Assembly (NCBI RefSeq): GCF_946479755.1
Contig: NZ_CAMLHC010000014.1
Span: 1-64,000 of the forward strand
From: an uncultured Chitinophaga sp.
GTDB taxonomy: Bacteria; Bacteroidota; Bacteroidia; Chitinophagales; Chitinophagaceae
Direction of reading: 5' to 3'
Length of the DNA stretch: 64,000 nt
In this document: positions 1 to 64,000 of the stretch, one piece after another
How the letters are laid out: each line of letters opens with the position of its first letter
How positions within the stretch are numbered: position 1 is the first letter of the stretch
Program-made: the position numbers and the translations under genes
The notes under the pieces: generated by a model
What the model was told of the DNA's origin: nothing
The model's input: only the letters and a program-made list of their open reading frames with translations
The model's database searches: none

Positions 1-2538
1 CATCTGGGAGTAACTGTCCACGTAGTAGAAGTAAGGATTGAACCGGTTGTAAACATTCAGCAAACTTACATTCCAGGTACGGACCAGTCCATTCTTTTTA
101 TGTTTGACAAAACTAACGCCGAGGTCTAAACGATGGTATGCTTTGATACGTACGTTATTACGCGAATTGATATAATCAATTTTCCGGGAATACCGCAACT
201 CACCTACTCCTGAAAGCGGGTCCAGGAGACCACCATAAGACGCCAGCGGAATGGTGAATGGCGCGGCGCTCTGATAGGTCCAGGACGCGGACAACGTGAT
301 GCCTTTGCGCCACTTGTAAACAGCTACCAGGTGGACGTCATGCCGGCGGTCATATTTATAGGGAAAGCTACGGCCATAGTTAACCTCCGGGATCTGCCGG
401 TTGGCCCACGCCAGCGTATACCCTACCCATCCGGTCAGTCTCCCGCTTTTCTTCTGCAGCAATAGCTCCAGCCCATAGGACTTACCTTCTCCGGCTGCCA
501 CCTGCTCCTGCCAGGAATCTCCTTTGACGGTTGTCAGATAGCTCGCACCCTCCTTGTATTCGATGACGTGGTGCATGTGTTTATAGTAAGCCTCCGCCGA
601 AAACTCAAACTGGTCTCCAAACAGGTTATGCGCAACGCCCAGCGCATACTGGTCTGCATCCTGGGGGCTTACCTTGTCTGTTGCCGGCACCCAGAGGTCT
701 GCGGGCAGTGAAATGGAATTATAAGCCAGCAGGTGAATGTATTGGGTCATCCGCGTGTAGGAAGCTTTGAGTGCCCAGTTGCCGGGCAACAGGTAACGTG
801 CGCTTATGCGTGGCTGCAGGGACAAATACAGGCGTTTCTCCACGTTAAACCCGCTGAAATGCAGCCCTGCGTTTATACGCAGCCGTTTGGACAACTGCCA
901 GTCGTCCTCTGCATACAGGTTTAGTTCCTGCGCGTGAATGTTGTGGTTACTGTTACTGGAATCAGCGATCACCACCTCTTTTTCTGTTTGCTTTACCTGC
1001 AGCACGCCCGGTGTAAAAACCCGGTACATCAGCTGCGCACCGGCTTTGATGGTATGGGCCGGCTTCGGCTGGTACTCCACATCTATTCTGCCGCCATAAT
1101 CCCTGATGCCGGAATTCAGCTGCTGCTGGTCGGAATATAAGCCGGTGGGCGTGGTTCCTGCCTGCTTATAATCGGACAGAAAGCGGTAGTTGCTCCCTAT
1201 CAGCATCACATTGGAAAACAACTTTGGGGAATACACATGGTTCCAGCGCAGGGTGCCGGTGTAGTTGCCCCAGGTTACGCCCACATCGGTCACATAATAG
1301 AACGGATACTGGGTATTGTATCTGTCGCTCGTGGCCAGTTTATCGCGGCCGGTATAAAAGCTCAGGTACAGCTTGTCCCTGTCCGAAAACTTATGATGCA
1401 CTTTGGCGTTGATATCGTAGAAATTGAGCCTGAATTTATCCGGTGAGTTATCCTGGCTATCGAGATATAATCTTGCTGCCAGATCGGGATAAGACCTGCG
1501 GGCGGAGAGCACAAAAGTTGTTTTTTCTCTTTTGATGGGACCTTCCAGCGTAGCTTGTGCAGAAAGCAGTCCGACAGAAAAATTTCCATGTATGTTATAC
1601 ATGTCACCATCTTTCGTGGAGATGTCCACCACGGATGACAGCCGGCCCCCGTAGCGGGCGGGGAAGGCGCCTTTATACAGCGTAACGTCTTTCAGCACGC
1701 TGGTATTGAAGGTAGAGAAGATACCCATCAGATGTACGGGATTGTACAGCGGGGCGCCGTCAAGGAGGATAAGATTCTGGTCCGGCGTGCCGCCGCGTAC
1801 CAGCAGTGCGCTCGTCGCCTCTGCACCTTGTTTGACACCAGGCATCAGCTGGAGGGTTTTGAACAGGTCTGCTTCGCCTAACAGGCGTGGAGCAGACTGC
1901 ACCAGTGCTGCCGGTAAATGAATACGGCTCATCTGGGAAGTGGCTTCGATATTATCGGCCCGTGTTCCCCGGATGGTCACTTCCCCCAGCTGGCTGCTGA
2001 GTGTCGTCAGGCGGAAGGAGAAACTCCTTGTATCTTGTATGGCCACTAACGTGTCAAGACGCTGGTATCCCAGGTAGGACAACTGCACCCTGACAGTATC
2101 TGCCGGTAAGGTCAGGCTATAAAATCCGTAGGCATTGGTAATGGTGCCTACCTGATATTGAGGCGCCACCAGTGATACACCAATCAGTCTTTCACCAGTG
2201 GCAGCATCTTCCACATACCCGCTGAGGGTATGCGTTGCGCTGGTGCCAGGACCGATAAAGAGCTGATCGCCCCTGCGTTTGAAAGTAAGTCGTGTTCCTT
2301 TCAGCAGATCGGCGAGCATCATCTCCGGCGACGCCTCCTTATAAATGCGTGCTTTAATGGTTATTCCGTGCACACGGGTATATTCATAAGATATTGGTAT
2401 ACCTGTTTGTTGTTCTATCAGTTTCAGCGCTGCTTCCAGCGTGGTGTCGGGAAAACGGATGCTGAACTTTGTCTCGTTTTGCTGACCGGCCGCTGCCAGT
2501 CCGCCTGCCAAGAACAGAACGGTTAAAAAATATCGCAT
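1..2538 (-). CDS. TonB-dependent receptor with STN domain (3' end outside window)
   Basis: Outer-membrane receptor that takes up a ligand with TonB energy and probably signals to the neighbouring FecR/sigma pair. I translated it by hand from the ATG at 2538; the frame is open to position 1, giving at least 846 residues. A signal peptide (about 1-18) is followed by an STN domain (about 20-105, the periplasmic signalling module of FecA-type transducers), a carboxypeptidase-regulatory-like domain starting near 'HTLSGYVEDAATGERLIGVS', a plug ('GVKQGAEATSALLVRGG', 'NLILLDGAPLYNPVHL', 'RYGGRLSSVVDI') and a beta-barrel. The last plug-facing and barrel strands seen look like receptors of the DUF4249-partnered kind. 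A sigma-promoter-like motif lies 60 nt upstream. The ligand is unknown. The family call is secure; the signalling role is inferred from the STN domain and neighbours. Confidence 0.9.
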   Translation of the reverse strand, partial: MRYFLTVLFLAGGLAAAGQQNETKFSIRFPDTTLEAALKLIEQQTGIPISYEYTRVHGITIKARIYKEASPEMMLADLLKGTRLTFKRRGDQLFIGPGTSATHTLSGYVEDAATGERLIGVSLVAPQYQVGTITNAYGFYSLTLPADTVRVQLSYLGYQRLDTLVAIQDTRSFSFRLTTLSSQLGEVTIRGTRADNIEATSQMSRIHLPAALVQSAPRLLGEADLFKTLQLMPGVKQGAEATSALLVRGGTPDQNLILLDGAPLYNPVHLMGIFSTFNTSVLKDVTLYKGAFPARYGGRLSSVVDISTKDGDMYNIHGNFSVGLLSAQATLEGPIKREKTTFVLSARRSYPDLAARLYLDSQDNSPDKFRLNFYDINAKVHHKFSDRDKLYLSFYTGRDKLATSDRYNTQYPFYYVTDVGVTWGNYTGTLRWNHVYSPKLFSNVMLIGSNYRFLSDYKQAGTTPTGLYSDQQQLNSGIRDYGGRIDVEYQPKPAHTIKAGAQLMYRVFTPGVLQVKQTEKEVVIADSSNSNHNIHAQELNLYAEDDWQLSKRLRINAGLHFSGFNVEKRLYLSLQPRISARYLLPGNWALKASYTRMTQYIHLLAYNSISLPADLWVPATDKVSPQDADQYALGVAHNLFGDQFEFSAEAYYKHMHHVIEYKEGASYLTTVKGDSWQEQVAAGEGKSYGLELLLQKKSGRLTGWVGYTLAWANRQIPEVNYGRSFPYKYDRRHDVHLVAVYKWRKGITLSASWTYQSAAPFTIPLASYGGLLDPLSGVGELRYSRKIDYINSRNNVRIKAYHRLDLGVSFVKHKKNGLVRTWNVSLLNVYNRFNPYFYYVDSYSQM

Positions 2539-2597
2539 TTACTTCCTTTAGATTATGCGGGGCCTCCCCGCAGCTATCGATACACTGCTACCTACCA

Positions 2598-2630
2598 GAC
2601 AATCCTCAAATTTCTGAAGTACTATGTCGA
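2598..2630 (-). promoter_or_regulatory. candidate ECF sigma promoter, copy 1
   Basis: On the minus strand AGTACT is followed 13 nt later by GATTGTC, reading toward the receptor start at 2538. The same two boxes with identical spacing occur at 3210-3240 and 4566-4598. Position before each of three genes and the conserved spacing suggest the target promoter of the ECF sigma factor at 4609-5175. That assignment is inference. Confidence 0.6.
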
Positions 2631-2680
2631 ATAAAAAAAATATTTCAAAAAACTTATCCAGTCCTGTTTGTTCATTATAA
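2631..2680 (-). pseudogene. relic of sigma-factor 3' end
   Basis: The bases next to promoter copy 1 continue to match the 3' end of the intact sigma gene at 4609-4650: both read tcgaa, an A-run, a TATTTC/TATTCA variant, a second A-run and CCAGTCC. In one minus-strand frame the relic encodes 'TGLDKFFEIFF', comparable to the sigma C-terminus 'DGLGNFFFE'. It is therefore probably a leftover of a duplicated sigma-gene end that carried the promoter along. The borders are approximate. Confidence 0.5.
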
Positions 2681-2692
2681 ACGATTGGGATG

Positions 2693-2731
2693 AAAAGCCT
2701 GCCGGGAAGAGTCCCGGCGGGTTTCTCTCTA
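2693..2731 (-). terminator. intrinsic terminator after receptor remnant
   Basis: A GC-rich inverted repeat GCCTGCCGGGA / TCCCGGCGGGT with a loop of a few bases is followed on the minus strand by TTTTC. It lies just beyond the truncated receptor gene and would stop transcription before promoter copy 1. Confidence 0.7.
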
Positions 2732-2746
2732 AAAAACTGCGGCCTT

Positions 2747-3178
2747 TCAGTTCCCAAAAACACTTCTTCTGAATAAAAGAGAAAAAGTCGAAAAGGCAAC
2801 TGTTAATCTCTCTATAGGATAACCTAATACGGCGTCAAACACCGCACTTTCCGTATATCCGCTGACGGTATGCTGCATGCGGGCAGCAGGCCCAATAATT
2901 ATCTGATCTCCCCTGCGGTTAAACGTGAGCGTAGTACCTTCCAGCAGGCCGGCGACGATGGTCTCTACGGTGGCTGCCTTATAGGTGCGTGCTTTCACGG
3001 TTATTCCCTGTATTCGTGTGTACTCGTACGATATCAATATTTTCGTTTGCTGCTGCACTAACTTCAGCGCCTTCTCCAGCGTAGTAGCCGGCATATGGAA
3101 GCTGAACTTCGCTTCTCTTTGCTGGCTGACGGCTGTTAGTCCATGTAACTGCAGCCAGACCATTAAAATATGTCGCAT
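2747..3178 (-). pseudogene. truncated STN-domain receptor remnant
   Basis: A 143-residue frame whose first ~110 residues are a diverged copy of the start of the adjacent receptor: signal peptide, then an STN domain with matching blocks such as 'SYEYTRIQGITVKARTYK' and 'RRGDQIIIGPAARMQHTVSG' against 'SYEYTRVHGITIKARIYK' and 'RRGDQLFIGPGTSATHTLSG'. After the first strand of the carboxypeptidase-regulatory-like domain ('HTVSGYTESA') the similarity stops and a short unrelated tail follows, so plug and barrel are missing. It has its own promoter-like motif upstream and a terminator downstream. It is most likely the stub of a deleted tandem receptor. A free periplasmic STN protein acting on FecR is a less likely alternative. 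Confidence 0.65.
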
Positions 3179-3209
3179 AATTTCCGTTTTCAGTAGCTGT
3201 TGTTAAAGA

Positions 3210-3240
3210 GACAATCCTCCACATTTGGTAGTACTATGCC
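3210..3240 (-). promoter_or_regulatory. candidate ECF sigma promoter, copy 2
   Basis: AGTACT and GATTGTC on the minus strand with the same 13-nt gap as in copies 1 and 3, although the bases between them differ. It lies 32 nt upstream of the start of the receptor remnant. Confidence 0.55.
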
Positions 3241-3274
3241 ATTCAAAAAAACACATGTCTTTGCCGTTCTTTAT

Positions 3275-3312
3275 GAAAAGCCCGCCCGAAAGAATACGGG
3301 CGGGTTTATCAT
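3275..3312 (-). terminator. intrinsic terminator downstream of FecR
   Basis: An inverted repeat AAGCCCGCCCG / CGGGCGGGTTT with an 8-nt loop; on the minus strand the stem is followed by a T-rich run. It should end the sigma/FecR transcript. Confidence 0.75.
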
Positions 3313-3565
3313 CAATGGCGCCCTGGCTCTTCACCTTTCGTGCGCCAGGGACACACATGTTAGCTTTTTAATCAGCGGCAGGACCGGGAACGGTCTGAAC
3401 GTCCCCACGTTGGATCAGGACGCTGCCTTTTTTTAATCATTGAGCATAGTTTCCGTTAAATGTCTCTATAAAGTGTCCTTAATGGTTATCTCCCACCGGG
3501 TGGGTATAGCAGTTCCCTGCCGTCCTTTTGGGGACAGCCCTGGGTAACGATGCTGTTATAAAAAG

Positions 3566-4549
3566 TTATTGTTGTATACCGGTAACAGTCACCTGTCCGT
3601 TACTGAGCGTATAGGTCATGCCGCTCAGTTCTTTCAGCATTTCCATGGTTTCCTCCAGGGAAGTATTGCCGGCAATCCGCAGGTTAAAACGATAAGGCGC
3701 CATCATGGCGGTGTCATAGGACACCTGCACCCCATAACGGTTTTGGAGGATGAGGGCTACCTCGGTAAAAGAGCTGTTCTGCAATGTCTGGTTACCATCG
3801 CGCCAGTCAGCCACAGGCTGGTCGCCCCGTGTAGCCGTATGCGTTCCCACCTCGTATGTCAGCTGCTGTCCTGCTTCCAGCACGCCCAGTATAGCGCTGC
3901 TGTCTGATACCTGCACCTTGCCGGAGCTCACCGCTACGTGTATATATTCCAGTCCGCGGTAAGCTTTTACGCTGAATTCCGTTCCCAGCACTTTTGTCTG
4001 TATCCCGGCGGGGGTACCTACCGTGAAAGGTTGCGATGCACCCGGCGCCACAGTAAAATAAGCCTGGCCGTCCAGTACCTGCACTTCGCGGCTTTTGGCG
4101 CCGAACTGGTCGGCGTAACGCAGCCTGGACCCTGGTTCCAGCCATACGGAGGAACCGTCCGGCAGCTGCAGCTGCAGCACTTTTTTACCGGCGGGGGCGG
4201 CGACTTCCGTATAGGCCACCGGCGCAGGTTTTGCGCGGAAAAAATAAAACAGGCCGCCTGCTGCGATCAACACCACCGCTGCAGCTGCAGCGCGCCAGTA
4301 CATCCGGCGGACAGGCCGCTCCTGCGGCGCCGTTCCGGCGGCCATATTTTCCTCGTTAATCCTGTCAAAGATCCCTGCTTTCATCGATGCGTGCACCGCC
4401 TTGCGTTCCGCCTCATCTTCCCATGCACGCGCTTCGGCCGGGAAGGCAGCATACCATCTTTCCAGTATAGCACGCTCCTCCTGCGTACAGATACCCAACG
4501 CATGCTTTTCAAGCAATTGATCGATGATATGTTTATCAGGCTGACTCAT
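3566..4549 (-). CDS. FecR-family anti-sigma factor
   Basis: Inner-membrane anti-sigma factor that passes a signal from an outer-membrane receptor to its ECF sigma factor. It is 327 residues from the ATG at 4549; an upstream TTG would add seven residues but sits inside the promoter motif, so I prefer the ATG. Residues ~1-85 form the cytoplasmic sigma-binding part, then one transmembrane helix ('AAAAVVLIAAGGLFYFF'), the periplasmic FecR domain ('LPDGSSVWLEPGSRLRYADQ', 'VLGTEFSVKAYRG') and a C-terminal DUF4974 domain ('TSLEETMEMLKELSGM') that in this family contacts receptor STN domains. It lies 59 nt after the sigma gene with a promoter-like motif between them. Confidence 0.92.
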   Translation of the reverse strand: MSQPDKHIIDQLLEKHALGICTQEERAILERWYAAFPAEARAWEDEAERKAVHASMKAGIFDRINEENMAAGTAPQERPVRRMYWRAAAAAVVLIAAGGLFYFFRAKPAPVAYTEVAAPAGKKVLQLQLPDGSSVWLEPGSRLRYADQFGAKSREVQVLDGQAYFTVAPGASQPFTVGTPAGIQTKVLGTEFSVKAYRGLEYIHVAVSSGKVQVSDSSAILGVLEAGQQLTYEVGTHTATRGDQPVADWRDGNQTLQNSSFTEVALILQNRYGVQVSYDTAMMAPYRFNLRIAGNTSLEETMEMLKELSGMTYTLSNGQVTVTGIQQ

Positions 4550-4565
4550 ATGCTGTTGTTTAATA

Positions 4566-4598
4566 GACAATCCTCAAATTCCGGAAGTACTATGTCGA
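4566..4598 (-). promoter_or_regulatory. candidate ECF sigma promoter, copy 3
   Basis: AGTACT (4586-4591) and GATTGTC (4566-4572) on the minus strand, in the 59-nt gap between the sigma stop codon and the preferred FecR ATG. It would give FecR its own sigma-dependent transcript in addition to read-through from the sigma gene. Confidence 0.6.
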
Positions 4599-4608
4599 AG
4601 AAAAAAAA

Positions 4609-5175
4609 TTATTCAAAAAAGAAGTTACCCAGTCCGTCCCTTAATTTTTTAAGGGCTGCCGACAGTTGGTTTTTCACTGTTTGCTCTGACAGCTGGTGCT
4701 TTTGCGCAATTTCCCGTACCGACAGGCCATGGTCCCGGCTGTCGATAAACAACTGCCGCATTTTTTCAGGGAGCCGCTGTAGCTCGCGACGGTAGCTGGC
4801 TTCCAGGTCCGCACCCGCCATCATTTCGTCTGTGGAATGTGTGATCTCCGGTAGTTCCCGGCCAGCCAGCTGACGATATTTGTCTCTCGCCTGTTCCGAT
4901 TTCAGGTGATTCAGCACTTTAAACCTGACGGCCGTACGAAAATAGCCTATCACAGATTCCGTAATCAGGATCTGCTCCCTTTTCTGCCAGCAGTAAATAA
5001 AAACCTCCTGCACAATGTCTTTGGCCGCATCTTTATCGTACAGGCGCCAGTAAGCAGTTTCGTACAGGGTTTCCCAGTAACGCTCGTAAAGCTCTTCATA
5101 AGCCGGCACACTGCCCTGCCGGACCAGCTGCCACAATTCGGTTTCCGGCGTATCTCGAAGGATGGATGATGACAT
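4609..5175 (-). CDS. ECF-type RNA polymerase sigma factor
   Basis: Alternative sigma factor of the Bacteroidetes expansion family, released when the partner FecR is triggered. Its 188 residues show region 2 ('YEELYERYWETLYETAYW', 'DAAKDIVQEVFIYCWQKR') and region 4 with a helix-turn-helix ('LPEKMRQLFIDSRDHGLS', 'VREIAQKHQLSEQTVKNQLS'). The length is normal for the family. FecR follows directly on the same strand. The likely targets are the three promoter-like motifs at 2598, 3210 and 4566, an assignment based on position and conservation only. Confidence 0.93.
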   Translation of the reverse strand: MSSSILRDTPETELWQLVRQGSVPAYEELYERYWETLYETAYWRLYDKDAAKDIVQEVFIYCWQKREQILITESVIGYFRTAVRFKVLNHLKSEQARDKYRQLAGRELPEITHSTDEMMAGADLEASYRRELQRLPEKMRQLFIDSRDHGLSVREIAQKHQLSEQTVKNQLSAALKKLRDGLGNFFFE

Positions 5176-5269
5176 GTAAGTGAATAAAAATCAGGAGCGA
5201 AGGTAATTTGTTATTTAGAATTACCATGAATATTTCCATATATGGAACGAATGAAGGCATCACCATCAT

Positions 5270-5308
5270 AAAAAAGCCTCCTGGTAACACCATCGTGTAC
5301 CAGGAGGC
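5270..5308 (-). terminator. intrinsic terminator
   Basis: Inverted repeat GCCTCCTGGTA / TACCAGGAGGC extended by an inner CAC/GTG pairing, followed on the minus strand by TTTTTT. It ends the transcript of the membrane-protein gene at 5398-5910 before the sigma gene. Confidence 0.8.
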
Positions 5309-5397
5309 AGCTATCTTATTATTCTTGGTTGAATATACTGACTGCTACATTGCTGCAGCAGCAGCGCTGTCAGCCGGCATGGGTTGCCGGCGAAACA

Positions 5398-5910
5398 TTA
5401 ATAACGTACGTTCAACAGCCGGATGCATAATGGAATCAATCCGATGGAAACGGCGATAAAAATGGCTACGCGGATATAGTTGAGCGTTTGCCAAAGAGAT
5501 GTTTTTGCCGCGAGATTGTTGACCACGGCATGCGTTTCCGCTATTTTCTGAAAATGAATGATGTTCGGGGCAAAAAATGCCAGCGTCCATACCCGTACCG
5601 CGAAGTGGATGGCAAATAATATCAGCAGCCAGTTTCTGGCGAAGTCGATTTTCCAGCAGAAGACGATCGCCAGCAGGAAAGTTACTTCATGTATGGAGTG
5701 GAAAATGATCCAGAAATTTTTCAGACTGGCTCCCCGCCCGTCCAGCAACAGGTTGAAATTTGCCGGCGGCGCCTCCGTCCATTTGGGTACAAATACCAGC
5801 GTTTCAAACAGCTGCGCCCCGTTCATCAGAAAATAAAGCAACGTGGTAATGAATAACCAGAGTTCGGCCCGCATCAAATAACCGCTTGTTATATTATCCA
5901 TTTTAATCAT
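5398..5910 (-). CDS. DUF1772-like four-helix membrane protein
   Basis: A 170-residue hydrophobic protein with about four transmembrane segments (near residues 14-34, 66-88, 93-113 and 143-165). The conserved-looking stretches 'AFFAPNIIHFQKI' and 'LWQTLNYIRVAIFI' resemble the DUF1772 (anthrone oxygenase-like) superfamily, but the match is from memory and no function follows from it. The first Met (5910) and the one at 5901 are both possible starts. The gene is divergent from a MarR regulator, with two palindromic boxes between them, so it is probably the regulator's target. Confidence 0.7.
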   Translation of the reverse strand: MIKMDNITSGYLMRAELWLFITTLLYFLMNGAQLFETLVFVPKWTEAPPANFNLLLDGRGASLKNFWIIFHSIHEVTFLLAIVFCWKIDFARNWLLILFAIHFAVRVWTLAFFAPNIIHFQKIAETHAVVNNLAAKTSLWQTLNYIRVAIFIAVSIGLIPLCIRLLNVRY

Positions 5911-5970
5911 TTTTTATTGTTTTAAACCAGGGATAAAATTATATCGATTCAGTTTAATTTTTACACTAAA

Positions 5971-5988
5971 TACATCTATTTCGATGTA
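5971..5988. promoter_or_regulatory. candidate MarR operator 1
   Basis: TACATC-TATTTC-GATGTA, a perfect 6+6 inverted repeat with a 6-nt centre, in the gap between the divergent membrane-protein and MarR genes. It matches the second box at 6043-6060. The size and symmetry fit a MarR dimer site. Confidence 0.6.
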
Positions 5989-6042
5989 AAATTAGGAATA
6001 AAATCGAATTCAGCAAATTCCTGGACCCTTTTTCCCTACTTT

Positions 6043-6060
6043 TATATCGAATTCGATGTA
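6043..6060. promoter_or_regulatory. candidate MarR operator 2
   Basis: TATATC-GAATTC-GATGTA, an 18-bp box of the form TAYATC-N6-GATGTA, ending 4 nt before the MarR start codon at 6065. It includes the perfect palindrome ATCGAATTCGAT. Its position suggests autorepression. Confidence 0.6.
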
Positions 6061-6064
6061 AATC

Positions 6065-6778
6065 ATGGGAGAACTTACGAAACTGATCAGTGCCTGGGAG
6101 GCATACGCGCAGAAGAACCCGGGCTTGTCCGCCACGGAATTCTGTATGCATTTTTTAGCAACAGAGAGTAATCAGCAGCTCTTCAGCGGCCTCACCCCGC
6201 TGGACCTGGACACGGTATTCGCCAAACTGATCGGCAGGCTGGCGAGCATGCAGACGGCCTACGCGAAAATGGCCTTGCAGGACCTGCCCGGATTTGAACT
6301 GGAATGGTTCTATTTTCTGAACACCATCTACCAGTTAAAAGAAGTCAAGAAAACACAGGTCATTCAATATAACTTCACCGAACAAACGACCGGTATCGAC
6401 ATCCTTAACAAACTGAAGAAACAGGGATATATTACCGAGCGGACAGACCCGGACGACAAACGGGCCAAGCTGGTCAGCATTACCAAAGCAGGGGAGAAAA
6501 TACTCGCCAGGGTCTACCCCCTGCTCTACAAACCCAACCTGCTGATGTATCATGACATCGATCCGAAAGACAAACAAGTGGTGATCAACATCCTCAAAGA
6601 CACGGAAAACAAACACCAGGAGTTGTTCTCCAATGCCAAAAACAAATCCATCGACGACATGCTGACGGAAGCATTGGGAGAAGAAAAACTGGCGCAGCTG
6701 GCACGGGAGCAGCAAGAGAGAATGGCCCGGTTTGCTGCGGCGAAACAGCGCAAAACACCGGACAACAACCATAAGTAG
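6065..6778 (+). CDS. MarR-family transcriptional regulator
   Basis: Winged-helix DNA-binding protein of 237 residues, longer than the usual 140-160. The MarR core covers about residues 60-180: an initial helix ('VFAKLIGRLASMQTAYAKMA'), the recognition region ('QYNFTEQTTGIDILNKLKKQ') and the wing with the typical 'TERTDPDDKRAKLVSITKAG'. An N-terminal extension of about 55 residues and a charged C-terminal tail ('REQQERMARFAAAKQRK') lie outside the core. It is divergent from the DUF1772-like gene, and two matching palindromes in between are likely operators. Confidence 0.88.
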   Translation: MGELTKLISAWEAYAQKNPGLSATEFCMHFLATESNQQLFSGLTPLDLDTVFAKLIGRLASMQTAYAKMALQDLPGFELEWFYFLNTIYQLKEVKKTQVIQYNFTEQTTGIDILNKLKKQGYITERTDPDDKRAKLVSITKAGEKILARVYPLLYKPNLLMYHDIDPKDKQVVINILKDTENKHQELFSNAKNKSIDDMLTEALGEEKLAQLAREQQERMARFAAAKQRKTPDNNHK

Positions 6779-6832
6779 CGGCATTACAACCAACGGATGC
6801 CTGGTTTTACCGACGGATGCGCGGGAGCAGGA

Positions 6833-6840
6833 TATCTTTG
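6833..6840 (+). promoter_or_regulatory. -7 promoter box (TATCTTTG)
   Basis: A TAnnTTTG element, the Bacteroidota housekeeping -7 consensus, 23 nt before the ATG at 6864. No clear -33 box was found at the usual distance. Confidence 0.4.
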
Positions 6841-6863
6841 CAGCGTCGCAAAAAAAATATTAT

Positions 6864-7775
6864 ATGGATACTAAAATCATTGGCAGTAAAATTACCCAGG
6901 CGCGTAAAGCCAAAGGCCTGTCCCAGGCGGGGCTGGCGCAACAGCTGTTTATCAGTCCGCAGGCGGTCGGTAAATGGGAACGGGGAGAGTCTATGCCGGA
7001 CATTACCACCTTCCACCGGCTGGCAGGCATGCTGGATGTTGACCTGAACTATTTTTCGGAAAACAGCACTACCGGGGCTGCGCCCGTTGCATCCCCCGTT
7101 GAGCAACCCGCAGAAGAGCAACTGCCTTCCGGGGATCGACAGATACCGCTACAGCTTACGGCGGTCGGGCTGCAGCAGGAAAACTTCGCCGGCGCTACGC
7201 TGCACAAAGCGAAATTTAAGGCCGGATCACTGCAGGGCACTAATTTCGCAGGAGCGGATTTAACCGGCAGCACCTTTGAAGTGCTCGACGCCCGCGCAGC
7301 CAATTTTGACAACGCTAACCTAACGGATTGCAACTTCTCCATCACCGACCTTACGGGCGCCAGTTTCCGCCAGTCCGTCCTTACGCGCACTACCCTCCAC
7401 ATGTCGGGGCACGGCGCCATATTCACCGATGTTACCTTTCTCGATGCCCGGCTGACAAAAGCCGATCTTCAGCAGACGCAGTTTGAACGCTGTATTTTCA
7501 ACGGCACCGATTTCCGCCAGTGCGATCTGCGGGGCATACACTTCGATGGACAGACCTTTATCGGCGTGAAGTTCGACAAGTCGGCGTTAAAAGACGCGTC
7601 TTTCGGCGGGGCTATACTGAGGAACGTATCTTTCAAACTTCCTTTTTCCCTGACAAACAAATCGCATCTCGATTTCCAAACCGTTTGTTTTGACGGCGCC
7701 ACCATGGACAAAATAACCTATGCAGCACTGAAAGGCTTACGGGTAGCGGACTTATCAAAGGTAACCGTGGTGTAA
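6864..7775 (+). CDS. XRE helix-turn-helix protein fused to pentapeptide repeats
   Basis: A 303-residue protein starting at the ATG at 6864; the open frame extends further upstream, but that part has no similarity and overlaps the end of the MarR gene. Residues 1-60 are an XRE helix-turn-helix ('ITQARKAKGLSQAGLAQQLF', 'SPQAVGKWERGESMPDITTF'). A Pro/Ala-rich linker follows, then from about 95 to 285 a run of pentapeptide repeats with the A(D/N)LXX/F rhythm ('GTNFAGADLTGSTF', 'NANLTDCNFS', 'DLTGASF', 'DFRQCDLRGIHF'), which fold into a right-handed quadrilateral helix. It is presumably a DNA-binding regulator with a protein- or DNA-interacting solenoid. The fusion is unusual and its target unknown. 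Confidence 0.85.
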   Translation: MDTKIIGSKITQARKAKGLSQAGLAQQLFISPQAVGKWERGESMPDITTFHRLAGMLDVDLNYFSENSTTGAAPVASPVEQPAEEQLPSGDRQIPLQLTAVGLQQENFAGATLHKAKFKAGSLQGTNFAGADLTGSTFEVLDARAANFDNANLTDCNFSITDLTGASFRQSVLTRTTLHMSGHGAIFTDVTFLDARLTKADLQQTQFERCIFNGTDFRQCDLRGIHFDGQTFIGVKFDKSALKDASFGGAILRNVSFKLPFSLTNKSHLDFQTVCFDGATMDKITYAALKGLRVADLSKVTVV

Positions 7776-7792
7776 CGACTAACAAGGCATCA

Positions 7793-7815
7793 AAAAGGGC
7801 GCATGCTCTGCGCCC
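7793..7815 (-). terminator. intrinsic terminator between convergent genes
   Basis: Inverted repeat GGGCGCA / TGCGCCC with a 5-nt loop. On the minus strand it is followed by TTTTT, so it best serves the SnoaL-like gene. It lies between two convergent stop codons. Confidence 0.65.
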
Positions 7816-7820
7816 TGCGA

Positions 7821-8612
7821 TTAAAATTTTCCATTCTCATTTTTTCGTTTATCGACGGGAGGTATCGCTTCTATCACGTCCCAGTGCTCGATGATCCGGT
7901 CATGCTCTACCCGGTATAAATCGTAGAAAGCGGAATGTACCCCGTGCAGGTACCCCTCACTGAGCACCAGCACGAAATTGCCCTCTCCCAATACCTTGTG
8001 GATGGTATGGTACGTTTGCGGTTGCCCGGCTGTCTTCCATTCTTCCAACACGCGGAAGAACTCGCGGACACCGTCTCCCATATGCGGATTGTGCTGAATG
8101 AGCTCGTCCTCTTTAAAGTACAGCGACAACCTTTCCATATGTCCTTCTATCAGCACCTCCTGCACAAAACCGCGCACCAGTGCCTTGTTGGCCGCCGTCT
8201 TATGGTGGTCCGTCGCCTTGGTTTTACCGTCGGTCATCGTTCTCCCGCTCTTGTTACGCTTCAGCGGATTCACCTGGAGATTGTCCCAGTGCTCAACGCT
8301 CCTGCCCTCTTCAAAACGGTGGATATCGAAAGCCACCGTAGGCTCAAACAAATAATAATCCACGTGCACAAACCCGATATCGCCATCCTGGAATTTGCGG
8401 ACCACATTGGTATATACTTTGTCCATCGGCATCAGTTCGTGTAGTCCCAGGATGGCCTGCAGCCCGGTAGCGACGTGAGGGTTATGCTGTTTGTAAGCAG
8501 TCGGATGAATTAAACCGGTTTCCGCCAGTGTCTCGGTTTCGATGCTGTTCTGTATCGCTTCTGCTTTGTCTCTGTGTGATAATTCCATATGCCTGATATT
8601 TAATGCTGACAA
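7821..8612 (-). CDS. tandem SnoaL-like (NTF2-fold) protein
   Basis: A 263-residue protein built of two copies of a SnoaL-like NTF2 fold. Each half has the characteristic 'HNPHVATG' / 'HNPHMGDG' motif and an 'EHWD' motif ('SVEHWDNLQ' near 107, 'IIEHWDVIE' near 245). Such proteins act as small-molecule cyclases, isomerases or unassigned binding proteins; no substrate can be named here. Starts at 8612 or at the Met at 8588 are both possible. The gene is divergent from an HxlR regulator with a repeated motif between them, which suggests control by that regulator. Confidence 0.8.
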   Translation of the reverse strand: MSALNIRHMELSHRDKAEAIQNSIETETLAETGLIHPTAYKQHNPHVATGLQAILGLHELMPMDKVYTNVVRKFQDGDIGFVHVDYYLFEPTVAFDIHRFEEGRSVEHWDNLQVNPLKRNKSGRTMTDGKTKATDHHKTAANKALVRGFVQEVLIEGHMERLSLYFKEDELIQHNPHMGDGVREFFRVLEEWKTAGQPQTYHTIHKVLGEGNFVLVLSEGYLHGVHSAFYDLYRVEHDRIIEHWDVIEAIPPVDKRKNENGKF

Positions 8613-8645
8613 AGGTATGGCGGCACTACCGCGTGAAAAATAAGG

Positions 8646-8674
8646 GTGAAAATTTTGTCATAGTGAAAATTTTG
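8646..8674. promoter_or_regulatory. tandem GTGAAAATTTTG boxes, candidate HxlR operator
   Basis: GTGAAAATTTTG occurs exactly twice, at 8646-8657 and 8663-8674, 17 bp apart, in the gap between the divergent SnoaL-like and HxlR genes. Each copy has a near-palindromic AAAATTTT core. The position fits an operator for the HxlR protein. Confidence 0.5.
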
Positions 8675-8703
8675 CCCCTATACCCGCATTAAGGGATATG
8701 CCC

Positions 8704-8711
8704 TACTTTTG
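8704..8711 (+). promoter_or_regulatory. -7 promoter box (TACTTTTG)
   Basis: A TAnnTTTG element ending only 5 nt before the HxlR ATG at 8717. If it is used, the transcript would be leaderless or nearly so. Confidence 0.45.
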
Positions 8712-8716
8712 TACCT

Positions 8717-9073
8717 ATGTACGAGAAGAAAAATCCGAAGGACCTGAGCTGCGGCATAGGTGTAACGCTTGAGATCATCGGGGGTAAATGGAAGCCCTGC
8801 CTGATTAATTCTATTCATAAGGGAATACACCGGCCCAGCGAACTGGCCCGGCAGAACCCCACCGCCAGCAAGCGGGTGCTGAGCCTGCAGTTAAAAGAGC
8901 TGGAAGAGCACGGCGTTATCCGAAAGGTCATCTATCCCGTACTGCCGCCGAAGGTGGAGTATTTTTTAACCGGGCTGGGAGAATCACTGCTACCGATAGT
9001 TGCGCTGATGGAGACATGGGGAGAAGATGTGCTGGCGAAGGGGTTGCATACGTCCAAAATCAACCGCTCATGA
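8717..9073 (+). CDS. HxlR-family transcriptional regulator
   Basis: A winged-helix regulator of 118 residues, the normal family length. The HxlR signature is clear: 'CGIGVTLEIIGGKWKPCLIN' near the start, including the Cys common in redox- or aldehyde-sensing members, the recognition helix 'NPTASKRVLSLQLKELEEHG', and the wing with 'RKVIYPVLPPKVEYFLTGLG'. Its stop codon overlaps the start of the AraC gene (ATGA), so the two are probably translated together. The divergent SnoaL-like gene is its likely target. Confidence 0.92.
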   Translation: MYEKKNPKDLSCGIGVTLEIIGGKWKPCLINSIHKGIHRPSELARQNPTASKRVLSLQLKELEEHGVIRKVIYPVLPPKVEYFLTGLGESLLPIVALMETWGEDVLAKGLHTSKINRS

Positions 9074-9885
9074 TCCACCAGATATTTGAACCGCACACAG
9101 ACCTTTCTTCACTCGTTGAATGTTACTGGACGCTGGAAAGCCCCAAAGAAAATACGCCCCGGATAAACACGATCGTTCCTGACGGCAGGATGAAAATGAT
9201 TTTTCACTATGGCGCACCGTACAAGCGTTACACCGACAACGGCAACAGCATGGTGCTGCCCAGGTGTTTTGTCATCGGACAGCTGACGCAACCGCTCGAT
9301 GTGGAACCGCTCGGAGAAACCGGTACTTTCTTCGTTTGTTTTCACCCCTATGGTTTTCTTCCCTTTGCTACCGTGCCTATCAAAGAAATGGAAAATACGG
9401 CCGTTCCGCTGGAAGCGCTGTTCGGTGAAGAGGGGGCGGTCCTCGGGCGGGAGATCCTGCATGCGCCTACTACGGCAGCGCGGATAAAGCTGGCGGAGAC
9501 TTTTTTATTTAACCGGCTGGCCGATACTGAAACCATTGACCATATCGTAAAATCAACTGTTGACACTATTTTGACGGCGAACGGACAACTGTCCGTGGAC
9601 GCGCTGTCCAGGCAAACCAATATCAACCGCAGACAGCTGGTACGCAAATTTTCATCCGCCATCGGCCTGAGTCCTAAACAGCTTTCGAAGACCATCCGGC
9701 TGCAGGCTGCGCTCAAAATGTTGCTGAATGAGAAAGTCTCCAGCCTGATCTCGTTGGCCTATGAAGGCGAATACTACGACCAGGCGCATTTCATCAAGGA
9801 CTTCAAAGAATTTACCGGGCTGACACCTAAAGCGTTTTACGGCGATCACTTAAAGATGTCTTTGATTTTTGACAGGATGGATTGA
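9070..9885 (+). CDS. AraC-family transcriptional regulator
   Basis: A 271-residue regulator. I chose the ATG at 9070, which overlaps the HxlR stop by 4 nt; an upstream in-frame start would lie inside the HxlR gene. The N-terminal ~150 residues resemble the DUF6597 sensory domain found in front of AraC helix-turn-helix modules ('FEPHTDLSSLVECYWTLESP', 'VPDGRMKMIFHYG'). The C-terminal ~100 residues hold two helix-turn-helix motifs ('LSVDALSRQTNINRRQLVRK' and 'YYDQAHFIKDFKEFTGLTPK'). Effector and targets are unknown; the following VOC gene may be one. Confidence 0.88.
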   Translation: MIHQIFEPHTDLSSLVECYWTLESPKENTPRINTIVPDGRMKMIFHYGAPYKRYTDNGNSMVLPRCFVIGQLTQPLDVEPLGETGTFFVCFHPYGFLPFATVPIKEMENTAVPLEALFGEEGAVLGREILHAPTTAARIKLAETFLFNRLADTETIDHIVKSTVDTILTANGQLSVDALSRQTNINRRQLVRKFSSAIGLSPKQLSKTIRLQAALKMLLNEKVSSLISLAYEGEYYDQAHFIKDFKEFTGLTPKAFYGDHLKMSLIFDRMD

Positions 9886-9911
9886 GCTTGTCCCATTTTT
9901 ACAATTTTATG

Positions 9912-9933
9912 TTGGCAGCGGCCAATAATTTTG
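9912..9933 (+). promoter_or_regulatory. -7 box with adjacent inverted repeat
   Basis: TTGGC-AGCG-GCCAA (9912-9925) abuts a TAATTTTG -7 box (9926-9933), 22 nt before the VOC start codon. The inverted repeat would place a repressor across the -10/-20 region. The regulator is not known. Confidence 0.4.
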
Positions 9934-9955
9934 TGCCGACATAAAACATACGACA

Positions 9956-10327
9956 ATGGAAAACGTGATCAATTTTTTCGACATCCCTGCAACAGACTTC
10001 AGCAGAGCAGTGTCTTTTTACAAAGCTATCCTGGGACTGGAAATCACCGAAACCGACATGTTTGGTACTAAAATGGGATTCTTTCCCAACGACGGAACGA
10101 ACGTGTCAGGGGCCATCGTACAGGGCACGGACTACAAGCCTTCCGCAGATGGCGTAGTGGTGTACCTCAACGGCGGCCAGGATCTGCAAACGATACTGGA
10201 CAAAGTAGTCCCCAACAATGGAAAAGTCATTGTCCCGAAAACCCATATCAGCCCCGAGGTAGGGTATATCGGTATGTTCATTGACACCGAGGGAAACAAA
10301 ATAGGGCTCCACTCCATCAACCAATAA
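9956..10327 (+). CDS. VOC-family (glyoxalase/bleomycin-resistance fold) protein
   Basis: A 123-residue single-domain protein of the vicinal oxygen chelate fold. The opening 'INFFDIPATDFSRAVSFYKA' is the classic VOC beginning, and the central and final strands ('GVVVYLNGGQDLQTILDKV', 'GYIGMFIDTEGNKIGLHS') complete two beta-alpha-beta-beta-beta units. Members are metal-dependent lyases, dioxygenases or drug-binding proteins; this one cannot be assigned. The DUF2461 gene starts 2 nt after its stop, so the two form an operon. Confidence 0.88.
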   Translation: MENVINFFDIPATDFSRAVSFYKAILGLEITETDMFGTKMGFFPNDGTNVSGAIVQGTDYKPSADGVVVYLNGGQDLQTILDKVVPNNGKVIVPKTHISPEVGYIGMFIDTEGNKIGLHSINQ

Positions 10328-10329
10328 TT

Positions 10330-10971
10330 ATGAAAGTATCCGTCCTGCATTTCCTGAAAGACCTGGCAGCCAACAACAACCGGGAATGGTTTAATGAGCA
10401 TAAACATCTTTACAACAGCGCCCAGGAAGACATGGTTTCCTTTGTGGAAGCGCTGATAAAAGAAATGGCCGCATTTGATAAGGAAACCGGAAGCATCGAT
10501 GCCAGGAAGTCTCTTTTCAGGATATACCGCGACACCCGGTTTTCCCAAAACAAAGACCCTTACAAAATCAATTTCGGCGCAAACCTTGGTCGCGGAAACG
10601 CGGGCTATTATCTGCATATACAGCCGGGACAATCTTTCCTCGCAGGTGGTATCTATATGCCCGAAAAAGATAAGCTGAAAGAACTCCGGAAAGAGATTTC
10701 CTATAATGCGGACGCGTTTCAAAAGATCCTGGACGCGGCAGATTTCCGTCGCCATTTCGCGGGCCTGAGTGAAGAGGATAAATTAAAGCGTGTTCCCCCG
10801 GGCTTTGAAAAAGATGACCCGATGGCAGAATACCTTAAACTGAAACATTTTGTGGCGGTCCGTCCGGTTGCCGACAAAGAGCTGCTGGCCAAAGACGCGC
10901 CCCAACAATTTGCTGCTGTTTATAAAACCCTGAAACCGCTGAAAGATTTTCTGAATGCGCCTTTTTTGTAA
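10330..10971 (+). CDS. DUF2461 (TIGR02453) family protein
   Basis: A 213-residue soluble protein of the DUF2461 family, function unknown. Typical features are the N-terminal 'FLKDLAANNNREWFNEHKHL', the central 'RIYRDTRFSQNKDPYKINFG' and 'GYYLHIQPGQSFLAGGIYMP', and the C-terminal 'LKPLKDFLNAPF'. The length matches the family. It directly follows the VOC gene in one operon. Confidence 0.9.
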   Translation: MKVSVLHFLKDLAANNNREWFNEHKHLYNSAQEDMVSFVEALIKEMAAFDKETGSIDARKSLFRIYRDTRFSQNKDPYKINFGANLGRGNAGYYLHIQPGQSFLAGGIYMPEKDKLKELRKEISYNADAFQKILDAADFRRHFAGLSEEDKLKRVPPGFEKDDPMAEYLKLKHFVAVRPVADKELLAKDAPQQFAAVYKTLKPLKDFLNAPFL

Positions 10972-11056
10972 TGATTACGTGCAGTACGTAACTACAGTGC
11001 GTAGCGCTCACTTAACTTGAGATAACAGTTTTTGTTAACCTTAAATTAAGTGAACC

Positions 11057-13066
11057 ATGGTTGTAAAAAGAATAGCCGATCTGTATGCGGTTACTCCTTC
11101 CGAAAATGAAATCTATGAAGTACTAGGCTATTATGCACCCGGTGACACCGGCGGAGGCATGTTCTACTGGGACCCGCTGGAGCCTGCGGCTTCTGATAAT
11201 AAGGGTACTGTGTTTGTCCGTGTCCCAAACACGCCGGGTTGCTGGAAACGTCTTTTTTCCGGCGACGTCAATACAAAATGGTTCGGAGCGAAAGGCGATG
11301 GCCAGGCTGACGACGCCGCTGCACTTGAAAAAGCAATGAATTTTGCCTGTAGTAACGGATTACGTTGTTACATTCCAAAAACCAACCAGTGGTACCATAT
11401 GACGCGGGGCATCAGGGTACATGCCACTGCGGGGCAGGTGATCGATATTTATTCCAATGGCGCGCTGATCAAGCCGAATGTGGTGATCGCCCAGCCGGCT
11501 GACCACCTGGCGCCGCTGACCGGTTTTGATGAACGGCATTTCTTTGGACTGGGAGAAGGCGGCGCTTATGGCAGCCGTGAGCTGAACCGAAACATCACGG
11601 TTAAACTGGAGGGACTAACGGTAGATGGCAGTGCGCTGGCCAGTCCTTTTGCACCTAAAGACACGACAACAACCCCGGTAGGCTGGGCGTTTGTAGCAGC
11701 TGCGGAGTTTGTATACATCCGCGACTGCCAGGTGAACAACCTCTTTGGTACTGCCTTCGAACTATACTCTCCCGGCATATTAAGGATCGATGATTGCATC
11801 ACCAAAAACACAGGTGGAAGGGGCTCGACACCTACTATTGGCGAAGCGGACAAAGACCAGATCGGCAACGCCGTACACATCGCTTACGCCAGAGAAGGCG
11901 GAGACCTGGTAATCAGTGCGTCCGGCTTTACCGGGAAACTTGTGACCGACCCTATCACCGCTAAAACCATCAGAACGAGAACTGGCATCGTCAGTGAATT
12001 CAGCTACGAAAATTATGAACTGCGGGTCATCAACACCAGGCTGGATCACTTTGCCAAAACGATCCACGTTGAGCATAAAAAAAGAGAAGGCACAGGCCCC
12101 GTCCAGGGAACATGCAAGCTTTACCTCGAGGGTGTGACCTTTGATCATTTCAACACCTTGCAGGCATATGCCAACTGTGGAGGAACAGTGGCTGTCAACG
12201 GCTGCAACATTACTTTCAGAGACGGTGACACCAATGACGACGGTTATTCCGGTTTGTATGTAGGGCAATATGCATCGGAAGTTACCCTTGAGTTTACAGG
12301 TTGCAAAATAAAACATGCAGGAGGAAACCGACGTCTAAGCATGGTCGGCGTATCGCTGTTCGAAACTTGCCAGTTTACGTTTGAACAGGAGGGACACCAG
12401 TTTGCAGACGCTATATGTAAAATGATCCATTGCACGTTCATCAACTTCAGCACGGATGCCAATACCGGCCATTTCTACCAAACAGAAGAAAAGGCGATTT
12501 TTACCCTGATTGCGTGCACGTTTACCGGTAACACAGGCGTCATCAGTTACCCGACCAATGCCAATGTAAGACCGGACCTCTATTTTATCAACTGTTTTGA
12601 CGAAGCCGGCTTCGGACTGAAATCCAACTACAGCAAGTCTTACGGAAAAATATTTGACAATGCGGACGGGTCCTGCTTTGGTGGAAGATCGCCGGTGATC
12701 AGCAATTTTGCCATCAACCCGGACAATATCCCTACCAACTGCTGGAACTCCAGGCAGTCTTTTGGGCTGATCCTGTATGGTCATGATGACGTTGCAGCCA
12801 ACTACTTCTCCAGGAACATCATCGCCAATCCCGGTGCTGTCGGCGGTTATTACCTGCTGCGTGTCCGCTGGACAACCAATGGTCACGCCTACGACATTCA
12901 TAAAGTAGGAGATCCGGCCACAAAAGGGTTCGACCTGACATATGCCTATTCCGCAGGAAGCCTGCGCTGGTCGGCGGCAGCTACCGGAGGCGCCAATGTG
13001 AAAAAGCTGGAATACATGGCCTTCCCCATTGAATTATGGAACCAGGTAGTGCCGCCCGCTTTCTAA
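11057..13066 (+). CDS. pectate-lyase-superfamily (right-handed beta-helix) protein
   Basis: A 669-residue protein with the Pectate_lyase_3 signature 'WFGAKGDGQADDAAALEKAM' near residue 75, followed by a long region of short beta strands and turns typical of a right-handed parallel beta-helix ('VYIRDCQVNNLFGTAFELYS', 'LYLEGVTFDHFNTLQAY'). The first ~70 residues ('YEVLGYYAPGDTGGGMFYWD') resemble the N-terminal module often found in front of this domain in phage tail spikes and bacterial depolymerases. There is no signal peptide, which is odd for a polysaccharide-degrading enzyme and may point to phage-tail-like ancestry or a non-classical role. It stands alone, with a terminator downstream. Confidence 0.75.
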   Translation: MVVKRIADLYAVTPSENEIYEVLGYYAPGDTGGGMFYWDPLEPAASDNKGTVFVRVPNTPGCWKRLFSGDVNTKWFGAKGDGQADDAAALEKAMNFACSNGLRCYIPKTNQWYHMTRGIRVHATAGQVIDIYSNGALIKPNVVIAQPADHLAPLTGFDERHFFGLGEGGAYGSRELNRNITVKLEGLTVDGSALASPFAPKDTTTTPVGWAFVAAAEFVYIRDCQVNNLFGTAFELYSPGILRIDDCITKNTGGRGSTPTIGEADKDQIGNAVHIAYAREGGDLVISASGFTGKLVTDPITAKTIRTRTGIVSEFSYENYELRVINTRLDHFAKTIHVEHKKREGTGPVQGTCKLYLEGVTFDHFNTLQAYANCGGTVAVNGCNITFRDGDTNDDGYSGLYVGQYASEVTLEFTGCKIKHAGGNRRLSMVGVSLFETCQFTFEQEGHQFADAICKMIHCTFINFSTDANTGHFYQTEEKAIFTLIACTFTGNTGVISYPTNANVRPDLYFINCFDEAGFGLKSNYSKSYGKIFDNADGSCFGGRSPVISNFAINPDNIPTNCWNSRQSFGLILYGHDDVAANYFSRNIIANPGAVGGYYLLRVRWTTNGHAYDIHKVGDPATKGFDLTYAYSAGSLRWSAAATGGANVKKLEYMAFPIELWNQVVPPAF

Positions 13067-13110
13067 GCAACACCGGGTACAAAACTTTTTATTTTGTATA
13101 CAAAACCTAT

Positions 13111-13138
13111 AACAGCGCCTCCCACGGGAGGCGCTGTT
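13111..13138 (+). terminator. intrinsic terminator
   Basis: Perfect 13-bp inverted repeat AACAGCGCCTCCC / GGGAGGCGCTGTT with a minimal centre, followed by TTC. It lies 45 nt after the pectate-lyase-fold gene. Confidence 0.8.
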
Positions 13139-13206
13139 TCCTGAACAGTTACATAAAACTTTATGGAATTAAACACTTCCTGCATCTTACCCGGAAAAAC
13201 CGCCAG

Positions 13207-13968
13207 ATGTTCAGATTAACCCTTCTTTTAAGTCTTTTGCTGACAGTTGTAAATACCTACAGCCAGTCCCCCACCATTCACGTATTGGTCGCCCTTTGTG
13301 ACAACAAATACCAGGGCATCGTAAAAGTGCCGCCGAAGATCGGGAACGGACAGGACCCCGCCAATAACCTGTACTGGGGCTGCGGATATGGCGTAAAAAC
13401 TTTTCTGAAGAAACAGGCCGACTGGCAGTTGATCAAACAGGTGCCTCATCCCGGCAGCAATATATACGAACGTATCATCCTAAAACACAGGAAAACCAAC
13501 GCCTATCTGATCGCCGACGCCTATGACGGCGCTAAAATGAAAGAAACGATTACGGATTTCCTGCACTATGCAGCCGGGCAGAAAAAAACGCAGATCAATG
13601 CCGATACCGCCATTATCCGCGCCGGTGGCCATGCAGGGTTGATCGTGTTTGTAGGTCATAATGGGCTAATGGACTTTACCCTTCCGGCCACACCCGCCAA
13701 AAGTGACAACCAGCAGCGGGACGTCGCTATCTTCGCCTGTGCCAGCAAGCCGTACTTTTCTGAGAGTATCCGTAAAACCGGGGCGCAGCCGCTCATCTGG
13801 ACCACCCACCTGATGTCGCCCGAAGCATATACCCTCGTGCCGGTCATCAATGGATGGCTGCAGCGGGAAAAACCCGCCGTCATCCATGAGCGGGTAGCAC
13901 AGGCCTATCATCAGTATCAGCATTGTGGTATAAAAGGCGCCAGGAGATTATTTGCGACCGGATGGTAA
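13207..13968 (+). CDS. exported protein of unknown function with His/Cys motifs
   Basis: A 253-residue protein. The ATG at 13207 gives a clean signal peptide ('MFRLTLLLSLLLTVVNTYSQ'), so I prefer it to the longer frame. The mature protein begins 'PTIHVLVALCDNKYQGI'. It contains 'GGHAGLIVFVGHNGLMDF' and, about 45 residues later, 'VAIFACASKPYF', then a 'LIWTTHLMSPEAY' segment. A His followed by a Cys at strand ends recalls the dyad of caspase/gingipain-type (clan CD) peptidases, but that is my inference and I do not recognise the family. The next small frame overlaps its stop codon. Confidence 0.75.
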   Translation: MFRLTLLLSLLLTVVNTYSQSPTIHVLVALCDNKYQGIVKVPPKIGNGQDPANNLYWGCGYGVKTFLKKQADWQLIKQVPHPGSNIYERIILKHRKTNAYLIADAYDGAKMKETITDFLHYAAGQKKTQINADTAIIRAGGHAGLIVFVGHNGLMDFTLPATPAKSDNQQRDVAIFACASKPYFSESIRKTGAQPLIWTTHLMSPEAYTLVPVINGWLQREKPAVIHERVAQAYHQYQHCGIKGARRLFATGW

Positions 13969-14141
13969 ATGGAGCCCGGCCCATAAAGGAGTTTGCAGCA
14001 GGCGGGCAACAGGAAACGGCGCAACAAATTTTAGTACAGCTGAAACACGACAACCAGGGCAATGACAGTGTACAGGACCGCATAGACGATATCCTTGACA
14101 TGGTCACAGGATGGTGCGCTCCCGATATGAGGGCGTGGTAA
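13962..14141 (+). CDS. small hypothetical protein
   Basis: A 59-residue frame starting at an ATG that overlaps the stop of the preceding gene by 7 nt. It is hydrophilic ('QQETAQQILVQLKHDNQGND', 'RIDDILDMV'), helix-prone, and has one Cys near the end. The tight overlap suggests translational coupling with the exported protein. A chance frame cannot be ruled out. Confidence 0.4.
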   Translation: MVNGARPIKEFAAGGQQETAQQILVQLKHDNQGNDSVQDRIDDILDMVTGWCAPDMRAW

Positions 14142-14168
14142 ACAAACTACTAACTAAATATAATCGCT

Positions 14169-15008
14169 ATGAAAAGAACCCTTTTGTTTGGTACAGCCCT
14201 TGGGGCAATGGTGTGCCTTACCTTGCTGACATCCTGTCAAAAAGAGCCGCAGCGGCCCATCGCAGCAACTCCGCAAACGGATAACGGGTCAACATTAAAA
14301 TTCCTGACAACCGGCGACACCTTGCTCAACGTTACGTATGAATCCGGCACCCTTAATTCCGGTATCACAGGTCTCGGCACTACAGCCGCCTCCGCACCCG
14401 ATGCCGCTTACATGATCACGCCAGGCAGCACGGGCAGCTACGGCATAGCACATAAGGTGATACTGGACGATAGTGCCTATACGTCGGCCGGTCAACCCAG
14501 AAGCGAAAGCGACGCCCTGGGCATCGCCAACGCCAGGTACCAGCCAGGCGATGCGAGACGATACGAATTCAGTATGCTGCTAAAAGACTGGACCACCTGG
14601 AACCCCACCATGCCTGCGGATGCCGAGATCCTCTTCCAGGCGAAGCCTACAAGCAGCGGGCCGTCCTTTTTTATTGCAGCCAAGCGGAATGCCATTGTCT
14701 TCAGACACGGCGCCTCTGCACAGGACAACCTGGTAGCTGATTACACGAGCTATATTAATCAATGGATAGATTTCCGGGTGGATGTCTTATGGTCCAATAA
14801 CGGTACAGGCACCTACAGCGTATATACCCGGCTTCCGGGCGGAAGCTATACACTGAAGGCCCAGTATTCCAATGAGTCGACTTACAACTCATCCAGCGCC
14901 TATGGTTATGTCAAATGGGGATTGTACCGCGCTGACCAGTCAACCGCGAACGGATCTGTTGCCACACGCATCGCCTATCATGACAACATCAGGATTATTG
15001 CGTTATGA
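14169..15008 (+). CDS. lipoprotein with polysaccharide-lyase-like (PF14099-type) domain
   Basis: A 279-residue lipoprotein: signal peptide with lipobox 'LTLLTSCQK' (Cys at about 23), a short linker, then a concanavalin-like beta-sandwich. The segments 'ANARYQPGDARRYEFSMLLK', 'ILFQAKPTSSGPSFFIAA' and 'YINQWIDFRVDVLWSNNGTG' match my recollection of the Polysacc_lyase family (heparin lyase I/glucuronan lyase-like). It is probably surface or periplasmic and acts on, or binds, a uronic-acid polysaccharide; activity is unproven. The gene lies 27 nt after a small frame and near a pectate-lyase-fold gene, which hints at a shared carbohydrate theme. Confidence 0.75.
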   Translation: MKRTLLFGTALGAMVCLTLLTSCQKEPQRPIAATPQTDNGSTLKFLTTGDTLLNVTYESGTLNSGITGLGTTAASAPDAAYMITPGSTGSYGIAHKVILDDSAYTSAGQPRSESDALGIANARYQPGDARRYEFSMLLKDWTTWNPTMPADAEILFQAKPTSSGPSFFIAAKRNAIVFRHGASAQDNLVADYTSYINQWIDFRVDVLWSNNGTGTYSVYTRLPGGSYTLKAQYSNESTYNSSSAYGYVKWGLYRADQSTANGSVATRIAYHDNIRIIAL

Positions 15009-15050
15009 TAAAATAGCCCGGCACTTTTCAGGTGTTACCCGGACTCCCTG

Positions 15051-16283
15051 TCAATGCCCGGCCGCTGCCGGCGCAAAGGAAGTCTTTTTCTGCCAGAAGA
15101 ATAAAATGGTAAACAAGACGATGAGTATCGACGGGAAAGCGATCATATTCACCAGCGTGGCCTGTCCTGCAGCCAGCTCCAGCGCTCCGCCGGTAAGTCC
15201 CGCTGCCGCCTTTTCTGCCCTTGCCGAATCGATCCAGCTTCCGATAAACGGTTGAAAAATGGCGGTAGAGAACATGCCTATTCCACCAATAATGGACATC
15301 CCCAAGGCGCCGCTTTCAGGCACCCGCTGTGCTACGGATCCCACCATCACCGGCCAGAAATAACATACCCCCAGGGCGAATATCACCGTAGCTACATAAG
15401 CAAGCGGCCCGGTGACCGTACTGAACATATAGATGCCAATAGCAGCCAAAATCGCGGATGTTAAAAGCACGCCCGTCTGACCTAAAAGACGCACTACCGG
15501 ACCCGCAAAGAACCTGCCCACTGCCATCAGTCCGGTGGTGAGCGCAAGGATCAGCATAGGACTGGCCCCGCTGTTACTCATGATAACACTTACCCATTGG
15601 TTGGGACCAAACTCGGTGATAGCTGTAAAGGCCATGCAAACAAACAGAAATATATAGAGCGGGCTTAGCATGGCTGCAAATTGCCTTGAGAGAGAACTCG
15701 TAACCGCTTCTTCCCGTACCACGAAAGTTTTCCCGTAAAATATTACGGCATACAAGATAGTAGGCGCCATGGTCACCCACATCTGTGCCTGCCATCCTAA
15801 ATGGAGGTCTGTCATCAATTTCGAGATCAGCGAGCCAATCACAATTCCACCGGGAAACCACATATGGAACCTGTTCAGCATCTTATTCATATCGCGGCCC
15901 GCAAAAGCATCTGCGATCAACGGGTTACAGGCTGCTTCTGTACAGCCGTTACCAAACCCGATAAAAAGCGTGGATGCCAGCAGGCTTACATATCCCCCGG
16001 AAAATATCGTCATCAATATACCAATAGTATGGGTCACAAAAGCGACCTGCATAATTCTCTTAGGACCAAAAGAATGGTATACCAACCCACCAATGATCAT
16101 AGAGACAGGAAATCCTAAAAAGAACATCAGGTTAATAAATCCCAATTGTTCCCCCGTAAGGTTGAACTGGGCAGCCAGTTGCGGCAAAATGCCCGCACGG
16201 ATGGAGAAAGTAAAAGCAGTCGTAATTAAAGCAAAACAACTACCGGCAAAGAGCGCACCTTTGTTAATTTTACCATTGGTCAT
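15051..16283 (-). CDS. MFS transporter (sugar-type)
   Basis: A 410-residue inner-membrane protein with about twelve transmembrane segments of the major facilitator superfamily. The N-terminal half has 'GFINLMFFLGFPVSMIIGGL' and the loop 'VYHSFGPKRIM' at the MFS signature position, then 'FIGFGNGCTEAACNPLIAD', recalling sugar/proton symporters of the FucP/NarK-like group. A long central loop separates the halves ('VVREEAVTSSLSRQFAAM'). The substrate is unknown. It is convergent with the lyase-like lipoprotein and may import its products, but that is inference. Confidence 0.85.
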   Translation of the reverse strand: MTNGKINKGALFAGSCFALITTAFTFSIRAGILPQLAAQFNLTGEQLGFINLMFFLGFPVSMIIGGLVYHSFGPKRIMQVAFVTHTIGILMTIFSGGYVSLLASTLFIGFGNGCTEAACNPLIADAFAGRDMNKMLNRFHMWFPGGIVIGSLISKLMTDLHLGWQAQMWVTMAPTILYAVIFYGKTFVVREEAVTSSLSRQFAAMLSPLYIFLFVCMAFTAITEFGPNQWVSVIMSNSGASPMLILALTTGLMAVGRFFAGPVVRLLGQTGVLLTSAILAAIGIYMFSTVTGPLAYVATVIFALGVCYFWPVMVGSVAQRVPESGALGMSIIGGIGMFSTAIFQPFIGSWIDSARAEKAAAGLTGGALELAAGQATLVNMIAFPSILIVLFTILFFWQKKTSFAPAAAGH

Positions 16284-16428
16284 AGATATTGACTATTTAA
16301 CGTGGATTAATACGGCTGTCCATCAGTAAGGAACAGCTCCTTTTAAATGTACAAAAACATCTTGTTTGATAAAAGCACAAAGTTTGCTCATTTTCGATAC
16401 TATATTAACCCATCTTAACCATAGCAGG

Positions 16429-16923
16429 TTATCCGGGGTAGCCGGTCTCCTGTAACCTTTGCAAGGCGCGCACTTCATGTTCCAGTAAACGGGACAGTTC
16501 TTCTTTTGGCAAAGTGGACGGCGCCGGGATAAAAACAACCGGGGGGTATTGAATAATCCTGTGGTATAAAAACCTGGCCCTTGGAACATGGAAGTCGGAG
16601 GTGATCACCACCACTATACCCGGTTTATCTTCCAGCACCCGGTCCCTGGTCATCTGAAAGTCTTCGATCGTATTGGATGATGGCGGACAAGCCAAAAAAG
16701 CATCGGCAGGGACGTTCCTGTCTGTAAGATACTTTTTGGCATAGTCATAATGCGGGTGAGCAGTGGTATTAAAATGCTGTCCGAAGCCTCCTGTACAAAT
16801 GATCTTAAAATCATTGTTGGCATTGTAAAAATGATACGCACAACCCAATCTGTCCTTCGCAATCTGTGATAAATTCCCCATATGATCATTGGGTGCGCCT
16901 AATACGATCAATAACTTATCCAT
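16429..16923 (-). CDS. YdcF/DUF218-family protein
   Basis: A 164-residue cytoplasmic protein with the DUF218 fold (ElyC/SanA/YdcF family). It shows the opening 'LLIVLGAPNDHMGNLSQIAK', the 'IICTGGFGQHF' strand-turn, the 'SSNTIEDFQMTRDRV' block (the family's conserved S/N-T pattern) and 'VVVITSDFHVPRARFLYHRI', the conserved SDFH-xxRA motif. Family members are implicated in envelope metabolism or nucleotide-ligand binding, with no settled reaction. It has no membrane segment. It stands alone between the MFS gene and a LytTR regulator. Confidence 0.88.
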   Translation of the reverse strand: MDKLLIVLGAPNDHMGNLSQIAKDRLGCAYHFYNANNDFKIICTGGFGQHFNTTAHPHYDYAKKYLTDRNVPADAFLACPPSSNTIEDFQMTRDRVLEDKPGIVVVITSDFHVPRARFLYHRIIQYPPVVFIPAPSTLPKEELSRLLEHEVRALQRLQETGYPG

Positions 16924-17082
16924 AAAATTGTTCCTGTTATGCTGCCTTTAACGGTATAATCCGGATATAATCCGATAAAAAGGTACTTAATTTTTCAACA
17001 TAACAGCGGTATGGGGCCTGGCATCCGGACGGGTAGTCTACACACCAGCGTACCTGAAGTAGCGCAATACACCGGCACATGC

Positions 17083-17802
17083 CTATTTGCTGAGTAATCG
17101 TTTGTTCACCACCTGCATCAATAATTCGCGCTGGCTACGGCTCACCGGCAGGGTGTGTCCTCCGGCCTGGACCATGTTGCTGTCCAGCTTATTCACCTGG
17201 TGAAGGTTGACGATATAGGATTTGTGTATCCTCAGAAAACTATCCGCCGGCAGCTGCTGCTCTACATTTTTAAACGTCAGGTAGGCGATGATCCTGGTAT
17301 GGATAGTCTGGATGAGCACATAGTTCTGCATACTCTCCACGAAAAGGATGTCCGCCAGCATCACCTTTTCGTATACCTGTTTATGTTTTACAAAGATGTA
17401 GTCTTTTACGGGAGGGTTGGTAACGGCGGCCGGCTGCCGGCGCAGGTTAAAATAATCCTGCGCTTTGAGCACCGACTGGGTAAAACGCTGCAGGGAGAGC
17501 GGTTTTAGCAGGTAGTCCAGGACATTGAGCCGGAAGCCTTCCAGGGCATAATCCGGGTAAGCGGTCACCAGGATGGTCATCGGAGGATCAGATAGTGTCT
17601 CCAGCAAATGGAGCCCGCTCACTTTGGGCATATTAATGTCGAGGAACATCAGGTCCACCGGGGTTGTCTCCAGCGTTTTCCGTGCCGACGCTACATTGTT
17701 GCAGGTAGCAACCAGTGACAGGCCGTCAAATGTCCCGATATAATTTTTCAATCCTTCCCTGGCCAGTGCTTCGTCATCCACGATGATGCATTTGATTTCC
17801 AT
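17083..17802 (-). CDS. LytTR-family response regulator
   Basis: A 239-residue two-component response regulator. The receiver domain (1-120) has the acidic pair D9/D10, the phosphoacceptor D55 ('LMFLDINMPKVSG'), and the conserved Thr ('TILVTAYPDYA') and Lys ('YLLKPLSLQRF'). The C-terminal LytTR DNA-binding domain (~135-235) shows 'ILFVESMQNYVLIQ' and 'SFLRIHKSYIVNLHQVNKLD'. It is transcribed 11 nt behind the sensor kinase gene, forming one operon. Target genes are unknown. Confidence 0.94.
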   Translation of the reverse strand: MEIKCIIVDDEALAREGLKNYIGTFDGLSLVATCNNVASARKTLETTPVDLMFLDINMPKVSGLHLLETLSDPPMTILVTAYPDYALEGFRLNVLDYLLKPLSLQRFTQSVLKAQDYFNLRRQPAAVTNPPVKDYIFVKHKQVYEKVMLADILFVESMQNYVLIQTIHTRIIAYLTFKNVEQQLPADSFLRIHKSYIVNLHQVNKLDSNMVQAGGHTLPVSRSQRELLMQVVNKRLLSK

Positions 17803-17813
17803 ACGGCGTTTTT

Positions 17814-18866
17814 TTATTGGAGAACATTGGTTTTTATTTCGAGATAAGCGACAAACTGGTCGGTTGTCTCTTCTATGGAGAGAAAATGCTGGTCCGGGTA
17901 TAAAAGGGCCAGTCTTTTCCGTACGTTGGCCAGCCCGATCCCTTTGGGGCGTGCCTCCTCTGCCGTATCCACCGGCTCTTTGCTGTTTTTGACGATGAAA
18001 TAAAGCGCCTCCTCTTCCAGGAACAGGTCTATTCCTATAAAGTTATCCTGATCCGAAAACTGGGACACATGCTTAAAAGCATTTTCTACAAAGGGCGCCA
18101 GGATCAACGGAGAGATGTAATAAGGCGGCAGCTGCGTTTCCCAGTTGCAGGTTACTTTCAGTTCATTACACCGCCGCTTATTTTCCACGTTCACATAATT
18201 CTGAAGGTAGGCCACTTCCTGCTGCAAAGGGATGGCTGGCTTGGAAGCGTCATGGAGCTGGTATCTCAACATATCGGAGAATTCCAGCACCATGTCTGCA
18301 GCCTGGCTGGCATCCCTTTCTATCAGCACGTGAATGCTGTTCATCATATTGAACATAAAATGGGGATTCAACTGGTCCCGCAGCAACCTCATTTCCGCTT
18401 CCAGGTGGGTGGTATGGAGCCGTTCGTGATCGATGAGGGTTTTAACATACTCCTGGTAAAAGCGGATACCGCAGATAGTGCCACTGGTAAAAAGCATCGC
18501 GATGAAGTGACCGGGGAACACAGTCTGCAGACCACAGGTCTGGGGAGCAGCCATTACCTTGCCCGCGCTGTTACATAACATCGGTAAACTTAAAGACACC
18601 GTGATCAGGCTGGCAACAAAACAAATCACCACCCCCAGCAAGGCAAACAGGAGCATTTTCCTGCGCTTCATAAAAACCGGGAGCAGCCAGTAACAGAATA
18701 AAAAAGCGCAGAGCGCCCCGGGAATGGATTCCACCACCGCCAGCCAGAAGGCTTCCAGGTAAGGCAGCCCCTGCATGTGGACCTGCATAAAGGTCAGCAC
18801 TACATCCATTAGCCAGATCGTGAGAATGACAGGCCAGGATTTTATCAGAAAGAATGGCTTCGGCAT
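17814..18866 (-). CDS. LytS-type sensor histidine kinase
   Basis: A 350-residue membrane kinase. Four transmembrane segments lie in the first ~150 residues, with no recognizable ligand-binding domain. They are followed by the His_kinase domain with the phosphorylated-His motif 'RDQLNPHFMFNMMNSIHVLI' around residue 165, and an ATPase domain ('LILAPFVENAFKHV', 'KGIGLANVRKRLALL'). It phosphorylates the response regulator encoded immediately downstream. The signal is unknown. Confidence 0.93.
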   Translation of the reverse strand: MPKPFFLIKSWPVILTIWLMDVVLTFMQVHMQGLPYLEAFWLAVVESIPGALCAFLFCYWLLPVFMKRRKMLLFALLGVVICFVASLITVSLSLPMLCNSAGKVMAAPQTCGLQTVFPGHFIAMLFTSGTICGIRFYQEYVKTLIDHERLHTTHLEAEMRLLRDQLNPHFMFNMMNSIHVLIERDASQAADMVLEFSDMLRYQLHDASKPAIPLQQEVAYLQNYVNVENKRRCNELKVTCNWETQLPPYYISPLILAPFVENAFKHVSQFSDQDNFIGIDLFLEEEALYFIVKNSKEPVDTAEEARPKGIGLANVRKRLALLYPDQHFLSIEETTDQFVAYLEIKTNVLQ

Positions 18867-18889
18867 GGGTCAATTTTACTGCAAAAAAG

Positions 18890-18897
18890 CAAAAATA
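18890..18897 (-). promoter_or_regulatory. -7 promoter box for kinase operon
   Basis: CAAAAATA on the plus strand, that is TATTTTTG (TAnnTTTG) on the minus strand, 24 nt upstream of the kinase ATG at 18866. Confidence 0.35.
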
Positions 18898-19157
18898 AAC
18901 CAAACCAGGCACGGTTCCGAAGACAGATAACGCGCTTTTAACGCAGATCATACAGGATTTCTGCACATTAGTCAGCAATTCCGGTAAGATGATCAAAATT
19001 CATATGGCCGGGTAAATATTCTCTTTTTCTTTGCACCAGTAAACCGGAAACCAGTAGCAGACAGAGGGAGGACAGCGCCTCCTGTTTTGTACTATGCCCG
19101 ACGCCCTTGTCTTGTAATGAACCATTTGTCTAAGTAAAAACCTAAACTGTAAATTTT

Positions 19158-20078
19158 ATGACACATCGCCAAACAACGCGAAACACTCATTCTTCCGCAC
19201 TGTCTGTAGCCCTGCTGGGTATCACGCTGTGGGCCGGATCGGCCTGTAACAAGGCACGACTTTCTGAGATCGGTCATGGTGCCGGTGAAAACAACGCTAC
19301 CGCTGCTCCGGCTGCCGCCCCTGCCCCCGGCCTGCTCACCCGCATCAATATGGGTGGCGCCGATGGCCTTATTCAGCTGATCAGCTATAACAAACAGCTG
19401 CAACCTGTTGTGATAACACAATATGCCGGTAGTATGCTGATACAGAAAGACTCTGTTATCTATGATGCCAACGGTAAGTTGCAAAAGGTACTGAACTACG
19501 CTCCCGATTTCCTGTCCGCCGGAAAATTTATGCTGTCCGGCAGCACCCAATTTAAATGGGACGCGAAAGGCAATATCTCCCGGAAAACAAGCTACGACCA
19601 GGAAACAGGCAAGATGGAAGAAGACGAACAATACGCCTATGACGCCAACGGGAACCTGACGACCGTCACCAGCGTAACAGGCGGCGGAACCAACCTGAAG
19701 TTTGTCACTACCTATGCCTATGAGCAGAAAAACATCAAAAAGGAAACGGTCACCGACGGCTCAAAAGTGATCTCACAACTGTCGGTAGCGGGTTTTGATC
19801 AGCATCCTACTTATATCACCCACCCGCTGTTGCGCTATCTGCTGGAAGGCGCCGCCTATGAAACATTCAGCGATCAGAATCCGCTGGAAACAAAGAAAAT
19901 CCAGTATGTTAATCTCAACAACAAACAGGATTCCATCGTCACCGTGCAAAAGAACACCTACGCCTATAACAGCGCCAACCGGCCGGCAAAAGTAACTTTC
20001 ACCCAAACGATTTATAGTACCGGAAACCAGAAGCCTGTCAACAGCAAAGGCAATGTTGGCTATGAATACAGCAAATAA
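19158..20078 (+). CDS. YD-repeat-type lipoprotein, function unknown
   Basis: A 306-residue protein with a signal peptide ending in a lipobox-like 'LWAGSACNK' and then an Ala/Pro-rich linker. The body has repeated strands of the YD/RHS type: 'VIYDANGKLQKVLNY', 'FKWDAKGNISRKTSYDQETG', 'YAYDANGNLTTVTSV' and 'TYAYNSANRPAKVTF'. Such proteins form beta-rich surface structures in Bacteroidota; this one lacks RHS core or toxin motifs and has no assigned role. A strong terminator follows, so it is a single-gene unit. Confidence 0.8.
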   Translation: MTHRQTTRNTHSSALSVALLGITLWAGSACNKARLSEIGHGAGENNATAAPAAAPAPGLLTRINMGGADGLIQLISYNKQLQPVVITQYAGSMLIQKDSVIYDANGKLQKVLNYAPDFLSAGKFMLSGSTQFKWDAKGNISRKTSYDQETGKMEEDEQYAYDANGNLTTVTSVTGGGTNLKFVTTYAYEQKNIKKETVTDGSKVISQLSVAGFDQHPTYITHPLLRYLLEGAAYETFSDQNPLETKKIQYVNLNNKQDSIVTVQKNTYAYNSANRPAKVTFTQTIYSTGNQKPVNSKGNVGYEYSK

Positions 20079-20123
20079 ACAGGTTCATATAATACAACAC
20101 CCCCCTTCGGGGATAGGACCAGG

Positions 20124-20157
20124 AAAGCCGTTTACATCTTATGATGTAAGCGGCTTT
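20124..20157 (+). terminator. intrinsic terminator
   Basis: Inverted repeat of about 15 bp, AAAGCCGTTTACATC / GATGTAAGCGGCTTT, with a TTAT loop and a following T-run. It closes the YD-repeat lipoprotein gene. Confidence 0.88.
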
Positions 20158-20205
20158 TCATTTTCCGCAGCCTATAACCCCGACAATAAAATAAATTATT
20201 TCCCC

Positions 20206-20237
20206 GGTAAGGGTTTTGGCCAATCAGTGTGTAGTAG
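20206..20237 (+). promoter_or_regulatory. candidate ECF promoter of sigma gene (GTAAGGGTTTTGG element)
   Basis: GTAAGGGTTTTGG followed after exactly 7 nt by GTGTGTA, ending 43 nt before the sigma start at 20275. An almost identical element with the same spacing lies before the methyltransferase gene (22961-22987). Shared position and spacing suggest a two-box promoter, possibly read by this sigma factor itself. Confidence 0.55.
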
Positions 20238-20274
20238 AAGAAAAGAGCCATCACCAAACATTGTAAACAAATCT

Positions 20275-20817
20275 ATGACGCACGATCATGCTGTCGATCG
20301 TTTAGTTGAGCTGTGCTTTAAGAATTACTATAAGGATTTACATAGGTATGCTTATACATTTCTCAAGAGCAATGAAGCCGCCGGCGATGCGGTACAATCC
20401 GTATTTCTGAAGATCTGGGAGAAACGGGCCATGCTTGTAGCCGAACAGGGTGTAAGGGCATACCTGTATACCGCCATCCAGCACCACTGCCTCAATATCA
20501 TGCGGCGGCAGAAAATAGCGGAAAAGTATCAGTCCCAGGTCCGGTATCCAAGTGAATCCGGCAATAAGCTGATCTCAAAAGAGAACTATGACCGGATCCT
20601 GCAGACAATAGATCAGCTCCCCGAGCAATGTAAGATCGTATTTCTTAAAAGCAGGTTCGAAAAAAAATCCTACCAGGAAATTTCGAAGGAACTTAACATT
20701 TCGGTAAAAACAGTGGAAGTACATATGGGAAAGGCCTTACGCATCCTCAGGAGTAAGCTGTCCGGCATTCTCTTTCTGTATATGCTTATCATCAATTTCA
20801 CCCTCAACAGCAATTAA
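20275..20817 (+). CDS. ECF-type RNA polymerase sigma factor
   Basis: A 180-residue alternative sigma factor. The open frame runs further upstream, but the ATG at 20275 places region 2 at the normal position. Region 2 ('YYKDLHRYAYTFLKSNEAAG', 'AVQSVFLKIWEKR') and region 4 ('LPEQCKIVFLKSRFEKKS', 'YQEISKELNISVKTVEVHMG') are both intact. The last ~15 residues are hydrophobic ('LFLYMLIINFTLN'), a feature of some Bacteroidota ECF factors that may tether them to the membrane. A FecR gene follows after 11 nt. Confidence 0.93.
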   Translation: MTHDHAVDRLVELCFKNYYKDLHRYAYTFLKSNEAAGDAVQSVFLKIWEKRAMLVAEQGVRAYLYTAIQHHCLNIMRRQKIAEKYQSQVRYPSESGNKLISKENYDRILQTIDQLPEQCKIVFLKSRFEKKSYQEISKELNISVKTVEVHMGKALRILRSKLSGILFLYMLIINFTLNSN

Positions 20818-20828
20818 CATCAATAGTC

Positions 20829-21797
20829 ATGGCACTGTCAGACGAAGATATAAATAAACTCATCACCAGCTTTTTATCCGGCGAAGCCTCACCCGGCGAA
20901 GCGATCGTACTGGAAGACTGGAAACGGGCGCGGCATGAAAACCAGGAACTGTTTGAAAAAATCAGCCTCATCTGGTATGAGCTCGATGGTAAGGAATATA
21001 ATCCGCTCGCGGAACCGGCAGCCTGGGAAAAAATAACTACGGCACGAATACAGCAGAAGCGCCGGCAGCGGCACCTGTTTATCCGTATAGCCGCTGCGGT
21101 AATCCTCGTCATTACATGCGGATATTTTACTATGCGTTATTCCATACGACCGCCGGAAGAGCAGCCGCAGCTCAACCTCTATAGCGCCAACAGCCCTCAT
21201 AAGGATACACTGCCGGACAACTCTGTTGTCGAGATGGACGCAGGTTCCAGCTTACAGTATTACGCAACACAAAACCGCCGCCGGGTAGTCCTGAAAGGCC
21301 AGTCCTGGTTTCATGTAACCAGCATCAGTAAACAACCCTTTGAAGTGGAAGCAGGGCCACTTAAAATCAAAGTGCTGGGAACCATATTTCACGTGGTCAA
21401 TGAAAAAACTGATCAGCGCGTATCCGTTACCTGCGGCAGTGTACTAGTAGCTTCCCTGCGTGACAGCTTAATTCTCAGCGCCGGACAGTCGGCAATCTAT
21501 TCAACCGCAACAGGGAAACTCCGGTTGAACGAAAATATAAAACAAGCCGCCGACACAGCGAATCACCGGCAATTCCACTTCGTCAACAATACGCTGACTG
21601 ATATTTGCCGGCAACTCTCCGACGTTTACGGTACAAAAATCATCCTGGCAGACAGCGCACTGCGGCAACTCACCATGAGCGCAGATTTCCGCAATGAATC
21701 GCTGGATAATATCATGAACGTCATTGCTGCTACCCTCTCGGTTCAATATCATCACTCAAATGATTCCATCGTACTAAATGCAAAGCGTACCAACTAA
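20829..21797 (+). CDS. FecR-family anti-sigma factor
   Basis: A 322-residue inner-membrane anti-sigma factor paired with the preceding sigma gene. It has a cytoplasmic helical part (1-80), one transmembrane helix ('IAAAVILVITCGYFTMRY'), a FecR domain ('DTLPDNSVVEMDAGSSLQYY', 'FEVEAGPLKIKVLGTIFHVV') and a C-terminal DUF4974 region ('NTLTDICRQLSDVYGTKIIL'). Its last 20 nt overlap the next gene, so the sigma, FecR and STN-barrel genes form one operon. Confidence 0.92.
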   Translation: MALSDEDINKLITSFLSGEASPGEAIVLEDWKRARHENQELFEKISLIWYELDGKEYNPLAEPAAWEKITTARIQQKRRQRHLFIRIAAAVILVITCGYFTMRYSIRPPEEQPQLNLYSANSPHKDTLPDNSVVEMDAGSSLQYYATQNRRRVVLKGQSWFHVTSISKQPFEVEAGPLKIKVLGTIFHVVNEKTDQRVSVTCGSVLVASLRDSLILSAGQSAIYSTATGKLRLNENIKQAADTANHRQFHFVNNTLTDICRQLSDVYGTKIILADSALRQLTMSADFRNESLDNIMNVIAATLSVQYHHSNDSIVLNAKRTN

Positions 21798-22953
21798 AAT
21801 AAAGCAGCTGATACCGTTGCTGCTCTTATGCTGTTGGGCGCCACCGCAGGCCATCGCCCAGACAGCGCCCAACATGCGGAAAAGTGTAACAATAGATGAC
21901 TCCCGCGTCAGGTTTGACAGCCTGCTGGAAGACATACAGAGCCAAACGGGCTTTCAGTTTTCTATAGATACCAGGCGCTTCCCGCCCGGGACAACCATCA
22001 GGCTTCAGCCCGGACGATACAAACTTCAGCAATTGCTACAGCTGCTACACCATAAAGCCGGCATGGATTTCCGGCCCGTAGGAAACCATATTGTAGTTAC
22101 AGACGCTCCCAAAACTTCCAGCCGGCCTGCAGCTGGCAACACTCAACAGCAGCTGCCGGTCATCATTCCGCTGGAAGAGATACAGGCATCCGTACTACCA
22201 AAGGATTCCTCCCCGGGCATAAGCCTTCAACAGATCCCGGTGCACTATGCTGTATTGCAAAAAGATACCGTTCCCGGCGTTGCAGATACCACCATCACCG
22301 GCCGCAAGCATCATGGCTCCCCGCCCGGTCCTGCGACAAAAAACAAAAGCAACATCCGATTCCCGCCAATGGGTGGTTTGTACTTTGGCCTGGGATGGAA
22401 CATCGACGACTTTTCTTTCATCAACTTTTTTGCCGCTGCCGGCTACAAGCGTTTTCATCTGACGGCAGCTTTCGCCCTGAAACAAGAGGCCGCGATGGTA
22501 CGCCTCGGGGCAGGCACGCAAATGCCCCTGAGTGACAATACCGACCTATCCGCCAGCATCCTCCTCTCCCGCTTGTCGAGAAGTTCTACAACACCGGACA
22601 CTATCAAAAACACAAAGGTAACGGTAACCGGCAGCTGGGTACAGACCAACGCCAGTATCGTCAGGCACCTGACCAGCCGCCTTAGCATACAGGCTGGCAT
22701 TACCTTCAACATACTATTCAGGCGGTATTATGAAAACGGCAAAATGGTAGCCCCTATGCTGGAAAAAGAAGCGTTCCTCCATAGGTACGGACTCGTATCT
22801 CCCCTGTTAAACCTGCATAATAGCTATGATGCACAGCGGGCTACCAGCGCAGGTATATGGATAGGCTTCCAGGCAGGCATTATCTACCGTATCGATTTCA
22901 AACGAAAAAAAAAGCTCCTGGATTGTCCCGCTGTAACAGCACTTAATTTATAG
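21778..22953 (+). CDS. STN-domain protein with small outer-membrane barrel
   Basis: A 391-residue exported protein: signal peptide (about 1-28, 'LIPLLLLCCWAPPQAIAQ'), then an STN-like domain (about 33-110, 'VRFDSLLEDIQSQTGFQFSI', 'LQQLLQLLHHKAGMDFRPVG'), a Pro/Gln-rich linker to about 195, and a C-terminal part of alternating beta strands ('GGLYFGLGWNIDDFSFINFF', 'GAGTQMPLSDNTDLSASILL') that looks like an 8- to 10-stranded barrel. There is no plug and no TonB-receptor barrel. It sits where a FecA-type receptor would stand in a sigma/FecR/receptor operon, so it may be a signal-only partner of the upstream FecR. That role is inference; the domain reading is moderate. Confidence 0.7.
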   Translation: MQSVPTKIKQLIPLLLLCCWAPPQAIAQTAPNMRKSVTIDDSRVRFDSLLEDIQSQTGFQFSIDTRRFPPGTTIRLQPGRYKLQQLLQLLHHKAGMDFRPVGNHIVVTDAPKTSSRPAAGNTQQQLPVIIPLEEIQASVLPKDSSPGISLQQIPVHYAVLQKDTVPGVADTTITGRKHHGSPPGPATKNKSNIRFPPMGGLYFGLGWNIDDFSFINFFAAAGYKRFHLTAAFALKQEAAMVRLGAGTQMPLSDNTDLSASILLSRLSRSSTTPDTIKNTKVTVTGSWVQTNASIVRHLTSRLSIQAGITFNILFRRYYENGKMVAPMLEKEAFLHRYGLVSPLLNLHNSYDAQRATSAGIWIGFQAGIIYRIDFKRKKKLLDCPAVTALNL

Positions 22954-22960
22954 TTTTCCA

Positions 22961-22987
22961 GTAAGGGTTTTGGTTTATCTGTGTGTA
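22961..22987 (+). promoter_or_regulatory. candidate ECF promoter of methyltransferase
   Basis: GTAAGGGTTTTGG, then 7 nt, then GTGTGTA, matching the element upstream of the sigma gene at 20206. It lies 40 nt before the methyltransferase start at 23028. Confidence 0.55.
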
Positions 22988-23027
22988 TAAAATTAAAAGA
23001 GGAATTTAATCACAGAAACTTCAACAC

Positions 23028-23807
23028 ATGATAAACCTGGTTCGCACAGCGGAAAGAACAAGTGATACAAGCAATATCAACAATTACATTTTTTATCGTC
23101 ATCTATTTGCCTATAACAGTGTACCCTCCTGCTATCTTACCGGGAAAGACGTACTGGAACTGGGTTGTGGAACGGGCTACGGCATAAAGGTCCTTTCGGA
23201 AACGACAAATACCTATGTAGCAGTGGACAAAAAAAAGCCTGCGGTAAATCTCACGGCATCAAATGTCTATTATCGCCAGTGCCATCTGCCCGATTTGCAG
23301 ACTATTCCTGACGAGAGTTTTGATACCATTATATGCTTCCAGGTAATAGAACACATCGAAGAAGACGGGCTGCTGCTTGCGGAAATAAAAAGAATCCTGC
23401 GACCCAATGGAACGGCTTTTATCACAACCCCCAACAGGTCCACCACCCTGGTCAGAAATCCGTTTCACGTCCGGGAATACACGGCTGGCGAACTTTCTCA
23501 AAAACTATCAGCGCACTTTACGCAATTTGAGGTAATGGGTGTATATGGCAATGAAAAAGTAATTGCCTACTATGAGGTCAACAAAAAAGCAGTAGCAAAA
23601 ATATTAAGCCTCGACCGATGGGGCCTTATTAACCGGATGCCGGCATGGCTGCTACGGGTGCCCTACTCGGTCATGAATAATCTCAACCGTATGACACTGT
23701 TTCTCTCCATGCCGGAAGAGACCAACAGTATAACAGATACTGACTTTTTCGTTGCCACGCCGGGCGATGACTGCCTGGACCTGTATATCATTGCACGAAA
23801 AGGGTGA
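23028..23807 (+). CDS. class I SAM-dependent methyltransferase
   Basis: A 259-residue soluble enzyme with a Rossmann-type methyltransferase core. Motif I is 'VLELGCGTGYGIKVLSE' (about 42-58), the ribose-binding acidic residue follows in 'TYVAVDKKKP', and the post-I/motif IV region is 'FDTIICFQVIEHIEEDGLLL'. The strand 'ILRPNGTAFITTPN' completes the Methyltransf_11-type fold. About 100 C-terminal residues are variable and probably set the substrate, which is unknown. Its promoter-like element matches that of the nearby ECF sigma gene, so it may belong to the same regulon. Confidence 0.9.
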   Translation: MINLVRTAERTSDTSNINNYIFYRHLFAYNSVPSCYLTGKDVLELGCGTGYGIKVLSETTNTYVAVDKKKPAVNLTASNVYYRQCHLPDLQTIPDESFDTIICFQVIEHIEEDGLLLAEIKRILRPNGTAFITTPNRSTTLVRNPFHVREYTAGELSQKLSAHFTQFEVMGVYGNEKVIAYYEVNKKAVAKILSLDRWGLINRMPAWLLRVPYSVMNNLNRMTLFLSMPEETNSITDTDFFVATPGDDCLDLYIIARKG

Positions 23808-23964
23808 TCTTGCTGCTGTCATGCCAGTAAAATGTTTGCGATAAACGGTTACTATATCGCCATATCCATCTTCCATATCAGACTATGGTGTAACAGACAG
23901 TTCGAAAAAACACATTTTAAAGCGCCTGCTGATGTCTACCAGCGGGGTAATATGTACAAAACTG

Positions 23965-24468
23965 TCATCTTTCATCTTTTCTCCACACCACTTTCGCCGA
24001 TATGGCTCCCCCGTTTGTAGGCGTCGTCACTATATAGGTGAGCAGATTATCTTCAAAGGAATAATTGCGAACCTGCTCAATCCCCTCCCAGTTGGGAAAA
24101 AAAGCATGCCGGACACTGAATACAATTACCCCTTTATGCGCATCGATCGTATAGGTGCCAAAATGGGAATTATTTCCCTGCACCAATAGCGCATTTTCCT
24201 CCGTGGTAGCTTTATTTTTATCCCCGGAAAGAACCTTAGCCCGGCCAGCTTTTAATATCTGGATCGCATATCTCCCGTCTTTTGTGAAAACAAGCATCCC
24301 GGCAGGACGGTTGCCATAAGGCATAACTTTACTTCCATCGGCATTTATATTTTCAACGGAGACAAGCGACCAGGTACCCCAGAATGATTGCTCACTTATT
24401 CCTTTCCTATCCTGTCCCTGTACAAACGTGAATGACATCATAAAAGCGATACATAGTAAGTGCTTCAT
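23965..24468 (-). CDS. lipocalin-like exported protein
   Basis: A 167-residue protein with an N-terminal signal peptide ('MKHLLCIAFMMSFTFVQGQ') and a lipocalin-like beta-barrel (PF13924 type). It shows the opening 'FWGTWSLVSVENINADGSKV', the 'GMLVFTKDGRYAIQI' strand and 'HFGTYTIDAHKGVIVFSV'. Such domains bind small hydrophobic compounds. The start ATG overlaps the stop of the preceding SDR gene (ATGA), so the two are co-translated. Confidence 0.82.
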   Translation of the reverse strand: MKHLLCIAFMMSFTFVQGQDRKGISEQSFWGTWSLVSVENINADGSKVMPYGNRPAGMLVFTKDGRYAIQILKAGRAKVLSGDKNKATTEENALLVQGNNSHFGTYTIDAHKGVIVFSVRHAFFPNWEGIEQVRNYSFEDNLLTYIVTTPTNGGAISAKVVWRKDER

Positions 24469-25040
24469 TTTATGCTATTTTTCTGATAACCTACTCTTAT
24501 TATTTCCCCGTTGATGTCTGTTTCAAGACACCTTACGTAAGCCGCCACCAGCTCATCTCCATCGATATCCGAAATTTTGGACGGACTGATAACATTCAGC
24601 CTTATCCCCCGGGGCATTTCCTGCGCCGCTGCCATAACAAAACTGTTGATGGCTCCGTTGACAAACGCTTTCCCCGACGAGCCTTTTGCAGGCAACTCGC
24701 CCATTTTTCCGGATATCAGCGTTAACGAACCGTTATCTCTCAGATACTTCATGCCGGAAAGCACCAGGTTCAGCTGTGGCCACAGCTTCTGCCAGACCCC
24801 CACCATGAACTGCGCTTTATGCATGGCCGGCAGGTTATCGGTAACGCTATCACCAGCAGCACAAATGACAGCGTCAATAGCCGGCACTTGCTTAAAGATA
24901 CCTTCCACGGCATCTTCTGATGAGATATCCGCCTTAATCATCCCCGTACTTCTACCCACCGTAATGACATCATGCCCTGTTAGTGCCGCTGTCACCAGCT
25001 TGCCAATATTGCCGCCTGCGCCTATCATCAAAATTTTCAT
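24465..25040 (-). CDS. short-chain dehydrogenase/reductase
   Basis: A 191-residue SDR. I start it at the ATG at 25040 ('MKILMIGAGGNIGKLVTAAL'), because the longer frame adds 19 unlikely residues that overlap the promoter region. The Rossmann motif GAGGNIG lies at 7-13, 'VICAAGDS' corresponds to the NAG region, 'SLTLISGKMGELPAKGSSGK' to the catalytic Ser area and 'AFVNGAINSFVMAAA' to the helix after it. The usual YxxxK Tyr appears replaced by the 'SSGKAFVNG' context, as in the short single-domain SDR group (YbjT/CsgA-like). Substrate unknown. It is divergent from an AraC regulator and in an operon with the lipocalin-like gene. Confidence 0.82.
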   Translation of the reverse strand: MKILMIGAGGNIGKLVTAALTGHDVITVGRSTGMIKADISSEDAVEGIFKQVPAIDAVICAAGDSVTDNLPAMHKAQFMVGVWQKLWPQLNLVLSGMKYLRDNGSLTLISGKMGELPAKGSSGKAFVNGAINSFVMAAAQEMPRGIRLNVISPSKISDIDGDELVAAYVRCLETDINGEIIRVGYQKNSIK

Positions 25041-25059
25041 TTTATTACATTTTATACAA

Positions 25060-25067
25060 CAAAAGTA
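25060..25067 (-). promoter_or_regulatory. -7 promoter box for SDR operon
   Basis: CAAAAGTA on the plus strand is TACTTTTG (TAnnTTTG) on the minus strand, 20 nt upstream of the SDR start. Confidence 0.45.
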
Positions 25068-25105
25068 TACAGGGCGACTATCATTCCGGTTGTACATTGT
25101 TACGC

Positions 25106-25113
25106 TAATTTTG
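25106..25113 (+). promoter_or_regulatory. -7 promoter box for AraC gene
   Basis: TAATTTTG (TAnnTTTG) 13 nt before the AraC ATG at 25126. It lies back to back with the SDR -7 box, 39 bp away. Confidence 0.45.
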
Positions 25114-25125
25114 TATTTTTATAAC

Positions 25126-26046
25126 ATGGTCCAACATACATTACACCAACCATATGAAATAGAATGGAAGGAATTACAGCGCTTCGAAAAGCCTTTGAAA
25201 CGCAACAATTTCTTTGAGCTCATCTATGTGTTGGATGGGACCGGCGTTCAGTTTGTCAACAACCACCAGTTTAGCTATCGTAAAGGAAATTTATTCTTAC
25301 TAACTCCAACAGACAAGTACTCCTTTGATATTGACCAGAAGACCACCTTCTTTTTTATACGGTTTAACGAATCCTATATCAGGGAAAAATCAGGCAAAGA
25401 CCAGGATACAGTAACACATGTGGCCTACATTCTGCAAAATGCCAGCCACCGGCCTGGATGCATCCTGAAGAACCAAACGGACAAACCGCTGATCGCTTCA
25501 CTCATAAATGCCATCCTTGATGAGCAAACACGGCAACAGATATACTATACACGCGTATCGGAACAGATCATTAACACCATCATTACGGTGGTTGCCAGAA
25601 ACATTGCATTAAAACTACCCAAGAATATAAAGGAAAATACCGGTGAGCTTATTTTGGAGATACTGAATTACATCCAGCTAAATATTTTTGACCCGGGGAA
25701 ACTTAAAATTGAAAACTTAAGCCGTCATTTTAATATCTCCACCAACTACCTGGGCAGGTATTTCAAAAAACAAACCGGCGAAACACTTCAGCACTATGTT
25801 ACCCATTACAAGATCAGGCTAGTGGAAACCAGGTTATTACACAGTGATATGCGCATGAGTGAAATCGCCGACGAGTTGAGCTTTACAGACGAAAGTCACC
25901 TCAACCGTCTTTTTAAACGGCATCGTGGCATAAGTCCCACGGAATTTAAAAAAGCGGGAAGAAAACCGGATAACCCATCAACAGGAAGTACGAAAAATCG
26001 TTCGTATCAACAACCGAAAGGGCGCATTCAGCGTTATCTTTCATAA
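25126..26046 (+). CDS. AraC-family transcriptional regulator
   Basis: A 306-residue regulator. I take the ATG at 25126 after the -7 box; the open frame extends about 180 residues further upstream, but that part is antisense to the SDR gene. The N-terminal ~140 residues form a cupin-like sensing domain ('FFELIYVLDGTGVQFVNNHQ', 'NLFLLTPTDKYSFDIDQKTT'). The C-terminal ~100 hold two helix-turn-helix motifs ('IENLSRHFNISTNYLGRYFK', 'DELSFTDESHLNRLFKRHRG'). It probably controls the divergent SDR/lipocalin operon. Confidence 0.9.
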   Translation: MVQHTLHQPYEIEWKELQRFEKPLKRNNFFELIYVLDGTGVQFVNNHQFSYRKGNLFLLTPTDKYSFDIDQKTTFFFIRFNESYIREKSGKDQDTVTHVAYILQNASHRPGCILKNQTDKPLIASLINAILDEQTRQQIYYTRVSEQIINTIITVVARNIALKLPKNIKENTGELILEILNYIQLNIFDPGKLKIENLSRHFNISTNYLGRYFKKQTGETLQHYVTHYKIRLVETRLLHSDMRMSEIADELSFTDESHLNRLFKRHRGISPTEFKKAGRKPDNPSTGSTKNRSYQQPKGRIQRYLS

Positions 26047-26127
26047 TATCCACGGAGGATCCTCCAACATGCCCGGCAGTGACCCGGACCGGCCCCTGGA
26101 ATTCATCATCTTCAATATACTCATCTT

Positions 26128-27093
26128 ATGAAAAAGCGCTTATGCATACTCTTTTGCCTGGTTACATTCTGTACGGAACATGCGCTGTCCCGGCAATTAA
26201 GTTACTACGACACCCTTACACTGGGTGGCTTAAAGCAGGTAATTGCCGTAAATGGCAACGCAACCGGGCCGGTGTTACTGTTTCTCCATGGCGGCCCCGG
26301 TGAATCCCGTATTCCTGAAATGGAGCGCGTCACCGGACTGCTGAGAGAGAAGTTTTGTGTGGTGATGTGGGACCAGCGGGAAACCGGGTTAACGCTGCAA
26401 CTGAATTCCTCTCCGGTTCCGCCGGCGTTGCCTGTAGTGGCCGAAGACGCTTTCAGCCTTGTGGAACAACTGAAGAAGAAGTTTAACAAAAACAGGATTT
26501 ACCTGCTGGGCGAGTCCTGGGGATGCCTTGTAGGGTTCAGGCTGGCTGCAGACCACCCGGAATCCATTGCAGCGCTGATGGTAGTTTGCCCCGTGACCGA
26601 CCAGCAGCGAAGCGAGCGCCATGCGCTGGACACGATAAAAGCCTGGGCGAAAACCAACAACAATCAAACAGCATTGGCCGAACTAAGCGGTGTCTCCGTG
26701 CCTTTTAAGCATCCCGACGATCTGTACTATTCCAGGAAATGGATGAACCAGCTATCCGGCAGGCCGTTCCCCGCCAAAGATTCAGTACGGATAAAAGAAT
26801 ATCTCCGGGAGTGGAACAAAACCTGGATGAAGCCATGGAACGACGCTACGGCGGTGCCACTGTCCAAATCGATCAAGCAACTGAAAGTGCCTGTTTACTT
26901 TTTTCTCGGCGGTAAGGACCTTCAGACTAATGCAATATTTTCCAAAGCCTATTTTGATAAACTGAAAGCACCCGAAAAAAAAGTATACTGGTTTAAAAAT
27001 GAAGGACACCTGCTGATGTACACAGCCGCAGCCGAGGTCCAGAAGATAATCCTGGACGAGATTTTGCCAGGCACTAAATATGAAATAAATTAG
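26128..27093 (+). CDS. alpha/beta hydrolase (proline-iminopeptidase-like)
   Basis: A 321-residue hydrolase with a signal-peptide-like start ('KKRLCILFCLVTFCTEHAL'). The oxyanion motif 'LFLHGGPGES' is of the HGGPG type seen in proline iminopeptidases, followed by 'VVMWDQRETG', the nucleophile elbow 'LLGESWGC' (Ser near residue 130), an acid in 'FFLGGKDLQTN' and the His in 'KNEGHLLMY'. The catalytic triad is therefore complete. It is a secreted or periplasmic serine hydrolase with unknown substrate. A Crp-like regulator gene starts 3 nt after it. Confidence 0.9.
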   Translation: MKKRLCILFCLVTFCTEHALSRQLSYYDTLTLGGLKQVIAVNGNATGPVLLFLHGGPGESRIPEMERVTGLLREKFCVVMWDQRETGLTLQLNSSPVPPALPVVAEDAFSLVEQLKKKFNKNRIYLLGESWGCLVGFRLAADHPESIAALMVVCPVTDQQRSERHALDTIKAWAKTNNNQTALAELSGVSVPFKHPDDLYYSRKWMNQLSGRPFPAKDSVRIKEYLREWNKTWMKPWNDATAVPLSKSIKQLKVPVYFFLGGKDLQTNAIFSKAYFDKLKAPEKKVYWFKNEGHLLMYTAAAEVQKIILDEILPGTKYEIN

Positions 27094-27096
27094 CGT

Positions 27097-27645
27097 ATGG
27101 CAGATTCACTGGTAACTATTCTTTGTAACAAATATGGCGTTGCTGCAGATCAGATAAAATTACTACTATCCAGGATGGAGAAGAAAACCTTTCGCCATCA
27201 ACAAACGGTGGTTGATTTCCATGAAAGAAAACAGCATTATTATATTATCAGTGAAGGAATATGGCGCGGGTATGGTATATTCGACGGTGAAGAAAGAACG
27301 CTCTGGTTCGAACGTTATGGTGACATCGTATATTCCGAACCGTCTGACCAATACGGCATTCAATCCATCTCCAACAGCGCCGCATATGTTATTTCCAAAC
27401 ACGACCTGGACCAATGGTGCGAAGAGTCGCATGAAATAGCTAATCTGATCCGTATCATCATTGAACAATATTATTTTCAGATTACAGATTGGCTATTACT
27501 ACTATGCCAGCCAACCGCAAAGGCGCGTTATCTTTCCGTGCTGCAGAGAGATCCGGAAGTATTCCAGCTGGTACCTCAAAAATACATAGCCTCCTGCCTT
27601 GGAATGACCCCACAGTCTCTCAGCCGGATCAGGCGTCAATTATAA
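27097..27645 (+). CDS. Crp/Fnr-family (cyclic-nucleotide-binding-domain) regulator
   Basis: A 182-residue protein with an N-terminal cNMP-binding-type jelly-roll ('FRHQQTVVDFHERKQHYYII', 'EGIWRGYGIFDGEERTLWFE'), a long linking helix and a short C-terminal helix-turn-helix ('IASCLGMTPQSLSRIRRQ'). The phosphate-binding Arg-Ala-Leu motif is not evident, so it may not bind cAMP; this is common in Bacteroidota members. It forms an operon with the preceding hydrolase and is followed by an MFS efflux gene it may regulate. Confidence 0.88.
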   Translation: MADSLVTILCNKYGVAADQIKLLLSRMEKKTFRHQQTVVDFHERKQHYYIISEGIWRGYGIFDGEERTLWFERYGDIVYSEPSDQYGIQSISNSAAYVISKHDLDQWCEESHEIANLIRIIIEQYYFQITDWLLLLCQPTAKARYLSVLQRDPEVFQLVPQKYIASCLGMTPQSLSRIRRQL

Positions 27646-27695
27646 AGCTTTCACGGAAGTTACCAAATGTTCACGTCTGACGGATATTGATCTTC

Positions 27696-27703
27696 TAATT
27701 TTG
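27696..27703 (+). promoter_or_regulatory. -7 promoter box for MFS gene
   Basis: TAATTTTG (TAnnTTTG) lies 26 nt before the ATG at 27730 and separates the efflux gene from the Crp-like gene. Confidence 0.4.
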
Positions 27704-27729
27704 CACTTTGGTTTAACAAAACTAAGGTG

Positions 27730-28953
27730 ATGACTACGTTAATAAGAACGAACAATAACTGGAAGCGGAAATTTGGTATAATCTGGCTGGGACAAATGTG
27801 TTCTATCCTGAGCAGCTCCATTGCGCAATTTGCTATTGTGCTGTGGATAGGGATGGAAACAGGATCGGCAGAAACGCTGGCATATGCAGCGATTGCCGGA
27901 TTGCTTCCACAAATGCTGATAGGCCCTTTCGCGGGCGTATTTGTGGATAAATGGAGCAGGAAATGGACCATGATCATTGCCGATCTTTTCGTTGCCTGCT
28001 GTTCCGCCATTATAGCCTATCTCTTCTACATTCAGCGCCCGGACATGGGGATCATATATTTGTTACTGGCGCTCAGGTCAATTGGAGGAGCCTTTCACAG
28101 CCCTGCCATGAAATCATCCATTCCACTGCTGGCGCCGGAAAGCGAGTTAGTCCGCATTGCAGGCGTAAATGAAGTGATACAATCCATCTCCGTCATTTGC
28201 GGACCGATGCTGGGCGCATTCTTTCTCCTGAATTTTAACATGAGCGTTGTCATGCTGATGGACGTCATCGGTGCGTTTATCGCCTGTGGCACGCTGCTTT
28301 TTGTCGTCATTCCCAACACTACGAATGATAAAACATCAGCAAAAAGCGTGATCCACGACATGCACGACGGCGCCAAAACTTTCCTGCAGAACAAAGGGAT
28401 GACCTGGATGATGGTATCTGAAATAATCGTGAACTTCTTTCTCATGCCGATAATAGCGGTCATGCCACTGATGACCCTTCAGTATTTTAACGGAACGCCA
28501 TTCCAGGTAAGCCTGGTAGAAGCATTGTTCGGTACCGGTCTACTGATCGGAGGAGGAGTTCTCGGAATATGGAATCCGAAAATCAGAAAACCCATATTGA
28601 TCATTGGTGGATATGCAGGCCTGGGGATAGTACTGGCTGCCTGCGGCCTTTTACCCGGAACATTTTTTATTGGCTATGCGGTTTTATCAATTTTCCAGGG
28701 TTTATTTGTGCCACTATTTACCGGCCCTTTTACAGTACTGATGCAAACACAGTTTGCGCCCAACTACCTGGGACGTATTTTTGCGCTCTACACCAGTATC
28801 AATCAGCTCCCTTCTATCGCGGGTTTGGTATTAACCAGCCTGGTGGCCGACAGGATCGGCATTGAGAACTTTTTCGTATTAGGCGGCACCGTTACCGTTT
28901 TGACTGCGGCAGCCCTCTTTTTCCTGCCATCAGTAAACAAACTGGATACATGA
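27730..28953 (+). CDS. MFS efflux transporter (macrolide-efflux-like)
   Basis: A 407-residue inner-membrane transporter with about twelve transmembrane segments. A GTG one codon earlier is possible; I prefer the ATG. 'GPFAGVFVDKWSRKWTMIIA' is the loop 2-3 signature, and 'SIGGAFHSPAMKSSIPLLAP' with 'NEVIQSISVICGPMLGAFFL' are typical of the MFS_3/Mef-like drug-exporter group. The substrate is not known. Its position after a Crp-like regulator suggests inducible expression. Confidence 0.85.
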   Translation: MTTLIRTNNNWKRKFGIIWLGQMCSILSSSIAQFAIVLWIGMETGSAETLAYAAIAGLLPQMLIGPFAGVFVDKWSRKWTMIIADLFVACCSAIIAYLFYIQRPDMGIIYLLLALRSIGGAFHSPAMKSSIPLLAPESELVRIAGVNEVIQSISVICGPMLGAFFLLNFNMSVVMLMDVIGAFIACGTLLFVVIPNTTNDKTSAKSVIHDMHDGAKTFLQNKGMTWMMVSEIIVNFFLMPIIAVMPLMTLQYFNGTPFQVSLVEALFGTGLLIGGGVLGIWNPKIRKPILIIGGYAGLGIVLAACGLLPGTFFIGYAVLSIFQGLFVPLFTGPFTVLMQTQFAPNYLGRIFALYTSINQLPSIAGLVLTSLVADRIGIENFFVLGGTVTVLTAAALFFLPSVNKLDT

Positions 28954-29676
28954 TTACCGCCGCACTATCTTTTTCAGCACAAATTTGTTGAAGAAATAAT
29001 CCCTGTAGATACTTCCGATAGGAATTTCGTTTGTACCGATGTATACCGTGTTATTATCCACAGAACCGATATGTTTAACATTGATGACATAGGATTTACT
29101 GACTCTTACAAACAGCTCTTTAGGCAGCTGATCGTAGATCGTTTTGATATTCATTGCTGTCATTACCTTCTGATGCTCGGTATGCATCACCACATAATCT
29201 TTTAAACCCTGTATAAATAGTATGCTATTGAAATAGATCTTAAAGATCCTGCGGTCGGCCTTTACAAAGAAAAAATCGTCCGATACCTGTTCGATGTTAT
29301 TGTTGGCGTAATCCGCCTTGAGTAATTTAGCGTAGGTGTGCGCTTTCTCCACTGCTTTTTGAAAACGCGCCAGTTTTACGGGCTTTATCAAATAATCGAT
29401 GGCATCTACCTCATAGCTGTCGGTAGCAAATTCAGCATAAGCGGTCGTAAAAATCACAAAGGTTTCCTTCTGAATGGTCCGCGCAAATTCAATCCCGTTC
29501 ACTCCCGGCATTTGTATGTCAAGAAATATTAATTCTACCACGTTATTCTCTATAAAACCGGTGGCGGTTTCAGCACTATTGAACGAACCAATTAAATTTA
29601 AACCATCCGTTTGGTTGATCAGCATTTCAATGGCTTCTCTCGCCAGTGGTTCATCATCGATAATAATACAGTTCAT
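28954..29676 (-). CDS. LytTR-family response regulator
   Basis: A 240-residue response regulator with a receiver domain (acidic pair D7/D8, phosphoacceptor D53 in 'LIFLDIQMPGVNG', 'FTTAYAEFA', 'DYLIKPVKLARF') and a LytTR DNA-binding domain ('FFFVKADRRIFKIYFNSIL', 'LFVRVSKSYVINVKHIGSVD'). It follows its sensor kinase gene after 44 nt. The operon is divergent from a TonB-receptor/DUF4249 pair, its likely target. Confidence 0.94.
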   Translation of the reverse strand: MNCIIIDDEPLAREAIEMLINQTDGLNLIGSFNSAETATGFIENNVVELIFLDIQMPGVNGIEFARTIQKETFVIFTTAYAEFATDSYEVDAIDYLIKPVKLARFQKAVEKAHTYAKLLKADYANNNIEQVSDDFFFVKADRRIFKIYFNSILFIQGLKDYVVMHTEHQKVMTAMNIKTIYDQLPKELFVRVSKSYVINVKHIGSVDNNTVYIGTNEIPIGSIYRDYFFNKFVLKKIVRR

Positions 29677-29720
29677 GATTTATACGCTTTAATGGTAACA
29701 TCAGGTGTATACACACAAAG

Positions 29721-30728
29721 TCATAACTTAATGGTTAAAGTTACACAATACCTTTCTGCGTCATCCCCTATATGTAAACTATGTGCCGCCGGGAATAAAA
29801 GCTCCAGCCTTCTTTTAACGTTTATCAGCCCCAGCCCGCCGGTGTTGCTACCGGACCGATGCGCCGGTTTGGAATTAATGCACCGAAAGGAAAGCTGATC
29901 GTTGCTAACGTTGAAATACAGGTGTACATAGGAGGATTTAGCCGCATCGTTGTTATGTTTTACCGCATTTTCCACAAACGAAATAAAAAGCAAAGGAGGA
30001 ATTTGCACCCCGCTTAAATCACCTTCTTTTGAGACGAGGAAATCAAAGCTGTCCCGTCTTACTTTTTCCAGGTTTAAAAAATCTTCCAGGAAGTGAATGT
30101 CCGAAGTCAGCAACACCTTATCCCTCGCACTGTCATACAGTTGGTAGCGCAGTAAATCGCTCAGCTTCATTAAAACCTGTGAGGCCTTCTCCGGGTCTTT
30201 CTTCGTCAGCACATTGGCATTATTGAGCATGTTAAATAAAAAATGCGGGTTGATTTGATTTTTTAACTGTTCCAGTTCGGCGTAAGCCTTCGACTGTTCC
30301 AGCTCATGTATCACCTGCCTGTCCATCATCCCCTTCTGAAATAGTTTTATAGAAGCAGAGGCGGCCAGCAGCAGCGCCGTCAGGAAAGAGAAAAGCGGAA
30401 TGTTCAGGCCATTTTCCTTATTAAAAGGATTAAAAAAATACCCGCAAACAGCCACCACCGCAACGATACCGATGACAGACAGGCAGTAGGCAATATTTCT
30501 GTTCCGGAATAAAAATTTCGGCACCAGCACATACATATTTACATAAAATAATATAATAAAATATACAAATACAGCTACCGGGTTGGCAATTACGGACGCG
30601 CTGTTGTACAACACCGCAGCAATAAAAACAATGAGTAACAGGTGCCGGAATATCCGGCGGTCAGGAGAAATCAGGAATCGGAAAAGCACGTTTTCGCTCA
30701 TATGCTGCTGGCGGGTGAAATCATTCAT
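29721..30728 (-). CDS. LytS-type sensor histidine kinase
   Basis: A 335-residue membrane kinase with four predicted transmembrane segments in the first ~140 residues, then 'QLKNQINPHFLFNMLNNANV' (phosphorylated His, around residue 163) and the ATPase domain ('LLFISFVENAVKHNND', 'GLGLINVKRRLELLFP'). It lacks a distinct extracellular sensor, as usual for this group. It is the cognate kinase of the regulator downstream. Confidence 0.93.
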   Translation of the reverse strand: MNDFTRQQHMSENVLFRFLISPDRRIFRHLLLIVFIAAVLYNSASVIANPVAVFVYFIILFYVNMYVLVPKFLFRNRNIAYCLSVIGIVAVVAVCGYFFNPFNKENGLNIPLFSFLTALLLAASASIKLFQKGMMDRQVIHELEQSKAYAELEQLKNQINPHFLFNMLNNANVLTKKDPEKASQVLMKLSDLLRYQLYDSARDKVLLTSDIHFLEDFLNLEKVRRDSFDFLVSKEGDLSGVQIPPLLFISFVENAVKHNNDAAKSSYVHLYFNVSNDQLSFRCINSKPAHRSGSNTGGLGLINVKRRLELLFPAAHSLHIGDDAERYCVTLTIKL

Positions 30729-30745
30729 TTATTAACAGTATGGAA

Positions 30746-30753
30746 CAAACATA
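30746..30753 (-). promoter_or_regulatory. -7 promoter box for kinase operon
   Basis: CAAACATA on the plus strand, that is TATGTTTG (TAnnTTTG) on the minus strand, 17 nt upstream of the kinase start at 30728. Confidence 0.4.
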
Positions 30754-30926
30754 ACACCTAAAGCTACCTTGCCTGCTGCTTTTATACGAAAAGGTATGCT
30801 TTTTATACGAAAGCAGGAACTACCATAAAACGCCTACTGCAGACATATTTTGCAATACCCCGCGGCACTTTGCTATAAAAGATAGCGCCTTTGGTATAAT
30901 TAAAAAAAGACGGTGGTCCAAAGGAA

Positions 30927-30934
30927 TAGTTTTG
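30927..30934 (+). promoter_or_regulatory. -7 promoter box for TonB receptor
   Basis: TAGTTTTG (TAnnTTTG) lies 36 nt before the receptor ATG at 30971. It and the opposing -7 box at 30746 make the 242-bp region a divergent promoter. Confidence 0.4.
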
Positions 30935-30970
30935 TATCCAATTTACAACTGTTAAATCGACTTTTAAAAG

Positions 30971-33343
30971 ATGAGATACAAGATCCTTGGTATCCTGGTG
31001 CTTACAGCCCTTTCATTGGGGACCTATGCACAGGAGAAAGTCACACTGAGCGGGACCATCACCATGAAAACCAATACCGAAACGGTCATCGGCGCAAGCA
31101 TTTTCATTCCTGAAGCCAAAGTTTCAACGGTCAGCAACGCCTATGGCTTTTATGCCGTCACCCTGCCGAAAGGAACGTATACCATCGTCGTCAGCTATAT
31201 AGGATTTGAGCGCATCGAGGAGCATATCTCGCTGCACCAAAACACCAAGCGCAATTTTTCGTTGCTGGAAAAAAGTAAAACGCTCAACGAAGTGGTGATA
31301 AAGGACAATAGCACCGCCAGCAATATCCGAGCCCCGGAAATGAGCGTGAATAAACTCTCTATCGCTACCATCAAAAAGATGCCGGCGGTGATGGGAGAGG
31401 TTGATATTCTAAAAGCGATCCTGCAGCTGCCGGGCGTTTCCACCGCACAGGAAGGAGCAACAGGATTCAACGTCAGAGGCGGTTCGGTAGACGGCAACCT
31501 GATACTCCTGGATGAAGCGGTTGTGTACAATACATCCCACCTGTTCGGCTTTTTCTCCGTTTTCAACGCGGACGTGATCAAAGACCTCAAATTATATAAA
31601 GGTGGCATACCCGCCAATTTCGGGGGACGTACCTCTTCTGTGCTGGACATCTATCAGAAAGAAGGAAACAACAGGGAATATCACCTGTCGGGTGGTATCG
31701 GGGCGATTTCAAGCAGATTATTGGCAGAAGGTCCCATCGTAAAAGATAAAAGCTCCTTCGTGGTGGCAGGCCGCACCTCCTACGCGCACCTGTTCATGAA
31801 ACTGGCAGACAATCCCAATGCGGTTTCGTTTTATGACCTGAATGCCAAACTGAACTATCAGTTCAACGATAATAACAGGTTTTTTCTATCAGCCTATTTC
31901 GGTAAGGATAAAATGGATTTCAGCAATTTTTTTACCAACAATTATGGGAACGCTTTCTTTAATCTTCGCTGGAATCATATCTTTTCCGAAAAGCTCTTCT
32001 CCAACGCATCAGTCATTTACAGTAAATACGACTATGGCCTGAAGATAAAATATGTAGGCATTGACTGGACATCGGACATCCGCAATTACAACTTTAAGTA
32101 CAATTTGAACCATCACCTGTCTGACAAGCTGGTGTTGAATTATGGCATCAATTCCATCTACTACAAATTCAATCCCGGCACCATAAAACCCATGGATGAA
32201 AAATCCCCTGTCAATGCCGACCAGATTGAAAAAAAGTATGCCTGGGAAAACGCGTTGTATGTCAGTGCCGAACACAAACTCACGGACAACATATCCCTGA
32301 ATTATGGGCTGCGCTATAGTTATTTTGTTCGATTGGGGGAACAGCAGGTAAACAACTATGCCAACGGCCAGGCTGTCATCTACAACCCTGCATTACAAAT
32401 TTATGAGGAAGGAACGCCTACAGGTACCACCTACTATGGCAAAAACAAAAAGATCATTGATTTCGGAAACCTGGAACCCCGCCTGGCAGTTTCCTATTCC
32501 ATCAATGACGACCAGTCCATCAAGGCGAGTTATAACCGGATGAGCCAGTATATCCATTTAATCTCCAATACGGCGTCCGTCTCCCCGCTTGATATCTGGG
32601 CACCGGGCGACCAGTACCTGAAACCCGAAATACTCGACCAGGTGGCCCTGGGTTATTTCAGAAATTTCAGTGGCGGGAAATACACGCTGGAAACAGAAGC
32701 TTTTTACAAGAAAATTAAAAACAAAGCGGACTACATCGACGGCGCTGAATTGATTGCCCATAAAGCCATAGAGCAGGTATTGCTAAACGGGGAAGCCAGG
32801 GCTTACGGGCTTGAAGTGATGCTGAAGAAAAATACCGGAAAACTCACTGGCTGGCTTTCCTACACCCTTTCCAGGGCAGAGCAGCGCACCCCCGGCAGAA
32901 ATGCCACAGAACCCGGTATCAACAACGGCCAATGGTACCGTGCCAATTACGATAAAACGCATAACCTTTCCCTTACAGCCGCTTATCAGCTGACGAAAAA
33001 GTGGAGCCTGGGCGGCCTCTTCACCTACCAGACAGGGAAAGCCGCCACCTATCCCATCGGCAAATACCAATACCAGGGCATTACGATAGCCAACTACGGA
33101 GAGCGCAATGCCAATTCCCTTCCAGCTTATCACCATTTGGACCTGTCGGCTACCTACACCCCCAGACCTGACAGTAAGCGAAGATGGAAGGGGGAATGGG
33201 TATTCAGCATCTACAATGTTTACGGCAGAAACAACGCCGCATCGCTTATGTTCGAGCAAAACCGGGAAACAGGACTGAGCGAAGCAAAGAGAATATCGAT
33301 TTTCGGTATCATTCCCGGGGTGACTTACAATTTCAAATTTTAA
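30971..33343 (+). CDS. TonB-dependent receptor
   Basis: A 790-residue outer-membrane receptor: signal peptide ('ILGILVLTALSLGTYAQ'), carboxypeptidase-regulatory-like domain (about 25-110, 'AYGFYAVTLPKGTYTIVVSY'), plug (about 115-230, 'GATGFNVRGGSVDGNLILLD', 'IPANFGGRTSSVLDI') and a 22-strand-type barrel to the C-terminus ('IIPGVTYNFKF'). It lacks an STN domain. The next gene encodes a DUF4249 lipoprotein, its usual partner in Bacteroidota. The divergent LytS/LytTR pair probably controls it. Ligand unknown. Confidence 0.92.
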   Translation: MRYKILGILVLTALSLGTYAQEKVTLSGTITMKTNTETVIGASIFIPEAKVSTVSNAYGFYAVTLPKGTYTIVVSYIGFERIEEHISLHQNTKRNFSLLEKSKTLNEVVIKDNSTASNIRAPEMSVNKLSIATIKKMPAVMGEVDILKAILQLPGVSTAQEGATGFNVRGGSVDGNLILLDEAVVYNTSHLFGFFSVFNADVIKDLKLYKGGIPANFGGRTSSVLDIYQKEGNNREYHLSGGIGAISSRLLAEGPIVKDKSSFVVAGRTSYAHLFMKLADNPNAVSFYDLNAKLNYQFNDNNRFFLSAYFGKDKMDFSNFFTNNYGNAFFNLRWNHIFSEKLFSNASVIYSKYDYGLKIKYVGIDWTSDIRNYNFKYNLNHHLSDKLVLNYGINSIYYKFNPGTIKPMDEKSPVNADQIEKKYAWENALYVSAEHKLTDNISLNYGLRYSYFVRLGEQQVNNYANGQAVIYNPALQIYEEGTPTGTTYYGKNKKIIDFGNLEPRLAVSYSINDDQSIKASYNRMSQYIHLISNTASVSPLDIWAPGDQYLKPEILDQVALGYFRNFSGGKYTLETEAFYKKIKNKADYIDGAELIAHKAIEQVLLNGEARAYGLEVMLKKNTGKLTGWLSYTLSRAEQRTPGRNATEPGINNGQWYRANYDKTHNLSLTAAYQLTKKWSLGGLFTYQTGKAATYPIGKYQYQGITIANYGERNANSLPAYHHLDLSATYTPRPDSKRRWKGEWVFSIYNVYGRNNAASLMFEQNRETGLSEAKRISIFGIIPGVTYNFKF

Positions 33344-33359
33344 CGCCAATCGTCTCACA

Positions 33360-34181
33360 ATGAAAAACACACTTACCTACCTGGTAGTTTCATGCAGTAT
33401 TTTCCTGCTATCCTGTACTAAAGTGGTGGATGTAGATCTGGATACCGCAGCGCCCAAACTGGTCATCGACGCATCGATTGATTGGATAAAGGGCACAACA
33501 GGCAATGACCAGAAAATCAAACTCTCCACTACCACCGGATATTACGACACGAAATTCCCGGCAGTGTCAGGAGCGGACATCGTCATCACCAATGCAGCTA
33601 ATACTGCGTTTAGCTTTATAGAAAATCCCGGGACGGGAGAATATAGCTGCTCCAATTTCCAACCGGTGATCGGGGAAACCTATACCTTAAAAATTGTTTT
33701 AAACGGGGAAACCTATACTGCCACCGAAACCTGTATAGGCGTGCCGGATATTGAAAACAACATCGTACAGGATAATACCGGCGGATTTGGCGGTGATGAA
33801 GTGGAAATCACCTACTACTACCAGGACAATGGTCATGAAGAAAATTACTATCTGCACCGTATTTTATCGCCGGTGTCCGTGTTCCCGGATTTTAAAGCCC
33901 AGGATGACGGGAACGGCCAGGGCAAACTATTGCAGGAGTATTTTTCCGACGAAGACCTGCAATCCGGAGATAAGATAAACATCAGGCTGTATGGTATTTC
34001 CAGGAGGTATTATGATTATTTCAGGAAGCTGTTAACCGCAGCCGGGGCTGGCAACGGTCCGTTTCAAACAACACCGGGCGCCGTCAGAGGGAACATCGTC
34101 AACCAGACCCATTTCGAAAATTTCGCCTATGGGTATTTCAGGTTATCGGAAGTAGCTGTAAAGGAGTATACGATACAATAG
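33360..34181 (+). CDS. DUF4249 lipoprotein
   Basis: A 273-residue lipoprotein: signal peptide with lipobox 'FLLSCTK' (Cys at about 20) and the DUF4249 body ('LDTAAPKLVIDASIDWIKGT', 'TYTLKIVLNGETYTATETCI'). In Bacteroidota such proteins are encoded behind CarboxypepD-plug receptors and are thought to cap them, analogous to SusD, but their ligand role is not settled. It starts 16 nt after the receptor stop codon. Confidence 0.88.
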   Translation: MKNTLTYLVVSCSIFLLSCTKVVDVDLDTAAPKLVIDASIDWIKGTTGNDQKIKLSTTTGYYDTKFPAVSGADIVITNAANTAFSFIENPGTGEYSCSNFQPVIGETYTLKIVLNGETYTATETCIGVPDIENNIVQDNTGGFGGDEVEITYYYQDNGHEENYYLHRILSPVSVFPDFKAQDDGNGQGKLLQEYFSDEDLQSGDKINIRLYGISRRYYDYFRKLLTAAGAGNGPFQTTPGAVRGNIVNQTHFENFAYGYFRLSEVAVKEYTIQ

Positions 34182-34245
34182 CAATAGCTATCACCTGTAT
34201 TATCCGCTATCCCACCTTATCTCCGGATGCCTTTACAGTTATGGT

Positions 34246-35178
34246 TCATTTCACTTCAATGCTGTATTTTTTAGGCTTTTTGCCGATATGTTTTTCAAAT
34301 ACCCGTGAAAAATGGCTCAGGTTTTCGAAGCCCACCTGGTAGCCGGCTGCTGATACCGACAGTTTTTCGTCACGTATAAGTCGTGCTGCCTCCTTCATGC
34401 GCAGGTGCTGGTAATAGTCGTATATACCCATGCCAAAAACCTGCATAAACAGGCTGCGGAGTTTGTGTTCATTCATTCCGGCGATCCTTTTTAATTCCGC
34501 AATACTACTGGGCTTATCTATGGAGGAGCCGATTTTGTCACGCACCTGGTAAATGGCTTTAATATCGCGGTCGCTGAGTTTCTGGTGGGCCGGCTTTTCA
34601 CGCTTTCTCAAACTATCCAGTAAGTACAGCAGCAACTCCAGCGCCTTTACCCTGTAATAGTAGCCTTTTAACGCTGCCGGCGCTTCTTTTTTCACAATAT
34701 CATTGACGGTGCGCAGCAGGTCGTCCGTCATGATTTCCTCTATTAGAAAATTATTGGTGCTGTCGAAGAAAAACTGAAAGTTACCTGTCTCCTCTTTCAG
34801 TAAAGTTTTTAAGTAATCCGCACTGATACTGATGGAGATGTGGGTAACGTTTGTATTCTTCGTGAAATGAATTTTCTGTGGTATCGCAAAAGGAAATATT
34901 CGCACGTATGGCGTGTCTACAGCACGGCGGGTTGGACGTGGGCTGGCAGTATCTTCAAAAATATTATAAAACAAAAAGCCAATGCCGCTTTTAATAGCCG
35001 AGGCAGAGGTAGTACGGGTGAAGTTCTTCTTAACGACAAACGAGCCGAAATGCATGGCCATGTCTGGCAGGAACTCGAACGCCCGAAAGAATTTAACTTC
35101 GAAATTCGCTAATTCTTTTTCCGTGGACAAGCCTACTTTGGTAACGTATTTCAGTATCCGCCGATCTATGTTTTCCAT
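34246..35178 (-). CDS. AraC-family transcriptional regulator
   Basis: A 310-residue regulator with an N-terminal domain of unknown type (about 1-200) and a C-terminal double helix-turn-helix ('IAELKRIAGMNEHKLRSLFM', 'AAGYQVGFENLSHFSRVFEK', 'HIGKKPKKYSIEVK'). The last helices fit the PchR-like group. It is divergent from a FAD monooxygenase gene, with an inverted repeat across that gene's -7 box, and probably regulates it. Confidence 0.88.
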   Translation of the reverse strand: MENIDRRILKYVTKVGLSTEKELANFEVKFFRAFEFLPDMAMHFGSFVVKKNFTRTTSASAIKSGIGFLFYNIFEDTASPRPTRRAVDTPYVRIFPFAIPQKIHFTKNTNVTHISISISADYLKTLLKEETGNFQFFFDSTNNFLIEEIMTDDLLRTVNDIVKKEAPAALKGYYYRVKALELLLYLLDSLRKREKPAHQKLSDRDIKAIYQVRDKIGSSIDKPSSIAELKRIAGMNEHKLRSLFMQVFGMGIYDYYQHLRMKEAARLIRDEKLSVSAAGYQVGFENLSHFSRVFEKHIGKKPKKYSIEVK

Positions 35179-35228
35179 CGTTTTACGACTATTTTTTAAA
35201 GTTATACGGATATTTTATTTGTAAAGCT

Positions 35229-35245
35229 ACAACTACTTTTGTTGT
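35229..35245 (+). promoter_or_regulatory. -7 box within inverted repeat upstream of monooxygenase
   Basis: ACAAC-N7-GTTGT surrounds the TACTTTTG box (35234-35241), 30 nt before the ATG at 35275. A protein bound here would cover the promoter; the AraC product is the obvious candidate. Confidence 0.4.
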
Positions 35246-35274
35246 GTTAAGTAACATGATAAAAGTTAACAGGT

Positions 35275-36378
35275 ATGAAACAACAAGTATTGATCTCCGG
35301 GGCAAGCTTTGCAGGGCTGACGCTGGCCTATTGGCTAAATAAATCCGGCTACCAGGTGAAGGTAGTGGAGCGGGGAGAAAGTCTCAGGACGGGCGGCTCT
35401 CCCATTGATGTCCGTGGAGCGGCTTTAGATATCACAAGGGAGATGGGGATATGGGAAGCAATTAAAGCCAGGGAGTTTGTTCATTCCATTGAAATAGTCG
35501 ACGCCCGGGACGAAACACTGGCCACTGTTTCCATCAATGAAAAGGAAGAATATCTTGGTGATATAGAAATTCACCGGGGCGATTTATTGGAGATCCTGTA
35601 TGGGATAATCCCCCAACAGGAGGTGGACATCGTTTTCGGTGACAGTATTACCACCCTGACGCAACAGGAAGATCATGTGGAGGTGGCGTTTGAAAATGGC
35701 GGCAAAAGTAAATTTGATTTTGTATTCGGTGCAGATGGAACACATTCCCTGGTAAGAACACTGGTTTTTGGGAAAGAGGAAAAATTTAAACAGTTTTTTG
35801 GCGCGTACTTCGCCTTTGCAGAAGCCGGTCATATTGCAACAGGGAGGCCGCGGGACACCGGCATCGTGTACCGGGAAATAGGCAGGCAGGTGGTGATTTA
35901 CCAGTTTAAAGATGCTGCCAACGCAGCGCTCATCTTCAGAGCACCCGCCCTGGACTGGGATTACAAAGATCAGCAGCAGCATAAACAGCTATTACAACAA
36001 TATTTCGGGAACAATCACCATTGGAAAATTCCCGAAATCCTGGACACCATACTTCGGTCCGACAAGCTGTATTTCGATGAAGTATGCCAGATTCATATGC
36101 CCACCTGGACAAAAGGGCGTGTTGCCCTGGTGGGAGACGCCGCACATGCTCCAAGCTTCTTTACCGGTATGGGCACCAGCCTGGCCATACAAGGCGCAAC
36201 GCTGCTGGCGAAAGCACTGCAGGCAAACGAAGACCATCGCACTGCATTCGCCAGCTACAACGACAGTTTCAGGCCTTACGTAGAAAGCGTGCAGGCAAGG
36301 ATCACCCGGGGACTGCAGGTGCAACTGCCGGAATCGGAAGAAGAGTTAGCCGCCTCGATCAAAGCATGGAGCATGTAG
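35275..36378 (+). CDS. FAD-dependent monooxygenase (PHBH fold, TetX-like group)
   Basis: A 367-residue flavoprotein monooxygenase. The FAD-binding dinucleotide fold is 'VLISGASFAGLTLAYWLNKS' with the following acidic 'VKVVERGES' and 'GGSPIDVRGAALDI'. The DG motif is 'FVFGADGTHSLVR' and the GD motif 'VALVGDAAHAPSFFTGMGTS' near residue 287. Such enzymes hydroxylate small aromatic or polycyclic substrates; the layout resembles the TetX/Rox-like group, but tetracycline activity cannot be read from the sequence. It is divergent from an AraC gene. Confidence 0.9.
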   Translation: MKQQVLISGASFAGLTLAYWLNKSGYQVKVVERGESLRTGGSPIDVRGAALDITREMGIWEAIKAREFVHSIEIVDARDETLATVSINEKEEYLGDIEIHRGDLLEILYGIIPQQEVDIVFGDSITTLTQQEDHVEVAFENGGKSKFDFVFGADGTHSLVRTLVFGKEEKFKQFFGAYFAFAEAGHIATGRPRDTGIVYREIGRQVVIYQFKDAANAALIFRAPALDWDYKDQQQHKQLLQQYFGNNHHWKIPEILDTILRSDKLYFDEVCQIHMPTWTKGRVALVGDAAHAPSFFTGMGTSLAIQGATLLAKALQANEDHRTAFASYNDSFRPYVESVQARITRGLQVQLPESEEELAASIKAWSM

Positions 36379-36398
36379 GCAATGAACGGACAGTGATA

Positions 36399-38453
36399 TT
36401 ATAAATTGACCACTACGCCCAGGTTGGCCACTGTTCCTGTACCTTTAACATAATAACGTCCCTCCGTTGTAGCACCACGCACTTCGGAATGAGTGGGATA
36501 ATAATTGGCATTAAAGAGATTATTAACCGCAAAAGTCAATGTTACATGGCTCAGCTTATAGGAAGTGTACATATCGAACAAGGTATAGCCGGAGACGGGG
36601 TATTTTCCGTAATTCCATACTTCTTTCGGAAATACATCGCGGCTTCCGATCTTAGTCATCTGAACGGAGAAATCCCATTGGCGGGTAAGTTTAAAGTTCA
36701 CATGACCGCCGATTTTTATAGGTGAAATAGTGGAATTATCTACCTTACCGTCATAAGAACCGTCGTTTTTGATATCTTCTTTACCATCCATATAGCCGAG
36801 CACACCTCCCAGGTTCAACCAGTCGGTTGCTTTGTACCCAAGCACCGCCTCCACTCCGTATATGCGCTGTGGTAGCTGGACCAGGTCGAAATTACCCGGC
36901 GTAACTTCTTTGAAGCTGGCCCCTTTTTTACTGGTGCTGTAATAACCGGTCACCTCATAACGGAACCGCTGAATATCTCCATTTACGCCCAGCTCAAAAT
37001 TATTCACTTTTACCGGGGCAACGTTTATGGCATTTAAAGAAACACCGTTTCTCAGCACCAGTCCTATGTCTCCAATGGAATAACCTTGTGAAAAGCTGGC
37101 AAACGGCTGGGCATAGGAGTATTTGTTGTATCGCAACCCGGCATTAAACACCAGTGCATTATAGGTATTGGTGGCGCCGGGCACCAGCTTGTTCCCTTTG
37201 GTAAAGTCGCTGACCTTAAACAACAGGTTCTCGTAACGCACGCCGGCTTTAAATATCCAGTCTTTTGCCAGTATGAATTTGGATTGCAGGTAAGGGGCTA
37301 TGCTGTTCATATTCATATCCGGCGTCACCAGTTTGTCTGCCATATCTTTTTGTACGGTATGGTCCTTCAGGAAGTCGATACCATAGATCAATTGCACATG
37401 GTTATTGCCCGGCAATACAAAAGGGGTGGAAAAATTGAACCGTCCGCCCCAGTGGTCGGAGTATATCTGGTTATACGCTTCAAATACGGAGTTAATATCA
37501 TTATAATATACCGCTACGTTAGCTTCTGTGGTGCCAAAGGTACCGGTGTACTTTACGTTGAACGTTTTATTATAGGGAGTGCCTCCGAGGATGTTGGTAT
37601 CTCCCCGAACGCCAATGGCCGGAGAAACACCGAAGTTGCCTTTTGTGCCAATGTATTTACTGTCCTGGATACTGTTGAAATAATTACCCATGACCTCTAC
37701 CCGGTGATTGGCGGAGAAATCATATCCGATCTTTACCAGGGCATTGTATGTCCTCGTTTCGCCCAGTCCGTAAAAGGGGCTGACGACAACACCATCGGAA
37801 GACTTCACTACACCGGAACGAGCCATCTTTCCCTGCACCACATAATCAAATTTCCCCAAGCCCCCTTTGAATACCTGTGAAAGGTTGTATCCGTAGGTTT
37901 CATCGGCTTTAACGAGATTCAGGCTATTATTGAAATAAGTAGAAGCGCTGAAGGGGACTGCTTTCTCCGGCTTTGTGGTAATATAATTGATGATACCACC
38001 CGCACCACCGTTGCCATACATGGAAGACGCCCCGTTGATGACTTCAATATGATCTATCGCGCTGACATCTATCGTTCTAAGGTCACGGCCGCCGTTTCTC
38101 AACGGGGTAGATTGCGGGATACCGTCAATCAGTACCAGGAAGTTCCTGCCTCTTAATTTCCCGATGAAATTATTCTGCCCTTCTTCACTGGGTGAAATTC
38201 CCGGTATTTTCTGCATCAGGATATAGGGCAGGTTGTTGTTGATCTGCGCCTGTTTTCCCACCTCTTTCCGTGAAATTAACATCACGGAGGAAGGGACCTC
38301 GTTAATATGCTCGGCTACACGACTGGCTGTAACAATAACATCTTTCAGCTGACTGGTGGTATCCGTGATTCTCCCGCGCCTGGTACTATCTTGTCCGAAG
38401 GCATTTGTGGCGACAGTTAATGCTAGTAGCGCCGGAATATAGCCTGCTCTCAT
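36399..38453 (-). CDS. TonB-dependent siderophore-type receptor
   Basis: A 684-residue outer-membrane receptor. I start at the ATG at 38453, which gives a clean signal peptide ('RAGYIPALLALTVATNAFGQ'); the longer frame begins at TTG. There is no STN or carboxypeptidase domain. The plug is of the FepA/FhuA-like type ('LKDVIVTASRVAEHINEVPS', 'FIGKLRGRNFLVLIDGIPQS', 'SMYGNGGAGGIINYIT') and the barrel ends in 'GTVANLGVVVNL'. Siderophore or heme uptake is typical for this class; the ligand is unknown. It is a single gene convergent with the FAD monooxygenase. Confidence 0.9.
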   Translation of the reverse strand: MRAGYIPALLALTVATNAFGQDSTRRGRITDTTSQLKDVIVTASRVAEHINEVPSSVMLISRKEVGKQAQINNNLPYILMQKIPGISPSEEGQNNFIGKLRGRNFLVLIDGIPQSTPLRNGGRDLRTIDVSAIDHIEVINGASSMYGNGGAGGIINYITTKPEKAVPFSASTYFNNSLNLVKADETYGYNLSQVFKGGLGKFDYVVQGKMARSGVVKSSDGVVVSPFYGLGETRTYNALVKIGYDFSANHRVEVMGNYFNSIQDSKYIGTKGNFGVSPAIGVRGDTNILGGTPYNKTFNVKYTGTFGTTEANVAVYYNDINSVFEAYNQIYSDHWGGRFNFSTPFVLPGNNHVQLIYGIDFLKDHTVQKDMADKLVTPDMNMNSIAPYLQSKFILAKDWIFKAGVRYENLLFKVSDFTKGNKLVPGATNTYNALVFNAGLRYNKYSYAQPFASFSQGYSIGDIGLVLRNGVSLNAINVAPVKVNNFELGVNGDIQRFRYEVTGYYSTSKKGASFKEVTPGNFDLVQLPQRIYGVEAVLGYKATDWLNLGGVLGYMDGKEDIKNDGSYDGKVDNSTISPIKIGGHVNFKLTRQWDFSVQMTKIGSRDVFPKEVWNYGKYPVSGYTLFDMYTSYKLSHVTLTFAVNNLFNANYYPTHSEVRGATTEGRYYVKGTGTVANLGVVVNL

Positions 38454-38520
38454 AAAATAAAAAACGTTGTTTTGAAACGGACGCAAAACAGCCTGGCCGT
38501 TTCCCTATACTGAAATGCCG

Positions 38521-38528
38521 CAAAGTTA
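38521..38528 (-). promoter_or_regulatory. -7 promoter box for TonB receptor
   Basis: CAAAGTTA on the plus strand, that is TAACTTTG (TAnnTTTG) on the minus strand, 67 nt upstream of the receptor ATG. A weak TTTG at 38543-38546 lies too close for a normal -33 box. Confidence 0.4.
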
Positions 38529-38648
38529 ATCGTTACAACGGGCAAAGGACAATCAAAAACGGAATTTTTTAACAAATTAATAATCAACCACTTACATCAA
38601 AAGCACAACTATTCTTCCCACAACGCCAAAACTGCTGCCGGTAAAATG

Positions 38649-38687
38649 AAAAAGGGACAAGCCCATTAAGAAGACTTATCCCTTTTC
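38649..38687 (-). terminator. terminator of the SusC/PL8 operon
   Basis: Inverted repeat AAAAGGGACAAG / CTTATCCCTTTT with a 13-nt loop; on the minus strand the stem is followed by TTTTTC. It lies 56 nt after the last gene of the operon. Confidence 0.7.
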
Positions 38688-38742
38688 GAATCAGGACTTA
38701 TTGAATAAACATCCCTCTTTGTTAACAAATGATGGACGCTCT

Positions 38743-41700
38743 TTATTTCTTCATAATATAGGAAAAGATGTCTCTTACTTCCTGATCAGACAAATGGTCC
38801 AGTATCCGCTCAGGCATCACAGACACCTGCTGCGCCTTCATTTCTTTTATCCGGGCCGCAGAAAGCACAATGTCCTTCCCTCCTACCGGCTGAAGGGTAA
38901 TCGCATCTCCATTACGGGATACAATCTTCCCCTCCAGGGTACGGCCATCCGTAGTCACCACCTTGTGGATGACATATCCCTCCCTGATGTCCGCGTTCGG
39001 GTCAATAATATTCAGCAGCATACTGTTGAGATTGTTCCTGTCATAACCGGTGAGTTCCGGCCCAATCGTTCCACCTGCGTCAAATAAACGATGACAGGCA
39101 CCGCAATTATTGGCAAACAGCACTTTCCCTTTTTCCATATTGCCTGCACCTGACTTGATAATTTTCATATACCTGGCAATGCGCTCATTCTTTTCTTCCG
39201 AAGTAGCCAACTTCACGTTCGGCCATAACCGGTTCACTCTCTCCCCCATCTGCGGGTCTTTGAGCAATTTAAACCTGCGGGCGGCGGCTTCTGTAACGTC
39301 TCCCTTACTAATCACTTTGGTTTTCTCAACGGCATCCAGGAAGGCATTCGCCCACACTACCCTGCTGGATACCAGGTCTATCGCCGCATTCCGCACCCCT
39401 TCATCGCCCCGGTACTGCGGATAAGCAGCCACCACGCTGCCGCCGATTTCAGGGTTATCAAAATACTGCAACGCCTGTATAGCGGTTTGCTTCAACGCTG
39501 CTGATGAACTGGCAGCGCCTACCACCTTTAACAAGATGGGGACCGCCTTTACCTGGCCGGTTTCACCCATTATCCTGATATAAGCGAGGCGATGCTGCAT
39601 ATCTGCCTTTGTATCCGCCACCACGCTGATGGCCTGGTCCACCACTTTAGCATCACCCTGCCGGAGACCTAACGCCAACGGTCCCCCGAAAAGCTCATTC
39701 TGATAAGGCTGTATAGCCTTGGTAAGCGCCGGCGACAAACCAACTACGTCGCGCCCCCGAAGCCCCTCCCTTAATCCGTCGATCAACAGTTTCGCAACCT
39801 GCCTGGAAGGCGCCATTTCAATCAAACGGGCCACTGCTGCAAAATTCGCTTCGCCACCCGCCATCGTATAGCGTTGTACCAGGCGTTTTAATATCGTCTG
39901 CTGAACGGTCTTTCGCTGCCAGATGGGCGGCTGCCTGAACATCGCCAACACACGGTCTCTGTCCGTTTCCGCTTTATCTCCTATTGCCCACCAGATCAGT
40001 AACGGAATATCCGCGTCCTTTGCATCATCATTGCTTTTCAGCAACCCTTCGATCATGGACACGGCCAGATCACCTTTCAGTCGTTTTGCGGTGCAGGCGA
40101 TCTGGCTCCTTACTTCCGGGTCCGGCTCCGAAGCGGCCAGCCGAAGCAGCCGTTGGGCCACGGGCGGAGAAACCGCTCCCCCGTCACCAGATAAACGCAC
40201 AGCCCAGCTCCTTACATAAGGATCTTTATGGCCCAGTGCCATGACGGCTATTTCATCGTTCCATCCTCCACTCCCGTTGATGGCCCATAATGCCTCCAAC
40301 GCAACCTGGCCATCACCGGATTGAAGCAACGGCAATAATGCAGGCAGCAAGGATTTATCTTTCCGGTTGGCAAACTGTAACTGCGCCTGCTGGCGGAACC
40401 ATTTATTGTCTCCTTTTAATAGTTGTATCAACTGATCGCCGGAATATTTGCTCAGGTCGAACTTCGGCGGTACCGGCGCAGGCACTTTGTTACGCAGGCG
40501 ATACACCCGTCCCGATGTTTTATGCCAGGTGTCATGCGGATCTACGTGCGACAAACGGCTGTCGTACCAGTCGGCGATGTACACATTGCCATCAGGCCCC
40601 GCTTTAACGTTAACAGGCCGGAACCAATGATCGTCCGTTTGGATGATCTGTTCTTCATCCACATTGGAAAAGGTAGATCCGGACCGTTCGAAACGGGTAA
40701 GCTGTACATAGTTCAGGAGCGGGTTAAGGGCAATCATCTTACCCTTATACCTATCTGGCAGGCTGGTTTCCTCATATTTGATCAGCGAGTGCGTAAACCG
40801 CTTTCTTTCACCGGTAAGCTTCATACTGGGCAGATTCCCGAACGTATAGGCGCTGGTGTAAGGACCATGTTTTCCCAAACTCTTCTGATAGTAAGCGCCC
40901 TGTTTAAAATTCGGCCCCCTGTCGTACCCGTTGTCCCCGGAATACAGCCGGCCCTTGCTGTCGAACTCCACATTGAAGGTATTACCGCCACCTTCGGCAA
41001 ACACTTCAAACACCTTCGTATCTACGTTATAGCGCCAGATAGCCTGGCCCTGGAAGGCAACGTGCTTTGATACCGCAGAACTTATATCGGCCGTGGTGGT
41101 GCTTCCCTGGGCGCCATACAACCAGCCGTCGGGTCCCCAACGCAAACTGTTGGCCACCGCGTGCGTGTCTTCCAATCCAAATCCCTGTAAATGAACTTCC
41201 GGATTCCCATCCGGCATACCGTCGTTGTCTGCATCAGGGTAAGCCAGCAGATAAGGCGGGTTCAATACCCAGATCTTCCCCCTTCCTGTTACCACACTGG
41301 TGGCGATGTTCAATCCCTGAATAGCATCGGTGGACTTATCATAAACGCCGTCTCCATCCGTGTCTTCAAACACGGTAATCTTATCCGCTCCTTTCGCACC
41401 TGCCGGCGGAGCAGCCGGTATTTTATCAAACTTCACCCGCAGGTAATTATCTATGCTCACCACCTTCAGTCCCTGCGGAAAAGGATACTGATGATACTGC
41501 ACTACCCAAAGCCGGCCGCGGTGATCGAAGCTCAGTTCCACCGGCTGTACCACCTGTGGCTCAGATAATACCAGGTCCAGCGCCAGGTCGTCCGGACATT
41601 TGAAATGCTTCAGCGTTTCCTTTGGCAGGGTGGGCTGTGAAGAATCCGTCAGCGCCCCTACCCCTTTAAAGGACTCCATATAACGGGCCACATCTTCATT

Positions 41701-41811
41701 ATCGCTTACCGGCAATTGAGCATTTTCCTTTTTCTGATGCTTCTGATTACAGGCCGCGATCATCACCATCACGCCTATACCCGTAAACCAAACTTTTATT
41801 CCTGTATTCAT
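38743..41811 (-). CDS. PVC-type heme-binding dehydrogenase lipoprotein (propeller-HEAT-cytochrome c)
   Basis: A 1022-residue lipoprotein (lipobox 'VMVMIAACNQ', Cys at about 21). Residues ~45-430 form a beta-propeller of the DUF7133 'putative membrane-bound dehydrogenase' type ('GRLWVVQYHQYPFPQG', 'DKITVFEDTDGDGVYDKSTD', 'LRWGPDGWLYGAQGS'). Then comes a HEAT-like helical repeat region (~450-880), and a cytochrome c domain with heme motif CGACH near residue 905 ('ANNCGACHRLFDAGGTIGPE') ending in a helix 'QEVRDIFSYIMKK'. Members are proposed to oxidise sugars or glycan derivatives with electrons leaving through heme. It is the last gene of the SusC/SusD operon, so it likely acts on products of the upstream lyase. 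Confidence 0.88.
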   Translation of the reverse strand: MNTGIKVWFTGIGVMVMIAACNQKHQKKENAQLPVSDNEDVARYMESFKGVGALTDSSQPTLPKETLKHFKCPDDLALDLVLSEPQVVQPVELSFDHRGRLWVVQYHQYPFPQGLKVVSIDNYLRVKFDKIPAAPPAGAKGADKITVFEDTDGDGVYDKSTDAIQGLNIATSVVTGRGKIWVLNPPYLLAYPDADNDGMPDGNPEVHLQGFGLEDTHAVANSLRWGPDGWLYGAQGSTTTADISSAVSKHVAFQGQAIWRYNVDTKVFEVFAEGGGNTFNVEFDSKGRLYSGDNGYDRGPNFKQGAYYQKSLGKHGPYTSAYTFGNLPSMKLTGERKRFTHSLIKYEETSLPDRYKGKMIALNPLLNYVQLTRFERSGSTFSNVDEEQIIQTDDHWFRPVNVKAGPDGNVYIADWYDSRLSHVDPHDTWHKTSGRVYRLRNKVPAPVPPKFDLSKYSGDQLIQLLKGDNKWFRQQAQLQFANRKDKSLLPALLPLLQSGDGQVALEALWAINGSGGWNDEIAVMALGHKDPYVRSWAVRLSGDGGAVSPPVAQRLLRLAASEPDPEVRSQIACTAKRLKGDLAVSMIEGLLKSNDDAKDADIPLLIWWAIGDKAETDRDRVLAMFRQPPIWQRKTVQQTILKRLVQRYTMAGGEANFAAVARLIEMAPSRQVAKLLIDGLREGLRGRDVVGLSPALTKAIQPYQNELFGGPLALGLRQGDAKVVDQAISVVADTKADMQHRLAYIRIMGETGQVKAVPILLKVVGAASSSAALKQTAIQALQYFDNPEIGGSVVAAYPQYRGDEGVRNAAIDLVSSRVVWANAFLDAVEKTKVISKGDVTEAAARRFKLLKDPQMGERVNRLWPNVKLATSEEKNERIARYMKIIKSGAGNMEKGKVLFANNCGACHRLFDAGGTIGPELTGYDRNNLNSMLLNIIDPNADIREGYVIHKVVTTDGRTLEGKIVSRNGDAITLQPVGGKDIVLSAARIKEMKAQQVSVMPERILDHLSDQEVRDIFSYIMKK

Positions 41812-41840
41812 TTTTTATACTTTAAAAGACAAAATTCACG

Positions 41841-44800
41841 TCAGTATTTTACAAAAATCCCTTTCTCCTGCACCGTTCCTCCTGTGAGCAGGAGAACATA
41901 AGTGCCCGGTGTTAACCCGGAAACCTTTAACGACACCTGGTTCAGGCCTTTGTTGACCGGTATCTTCTCCGACTGCACGACGGCGCCATGCATCGTCATT
42001 ATTTTCCACACAGCAGTGCCTGCATTGGCCGCGGTAAATATCATTTCTACCTGGCTGCCGGCCGGATTGGGGAAGATGCTGAATTGCCCTGCCTTGTCAA
42101 TCGTTTCTTTCATAGCAGCCGGTTTACTCATCATGGCCGCAACAGTATCCCGCGCCAGCTTCTCCACATGTTTCACCAGTTTAATGGTTTTGGAAAACCC
42201 GTGTTCCAGGTTAAACGATGCCGTCAGCGTAGTTCCCTGGTTGGTAATACTTACATTGGCAGGATTTTCCAGCACATCCCAGCTTCCGTTGAGGACCATG
42301 CTGACCGTCCGTGGATTAGCCAGCCAGTAATAATTAAAGGCTGTTTCCGTAGTAATATTCATGTCCGGGGAATTCACCGTTACCGTCAGCGTATCGCCGC
42401 GCTCTCTTACCCCCGCCATGGATACGGCAGACACGCTTTTTACATAGCCGATATTGACATTATTGTTAGCTGTAAAAAAGACATAAGAAGTAAGCGATGC
42501 GGGATTATATCTTACCACGTGCAGGGAATCCGTTTGTTTCAGGATATTGTAAGGCAGACCGGTGGCAAAGTCCGCGGCCAGCGTTTGCATGCCCTGTGGT
42601 GTAGTTCCCGGAATGACCACATAATGATATCTGGCCTTGTTGGGGCTCGCACCATGACTTATCCAGGCCTTGCTGGCGTAGGCAGTATCAAAGGAGTTCG
42701 GAAGGCTCTGGTTCGTGGTAGACTCCCGGGGGGTAGCCTGCCTCATTCTCACAACGCGCACCGCGTCATTTCCGGCCGGGATATAATAACCGGTGGATTG
42801 TGCATTCAGGAGCCATAAGGGTGCTGTTGCAGTACTGATGGTTTCATCATAGTTGGCGCTCGTAACCGCGGCAGATGAATTCACATAAATGGGTGCATGG
42901 GTGGTTTTATGGATGGCCTGGAAAAGGTTGCTGGCAACATTCCCCAAACTGTACTGAACGGAAATTCCACTCCCCAGGCAAACCAGGATGCTGTCAAACG
43001 CAAATACTGTTTTCCTGAACACCAGGCGGGACGGGCTGTAATTACCGTTGGCCTTTTCAGAAAAATTTAGCCCAAAGATGCCCTCCTGTCCCAGGGATAG
43101 TGCGCCGGCGAAATTTAGATTCTGAAATTCCATCGCCGTCGTCTTTGAAGGCTGTAGTCCTCCATAGCCCTCGAAATGCACTGTAGTGGTGCCAGGCATC
43201 ACATTCCAATCCCATCCGCGGCCGGAGAGCACATACCCTGTGGCTGCCAGGGTACCGCCATACAATACCTCCAGTGTACCATAACTCTGGTAACGGCCAT
43301 AACGGTTCTCTGTCTTATATATTTCTGCCCCGAATATTTTACTCGTAAACCCTCTCATCACCGCTACCCAGTCACCCTTCCGTTGAATTCCCAGTGCGCC
43401 GTAATTATAGTGATGAAAACCCTTTAGGGAATTAACCGGCACCGGGTATTTATTGACGCCTGTCACGTCGTTATAGATACCTCCCATTACCGGGTCTGCA
43501 TCAACGCCTTTAATATCTCCTCCTATCTCCACGAATTTTTCAAAACGGTCAAGCGTTACGGGTAGCTTATCGGGGAATGGATTTCTTCCGGATTCAGCAT
43601 GCGCATACAACACCCCTTTGGATGATCCGGCCAGCAGATAGGTCAATCCCTTGCTCAAGTTCTCATAAGCGGTGAGATCTATTTTATAGACGGTCCCTCT
43701 TAAATAATAGGCATAATCAATCCATCTTAACCATGCACCCATATAACTGGTATGCTGGGACCCATGATGATAACCCACGCCATCGGGCTTCATCCCATCC
43801 CTGCCGCCCAGCCCGGGCGCTGTATTCCTTTCCAGGAAACGCTTCAGCAGCTTCAGGTCACGGACCGCAGTGTTCGCATCCTGTTCCACGATGGCCAGCT
43901 CAAAAAGCAAGGGCATTTTTATATTGAGAAAATCTACGCTATAGCCTTCCTGGAAAGTAGCGCCATATAACACCGCATACTCGTTAGACCATTTCAGCAT
44001 CTTTACCACTTCCTCCCGCATGGCCGGCGGATAATAAGGCAGTGCCAATAAAAATCCTCCCGGGAAGGTCCTTGCCTGCGTATAGGAATTTGTTTGAAGC
44101 ACAATCCTGCCGCCTTCCGCCATCCCTTCACTCAGCAGGTACTCGGTAAACAACAATAACTTCGACAAAGCATCCGCATCAGCAGCCGCAGCTCTTGCCA
44201 ATGAGCCGCAATAGGACGACACCTTCACCAAAGTATCAGGATGGAATATGCTGCGGATACCTCTCCCATTGATGCTGCCGTCGCTGTTATAATGGATGTT
44301 AAGAAAACCTACATAGTTTTTGGCAACAGTCAGTAAGGTATCAGTACCTGGCGTCTTTACAAGGCGGTCTTTTACCGTCTGCAAGTCAGCCAGCTCCGTG
44401 GCAGTTGCCGCCACCACCGGCAGGTCCGGGCCGCTCTTCCATTTCTCCAGCACATCCAGGTAAGGAGCGTTTGTTACATTCTTCCTGAAATAGGGATAGT
44501 CGGGGTATACATGCGGACCGGGAATACGGACATCCGTATTTCCAATGATAGTGGCTTCGTCAATATAAACCACACAGGTATTGGAAGCATTAGCCGGTTT
44601 GTAAATAATTTTCATTTCGGTCAGGGCAAAAGTATCCGGAACAGATCCGCTCATGGGATAGTCGTAATAATAAGACCGGTGAAACTCCATCCATCCTTTA
44701 TAATTCAACAGCATTCTTCCTTGTCTTTTCACTACACCGTCTTCATCCAGGAACTGGAACAGCAGCGTATCAGTGGTTATTGCCTGACTATAGATAAACA

Positions 44801-45065
44801 TTTGCGCAGCGGCGGATGCCGCCTTCGTCATTTCCGAATCCGGAATAGCCAGGTTGACGGCCCGGATATAATCCCCGTTTTGCGCCGCCCATTTCAGTGC
44901 GCCGGCGCCTCCTTTAACGTGTTCATTGCTGGACGATAGCGATTCTGGTATATTACTTTGCCAGTTGTCAGGGATACCGCCGTCAAAAGACACAAAACGT
45001 TGCTGAGACCGAAGCTCGCTAAGGCCTGCCAAAAACATCAAAACAAGTAGTAAAATTTTGTTCAT
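41841..45065 (-). CDS. polysaccharide lyase family 8 enzyme with T9SS sorting domain
   Basis: A 1074-residue secreted enzyme. It has a signal peptide, an alpha/alpha toroid (about 200-500) with the PL8-type catalytic segment 'PDGVGYHHGSQHTSYMGAW' around residue 430, a supersandwich domain ('NRYGRYQSYGTLEVLYGG', 'SGRGWDWNVMPGTTTVHF') and beta domains. The tail ('FSIFPNPAGSQVEMIFTA' to 'LTPGTYVLLLTGG') is a type A T9SS sorting domain, so it is exported through the type IX system. PL8 enzymes cleave hyaluronan, chondroitin sulfate, xanthan or related uronate polymers by beta-elimination; which one applies is unknown. It sits in the SusC/SusD operon. Confidence 0.88.
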   Translation of the reverse strand: MNKILLLVLMFLAGLSELRSQQRFVSFDGGIPDNWQSNIPESLSSSNEHVKGGAGALKWAAQNGDYIRAVNLAIPDSEMTKAASAAAQMFIYSQAITTDTLLFQFLDEDGVVKRQGRMLLNYKGWMEFHRSYYYDYPMSGSVPDTFALTEMKIIYKPANASNTCVVYIDEATIIGNTDVRIPGPHVYPDYPYFRKNVTNAPYLDVLEKWKSGPDLPVVAATATELADLQTVKDRLVKTPGTDTLLTVAKNYVGFLNIHYNSDGSINGRGIRSIFHPDTLVKVSSYCGSLARAAAADADALSKLLLFTEYLLSEGMAEGGRIVLQTNSYTQARTFPGGFLLALPYYPPAMREEVVKMLKWSNEYAVLYGATFQEGYSVDFLNIKMPLLFELAIVEQDANTAVRDLKLLKRFLERNTAPGLGGRDGMKPDGVGYHHGSQHTSYMGAWLRWIDYAYYLRGTVYKIDLTAYENLSKGLTYLLAGSSKGVLYAHAESGRNPFPDKLPVTLDRFEKFVEIGGDIKGVDADPVMGGIYNDVTGVNKYPVPVNSLKGFHHYNYGALGIQRKGDWVAVMRGFTSKIFGAEIYKTENRYGRYQSYGTLEVLYGGTLAATGYVLSGRGWDWNVMPGTTTVHFEGYGGLQPSKTTAMEFQNLNFAGALSLGQEGIFGLNFSEKANGNYSPSRLVFRKTVFAFDSILVCLGSGISVQYSLGNVASNLFQAIHKTTHAPIYVNSSAAVTSANYDETISTATAPLWLLNAQSTGYYIPAGNDAVRVVRMRQATPRESTTNQSLPNSFDTAYASKAWISHGASPNKARYHYVVIPGTTPQGMQTLAADFATGLPYNILKQTDSLHVVRYNPASLTSYVFFTANNNVNIGYVKSVSAVSMAGVRERGDTLTVTVNSPDMNITTETAFNYYWLANPRTVSMVLNGSWDVLENPANVSITNQGTTLTASFNLEHGFSKTIKLVKHVEKLARDTVAAMMSKPAAMKETIDKAGQFSIFPNPAGSQVEMIFTAANAGTAVWKIMTMHGAVVQSEKIPVNKGLNQVSLKVSGLTPGTYVLLLTGGTVQEKGIFVKY

Positions 45066-45122
45066 AACTGATGTGATTTATGGTTTATTATATAGCAGGA
45101 AACAGCAACAGGAGACATTTAC

Positions 45123-46508
45123 TCAGTGGGGTTGTTGAACCATCTCCTGGTAATGTGGCGAGGGCCGGAATATGCCCCCGCTTTGCTGATAAAAGTCTTC
45201 GTTTAATTCGAATACCCCCTTTTTAGGTTGTGTCCAGGATGCACCTGCCAGCGGGTGATAGCCCTGCATATTTTTCCAGTTGCGATAGTTCATATCCCCG
45301 TTCGTTTCCATGAAACCCATACCAACCCCGGGGAAAGACATCAGGCGTGCGGCAAGGTTTTTATTCCAGTCTATTAAAACAGGATTTACGGTCAGGTCTG
45401 CACAGATACAGGGAATTTGTTTCTCCGCAGCCAGCGCCGCTATCTTCATCGACATGCTCAGGGTTTTAGCAATACCTTTTAACACCATGGCTTTGTAACC
45501 CTGTTCTATTCTCCTGATCGCAGATGCTTCATTGTGCACGCTTTCATCGGCAGCAATGGTAATACCGGTATCGGATACATCTTCTTCATTCTGTTCCGCC
45601 AGTGGTTCTTCATAAAACAGGATATGTTCAAAAGCCCCGATTTTCCTGGCATGGTCCAGGTAGCGCATCAGCCATTCCTTTTTTTCATAACGGCCGTTGG
45701 CATCCATCGTATAAATCAGTTTGCCGTTCGGGGTCTGTGTGGTACGCAGGTCTTTCAGCGCATGGTGCACCTGGGTTAGCCTGGCCATATCCTTTTCCAG
45801 CATTTCTGCCGTGGTTCCCGGGTAGCCTGTTTTTATTTTGAATACAAAATAGCCGGCGGCAGCGGCCTGTTGTAAATCCTGCACCGGCATACCATACGGT
45901 ACCTGGTACATGATGGCCACCTTATTGTTTTTATGCGACAATCCCTTTTTGTAGGCGGCAGGAATCATTTCATCAAAGGTGGAAAACTTATTCTCCGCCG
46001 CGTACAATAGCCAGGCAGCATTATCAGCACTCACCAGCGCATTGTACACGAAATTGGTGTTCAGGTCCGGTTTACCGGTCAACTGCTTTGCTTCCGCCAG
46101 CAACTGCGGAAAGATGGCATCCAGCAACCCCACAGGATCGCGGAAAGGCGTTTTTTTGATCAGCTTCAGGGCATAACCTGCCACCAGGTACATCAGCGCA
46201 TTTCCTTCCGTTTCTGAATGTGCGGCAAAGAGGTCTGCATCCCCATACAATACACTTTGGGTGGCAATCCCGGTTTTATGTACCCCCGATGCCGTCTCCA
46301 ACCTGGAAGCCACCTGCCAGAGCTCTGTCAGGTAAGCGCCTTTAAAACCAAATGGCCGTACCAGCCTTTCGCGTTCAAAATCCGATCCGGTATGAATAAC
46401 CTCTATATTTTTCATAGTATGTGTTCCTTTGCCATGCAGCTGATCCAGGTTCATCCCGGTGAATGCAGCTATCAGGCCCGTATTTCTAATAAATTGTCTC
46501 CTGTGCAT
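45123..46508 (-). CDS. enolase-superfamily enzyme (dipeptide epimerase/muconate-lactonizing type)
   Basis: A 461-residue protein with a Tat-like N-terminus ('MHRRQFIRNTGLIAAFTGMN') and an enolase-superfamily barrel. The catalytic KxK motif is 'VFKIKTGYPG' (near residue 228), the metal ligands are 'YTMDANGRYEK', 'FYEEPLAEQ' and 'TIAADESVHN', and a Lys in 'MVLKGIAKTL' fits the second base on the opposite face. The KxK/second-Lys arrangement belongs to the muconate-lactonizing/Ala-Glu-epimerase subgroup. In this carbohydrate operon it may act on an unsaturated uronate or an acidic sugar, which is inference. Confidence 0.87.
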   Translation of the reverse strand: MHRRQFIRNTGLIAAFTGMNLDQLHGKGTHTMKNIEVIHTGSDFERERLVRPFGFKGAYLTELWQVASRLETASGVHKTGIATQSVLYGDADLFAAHSETEGNALMYLVAGYALKLIKKTPFRDPVGLLDAIFPQLLAEAKQLTGKPDLNTNFVYNALVSADNAAWLLYAAENKFSTFDEMIPAAYKKGLSHKNNKVAIMYQVPYGMPVQDLQQAAAAGYFVFKIKTGYPGTTAEMLEKDMARLTQVHHALKDLRTTQTPNGKLIYTMDANGRYEKKEWLMRYLDHARKIGAFEHILFYEEPLAEQNEEDVSDTGITIAADESVHNEASAIRRIEQGYKAMVLKGIAKTLSMSMKIAALAAEKQIPCICADLTVNPVLIDWNKNLAARLMSFPGVGMGFMETNGDMNYRNWKNMQGYHPLAGASWTQPKKGVFELNEDFYQQSGGIFRPSPHYQEMVQQPH

Positions 46509-46532
46509 CGTAATGGTAGTTATCCCGGATGA

Positions 46533-46925
46533 TCAGTCGGTAACAGTGACGGTGATGGCCTTTACCACTTCCTTCCCGGCATATATGTTGACATTCTTCG
46601 CCACAAAAAAAGCTTTGTAAGTGCCCTTTGCTGGGTAGGTATAGGTGAACTTTGTGAGCCTGGCGTCTGAACTTCCCTTTACGGCAATTGACTTGTTAAC
46701 ACCGGTGGCAGTTCCTTCCGGCACATACTCAAAACCGGCTTCACCGGAATAAAAGGAGATGATACCTGCAGTTCCTTCAAAATCAAACTGACCTTCTTTA
46801 CCTGCTTTAAAAGTGACAGCGGAGGATGTAAGGGTAAAATCCGGTGTATCCAGCTTCGGTTCTTTTTTGCAGGACACGGTCATCGTTAATATGGATAATA
46901 TGATCAATACCGTTTTCATATGCAT
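46533..46925 (-). CDS. small lipoprotein of the SusC/SusD operon
   Basis: A 130-residue protein with a signal peptide and lipobox ('ILTMTVSCKK'; Cys at about 20). The mature part is beta-rich and looks like one immunoglobulin/PKD-type sandwich ('DTPDFTLTSSAVTFKAGKEG', 'KFTYTYPAKGTYKAFFVAKN', 'KEVVKAITVTVTD'), comparable to DUF5017-like accessory lipoproteins in such loci. The start at 46925 and the Met at 46919 are both possible. Probably a surface glycan-binding or structural component. Confidence 0.78.
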   Translation of the reverse strand: MHMKTVLIILSILTMTVSCKKEPKLDTPDFTLTSSAVTFKAGKEGQFDFEGTAGIISFYSGEAGFEYVPEGTATGVNKSIAVKGSSDARLTKFTYTYPAKGTYKAFFVAKNVNIYAGKEVVKAITVTVTD

Positions 46926-46938
46926 ATCGGTTTATAAA

Positions 46939-48786
46939 TTACCAGCCGGGGTTTTGTGTTAATGCCTTGTTTAAAGTCAGTTCTCTTGTAGGAATAGGCC
47001 ATAGGCGGTTCCTGTCTGAGATGTTAGGTCCAAACCCTTTGATAAAAAGATTTAAGTAGGCGGGCGTAGTAGAAGTACCCAGGTCTTTTTCAATAGTGGC
47101 GGAAAGCGCGTGCATACGCTCCACAAAAATCCCCCAGCGGATCAAATCCGCTTTACGGTAGGTTTCTCCACTCAGCTCCCGTGATCTCTCGTCCTGGATA
47201 AACTTTCGGAATGCGTCTTTACCAGCGGTTGCTTCCACCGGCATGTCGGCATCGGCAGTGGTATAAATGGTGGCAGTGGCGCTGGCCCCTGTGCCGTTTC
47301 CTCCGGTGAATGTAATGGTAGGTGCAGAACTATATCCCATACCGCGGGCAGTTCCATACACTGCATCCGGGGCAAATGTCACCCCTGTGACCTGACCTCC
47401 TGATATGACCGCAGTAGCCGAAATACCAGTGCCTCCACCGCCTGTAAACGTTACCGTGGGCGCAGTGGTATAACCCGCGCCACCACTGGTGATGGTCACT
47501 GTTTTGATACCGGTGCACCATCCCCTTCTTCTTACCTTGTTTACCGCTTCTATGGCGGCGGCTGTAGGGCCGGCCTCTTCATTTTCCGCTTCGGCGAACA
47601 TGAGCAATACGTCCGCATAACGCATCAGCGGGCAGTTGGTAGGCGTACCCGTGTTATTCTTAGGCAGTACCACTTCATACTCCCGTCTGTATTTGCCGGG
47701 GAACCTGTTGTAAGCCGTATTACGGTTAACGGAAGTGAAGAAAACTTTATGATTAGCGGGCTGGCTCGCCGTACCGTAGTTAAAAGTGGAGATAGACCAG
47801 TCTCTTCGTATATCTCCTTCCTGGTAACGGTAGTACATGTCTGCCGTTGCTTTGATACCTGCATAGGCAAAACCGGTTTGTGTATTCTGTGTGGCATTTC
47901 CATTCACATCCCCCAAAGAGCCCGTTTCCGTATAGGCATCCGACTTGTTGCCCCAATACTCTACTTCCCATAAACTTTCTTTGATATCATACTTATCCGA
48001 TACCAGGTTGATGAACACGCCGGAATAGGAAGGGTTTAAGGCGTGCGCCGCTTCACCGTCGTCCATCACTTTTTTAGCCCAGTTGCGCGCATCTTTATAT
48101 TTGCTGATGTCTCTGACGGGATAACCGGCCATATGCAGGCAAACACGTGCCAGCACTCCTCTTACGGCCGACTTATTCACCCTGCCGCCAAAGCCCAGTT
48201 GTTGAATAGGCGCTACCAACCCCTCGGCTTCGGTCATATCCGCGATGATGCGGTCATATACTTCTTTTGCAGTGGCACGTGGTGCATCTACCTGCTCAAC
48301 GGATACAGGAGGCTTCAGGATCAATGGAACGCCTCCGAAACTCTGCACCAGCATAAAATAATAATAGGCTCTTAAAAACAAGGCCTCGCCTTTTACCCTG
48401 GCACGGGCAGCCGAATCCAGGGCGGGATTATTATCCAGGTTAGCCAGCAGGTAGTTGGCACGGCCAATACCGATGTACAGGTTACTCCAGAAACTCTGGA
48501 AATCGGGATGCGCCGCGGTATAATCATAAATATGAAGCCCGCTGAGCGGAGAGTTCTTTACGTACCAGTGCTCATCGCCTTCAAAGCCGAACCGGAAATG
48601 AATGGGATTGGAATATAATACGCCCAGGTTATCATACACGCCATTCAATGCAATGTTCAGCTGTTCTATGGTGCGGTAGTAATCGGAAGGCTGCAGAAAA
48701 TCTTTCGGTTTGCTATCCAGTTTCTTTACACAGGCGTTCAGACTGGTGAGAAGAAACAGGGATAATAATAAATAGCTGTACTTCAT
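46939..48786 (-). CDS. SusD-like nutrient-binding lipoprotein with inserted Gly/Ser/Thr-rich domain
   Basis: A 615-residue SusD (RagB) outer-membrane lipoprotein with lipobox '[11 protein letters not shown]' (Cys at about 19) and the typical TPR helices ('[20 protein letters not shown]', '[20 protein letters not shown]', '[20 protein letters not shown]'). The C-terminal '[20 protein letters not shown]' and '[13 protein letters not shown]' are the family ending. Between them (about residues 425-510) lies an insertion of [22 protein letters not shown] repeats not found in ordinary SusD proteins. It pairs with SusC to capture oligosaccharides at the surface. Confidence 0.92.
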
Positions 48787-48810
48787 GTTGTATGTTATGA
48801 GCGTCAGGAA

Positions 48811-51800
48811 TTAAAAAATGACATTGAGTCCAAAAACAATTGTCCTTGCAATCGGGTAGGCCGAAAAGTCAAATCCAGGCGTCAGCACCGAGCTACGAAC
48901 AGATACTTCCGGGTCCATACCGGTGTAACTGGTAAATGTGAGCAGGTTTTGCGCGGCCACTGTGAGCCTTAGCTTACTGAAGTGTAAAGCGCGCAGGTAT
49001 TTTTCCGGGATATTATAACCGAATGAAACGGTTTTCAGCCGCAGGTAAGAACCATCTTCAATTACTCTTGATGAATAGCTGCCGATAGTTCCCTGGCCAC
49101 CCGCTTTAAAGTTTTTGTTGGTTGGATTGGTTTCACTCCAGCGGTCTTCGTAACTGGCGAACTGATTCAGACTGAGTCTTATATTCCCGTTACCTTCAAA
49201 CATGTACCGGTTGGCATTCATGATATCATTTCCGTAGGACCATTGCAGGAATACGCCGAGATCAAATCCTTTGTAAGTGAAGTTATTGGAGAAACCGCCT
49301 GTATGGAGCGGTTGTCCACGCCCTATGACTGTCAGGTCCGCCGTACTGATGTTCCCGTCCCCATTCAGGTCGCGGTACTTAATATGCCCGGGCTGGGCGG
49401 CAGCACCGTTGTTAGTGACACCAGGTTTCAGCGTATATACGCCGGATGCCGATTTATTAAAATCATCCAGTTGATAAACACCATCAAAAATATACCCGTA
49501 GAACATACCAGCCGGCTGCCCAACCTGCGAAATATAGGGAGGGTTGTTGTTATACTGGGTTTCAAAGTTCACTGTTGAATACAACGCATCCTGTCCTCTT
49601 ACCAGTTCCAGTATTTTGTTTTGATTAAAGCTGATGTTAAAATTGCTGCTCCATTCAAACGACTTTGTCCTGATATTCACTGTTTTGAGGCTCAGCTCCA
49701 CGCCCTGGTTCTGAATTTTGCCGATGTTCTGTTGCGCGCTCAGCAGGCCCATAGTAGCGGGAAGGTCCGCATTCAGCAGTAAGTCGCGCGTGATTTTCCG
49801 GTACCATTCGGCGGTAAACTCAATCCTGTCTTTAAACAACCCCAGGTCATAGCCAATATTCAGCTGTGTGGTGGTTTCCCATTTCAGGTTGCTGTTACCA
49901 ATACCACTAATAATAGCGCCTTTACCGGGAGTGGCATTATTAAACGAGTAAGCGTTCGCCACCGGAAAACTTAACCCGGAATACGCATCATAATTTCCTA
50001 CCCGGTTGTTGCCGGTGCTTCCGTAGCTAATCCGCAGCTTTGAATTGGATATAGACCGCGACCCTTTCATAAACGCTTCTTCCTGCATATTCCAGGCAAA
50101 AGACCCCGAGGGGAAATAACCCCACTTATGGCCATTGGCGAACTTGGAGGAACCATCGCCCCGGAAGGTTACTTCGAATAAGTACTTTGACTGGTAGTTA
50201 TAGGTCAGGCGGCTGAAGACAGAAGTCATAAAACTTTCACCGGCGCTGGCATAACCCGCATAAGGAATGCCTTCGTCCAGGCCAGGCATCTCCAGCTGCT
50301 CATTCGGCAGGTTCTGCGCGGCATAACCATACGTTTCGGCTTTGTAATTCTGAAACGAAAGACCTCCCAGTATGGTTATTTTATGGTCCTTGCTGAAAGT
50401 GGTATTATAGGTAACGGTATTATCGTTGGACCAGATGTTTGTTTCCGAATAGATTACAGAGCCGTGTTGACCTTTGGCATTGCGCGGATTCAGGGGACTA
50501 CCCTGCACGGTTTTGGAATTAAAGAACAGATCTCCCCTCCTTTCCCTGCTGGAGATGGAGCCGGAAAACCGGAACACCAGGTTACTCAACGGAGCGTAGG
50601 AGAGGTAAGCATTGGTGAGGAAGTCTGATGTTTTACTGATGTTATGCTCATTATTACTGGTGATGATGGGGTTCAACCGGATATCATACTGATTCAGGAA
50701 GTCCATATCCCCTTCCTCTTCCGTAAGGTCTGAGTTCGGGTTACCGGATACCGGCCGGTATCCCCAGGCCCTGGATAAGAGATAAGTGGTGAAGGAAGGA
50801 CCGTTTCCTTCCGACAGTGGCTGCCCTGAGGTAGTGATTTTGCTGTAGTTGGTGGTGATACCTGCCTTCAGTTTCTTGCCGATGCCCTGATCGATAGCCA
50901 CTCTGCCCTGATAGCGGTTATACCCTGAGTTGATGACGATACCTTTCTGATCGTAAACAGAGCCGGAGATGGAATACTTCGTTTGGCCGGTACCTCCTCT
51001 TAAAGCGATGTTGCTGATAGTAACGGGCGACTGGCGAAAGACCTGGTCCTGCCAGTCGATCCCCTCCATCTCTTTGTAGGATTCCAGCGTTCTTCCGTTC
51101 GTAAAATAGGTAGCAGCGGCAGATGTTTTGTTCAGTTCCGCCTGGTATTTTACAAATTCGTAGGCATCCATTACCGGTATTTTTTTCTGGACCTGTTGTA
51201 CCCCGTAAGAAGCATTAAAAGAAACGACAGGTTTTCCGATTTTGCCTTTTTTTGTTTCTACCAGTATCACTCCGTTAGCGGCCCGGGAGCCATAGATGGC
51301 TGTTGCAGATGCATCTTTAAGGATATTGATTGTTTCTATATCATCCGGATTGAGCATGCCATCTTCCGGGTCTTCGATCGGGAATCCATCGATCACATAC
51401 AGCGGAGAATTACTTTGTGTTAATGAGTTGGCGCCCCTGATGACGATACCCATTCCTTTTCCGGGTTGCCCGTCCTGCGATGAAACCTGTACGCCGGCAA
51501 TGCGTCCGGCCAGCGCTTCACTAAACGAGGCCACGGGGGCTTTGGCCATGTCGGCCATGTTTACCTGGCCTACCGAACCGGTAAGGTCAGTCTTTTTAAC
51601 GGTGCCGTAGGCCACTACAATTACTTCAGACAAATTGGAAACGGACTTGCTGAGCGTTACGTTCAATACCGCTCCTTTCGTAACGCTGAGCGTCTTTGAA
51701 GTATAACCCATCGCGGAAAAGGTAAGGATATCCGCTTCATTTGCCTTAATGGTGTATTTACCATTTGCATCTGCCCTGGCAACAGCGCCTGTCTGTTTTG

Positions 51801-51957
51801 TTCTGATCACGACAGTGGGTATAGGTTCACCTGTTTCTGCATCTGTAATAGCGCCTGTAATGTTTTTAGACTGCTGTGCATGAATGTTCACCGACGTAAA
51901 TAAAAACGACAAGAGCAGCATGACAAATAACGCAGGTCTTGAATGATACATATTCAT
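48811..51957 (-). CDS. SusC-like TonB-dependent outer-membrane transporter
   Basis: A 1048-residue SusC/RagA receptor: signal peptide, carboxypeptidase-regulatory-like domain (about 30-115, 'AQQSKNITGAITDAETGEPI'), the SusC-type plug ('PSEVIVVAYGTVKKTDLTG'-like start, 'LAGRIAGVQVSSQDGQPGKG', 'SNSPLYVIDGFPIEDPEDGM', 'SATAIYGSRAANGVILVETK') and a long barrel ending '...PIARTIVFGLNVIF'. It imports the oligosaccharides bound by the SusD lipoprotein 24 nt downstream. It heads the six-gene operon. Confidence 0.94.
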   Translation of the reverse strand: MNMYHSRPALFVMLLLSFLFTSVNIHAQQSKNITGAITDAETGEPIPTVVIRTKQTGAVARADANGKYTIKANEADILTFSAMGYTSKTLSVTKGAVLNVTLSKSVSNLSEVIVVAYGTVKKTDLTGSVGQVNMADMAKAPVASFSEALAGRIAGVQVSSQDGQPGKGMGIVIRGANSLTQSNSPLYVIDGFPIEDPEDGMLNPDDIETINILKDASATAIYGSRAANGVILVETKKGKIGKPVVSFNASYGVQQVQKKIPVMDAYEFVKYQAELNKTSAAATYFTNGRTLESYKEMEGIDWQDQVFRQSPVTISNIALRGGTGQTKYSISGSVYDQKGIVINSGYNRYQGRVAIDQGIGKKLKAGITTNYSKITTSGQPLSEGNGPSFTTYLLSRAWGYRPVSGNPNSDLTEEEGDMDFLNQYDIRLNPIITSNNEHNISKTSDFLTNAYLSYAPLSNLVFRFSGSISSRERRGDLFFNSKTVQGSPLNPRNAKGQHGSVIYSETNIWSNDNTVTYNTTFSKDHKITILGGLSFQNYKAETYGYAAQNLPNEQLEMPGLDEGIPYAGYASAGESFMTSVFSRLTYNYQSKYLFEVTFRGDGSSKFANGHKWGYFPSGSFAWNMQEEAFMKGSRSISNSKLRISYGSTGNNRVGNYDAYSGLSFPVANAYSFNNATPGKGAIISGIGNSNLKWETTTQLNIGYDLGLFKDRIEFTAEWYRKITRDLLLNADLPATMGLLSAQQNIGKIQNQGVELSLKTVNIRTKSFEWSSNFNISFNQNKILELVRGQDALYSTVNFETQYNNNPPYISQVGQPAGMFYGYIFDGVYQLDDFNKSASGVYTLKPGVTNNGAAAQPGHIKYRDLNGDGNISTADLTVIGRGQPLHTGGFSNNFTYKGFDLGVFLQWSYGNDIMNANRYMFEGNGNIRLSLNQFASYEDRWSETNPTNKNFKAGGQGTIGSYSSRVIEDGSYLRLKTVSFGYNIPEKYLRALHFSKLRLTVAAQNLLTFTSYTGMDPEVSVRSSVLTPGFDFSAYPIARTIVFGLNVIF

Positions 51958-52581
51958 TTTAATAAGTTTGGCTGATAGATGTTGGTTTCAATAATTGTTA
52001 TTCATCCATAGCTGCATGAAAACGTGTACGCACACGAATGGTGACTGGCGCATAAATCCAATAGAGATGATTACTCCTTACAGGAGCAGATTTTGGCTAT
52101 CGTTTAACAGCTATATTTTTGTTTGCATTAAAATTCAGACAATCTTCTCTCAGCCCTCATTTGCCATGGCAATGAAGGATTTTTCATACGTGAATAATGT
52201 TAAATTCTGAAAGGTCAGTTTTTTTGGTTTTCGGCAGTATTATAGTACGTCCATGAATTACAAGCCCATGCTGCTTTTTCAACAGCATTCCTCCTCTTGA
52301 TTAGTATAAAAAAGGTCCCTTTTTAAAAATACCGGGTACGTACCCGAAATTATAAAACAATTGTTACAAACCAAATTTTTTAAGATAATATTTGCCTATA
52401 ATTTTAGAGAATCAAACAGAAGATAATCAAGTGAATAAGGAATCCTTATTTATCTACCTGTAACCAGGTATTTTCACCTACCTGTAAACAGGTAGTTGAT
52501 TTAACACAGGCATTTTCCGGATGTCTTTCTTAATATTTACCGGGTATCATGTTCGCTAATATTCACTAAAAAATACAGCAA
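51958..52581. other. 624-bp divergent regulatory region of the polysaccharide locus
   Basis: No gene is seen between SusC (minus) and the esterase (plus). It is AT-rich and holds a perfect palindrome CGGGTACGTACCCG (52333-52346), a perfect 17-nt palindrome centred at 52442 (AATAAGGA-A-TCCTTATT) and the two TACCTG boxes at 52455-52494. No clear -7/-33 pair was identified for SusC. Confidence 0.6.
52455..52494. promoter_or_regulatory. tandem TACCTG-TAAM-CAGGTA operators
   Basis: TACCTG-TAAC-CAGGTA (52455-52470) and TACCTG-TAAA-CAGGTA (52479-52494), two identical 16-bp inverted repeats exactly 24 bp apart, 87 nt before the esterase start. Two copies with the same half-sites strongly suggest a dimeric regulator bound side by side. 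Confidence 0.65.
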
Positions 52582-53376
52582 ATGAAAAGTGCTTCCACCA
52601 TTCTATTATTGATGGTATCTCTGACAATTTTAAATTGTTCCGCCTATGCACAGCGCTCCCATCAGCCAGACCCAAACTTTCATTTATACCTGCTGATCGG
52701 TCAGTCCAATATGGCCGGTAGGGGAAAAACAGACACTTCCCCAAAACCGGTAAATGCACAGATCCTGATGCTCGATAGTACGGGGAAATTTGTTCCCGCT
52801 ACCGACCCTGTACATTTCGATAAAAAGGAAGCGGGCGTAGGACCGGGAATCAGTTTTGCAGAGAGCATGTTAACTGCCAACCCCAAAATAAAAATTGGCC
52901 TTATTCCCGCGGCAGTGGGCGGCACTGCCATCCAGTTATGGGTACCCGGAGGATACGACAGCATCACCCACACACACCCGTATGACGATGCTATGGCCCG
53001 CGCCAGGGAAGCGATGAAATATGGTGTACTGAAAGGTATACTCTGGCACCAGGGCGAGGCCAATTCGGCTAACTTCCAAAATAGTCCCGGTTATATTTCT
53101 CTATTGCGGCAACTGATACAAAGCATCAGAGCAACCTTCAATTTGCCGCAACTGCCGGTAACAATAGGTGAACTGGGATACTTCCGTCCGGCTTTTATGA
53201 ACTTCAACGCCATGCTAAAGGCCATCCCGGACAGCATTGCCTTTACCAATGTTATAAGTGCCAAAGGCCTTCAACATAAAGGAGATAACACGCATTTTAA
53301 CGCGGAAAGCGCGAGGATATTGGGAAGGAGATTTGCAGCAGGAATGAAAGCGTTGCAGCAAAGGGACCGAAAGTAA
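52582..53376 (+). CDS. sialate O-acetylesterase-like (SGNH) carbohydrate esterase
   Basis: A 264-residue secreted esterase with signal peptide ('LLMVSLTILNCSAYAQ') and the SASA/CE6-type fold. It shows the nucleophile motif 'LIGQSNMAGRGK' (Ser near residue 43), 'GLIPAAVGGTAIQLWVPGG', the third block 'ILWHQGEANSAN' and the Asp/His pair in 'KGDNTHFNAESARILGRR'. Such enzymes remove O-acetyl groups from sialic acid or xylan-like glycans. It is divergent from the SusC/PL8 operon across a shared regulatory region, so it likely deacetylates the same polymer. Confidence 0.88.
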   Translation: MKSASTILLLMVSLTILNCSAYAQRSHQPDPNFHLYLLIGQSNMAGRGKTDTSPKPVNAQILMLDSTGKFVPATDPVHFDKKEAGVGPGISFAESMLTANPKIKIGLIPAAVGGTAIQLWVPGGYDSITHTHPYDDAMARAREAMKYGVLKGILWHQGEANSANFQNSPGYISLLRQLIQSIRATFNLPQLPVTIGELGYFRPAFMNFNAMLKAIPDSIAFTNVISAKGLQHKGDNTHFNAESARILGRRFAAGMKALQQRDRK

Positions 53377-53442
53377 AATCAAAATATCAATATTGCATTA
53401 TTTCAAAATAACAAGTATTTTTTCAACTAAATCTAATTAGCC

Positions 53443-53871
53443 ATGAAGTTCAAACTTGTCTTATCGCTTTTTCTCTTAGCTACTTATTTTGTTGCATTTA
53501 GCCAGGAAAACCGATCTGTGAAATCCTCAAAAAATAACATTGCTGTTGCTGAAAAGGGCCTGATTAAGATAGCTGTCATGTACCCTTATGCCGAGGGTAA
53601 AACTTTCAATATGGAATATTATGAAACCAAGCACATGCCTATGGTCGCAGGTTTTTTAGGATCAAACCTGGTTAAATATACGATTGAAAAAGGGCTTTCC
53701 AGTGGTATTCCCAATCAACCGTTACCTTTTATGGCTATTGGCACTTTTTACGTAAAAAGCTTAAGTGAATATCAGGCGGCCATTGCTCCCAATAGAGATG
53801 CAATTCGCGCGGATTTTGTAAACTATACCAATACAGTTCCTGTCATCCTGGTAAGCGAAATCGTAAAATAA
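53443..53871 (+). CDS. EthD-family exported protein
   Basis: A 142-residue protein with a signal peptide ('FKLVLSLFLLATYFVAFSQ') and an EthD/dimeric alpha-beta-barrel domain ('IKIAVMYPYAEGKTFNMEYY', 'TKHMPMVAGFLGSNLVKYTI', 'ALSEYQAAIAPNRDAIRAD'-like end). EthD domains occur in ether degradation and in unassigned stress or monooxygenase-like proteins; the exported form is unusual. It stands 66 nt after the esterase, with a terminator downstream. Confidence 0.82.
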   Translation: MKFKLVLSLFLLATYFVAFSQENRSVKSSKNNIAVAEKGLIKIAVMYPYAEGKTFNMEYYETKHMPMVAGFLGSNLVKYTIEKGLSSGIPNQPLPFMAIGTFYVKSLSEYQAAIAPNRDAIRADFVNYTNTVPVILVSEIVK

Positions 53872-54530
53872 AGCTGACTTGTTTTCTGAAGTAAAGCGCG
53901 GGCAGTACTAACCCACTGGCGTACACACAAGTAAAAAAGCCTGCAACAATGTTGCGGGCTTTATCTTTGACGGGTATTTTTCCCCTTTTTTAACCTGGCC
54001 ACACTTTCGCCAAAATAGATGCGTCGACCAAACTATCTGTATCAACAATCAAATTATTCTTTAAACACATACAAAATAAATACACATTTAAAATTCACGT
54101 TGTTGACCCTCTTGGCGAAATGATTTTTTTATTTATTTTCGATTACATAAAAGTTATGGTTACCATTTTTTATCACGCTAAACCCTCAAATAACCATGAT
54201 ACAAATGTTTTGGAATTATCCTCTGAAGGCAGTCCGGCATTAGCTTCCCCTTTAGCGTTCATTTCTGCAAGTCTTCTCTTGTACAGTCAGAATTTTTCCT
54301 GATGCAGTGGTGTATCGAGTTCGCTCGTTCCATTTTCTGAATTGCAGCACCCCTGTTGATAGAATGGTATATCCTTTGACAACTCAGCCTGGAGCAATTT
54401 CGGGCAGGGCATCTATTACCCCTATCTTACTTTTAAACGGCCGCCCGCATTTATCGGCTCGCTTATGCCTTTCGTAGAACCCGGATTTTTAATTGTTGTT
54501 TATTTTATCCATTATCAAACACTTCATCTT
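53872..54530. other. 659-bp intergenic region
   Basis: It contains the terminator at 53936-53962, and otherwise AT-rich sequence without convincing coding potential. A 60-residue frame at 54120-54302 has no recognizable features. No promoter for the downstream CxxCH protein was identified. Confidence 0.5.
53936..53962 (+). terminator. intrinsic terminator
   Basis: Inverted repeat AAAGCCTGCAACA / TGTTGCGGGCTTT with a T-run after it, 65 nt past the EthD gene. Confidence 0.78.
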
Positions 54531-56054
54531 ATGAAAAAAGCACTCCTCATTATTACCATCGGTATTGCAGCAGGGGCAGCCCTGATCGTTTTTTTTAAGC
54601 AGTCGACTACCAGGGCTGCGGCTGTACATGGAACAGCCGAACAGTTTACTTTCAATATAACATTCGATTCGATCGTTCCCAATACACTGAGTCAATACGC
54701 TGATTCTGCTGATCTATGCAGTTTTGCCTGGAACGAGTTTTTTGCACTGAACTGGAAATCGAGTTATAAGAAAAATACGCACGTATATAGAGGATATGCA
54801 GACCCCCAATGGACATATAATGATCAAAGCGCTTACCCAATGAATGATCCTGTGGTATGGGAAACTTATGCTCATCGTGTTGAGCTGAGACCTAATCATG
54901 GGAATACGCTCCCTTTCGATAAGGTTCCCAGGTATGATTATCAAATATATATTCCCCGCAAGGATAACAGTGTTGATACAACTTTATTCAATAACCTGGA
55001 TGAGAACAATGAGATTGGCTCCTGTGACCTGTATGCAAAAGTCAATCTGTACAATACCCGATACCAGGTACTATATCAGGCTAAAGTGAACAGGGATGAA
55101 TATGATTACAAGCGTAAGAATTATCCTGATGAAGCGACTTTAATAGCTGCGGTAAATAGGACTGCAAGCAATATCAAAAAGGATTCAGCATATTATAATC
55201 CAAAAGATTATCCGGGCGGCAAGTATACAGGGGGCAATTGTAATTGCCCTCCGGGTATATTTTGTTTGCCATGTGGAAACGCTAAAGATCCTGATACGCG
55301 TTTTGGTAAATATACCGGGGCACTGGAGGTAAAGAGCGCCTGGAGAGAGATGATCAATGATGCAGAAGCAAATACACATTTTACCCGGAAAGTAATTGTC
55401 TATGAAAAGGACCCGAAAACAGGTAAAACGGTCTCTGTAAACAAAACATACGGACTTATAGGCATTCATATCATCCATAAACTCGCCAACTACCCTGCTT
55501 TCACCTTTGCTACCTTTGAACATACAGATGTTCAAAAGGATAGCATGGGCTACATAGAGTTGCCACAAAAAGGCAATCCTACACCACAACGATACGAGCG
55601 CTTTCATCCAATATCAGTTGTGGCAGACGCTTCTACTAAATATGTACAGGACCAATTAAGGAAAAAGAATCCAAATTCCATCTGGCTGAATTACCGCCTG
55701 GTAGGTGTACAGGGCATGCCTACCAATGATAGCACCTCATTCAGCTTCTACCTGGCTAACTATGTCATAGAATCGGATCGAACACTGGGAGATTTCAGAG
55801 GAAGTGGATTCAAGCATCCCCATGATGGAGGTCATAATGTTTTCTTAAATGGAAAACATTACAGTATGGGAGGCTGTCAGGGCTGCCATGGCGTTGCCCA
55901 GGGAATCGGGGCTGATTTCTCCTTCCTGATGGATGCAACTCCTAATCAGCCGGATAAAGTACCAGATATCGACAGAACAGATAACAAACTGAAAGTGTAT
56001 ATAGATGCATTTGAAAAGCTGGAGAAAGCAGAAAAGAAAAAAGGACTACGTTGA
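54531..56054 (+). CDS. exported protein with CxxCH heme-like motif, upstream of tyrosinase
   Basis: A 507-residue protein. I start at the ATG at 54531, which gives an N-terminal hydrophobic anchor ('ALLIITIGIAAGAALIVFF'); the longer frame adds 22 unlikely residues. Recognisable points are 'CSFAWNEFFALNWKSS' near the start, a Cys-rich loop 'GNCNCPPGIFCLPCGN' (near 240), and 'GGCQGCHGVAQGIGADFSFL' with CxxCH at 449-453, the attachment motif of c-type heme. The rest resembles no family I know. It lies upstream of a MerC-like gene and a tyrosinase, and could be a periplasmic electron-transfer partner. That is inference. Confidence 0.75.
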   Translation: MKKALLIITIGIAAGAALIVFFKQSTTRAAAVHGTAEQFTFNITFDSIVPNTLSQYADSADLCSFAWNEFFALNWKSSYKKNTHVYRGYADPQWTYNDQSAYPMNDPVVWETYAHRVELRPNHGNTLPFDKVPRYDYQIYIPRKDNSVDTTLFNNLDENNEIGSCDLYAKVNLYNTRYQVLYQAKVNRDEYDYKRKNYPDEATLIAAVNRTASNIKKDSAYYNPKDYPGGKYTGGNCNCPPGIFCLPCGNAKDPDTRFGKYTGALEVKSAWREMINDAEANTHFTRKVIVYEKDPKTGKTVSVNKTYGLIGIHIIHKLANYPAFTFATFEHTDVQKDSMGYIELPQKGNPTPQRYERFHPISVVADASTKYVQDQLRKKNPNSIWLNYRLVGVQGMPTNDSTSFSFYLANYVIESDRTLGDFRGSGFKHPHDGGHNVFLNGKHYSMGGCQGCHGVAQGIGADFSFLMDATPNQPDKVPDIDRTDNKLKVYIDAFEKLEKAEKKKGLR

Positions 56055-56279
56055 TATTTAGAGAAAGTGTTTAACCATAGTCCCGTTCTCTGATTTCTGT
56101 GCATGGGTATACTGATTGTCTTACCCATAAATGTTGTCTTATGAAAAATGGTATCCCCTGTTTCTTTCATAGCAACCATTGCAGAGATGGTCCTGCTGTT
56201 TCTTTTAAAGCCCTTTTACGGTGGATGAACGACGCATGAATATTTTTCATCCTTTTCTTTTACAACATCAATATAGGCT

Positions 56280-56750
56280 ATGGAAAATTTAAATGAATGT
56301 AACAGTTGTAATTGCCATGTCCGGCATTCCGGTGAGCAGCAATCACCGGGGACGATATCCTCGAAAACCGTCAGGAGCGTACCTTCGGTTATATTGAGCA
56401 TCCTGATTGCCTTTTTCCCGAAATGTCCAATGTGCTGGGCTGTTTATATGAGTATGTTCGGTAGCCTGGGATTGGCAAAGCTGCCTTATATGAAATGGCT
56501 GATGCCCGTAATGATGATCTTCCTGGCGATACATCTCTTCTTTTTGTATAAGCGGATAAGAGCGGCAGGATACCTGCCTTTCCTTATCAGCACGCTGGGT
56601 GCGGTTTTTATTATGAGCAGCCGCGCATTCTTCCCTGGCACACAATGGTCGCTGATCGCAGGCATTGGCATGATCCTGACAGGATCTTTACTGAATAATT
56701 TCCCCAATGTATCCTTGAAACTTATTCACAAGAAACACAAAATTGCTTAA
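56280..56750 (+). CDS. MerC-like membrane protein
   Basis: A 156-residue membrane protein with about four transmembrane segments. The first contains the signature 'AFFPKCPMCWAVYMSMFGSL' (Cys pair in the first helix), as in MerC mercury-uptake relatives. Its cytoplasmic N-terminus carries an unusual Cys/His cluster 'CNSCNCHVRHSG'. It ends 2 nt before the tyrosinase start codon. Copper delivery to the tyrosinase would be a sensible role but is inferred from position and motifs only. Confidence 0.72.
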   Translation: MENLNECNSCNCHVRHSGEQQSPGTISSKTVRSVPSVILSILIAFFPKCPMCWAVYMSMFGSLGLAKLPYMKWLMPVMMIFLAIHLFFLYKRIRAAGYLPFLISTLGAVFIMSSRAFFPGTQWSLIAGIGMILTGSLLNNFPNVSLKLIHKKHKIA

Positions 56751-56752
56751 CT

Positions 56753-58426
56753 ATGAAAAAAAATGGCATAGGCGTTCGCCGCTCTATAATTGAAATTCAG
56801 AATGATTATGATGCAGGCATCAATAATGATCTGGAAAAACTAATGACAGCATGGGCGTATATTAAAGCGTTACCACCCACTGACCCCAACTCTTATTTTG
56901 TGATAGGCGGGTATCACGGAGAACCATTTGCCGGGGAAGGCGCTACAAACCCGCAATGGTGGGGTGGCTACTGTAATCACCAGAATGTGCTTTTCCCCAC
57001 CTGGCACAGGGTATATGTATACAAGCTGGAAAAAGCCCTGCAGACCACTCCTGGTTGTGAGGATGTAATGCAACCCTATTGGGATGAGACAGATTCCTAT
57101 TCAACCACATATGGTATACCGCGTGCGCTTACAGCTCCGAAGTTTACATTCAAGGGAGAGTTCCCGCAGTGTTTGCGTGATAAGGGAATTGTACCTGATG
57201 ATAATAATGCCATCGATAATCCACTGGCCTCATTTATATTCCCTAAAGAAATAACTGACCTGGTGAACAATGACGACTCAGTTTATAGCAAACCACAAGG
57301 TTACCAAACAGTAAGATACCCGCTGTCTGGCCTTGTGGGCACGCCACAGGCCCGAGCTACTACGTACGAGTATAATGCTAATTTCTTTGATCCAAACGCC
57401 AATATTGCCTTACTGAATGCGAATGTATTACAATGGCTTAATAATGTGACTTACTACATACCCGGATGTGGCCCGGGAGACGGGACAACACGACCGGCAG
57501 GTATAGCAAAGTCATTCAGTGATTGCCTTGACGCTCCTATTTATACGATATTTTCCAATACGCAATCTGCTGCTTATTATGGCAAAGGGTACACTGCCCT
57601 GGAGCATCCGCACAACGATATTCATTTAGCAGTTGGTGGTTTTACTCTTCCTGCCGGCATAAATAACGGAGGCTATGATGCATCTCAGCTACCGGACGCA
57701 AATGGTGATATGGGGGAGAATGATACGGCAGGACTGGATCCCATCTTCTTTTTTCACCACTGTAATATAGATCGTGTATTTTGGCTATGGCAGCAAAAGC
57801 AGGGTTTTACAGAACGTTTTGACATCATCGAAGACCCCGCAGATCTGGGTACCTCAAATGGTTTCAATGGCGGTGCCGGACAAGGCCCTGCCAATGGGCA
57901 AACGGAGAATGAAACACTGACTATGACAACTGCACTGAAACCGTTTATAAAAACAGGTACTACCTATTTCACATCAGAAGATTGTATAAATATTGAATCA
58001 CAGCTAAATTATACCTATACCGATGGCTCATTGTCGCAAAACGATGTTGTTGCGGCTTCAAGAGCTGCCAGCGCTGTTAATTCAAAGAGAAGCGATCTGC
58101 ATCTCTATATTTCAGGGCTCAGCAGAGGAGGTATCAAAGGCTCCTTTATTGTTGGTGTATATGCCACCAAGGGGGATGACAAAAGATATCTTGTCGGTTA
58201 TCAGTCTGTACTGAGCCGCTGGGATGTTGGTGGCTGTGCTAATTGCCAGGCGCATCTGGGAATATCCGGAGCCGTTAGTCTGAATCAGTACACGGAGGAA
58301 GAAGTCAGCGGAATGAAATTTCATCTGGAGATTTTTGGCCGTGAGAAACAGAATACAGAACGCTTTAAACAGTTCAGAGCATTGGTTGCAGCGGATACGC
58401 CGCCTTATAAGCTGGAGGTAAGGTAG
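56753..58426 (+). CDS. tyrosinase-family type 3 copper enzyme
   Basis: A 557-residue protein without a signal peptide. CuA ligands are H55 ('IGGYHGEPF'), H76 and H85 ('GGYCNHQNVLFPTWHRVYV'). C74 is two residues before H76, the spacing of the Cys-His thioether found in some fungal and molluscan type 3 copper proteins. CuB ligands are in 'LEHPHNDIHLAVGG' (H287 and H291) and 'FFFHHCNIDRVFWLWQQ' (H335 or H336). A C-terminal beta-rich region of about 140 residues may cover the active site. It oxidises phenols to quinones, perhaps for melanin-type products. It is the last gene of the unit. Confidence 0.9.
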   Translation: MKKNGIGVRRSIIEIQNDYDAGINNDLEKLMTAWAYIKALPPTDPNSYFVIGGYHGEPFAGEGATNPQWWGGYCNHQNVLFPTWHRVYVYKLEKALQTTPGCEDVMQPYWDETDSYSTTYGIPRALTAPKFTFKGEFPQCLRDKGIVPDDNNAIDNPLASFIFPKEITDLVNNDDSVYSKPQGYQTVRYPLSGLVGTPQARATTYEYNANFFDPNANIALLNANVLQWLNNVTYYIPGCGPGDGTTRPAGIAKSFSDCLDAPIYTIFSNTQSAAYYGKGYTALEHPHNDIHLAVGGFTLPAGINNGGYDASQLPDANGDMGENDTAGLDPIFFFHHCNIDRVFWLWQQKQGFTERFDIIEDPADLGTSNGFNGGAGQGPANGQTENETLTMTTALKPFIKTGTTYFTSEDCINIESQLNYTYTDGSLSQNDVVAASRAASAVNSKRSDLHLYISGLSRGGIKGSFIVGVYATKGDDKRYLVGYQSVLSRWDVGGCANCQAHLGISGAVSLNQYTEEEVSGMKFHLEIFGREKQNTERFKQFRALVAADTPPYKLEVR

Positions 58427-58444
58427 CATTTCTACTGATGAAAA

Positions 58445-58476
58445 TAAAGAGGGCGTCTCAAAAGGCGTCCTCTTTA
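58445..58476 (+). terminator. terminator of the tyrosinase unit
   Basis: Inverted repeat AAAGAGGGCG / CGTCCTCTTT with one G-T pair and a T-rich end, 19 nt after the tyrosinase stop. Confidence 0.78.
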
Positions 58477-58627
58477 TTTATGGAGTGCCAAACTCAATGA
58501 TGTGTCTTTCGTTTTTATAGTATGGCCAAAGGAAAATGACTCTCTGTAATCGTTAAAGCAAACCTTGAGAACCACCCAGTCCGTGTAGTGGATAATGTGA
58601 TCGAAAAGACAGACAACACCTATAGCT

Positions 58628-58693
58628 ATATTTCTTAACTTAGTAAAAGCCGATTAACCTGTATAAAGTACGGGAAAGAAATCGGGGTTACAC
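58628..58693. repeat. 66-bp direct repeat, copy A
   Basis: It matches 63071-63136 at 62 of 66 positions without gaps, in the same orientation. The core reads TAACCTGTATAAAGTACGGG and continues into GAAATCGGGGTTA. The two copies flank the AT-rich segment of unknown and defence-like genes. Confidence 0.75.
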
Positions 58694-58774
58694 TATGAGC
58701 GTTTGTTGTAGGCGGAGCGTGACAGAGTGGAAGTATTGGAGAAGCTCCTGAATGATAAGAAGGGCGGGAAATAA
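58628..58774 (+). pseudogene. decayed tail of a helix-turn-helix-type regulator
   Basis: Conceptual translation across a frameshift and a TAG stop reads 'KYGKEIGVT', then 'YERLL-stop-AERDRVEVLE', then 'KLLNDKKGGK' and a TAA at 58772-58774. The coiled, charged ending is typical of the C-terminus of XRE-type regulators in Bacteroidota as I remember them. A perfect terminator follows. The N-terminal part is not recognisable. Confidence 0.4.
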
Positions 58775-58785
58775 GATAGTTAAAA

Positions 58786-58828
58786 GCAAACAGAAAAGCC
58801 ACTGTTACACAGTGGCTTTTCTGTTTGC
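58786..58828. terminator. strong bidirectional terminator
   Basis: Perfect 20-bp inverted repeat GCAAACAGAAAAGCCACTGT and its complement, separated by TAC, with T-rich sequence on both strands. It closes both the relic on the plus strand and the minus-strand unit ending at 58855. Confidence 0.88.
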
Positions 58829-58854
58829 TATCAGATTTGATATCGAATTTTAAA

Positions 58855-59148
58855 TTAGTTTTTCATTTTCTTCTTTTCCTCTTCCGTTAAAGGAGGCGTC
58901 GGCGGATCCTCAGGATCCACGTCATCAACTTGCTGCAGTTTAAAGTAGGTAGCCCCTTTCAAAAACTGCGGATAGCTATCCCTTAATTTTAAGAGTACCG
59001 CCGTTGGCGCAGTATCCTTAGTATAGTATTCTTTAAACTTCTCAGTACTTATTCCAATTTTCTTAGCTATATCTCCGTCAGTCAAAAAAACAGAACTAGC
59101 CAGCGCGATTTTCTTTAGAAAAACAATGGTAGTTTGAAATTCATACAT
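58855..59148 (-). CDS. small hypothetical protein with HTH-like segment
   Basis: A 97-residue protein. The N-terminal part 'FQTTIVFLKKIALASSVFLT' precedes 'GDIAKKIGISTEKFKEYYTK', which looks like a helix-turn-helix, although the fold is unproven. The C-terminus is acidic and Pro-rich ('DVDPEDPPTPPLTEEEKKKM'). It is on the same strand as, and 36 nt after, the lipoprotein gene, so they may be co-transcribed. Family not recognised. Confidence 0.6.
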   Translation of the reverse strand: MYEFQTTIVFLKKIALASSVFLTDGDIAKKIGISTEKFKEYYTKDTAPTAVLLKLRDSYPQFLKGATYFKLQQVDDVDPEDPPTPPLTEEEKKKMKN

Positions 59149-59184
59149 AAAAAAGCGGTTTAAATTATATCAAAAATACAACAA

Positions 59185-60258
59185 TTATGGTTTTGCAACA
59201 TAGTTTACTGATGTAGTACGAAAACTCTGCCTGGTTAACGGTTTCGCGTATGGAACATAGTTATATGTGTAGTTTACATAATACGTCCATGTTATAGTTA
59301 CTGCAGGACTCGGTAAAGGAGGTGCTATGGTATACTTAAGATCCATTATTTTTGTGGTACGCGTAACCGTTCTTCCATTATCCTGATAAGTTACAACCGG
59401 AAACTCAGGTCGCACTTCAATACCATTAATTTCAACTATAAATCCTCTGTCTACTTTACCAGTAGCCGCACATAAAATTTTATTATACTTTACCGGCGCC
59501 CCCGTTTCTGACATATCGACAACAGATGTTGAAATGTTGGTTGAGTAGGCTCCTCCATAAGAGGAACCACCACCAGTATCCGGATAACCTTCACCTCCAC
59601 TACTGCCATCTTCATTCAGGTAGCACTTTGTCGTTGAACCATTAAAACTGCAATACTCTTCATTGCCAACGGATGTACAATAATAGTAGTCATTGGTAAC
59701 GCATTCAACACTGCTTTCTGCCTGTGGCTTATTGGGCTCCACGAAATACGTCGTTATTTTCTTTCCAATGCCGTTGACGTATCTGAAGCTGTTGGTCACA
59801 GTTCCGTCCCAGCTCTGAACAATGATATCTCCGGTGAATTTCCCCTTCAAACTATTGCCAGCGGGGTACTTGTAGAGCACTTCGGCTTTAAACTTACTAT
59901 CGATTTTATAAAGAACGAGATAAGCATTGTTTTGCAATAATTGTTTTGTCTTCCCTTTATCACTTGATACATAGATGTTGTCTATCTTCAAAGGGACCAC
60001 TACGGTTTTTCCAAATGCCAGATTTTGAGTAACAGCCTTCGACCAATCAGCACTTTTGGCAAAGGGAAGCTTCACAATGGACTCCGGTTTTGGGGTACCT
60101 TCACCATCCTTTCCAGTAAGAACCTGGCTTTCGAAGAACAATTTGGCTTCATCCACTATGTCTGTTTGTGGAGGCGCAGTGGGATTTTCACTTTTTGTGC
60201 AGGCACACAATACAGATAAACAGATCAGGAGTAAAAACGGAAGTAATTTGGGATACAT
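59185..60258 (-). CDS. hypothetical lipoprotein
   Basis: A 357-residue lipoprotein. I start at the ATG at 60258; the frame extends two codons to a TTG. Lipobox 'SVLCACTK' (Cys at about 20). The mature part is beta-rich ('NIYVSSDKGKTKQLLQNNAY', 'GTVTNSFRYVNGIGKKITTY') with a Cys- and Gly/Ser-rich linker near 190-230 ('DYYYCTSVGNEEYCSFNGS') and a C-terminal region that may be an Ig-like fold. I do not recognise the family. It lies inside the repeat-flanked segment. Confidence 0.72.
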   Translation of the reverse strand: MYPKLLPFLLLICLSVLCACTKSENPTAPPQTDIVDEAKLFFESQVLTGKDGEGTPKPESIVKLPFAKSADWSKAVTQNLAFGKTVVVPLKIDNIYVSSDKGKTKQLLQNNAYLVLYKIDSKFKAEVLYKYPAGNSLKGKFTGDIIVQSWDGTVTNSFRYVNGIGKKITTYFVEPNKPQAESSVECVTNDYYYCTSVGNEEYCSFNGSTTKCYLNEDGSSGGEGYPDTGGGSSYGGAYSTNISTSVVDMSETGAPVKYNKILCAATGKVDRGFIVEINGIEVRPEFPVVTYQDNGRTVTRTTKIMDLKYTIAPPLPSPAVTITWTYYVNYTYNYVPYAKPLTRQSFRTTSVNYVAKP

Positions 60259-60697
60259 AATCAATATTGATTTTTAGGTTAAAAAACATTTTTTGGGACA
60301 ATCTATTATGCAGTTTCTACAGTAAATGAACGGTTATACCGATAAGTGGCTGCTGACAGGGGTATCACTTAGGTTCCTAAATATAAAATATGCATTTTTT
60401 ATAATTTACATAGTTTACAGTTATATGTAATTATTATTTAATTTAATGATTGATATTCCGCTTAGTTGCCCTCCTGCCAGACAGGATTAATGAAGTGTAC
60501 TTTCGCGAATGGCTGGTCTTGGGTTGCTTTCAGACCATTGAAATTTTCAAAACATGTCAAAAAGTAAATGAATATCATGAGAATCACTTAAAGACGGTGA
60601 AATAACGACAATTACACAATCACACCATTGTTTGCCCCCCGCCGGGAAGGGGCATGGGGGAAGGGGTGGCGTTAGCCCCTCCCCCAGAAAACCTGAT
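60259..60697. other. 439-bp AT-rich gap with a G/C-rich hairpin
   Basis: Mostly AT-rich with no gene. At 60656-60685 a stem of GGGGGAAGGGG and CCCCTCCCCC forms a strong hairpin without a T-run, just beyond the stop codon of the 60698-61063 gene. Confidence 0.5.
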
Positions 60698-61063
60698 TTA
60701 CCGAATTTCCCTCGCTCTATTCCTTAACAGGCTTGCTTCTTTCTCTTTTTCCCTTGCTTCACGCAACATAGCTGCTATGCGCCGGCGTTCTTCCTCCCAT
60801 TGAAAAACACTATCCCGGAAGGCTTGCGGGCGGGCGTTATACAGACTATCTATTTGAAACAGGAACGGACGTAGCTGTTTTCCCGCCTGTAGCTGCATAT
60901 AACGATATTTTATATCTCCTGCCTTATAAGCCTGTAAAACGGAACACGTGTTGAATAACCATACAGCCCCTAAAACAAGCAACAGGAACAAGCAGGCGGA
61001 ATGGACGTTAACTCTAGCAAAAGTTCTCTCAATAAAAAAAATGGATAATAAATTATTAGTCAA
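60698..61063 (-). CDS. hypothetical membrane-anchored coiled-coil protein (start uncertain)
   Basis: A frame of up to 121 residues with one transmembrane segment ('HSACLFLLLVLGAVWLFNTC') and a long basic/acidic coiled coil ('WEEERRRIAAMLREAREKEK', 'SLLRNRAREIR'). The only start in frame for the full length is TTG at 61063, inside the opposite gene at 61041; the true start may be closer to the membrane segment. Base composition is more GC-rich than the neighbouring genes. It may be cut by the edge of the inserted segment. Function unknown. Confidence 0.5.
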   Translation of the reverse strand: MTNNLLSIFFIERTFARVNVHSACLFLLLVLGAVWLFNTCSVLQAYKAGDIKYRYMQLQAGKQLRPFLFQIDSLYNARPQAFRDSVFQWEEERRRIAAMLREAREKEKEASLLRNRAREIR

Positions 61064-61700
61064 AACAATCTTAATCGTACTAGGTCTGTCATGCCTTACA
61101 GTAGCGATTGTTCAATTACCCGCCCTTTTTATTACATTCGATTTGACAGGATCAAAATCGGCCAATATAGGCACATCTATAGGCGGCATAACAGCTCCAG
61201 TTTTGAATACCATCACAATTTATTTTATCTGGTTAACTTTTTCTGCTCAGAAAAAAACTAATGAGGAACAGAATGGCAAAAATGATAGTGATCTCATCAT
61301 GCAACTATCTGAGCAGATGGCAGCCGACTATAACAATTTCACATTCGTGGTTAACAAGGAGACCTCGCAAGGGGACGTTATAATAAAAGAGAAAAAAGGA
61401 AGTAGCGCATTTATAGGTTATTGCCGCCATATCGAAGCAGCAACAAAGCCCTATCAAGAATTTAGAAATTCTATGTTAGGAGATGATATTTTATACATCC
61501 TCGGCTCATATGAAGTGATCATGGATAGAATTAACAATAGCTCGTTAGGAGAACAAAATAAAAAAGTCCTCTTGAAGAAAATGAAACTCTTCTATGATTT
61601 AAAGCTTGAAGCCCCGCTATCAATACTTGAAAGAGAATTCGCGGGAGAAACAGATGAGTATGCAGTTTTTGTCGTTACTTTTACTACCAAATACAGGTAA
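61041..61700 (+). CDS. putAbiC-like (abortive infection-type) two-TM protein
   Basis: A 219-residue protein; I use the ATG at 61041 rather than the longer frame. Two transmembrane segments occur early ('ILIVLGLSCLTVAIVQLPAL' and 'IGGITAPVLNTITIYFIWLT'), then a cytoplasmic helical domain of about 150 residues starting with a charged 'SAQKKTNEEQNGKNDSDLIM'. The 'IGTSIGGITAPVLN' entrance to the second helix matches the pattern I know from putative phage abortive-infection proteins (PF16872-type). It precedes a HEPN-motif gene in an AT-rich island. A defence role is inferred. Confidence 0.62.
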   Translation: MDNKLLVKTILIVLGLSCLTVAIVQLPALFITFDLTGSKSANIGTSIGGITAPVLNTITIYFIWLTFSAQKKTNEEQNGKNDSDLIMQLSEQMAADYNNFTFVVNKETSQGDVIIKEKKGSSAFIGYCRHIEAATKPYQEFRNSMLGDDILYILGSYEVIMDRINNSSLGEQNKKVLLKKMKLFYDLKLEAPLSILEREFAGETDEYAVFVVTFTTKYR

Positions 61701-61803
61701 TTATCACATATCCATTGGTCTGAAACTAAAAATGAATTATTGTAGTTGTGCCCTTTATCAGCTAGAATTATTTGTCACACAAATCTTTATCATAATTCGC
61801 CAT

Positions 61804-62922
61804 ATGAAAGCAATTATAACAACCTTAATAAGGCATCAGGGAGTATTACCTATTAAATACGAACATTGGTTCCAATTTTTATTTAAGAATAAGAAAGCAG
61901 CAATAGGTCTAAATAAGGTTACAAAGGGGATCAATGTGACGGACAATGAAAATTCACTTAAAAATGGTCAAAATTGTATAGAGTTAGAGCATTCTTTAAA
62001 CAAATTCACTAAGGGGCATATATTCAAAATAGAACCTGATGACACAGAAGATGACAATTTCAAGAACCTACATCTCTTATGGGAACCAGATAATGGAAGA
62101 GAGGTATTTATAACGGAAACCTATTTCACCGATATTTTCGTTTTTCTAGAATTTGATAATTTTAAGGAGGAAATTTACAATGATGACAACCTAAGAATAC
62201 GATACAACAAACAAATTCTGGAATGCTTAAACTTGTTTATAAAAAAATATAACAAAGTCACACGGAGTGGAAATCTAAGTCATCTTGAAAACTCCGAATC
62301 CTCTAAAGAATCTTTTGTATTAAAACAAAATTACTTTGTAATTGATGATGATAATACCTTCGAGCATTATTTGCAAAGGGGTTTAGAACTGAACATGACA
62401 GCAACTTCTTTATTTATTGAACCAGTTGGTCGATCTGGTATTATTCTAAACGATCATTCTTCGGTGAATAGCATGACCGAAGAGATGGAGAAAGAGTTGT
62501 TACAGAATATTACACTGGAAGAAGAGTTTTTATCCCATGCACTTGAACAGTACACCATCAAACAAAACTATAAATATGCATTCTTAGAAGCATTCCTTGC
62601 GATAGAATCGTCGGTAGAAAAGTTCTTAGAGGCCAAGAAAATTGAGGCCAACATTCCACAGAAAAATATTGATGACTTTAGAAGGGAAGTAGGAATAGGC
62701 TATAAAATAAATATTGAACTTCCTATTGCCCTATTAGGAAATACTCCTTCCAATTTTAATATAATGCTAAACGATCTAAATACCATTAGACAAAAGAGAA
62801 ATAAAATTGTGCATCAAGGAATTGGCATTACTGCCGCTGAGGCATATGAAGCAATAAATAAAATTTATGCTTTTGTAACCTTTTTAGAAACCAAGATAAA
62901 GAAAGAACCCACAACGGTCTAA
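61804..62922 (+). CDS. HEPN-motif protein (candidate defence RNase)
   Basis: A 372-residue protein from the ATG at 61804; an upstream start would lie in the preceding gene. The first ~270 residues resemble nothing I know. The C-terminal ~100 form a helical domain with 'FLEAFLAIESSVEKFLEAKK' and, at 332-337, RNKIVH, the R-N-xxx-H signature of HEPN RNases ('RQKRNKIVHQGIGITAAEAY'). The codon use is strongly AT-rich compared with most of the window. It follows a putAbiC-like gene by 103 nt. HEPN proteins are common RNA-cutting effectors of antiphage systems; the role here is inferred. Confidence 0.68.
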   Translation: MKAIITTLIRHQGVLPIKYEHWFQFLFKNKKAAIGLNKVTKGINVTDNENSLKNGQNCIELEHSLNKFTKGHIFKIEPDDTEDDNFKNLHLLWEPDNGREVFITETYFTDIFVFLEFDNFKEEIYNDDNLRIRYNKQILECLNLFIKKYNKVTRSGNLSHLENSESSKESFVLKQNYFVIDDDNTFEHYLQRGLELNMTATSLFIEPVGRSGIILNDHSSVNSMTEEMEKELLQNITLEEEFLSHALEQYTIKQNYKYAFLEAFLAIESSVEKFLEAKKIEANIPQKNIDDFRREVGIGYKINIELPIALLGNTPSNFNIMLNDLNTIRQKRNKIVHQGIGITAAEAYEAINKIYAFVTFLETKIKKEPTTV

Positions 62923-63171
62923 GTCCTGTCAGCTTCTTTTTTTGATCACGATAGACCCCAACAACAAAGCTCACGACTACTGCGGCATTGTAGTCTTCTA
63001 GTCATTCTTTGCTATTCTAGTCTATGAACCAAAGATTTTGAGATTAAATCCTAGAGACAATTCAAAATAGATATTTCGTATCTTAGTAAAAGCTGATTAA
63101 CCTGTATAAAGTACGGGAAAGAAATCGGGGTTATACAAAAGGAACTCAACTAAACGCTCAACTAAAAAACA
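62923..63171. other. intergenic region with repeat copy B
   Basis: No gene. It holds repeat copy B (63071-63136). Confidence 0.6.
63071..63136. repeat. 66-bp direct repeat, copy B
   Basis: Second copy of the repeat at 58628-58693, with four mismatches. It lies 73 bp from tRNA-Lys, at the right edge of the AT-rich segment. Confidence 0.75.
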
Positions 63172-63196
63172 AAACCCCGCGACTAGCGCGAGGTTT
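63172..63196 (-). terminator. terminator of tRNA-Lys
   Basis: Inverted repeat AAACCCCGCG / CGCGAGGTTT with one mismatch and a 5-nt loop. On the minus strand it is followed by TTTTGTTTTTT. Confidence 0.78.
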
Positions 63197-63208
63197 GTAA
63201 GTTGCTTG

Positions 63209-63281
63209 TGATCCCGCTGGGACTCGAACCCAGGGCCCATACATTAAAAGTGTATTGCTCTACCAACTGAGCTACGGAATC
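63209..63281 (-). tRNA. tRNA-Lys (anticodon UUU)
   Basis: On the minus strand the sequence folds into a full cloverleaf. The acceptor stem is GATTCCG / CGGGATC with one G-T pair, the D arm contains AGTTGGTA, the anticodon stem is ATACA / TGTAT with loop CTTTTAA (anticodon TTT, lysine), and the T arm is CTGGG TTCGAGT CCCAG. The discriminator base is A, and CCA is not encoded. Its 3' end faces the AT-rich accessory segment. Confidence 0.95.
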
Positions 63282-63358
63282 ATTTTCCCCTGAAGGGAGC
63301 GCGAAGGTAGTAAAAACATTTTCATCTCCAAAAAATATTCAGAAAAAATTTTTATTTC

Positions 63359-64000
63359 CTATAAATCTTTCAGCACCTGCACCGCCGCATGATACCCGCA
63401 CATGCCATGTACACCGCCACCCGGCGGCGTGGAGGCGGAACAGAGGTAGATGCCTTTGGCGCTGGTACGATAAGGCGATGCACTCAGTACCGGTCGGGTG
63501 AACAGCTGGCCGATATCAATAGCGCCTCCGTTGATATCTCCACCGATGTAGTTGGCGTTGTATGCCTGCATGTCCGCTGCGTTCATGACATGCCGGCCGA
63601 TGATGCGCTTTTTAAAACCCGGTGCAAAACGCTCTACCTGGTCCTCGATGATGGCAGTCATATCTGTGGTGTTACCATTGGGAACATGACAGTATCCCCA
63701 TGCGGTATGCTGCCCTTGCGGTGCACGCGTTTGATCGAACAGGCTCTGTTGGGCGAAAAGCACAAAGGGCTTTGGTGAGATCTCATTTTTCCAGTTGGTG
63801 CGTTCCGCCTGTGCAATTTCCGCAAAAGTATTCCCCAAATGAACAGTACCGGCTTGCCGGCATTCCGCATTGGTAAAAGGTACAGGCCCGTCGAGCGCCC
63901 AGTCAACTTTAAAAACGCCGGGGCCATAACGGTAACGACCTAACGCTTTTGCGTAACGGGTGCTTAACCGGTGCCCCGCCATGGAGAGAAGCTGCCGGGG
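63359..64000 (-). CDS. NAD(P)/FAD-dependent oxidoreductase, carotene-isomerase-like (5' end outside window)
   Basis: At least 214 residues, open to the window edge; the Met at 63982 is internal because the frame continues upstream in a family-like way ('PRQLLSMAGHRLSTRYAKAL'). The sequence 'YRYGPGVFKVDWALDGPVPF', 'NGNTTDMTAIIEDQVERFAP' and the C-terminal 'YLCSASTPPGGGVHGMCGYH' are typical of the phytoene-desaturase/carotenoid-isomerase-like flavoproteins (COG1233). The FAD Rossmann domain would lie beyond the edge. The reaction cannot be assigned. Confidence 0.88.
   Translation of the reverse strand, partial: PRQLLSMAGHRLSTRYAKALGRYRYGPGVFKVDWALDGPVPFTNAECRQAGTVHLGNTFAEIAQAERTNWKNEISPKPFVLFAQQSLFDQTRAPQGQHTAWGYCHVPNGNTTDMTAIIEDQVERFAPGFKKRIIGRHVMNAADMQAYNANYIGGDINGGAIDIGQLFTRPVLSASPYRTSAKGIYLCSASTPPGGGVHGMCGYHAAVQVLKDL

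Follow-up and report, generated by a model that had tools for sequence, protein, structure and literature searches.

The window analyzed here, a 64,000-nt stretch of an uncultured Chitinophaga sp. (NZ_CAMLHC010000014.1, positions 1–64,000), holds the ruin of an integrative mobilizable element (IME) at a tRNA-Lys(UUU) gene, with two genes, ORF1 and ORF2, as its cargo. The C-terminus of ORF2 is predicted to be a HEPN domain, an assignment that is firm for a prediction given the invariance of its motif, the fold of a structural model, and agreeing sub-threshold profile matches taken together. We lean slightly towards ORF2 acting alone, as a putative sensor-plus-HEPN abortive-infection RNase modelled on the Tha system, with ORF1 as a separate passenger. 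The gene anatomy, the conserved motif, the predicted HEPN fold, and the mobile-element origin come directly from the data presented below.

Features of the window (L156, the locus used for comparison, lies in genome G813):
58628–58693, plus strand: left copy of a 66-bp repeat, a piece of an old right end that lacks the part on the tRNA side
58715–58835, plus strand: remnant, 3′ end of the IME regulator gene with a terminator hairpin (84% to L156)
58836–60591, no strand: insertion between two IME pieces, with 97-aa and 359-aa ORFs on the minus strand
60592–61000, minus strand: remnant, 3′ part of the 199-aa gene of the IME (84.7% DNA identity to L156), broken at 61000/61001
61001–63058, no strand: cargo stretch with ORF1 and ORF2, unmatched at the DNA level in a comparison with 16 Chitinophaga loci
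61041–61700, plus strand: ORF1, membrane protein of 219 aa containing an IGxSIGGITAP segment, with distant putAbiC-like relatives
61804–62922, plus strand: ORF2, 372 aa, unrecognized N-terminal domain and predicted C-terminal HEPN domain
62506–62907, plus strand: predicted HEPN domain of ORF2, residues 235–368 (aligned by VIA-align with HEPN proteins and Csm6)
62797–62814, plus strand: RNKIVH, predicted HEPN catalytic motif (R332, H337), invariant in five of five sequences
63071–63207, plus strand: IME right end, 66-bp repeat plus ~71 bp reaching the 3′ end of the tRNA
63208–63281, minus strand: tRNA-Lys (ttt), integration target

Remains of an IME at tRNA-Lys

Locus L156 looks intact, comprising an att-like remnant, a 455-aa integrase frame (PF00589 over the cut-off), regulators, the 199-aa gene, cargo, the right end, and tRNA-Lys, with mobilization-like genes (relaxase and MobC, by eye) after the 199-aa gene and before the cargo. 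In the window, the right repeat copy opens a 137-bp block abutting the 3′ end of tRNA-Lys(ttt), and this right end together with the tRNA gene (63071–63284) gave a 93.5% DNA match to L156, so that the window shares the right end and tRNA-Lys junction of the tRNA-Lys IMEs. The remnant of the 199-aa gene showed 80% protein identity to L156 over residues 100–199, and this second IME piece ends at 61000 or 61001 when compared with L156, L118, and L120. Given that the two gene remnants (58715–58835 and 60592–61000) abut in L156, the 1.76 kb between them is an insertion. Its two minus-strand ORFs, one of 97 aa (58855–59148) and a lipoprotein-like one of 359 aa (59185–60264), showed no Pfam match over the cut-off.

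When the 12 L156 proteins were searched against the window at E 0.01, just the 199-aa protein matched, with the IME integrase and mobilization genes absent; the window therefore holds a remnant rather than a working element. It shares with IMEs at tRNA genes the tRNA 3′-end target, the fixed right end, and the variable cargo slot, and differs from the intact-looking L156, with its integrase and mobilization-like genes, in retaining ends, gene remnants, and cargo only. Because IME pieces flank the stretch containing ORF1 and ORF2, which itself matches nothing in the 16 loci, the two genes occupy one stretch where the mobilization genes and native cargo of the element would be. The 3′ end of tRNA-Lys(UUU) would have been the insertion site of the IME, whose integrase and mobilization genes would have disappeared afterwards.

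The two 66-bp repeat copies (58628–58693 and 63071–63136) are 94% identical. The idea that they are plain attachment sites flanking a single 4.4-kb element was rejected because the repeat is multi-copy in Chitinophaga and belongs to the right end of the element, and because the left copy lacks the tRNA-side part. Stops interrupt all three frames at 58622–58835, where the left repeat adjoins what is left of the 3′ end of the regulator gene; the region is therefore the scar of a deletion and not a functional end.

Both genes proposed by a first-pass annotation of this DNA are real. ORF1 runs from an ATG at 61041 to a stop ending at 61700, and ORF2 from an ATG at 61804 to a stop ending at 62922, with RNKIVH at residues 332–337. 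Longer mechanical ORFs starting at 60948 and 61606 were not preferred, since the three close metagenome relatives of ORF2 share its 61804 start methionine and the DNA up to 61000 is the remnant of another gene. The AT-rich accessory segment described in that annotation was also borne out, with a GC content of 34% at 61–63 kb (vs. 39–45% at 52–61 kb and 49% at 63–64 kb), and the DNA matches to L156 make it specific as the cargo of a decayed tRNA-Lys IME. Further upstream (56753–58426), the window carries a gene of the tyrosinase family (PF00264, 1.1e-41), adjacent to one whose 529-aa product has no Pfam match.

An Insertion Hotspot in Chitinophaga

The 66-bp repeat occurs in 84 copies in 32 of 79 Chitinophaga genomes (E 1e-10), in several of them in series and in the same orientation. 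Among 41 copies examined, 26 had a tRNA-Lys in the fetched locus, its 3′ end lying 125–139 nt from the repeat start in 23 cases; seven of the other 15 keep an exact 17-base tRNA end, and seven a degenerate one. With its conserved right end at a fixed distance, variable cargo, and serial insertions (loci L101–L157), tRNA-Lys(UUU) is an insertion hotspot. Hotspots of defence cargo in mobile elements have been described for P2 and P4, in the part of that account used here (PMC9122126), and a literature search found no title on a Chitinophaga tRNA-Lys defence hotspot.

For a survey of the cargo, the 41 repeat loci were reduced by the 15 lacking tRNA-Lys and by three with no ORF of 150 aa on the inside, leaving 23 innermost ORFs, 20 of which were scanned (L133, L137, and L146 were left out). 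Four of the 20 (L111, L130, L132, and L140) matched PADLOC at E 1e-5. In a control of 82 ORFs from nine Chitinophaga loci, 30 PADLOC families were matched; the 25 listed are all AbiEi/AbiEii with one member each, the simplest reading of which is two distinct control members. Fisher p is 0.013 if 2/82 control ORFs match and 0.22 if 7/82 do, and the enrichment of the cargo slot in defence genes is suggestive only, on weak evidence. If true, the slot would be a place for a systematic search of unlisted defence genes.

Individual cargoes include AbiU beside the right-end repeat in L140 (PADLOC) and, by eye only, CBASS-like nucleotidyltransferases (L128 and L129), an OLD-like nuclease (L120), an S8 peptidase with an ATPase (L118), and a DUF3644-like protein (L138). 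At the same tRNA-Lys site in Chitinophaga eiseniae DSM 22224 (L122, ~9.1–15.9 kb), neither ORF1 nor ORF2 is present, and the cargo appears by eye to be a peptide precursor-like gene with ATP-grasp-like and transporter genes.

ORF2 and Its Predicted HEPN Domain

Three relatives of ORF2 (P0004–P0006) were found among 5.77 billion clustered proteins, with 41–48% identity over 98% of the length, and a profile search of the same proteins returned the same four sequences (ORF2 and these three). Whole genomes yielded one full-length relative, in G298 (locus L098, 22% identity). Across four overlapping genome draws of 394–396 genomes each, matches to ORF2 were seen in 2/394 genomes of the family draw (one of the two rejected) and 2/396 of the order draw (one being G298 once more, the other matching in the HEPN part only); the phylum and class draws gave 0/395 each, which shows little given that neither draw held a known-match genome. 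One candidate (G116, locus L082; E 9.3e-4) was rejected, having an internal stop and no HEPN-like ORF listed, as was another (G1080, locus L159) that matches the HEPN part only and is another HEPN protein. Plasmids and phages showed no tblastn match to ORF1 or ORF2, PDB sequences gave no match, and peptide-pattern scans, run with no positive control on GTDB species genomes and on IMG/VR, picked out 69 and 193 stretches, none of them an ORF2 relative.

The motif RNKIVH of ORF2 agrees with that of the HEPN superfamily, Rx4-6H with a polar residue after the arginine, as set out in the part of the source drawn on here (PMC3710099). By itself it is weak, with R[NDH]x3-5H matching in 621 of 5000 shuffles of ORF2 (i.e., the motif alone is not significant), and it becomes credible because it is invariant in relatives and because the model has a HEPN fold. 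All five sequences, ORF2 and four relatives, share R332, N333, and H337. In the model, built from four sequences (mean pLDDT 70.5, pTM 0.72), the top VIA-align rows cover about residues 235–369 and comprise HEPN-domain proteins, HepT-type toxins, and Csm6, consistent with a HEPN four-helix fold by predicted model. Foldseek alone gave nothing at E 0.001 or better for this model, nor did predicted viral structures.

The first-pass annotation had called ORF2 HEPN RNase-like and suggested searches with HEPN profiles; these gave no NCBIfam match and no curated HEPN profile over its cut-off, and did give a weak, sub-threshold CARF_HEPN match in PADLOC. No Pfam family matched at E 1 or better, which sets ORF2 outside ApeA by Pfam model, Pfam being presumed to hold ApeA models. 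Weak profile matches were also seen in two relatives, P0005 to RiboL-PSP-HEPN (PF18735; 23.9 bits, cut-off 28.4) and the L098 protein to DUF3644. ORF2 contains no hydrophobic segment (no 19-residue Kyte–Doolittle window above 1.5). Its N-terminal ~230 residues, modelled with strands at 3–12, 22–27, 30–47, and 101–117 and a helix at 128–153, matched no known family and no credible structure in the profile and structure searches, in keeping with the earlier remark that this region resembles nothing recognized.

The L098 relative is the sole full-length relative with a visible genomic context. Directly 5′ of it, and read in the same direction, is an FRG-domain gene (PADLOC PDC-S15, 7.3e-24); an HNH_5 gene faces it in convergent orientation, and AbiGi, reverse transcriptase, and caspase-like genes lie within ~5 kb. 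This neighbourhood looks like a defence island, the context that the first-pass annotation had suggested checking in other genomes and which is seen here for one relative. Together with the invariant motif, the model fold, and the sub-threshold HEPN profiles, it supports the HEPN RNase-like label.

A reading of ORF2 as a HEPN protein of RNA processing or regulation with no part in defence, or as a disused cargo gene, would fit the decay of the element around it and a PADLOC match that is sub-threshold only. We consider this quite improbable, as the ORF2 frame is intact with its motif conserved, defence genes surround the L098 relative, and the distribution is sparse and patchy (three relatives in the clustered proteins and one full-length relative in the overlapping genome draws).

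ORF1, a Membrane Protein

ORF1 had been described as a two-helix membrane protein. One clear hydrophobic segment is present at about residues 3–38 (2.29 for the highest 19-residue Kyte–Doolittle window among those listed); the second, at residues 47–65, is weaker (1.51). No Pfam or NCBIfam match passed the cut-off and PADLOC gave none, while phrog_8999, a family of unknown function, matched at 6.4e-7. The protein database returned ORF1 alone, and relatives were found in 8/294 genomes of the family with 26–33% identity. Given that the best of these aligns over residues 10–218, ORF1 is not visibly truncated. An alignment of ORF1 with ten relatives (A3, 11 members) shows P53 in every sequence and I47, G48, and G49 in nearly all of them. 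The locus of one relative (L096) also contains, by eye, E1-like and JAB-like genes.

The putAbiC label previously given to ORF1 did not hold by profile. ORF1 itself fails PF16872, though one of the ten relatives passes it (1.3e-17) and aligns with ORF1 over residues 6–77. Any likeness to putAbiC would lie in an N-terminal membrane module and this one distant relative. A literature search on putAbiC and PF16872 found no paper.

Are ORF1 and ORF2 a Pair?

The two genes lie on the same strand, 103 bp apart, with no terminator-like site found between them, and within one foreign cargo stretch between IME pieces. They could form a two-gene system in which ORF1 senses an event at the envelope or serves as the membrane anchor of a complex, with ORF2 as the RNase effector, akin to the HEPN-TM systems described on phage-inducible islands in the portions of the published work considered here (PMC12948488, PMC11087260). 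This possibility, which we regard as rather unlikely, has to contend with the distribution of the two families. No ORF2-like gene was found within 7–16 kb around ORF1-like genes in eight genomes (at L100, on tblastn alone), nor an ORF1-like gene in 19 kb around the L098 relative of ORF2, and ORF1-like genes can also be paired in tandem with one another (L092). The two families were thus never together in the nine loci examined for co-occurrence, just one of which holds an ORF2 relative, the P0004–P0006 loci not being among them. The membrane sensor and RNase effector pair put forward in the first-pass annotation, which had itself counted a lack of joint conservation against the idea, is therefore not supported, and the conserved pairing of HEPN and membrane genes that marks HEPN-TM was not seen. 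ORF1 may or may not be a partner of ORF2.

Alternatively, ORF2 could be the toxin of a toxin–antitoxin-like module, with ORF1 as antitoxin or inhibitor, mainly stabilizing the mobile element. HEPN toxins do occur in such pairs (e.g., MntA-HepT, structures of which were matched by the ORF2 model), and both genes are mobile-element cargo; yet no nucleotidyltransferase domain was detected by Pfam in eight ORFs of the region, the pair included, ORF2, with 372 aa, is far longer than the aligned single-domain HEPN chains (120–148 aa), and the two families are unpaired elsewhere in our sample. We judge this to be very unlikely.

Comparison With Known Systems and a Possible Mechanism

Tha is an anti-phage HEPN system that is carried by S. 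aureus prophages and activated by tail proteins, here compared by description from part of the published account (PMC11087260). Like ORF2, it is a single protein on a mobile element, with an N-terminal part unlike known domains and a C-terminal HEPN domain, the RNxxxH motif being RNSIMH in Tha and RNKIVH in ORF2. Tha-1 has 301 aa and an N-terminus predicted with low confidence, whereas the N-terminus of the longer ORF2 is partly well predicted (PMC11087260, same part). ApeA and other NTD-HEPN families likewise place an N-terminal accessory domain (beta-rich in ApeA) before a HEPN RNase domain with Rx4-6H, with ApeA-NTD1 at ~300 aa compared to ~230 aa in ORF2, as far as the excerpted source goes (PMC3710099). 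HEPN-TM, also compared by partial description, similarly joins a HEPN protein and a membrane protein on a mobile element (PMC12948488), but the ORF1/ORF2 pair was not seen in the nine loci.

Given the preferred reading of ORF2 as acting alone, its N-terminal domain would sense something that phage infection produces or causes, releasing the C-terminal HEPN domain, which, as a dimer and via R332 and H337, may cut RNA and so stop the infected cell. The RNase activity, dimer, phage trigger, and cell arrest are inferred from the family, and the parts given here to the N-terminal domain and to ORF1 are guesswork. ORF1 would be a separate membrane protein co-travelling with ORF2, and may be a defence gene in its own right.

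HEPN effectors with diverse N-terminal domains have been catalogued (PMC3710099) and HEPN-TM has been published (PMC12948488), as seen in the parts of both sources used here. The kind, a HEPN effector with an N-terminal domain, is known already, and ORF2 is most likely a rare variant of it, beyond the Pfam and NCBIfam cut-offs and weak in PADLOC. If true, ORF2 would represent a rare HEPN RNase family with an unrecognized sensing domain, outside the Pfam, NCBIfam, and PADLOC profiles scanned. A bolder proposal, which we hold to be unlikely, is that ORF2 founds a new HEPN defence family with an N-terminal phage sensor of unknown fold and works, in this organism, alongside a membrane protein distantly like putAbiC, both having been moved together by a Chitinophaga tRNA-Lys element with an exchangeable defence slot.

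Finally, at locus L159 (G1080:C70), the different HEPN-type protein lies directly 3′ of an Abi_alpha gene (PF14337, 6.4e-35), making this locus another candidate two-gene abortive-infection system.
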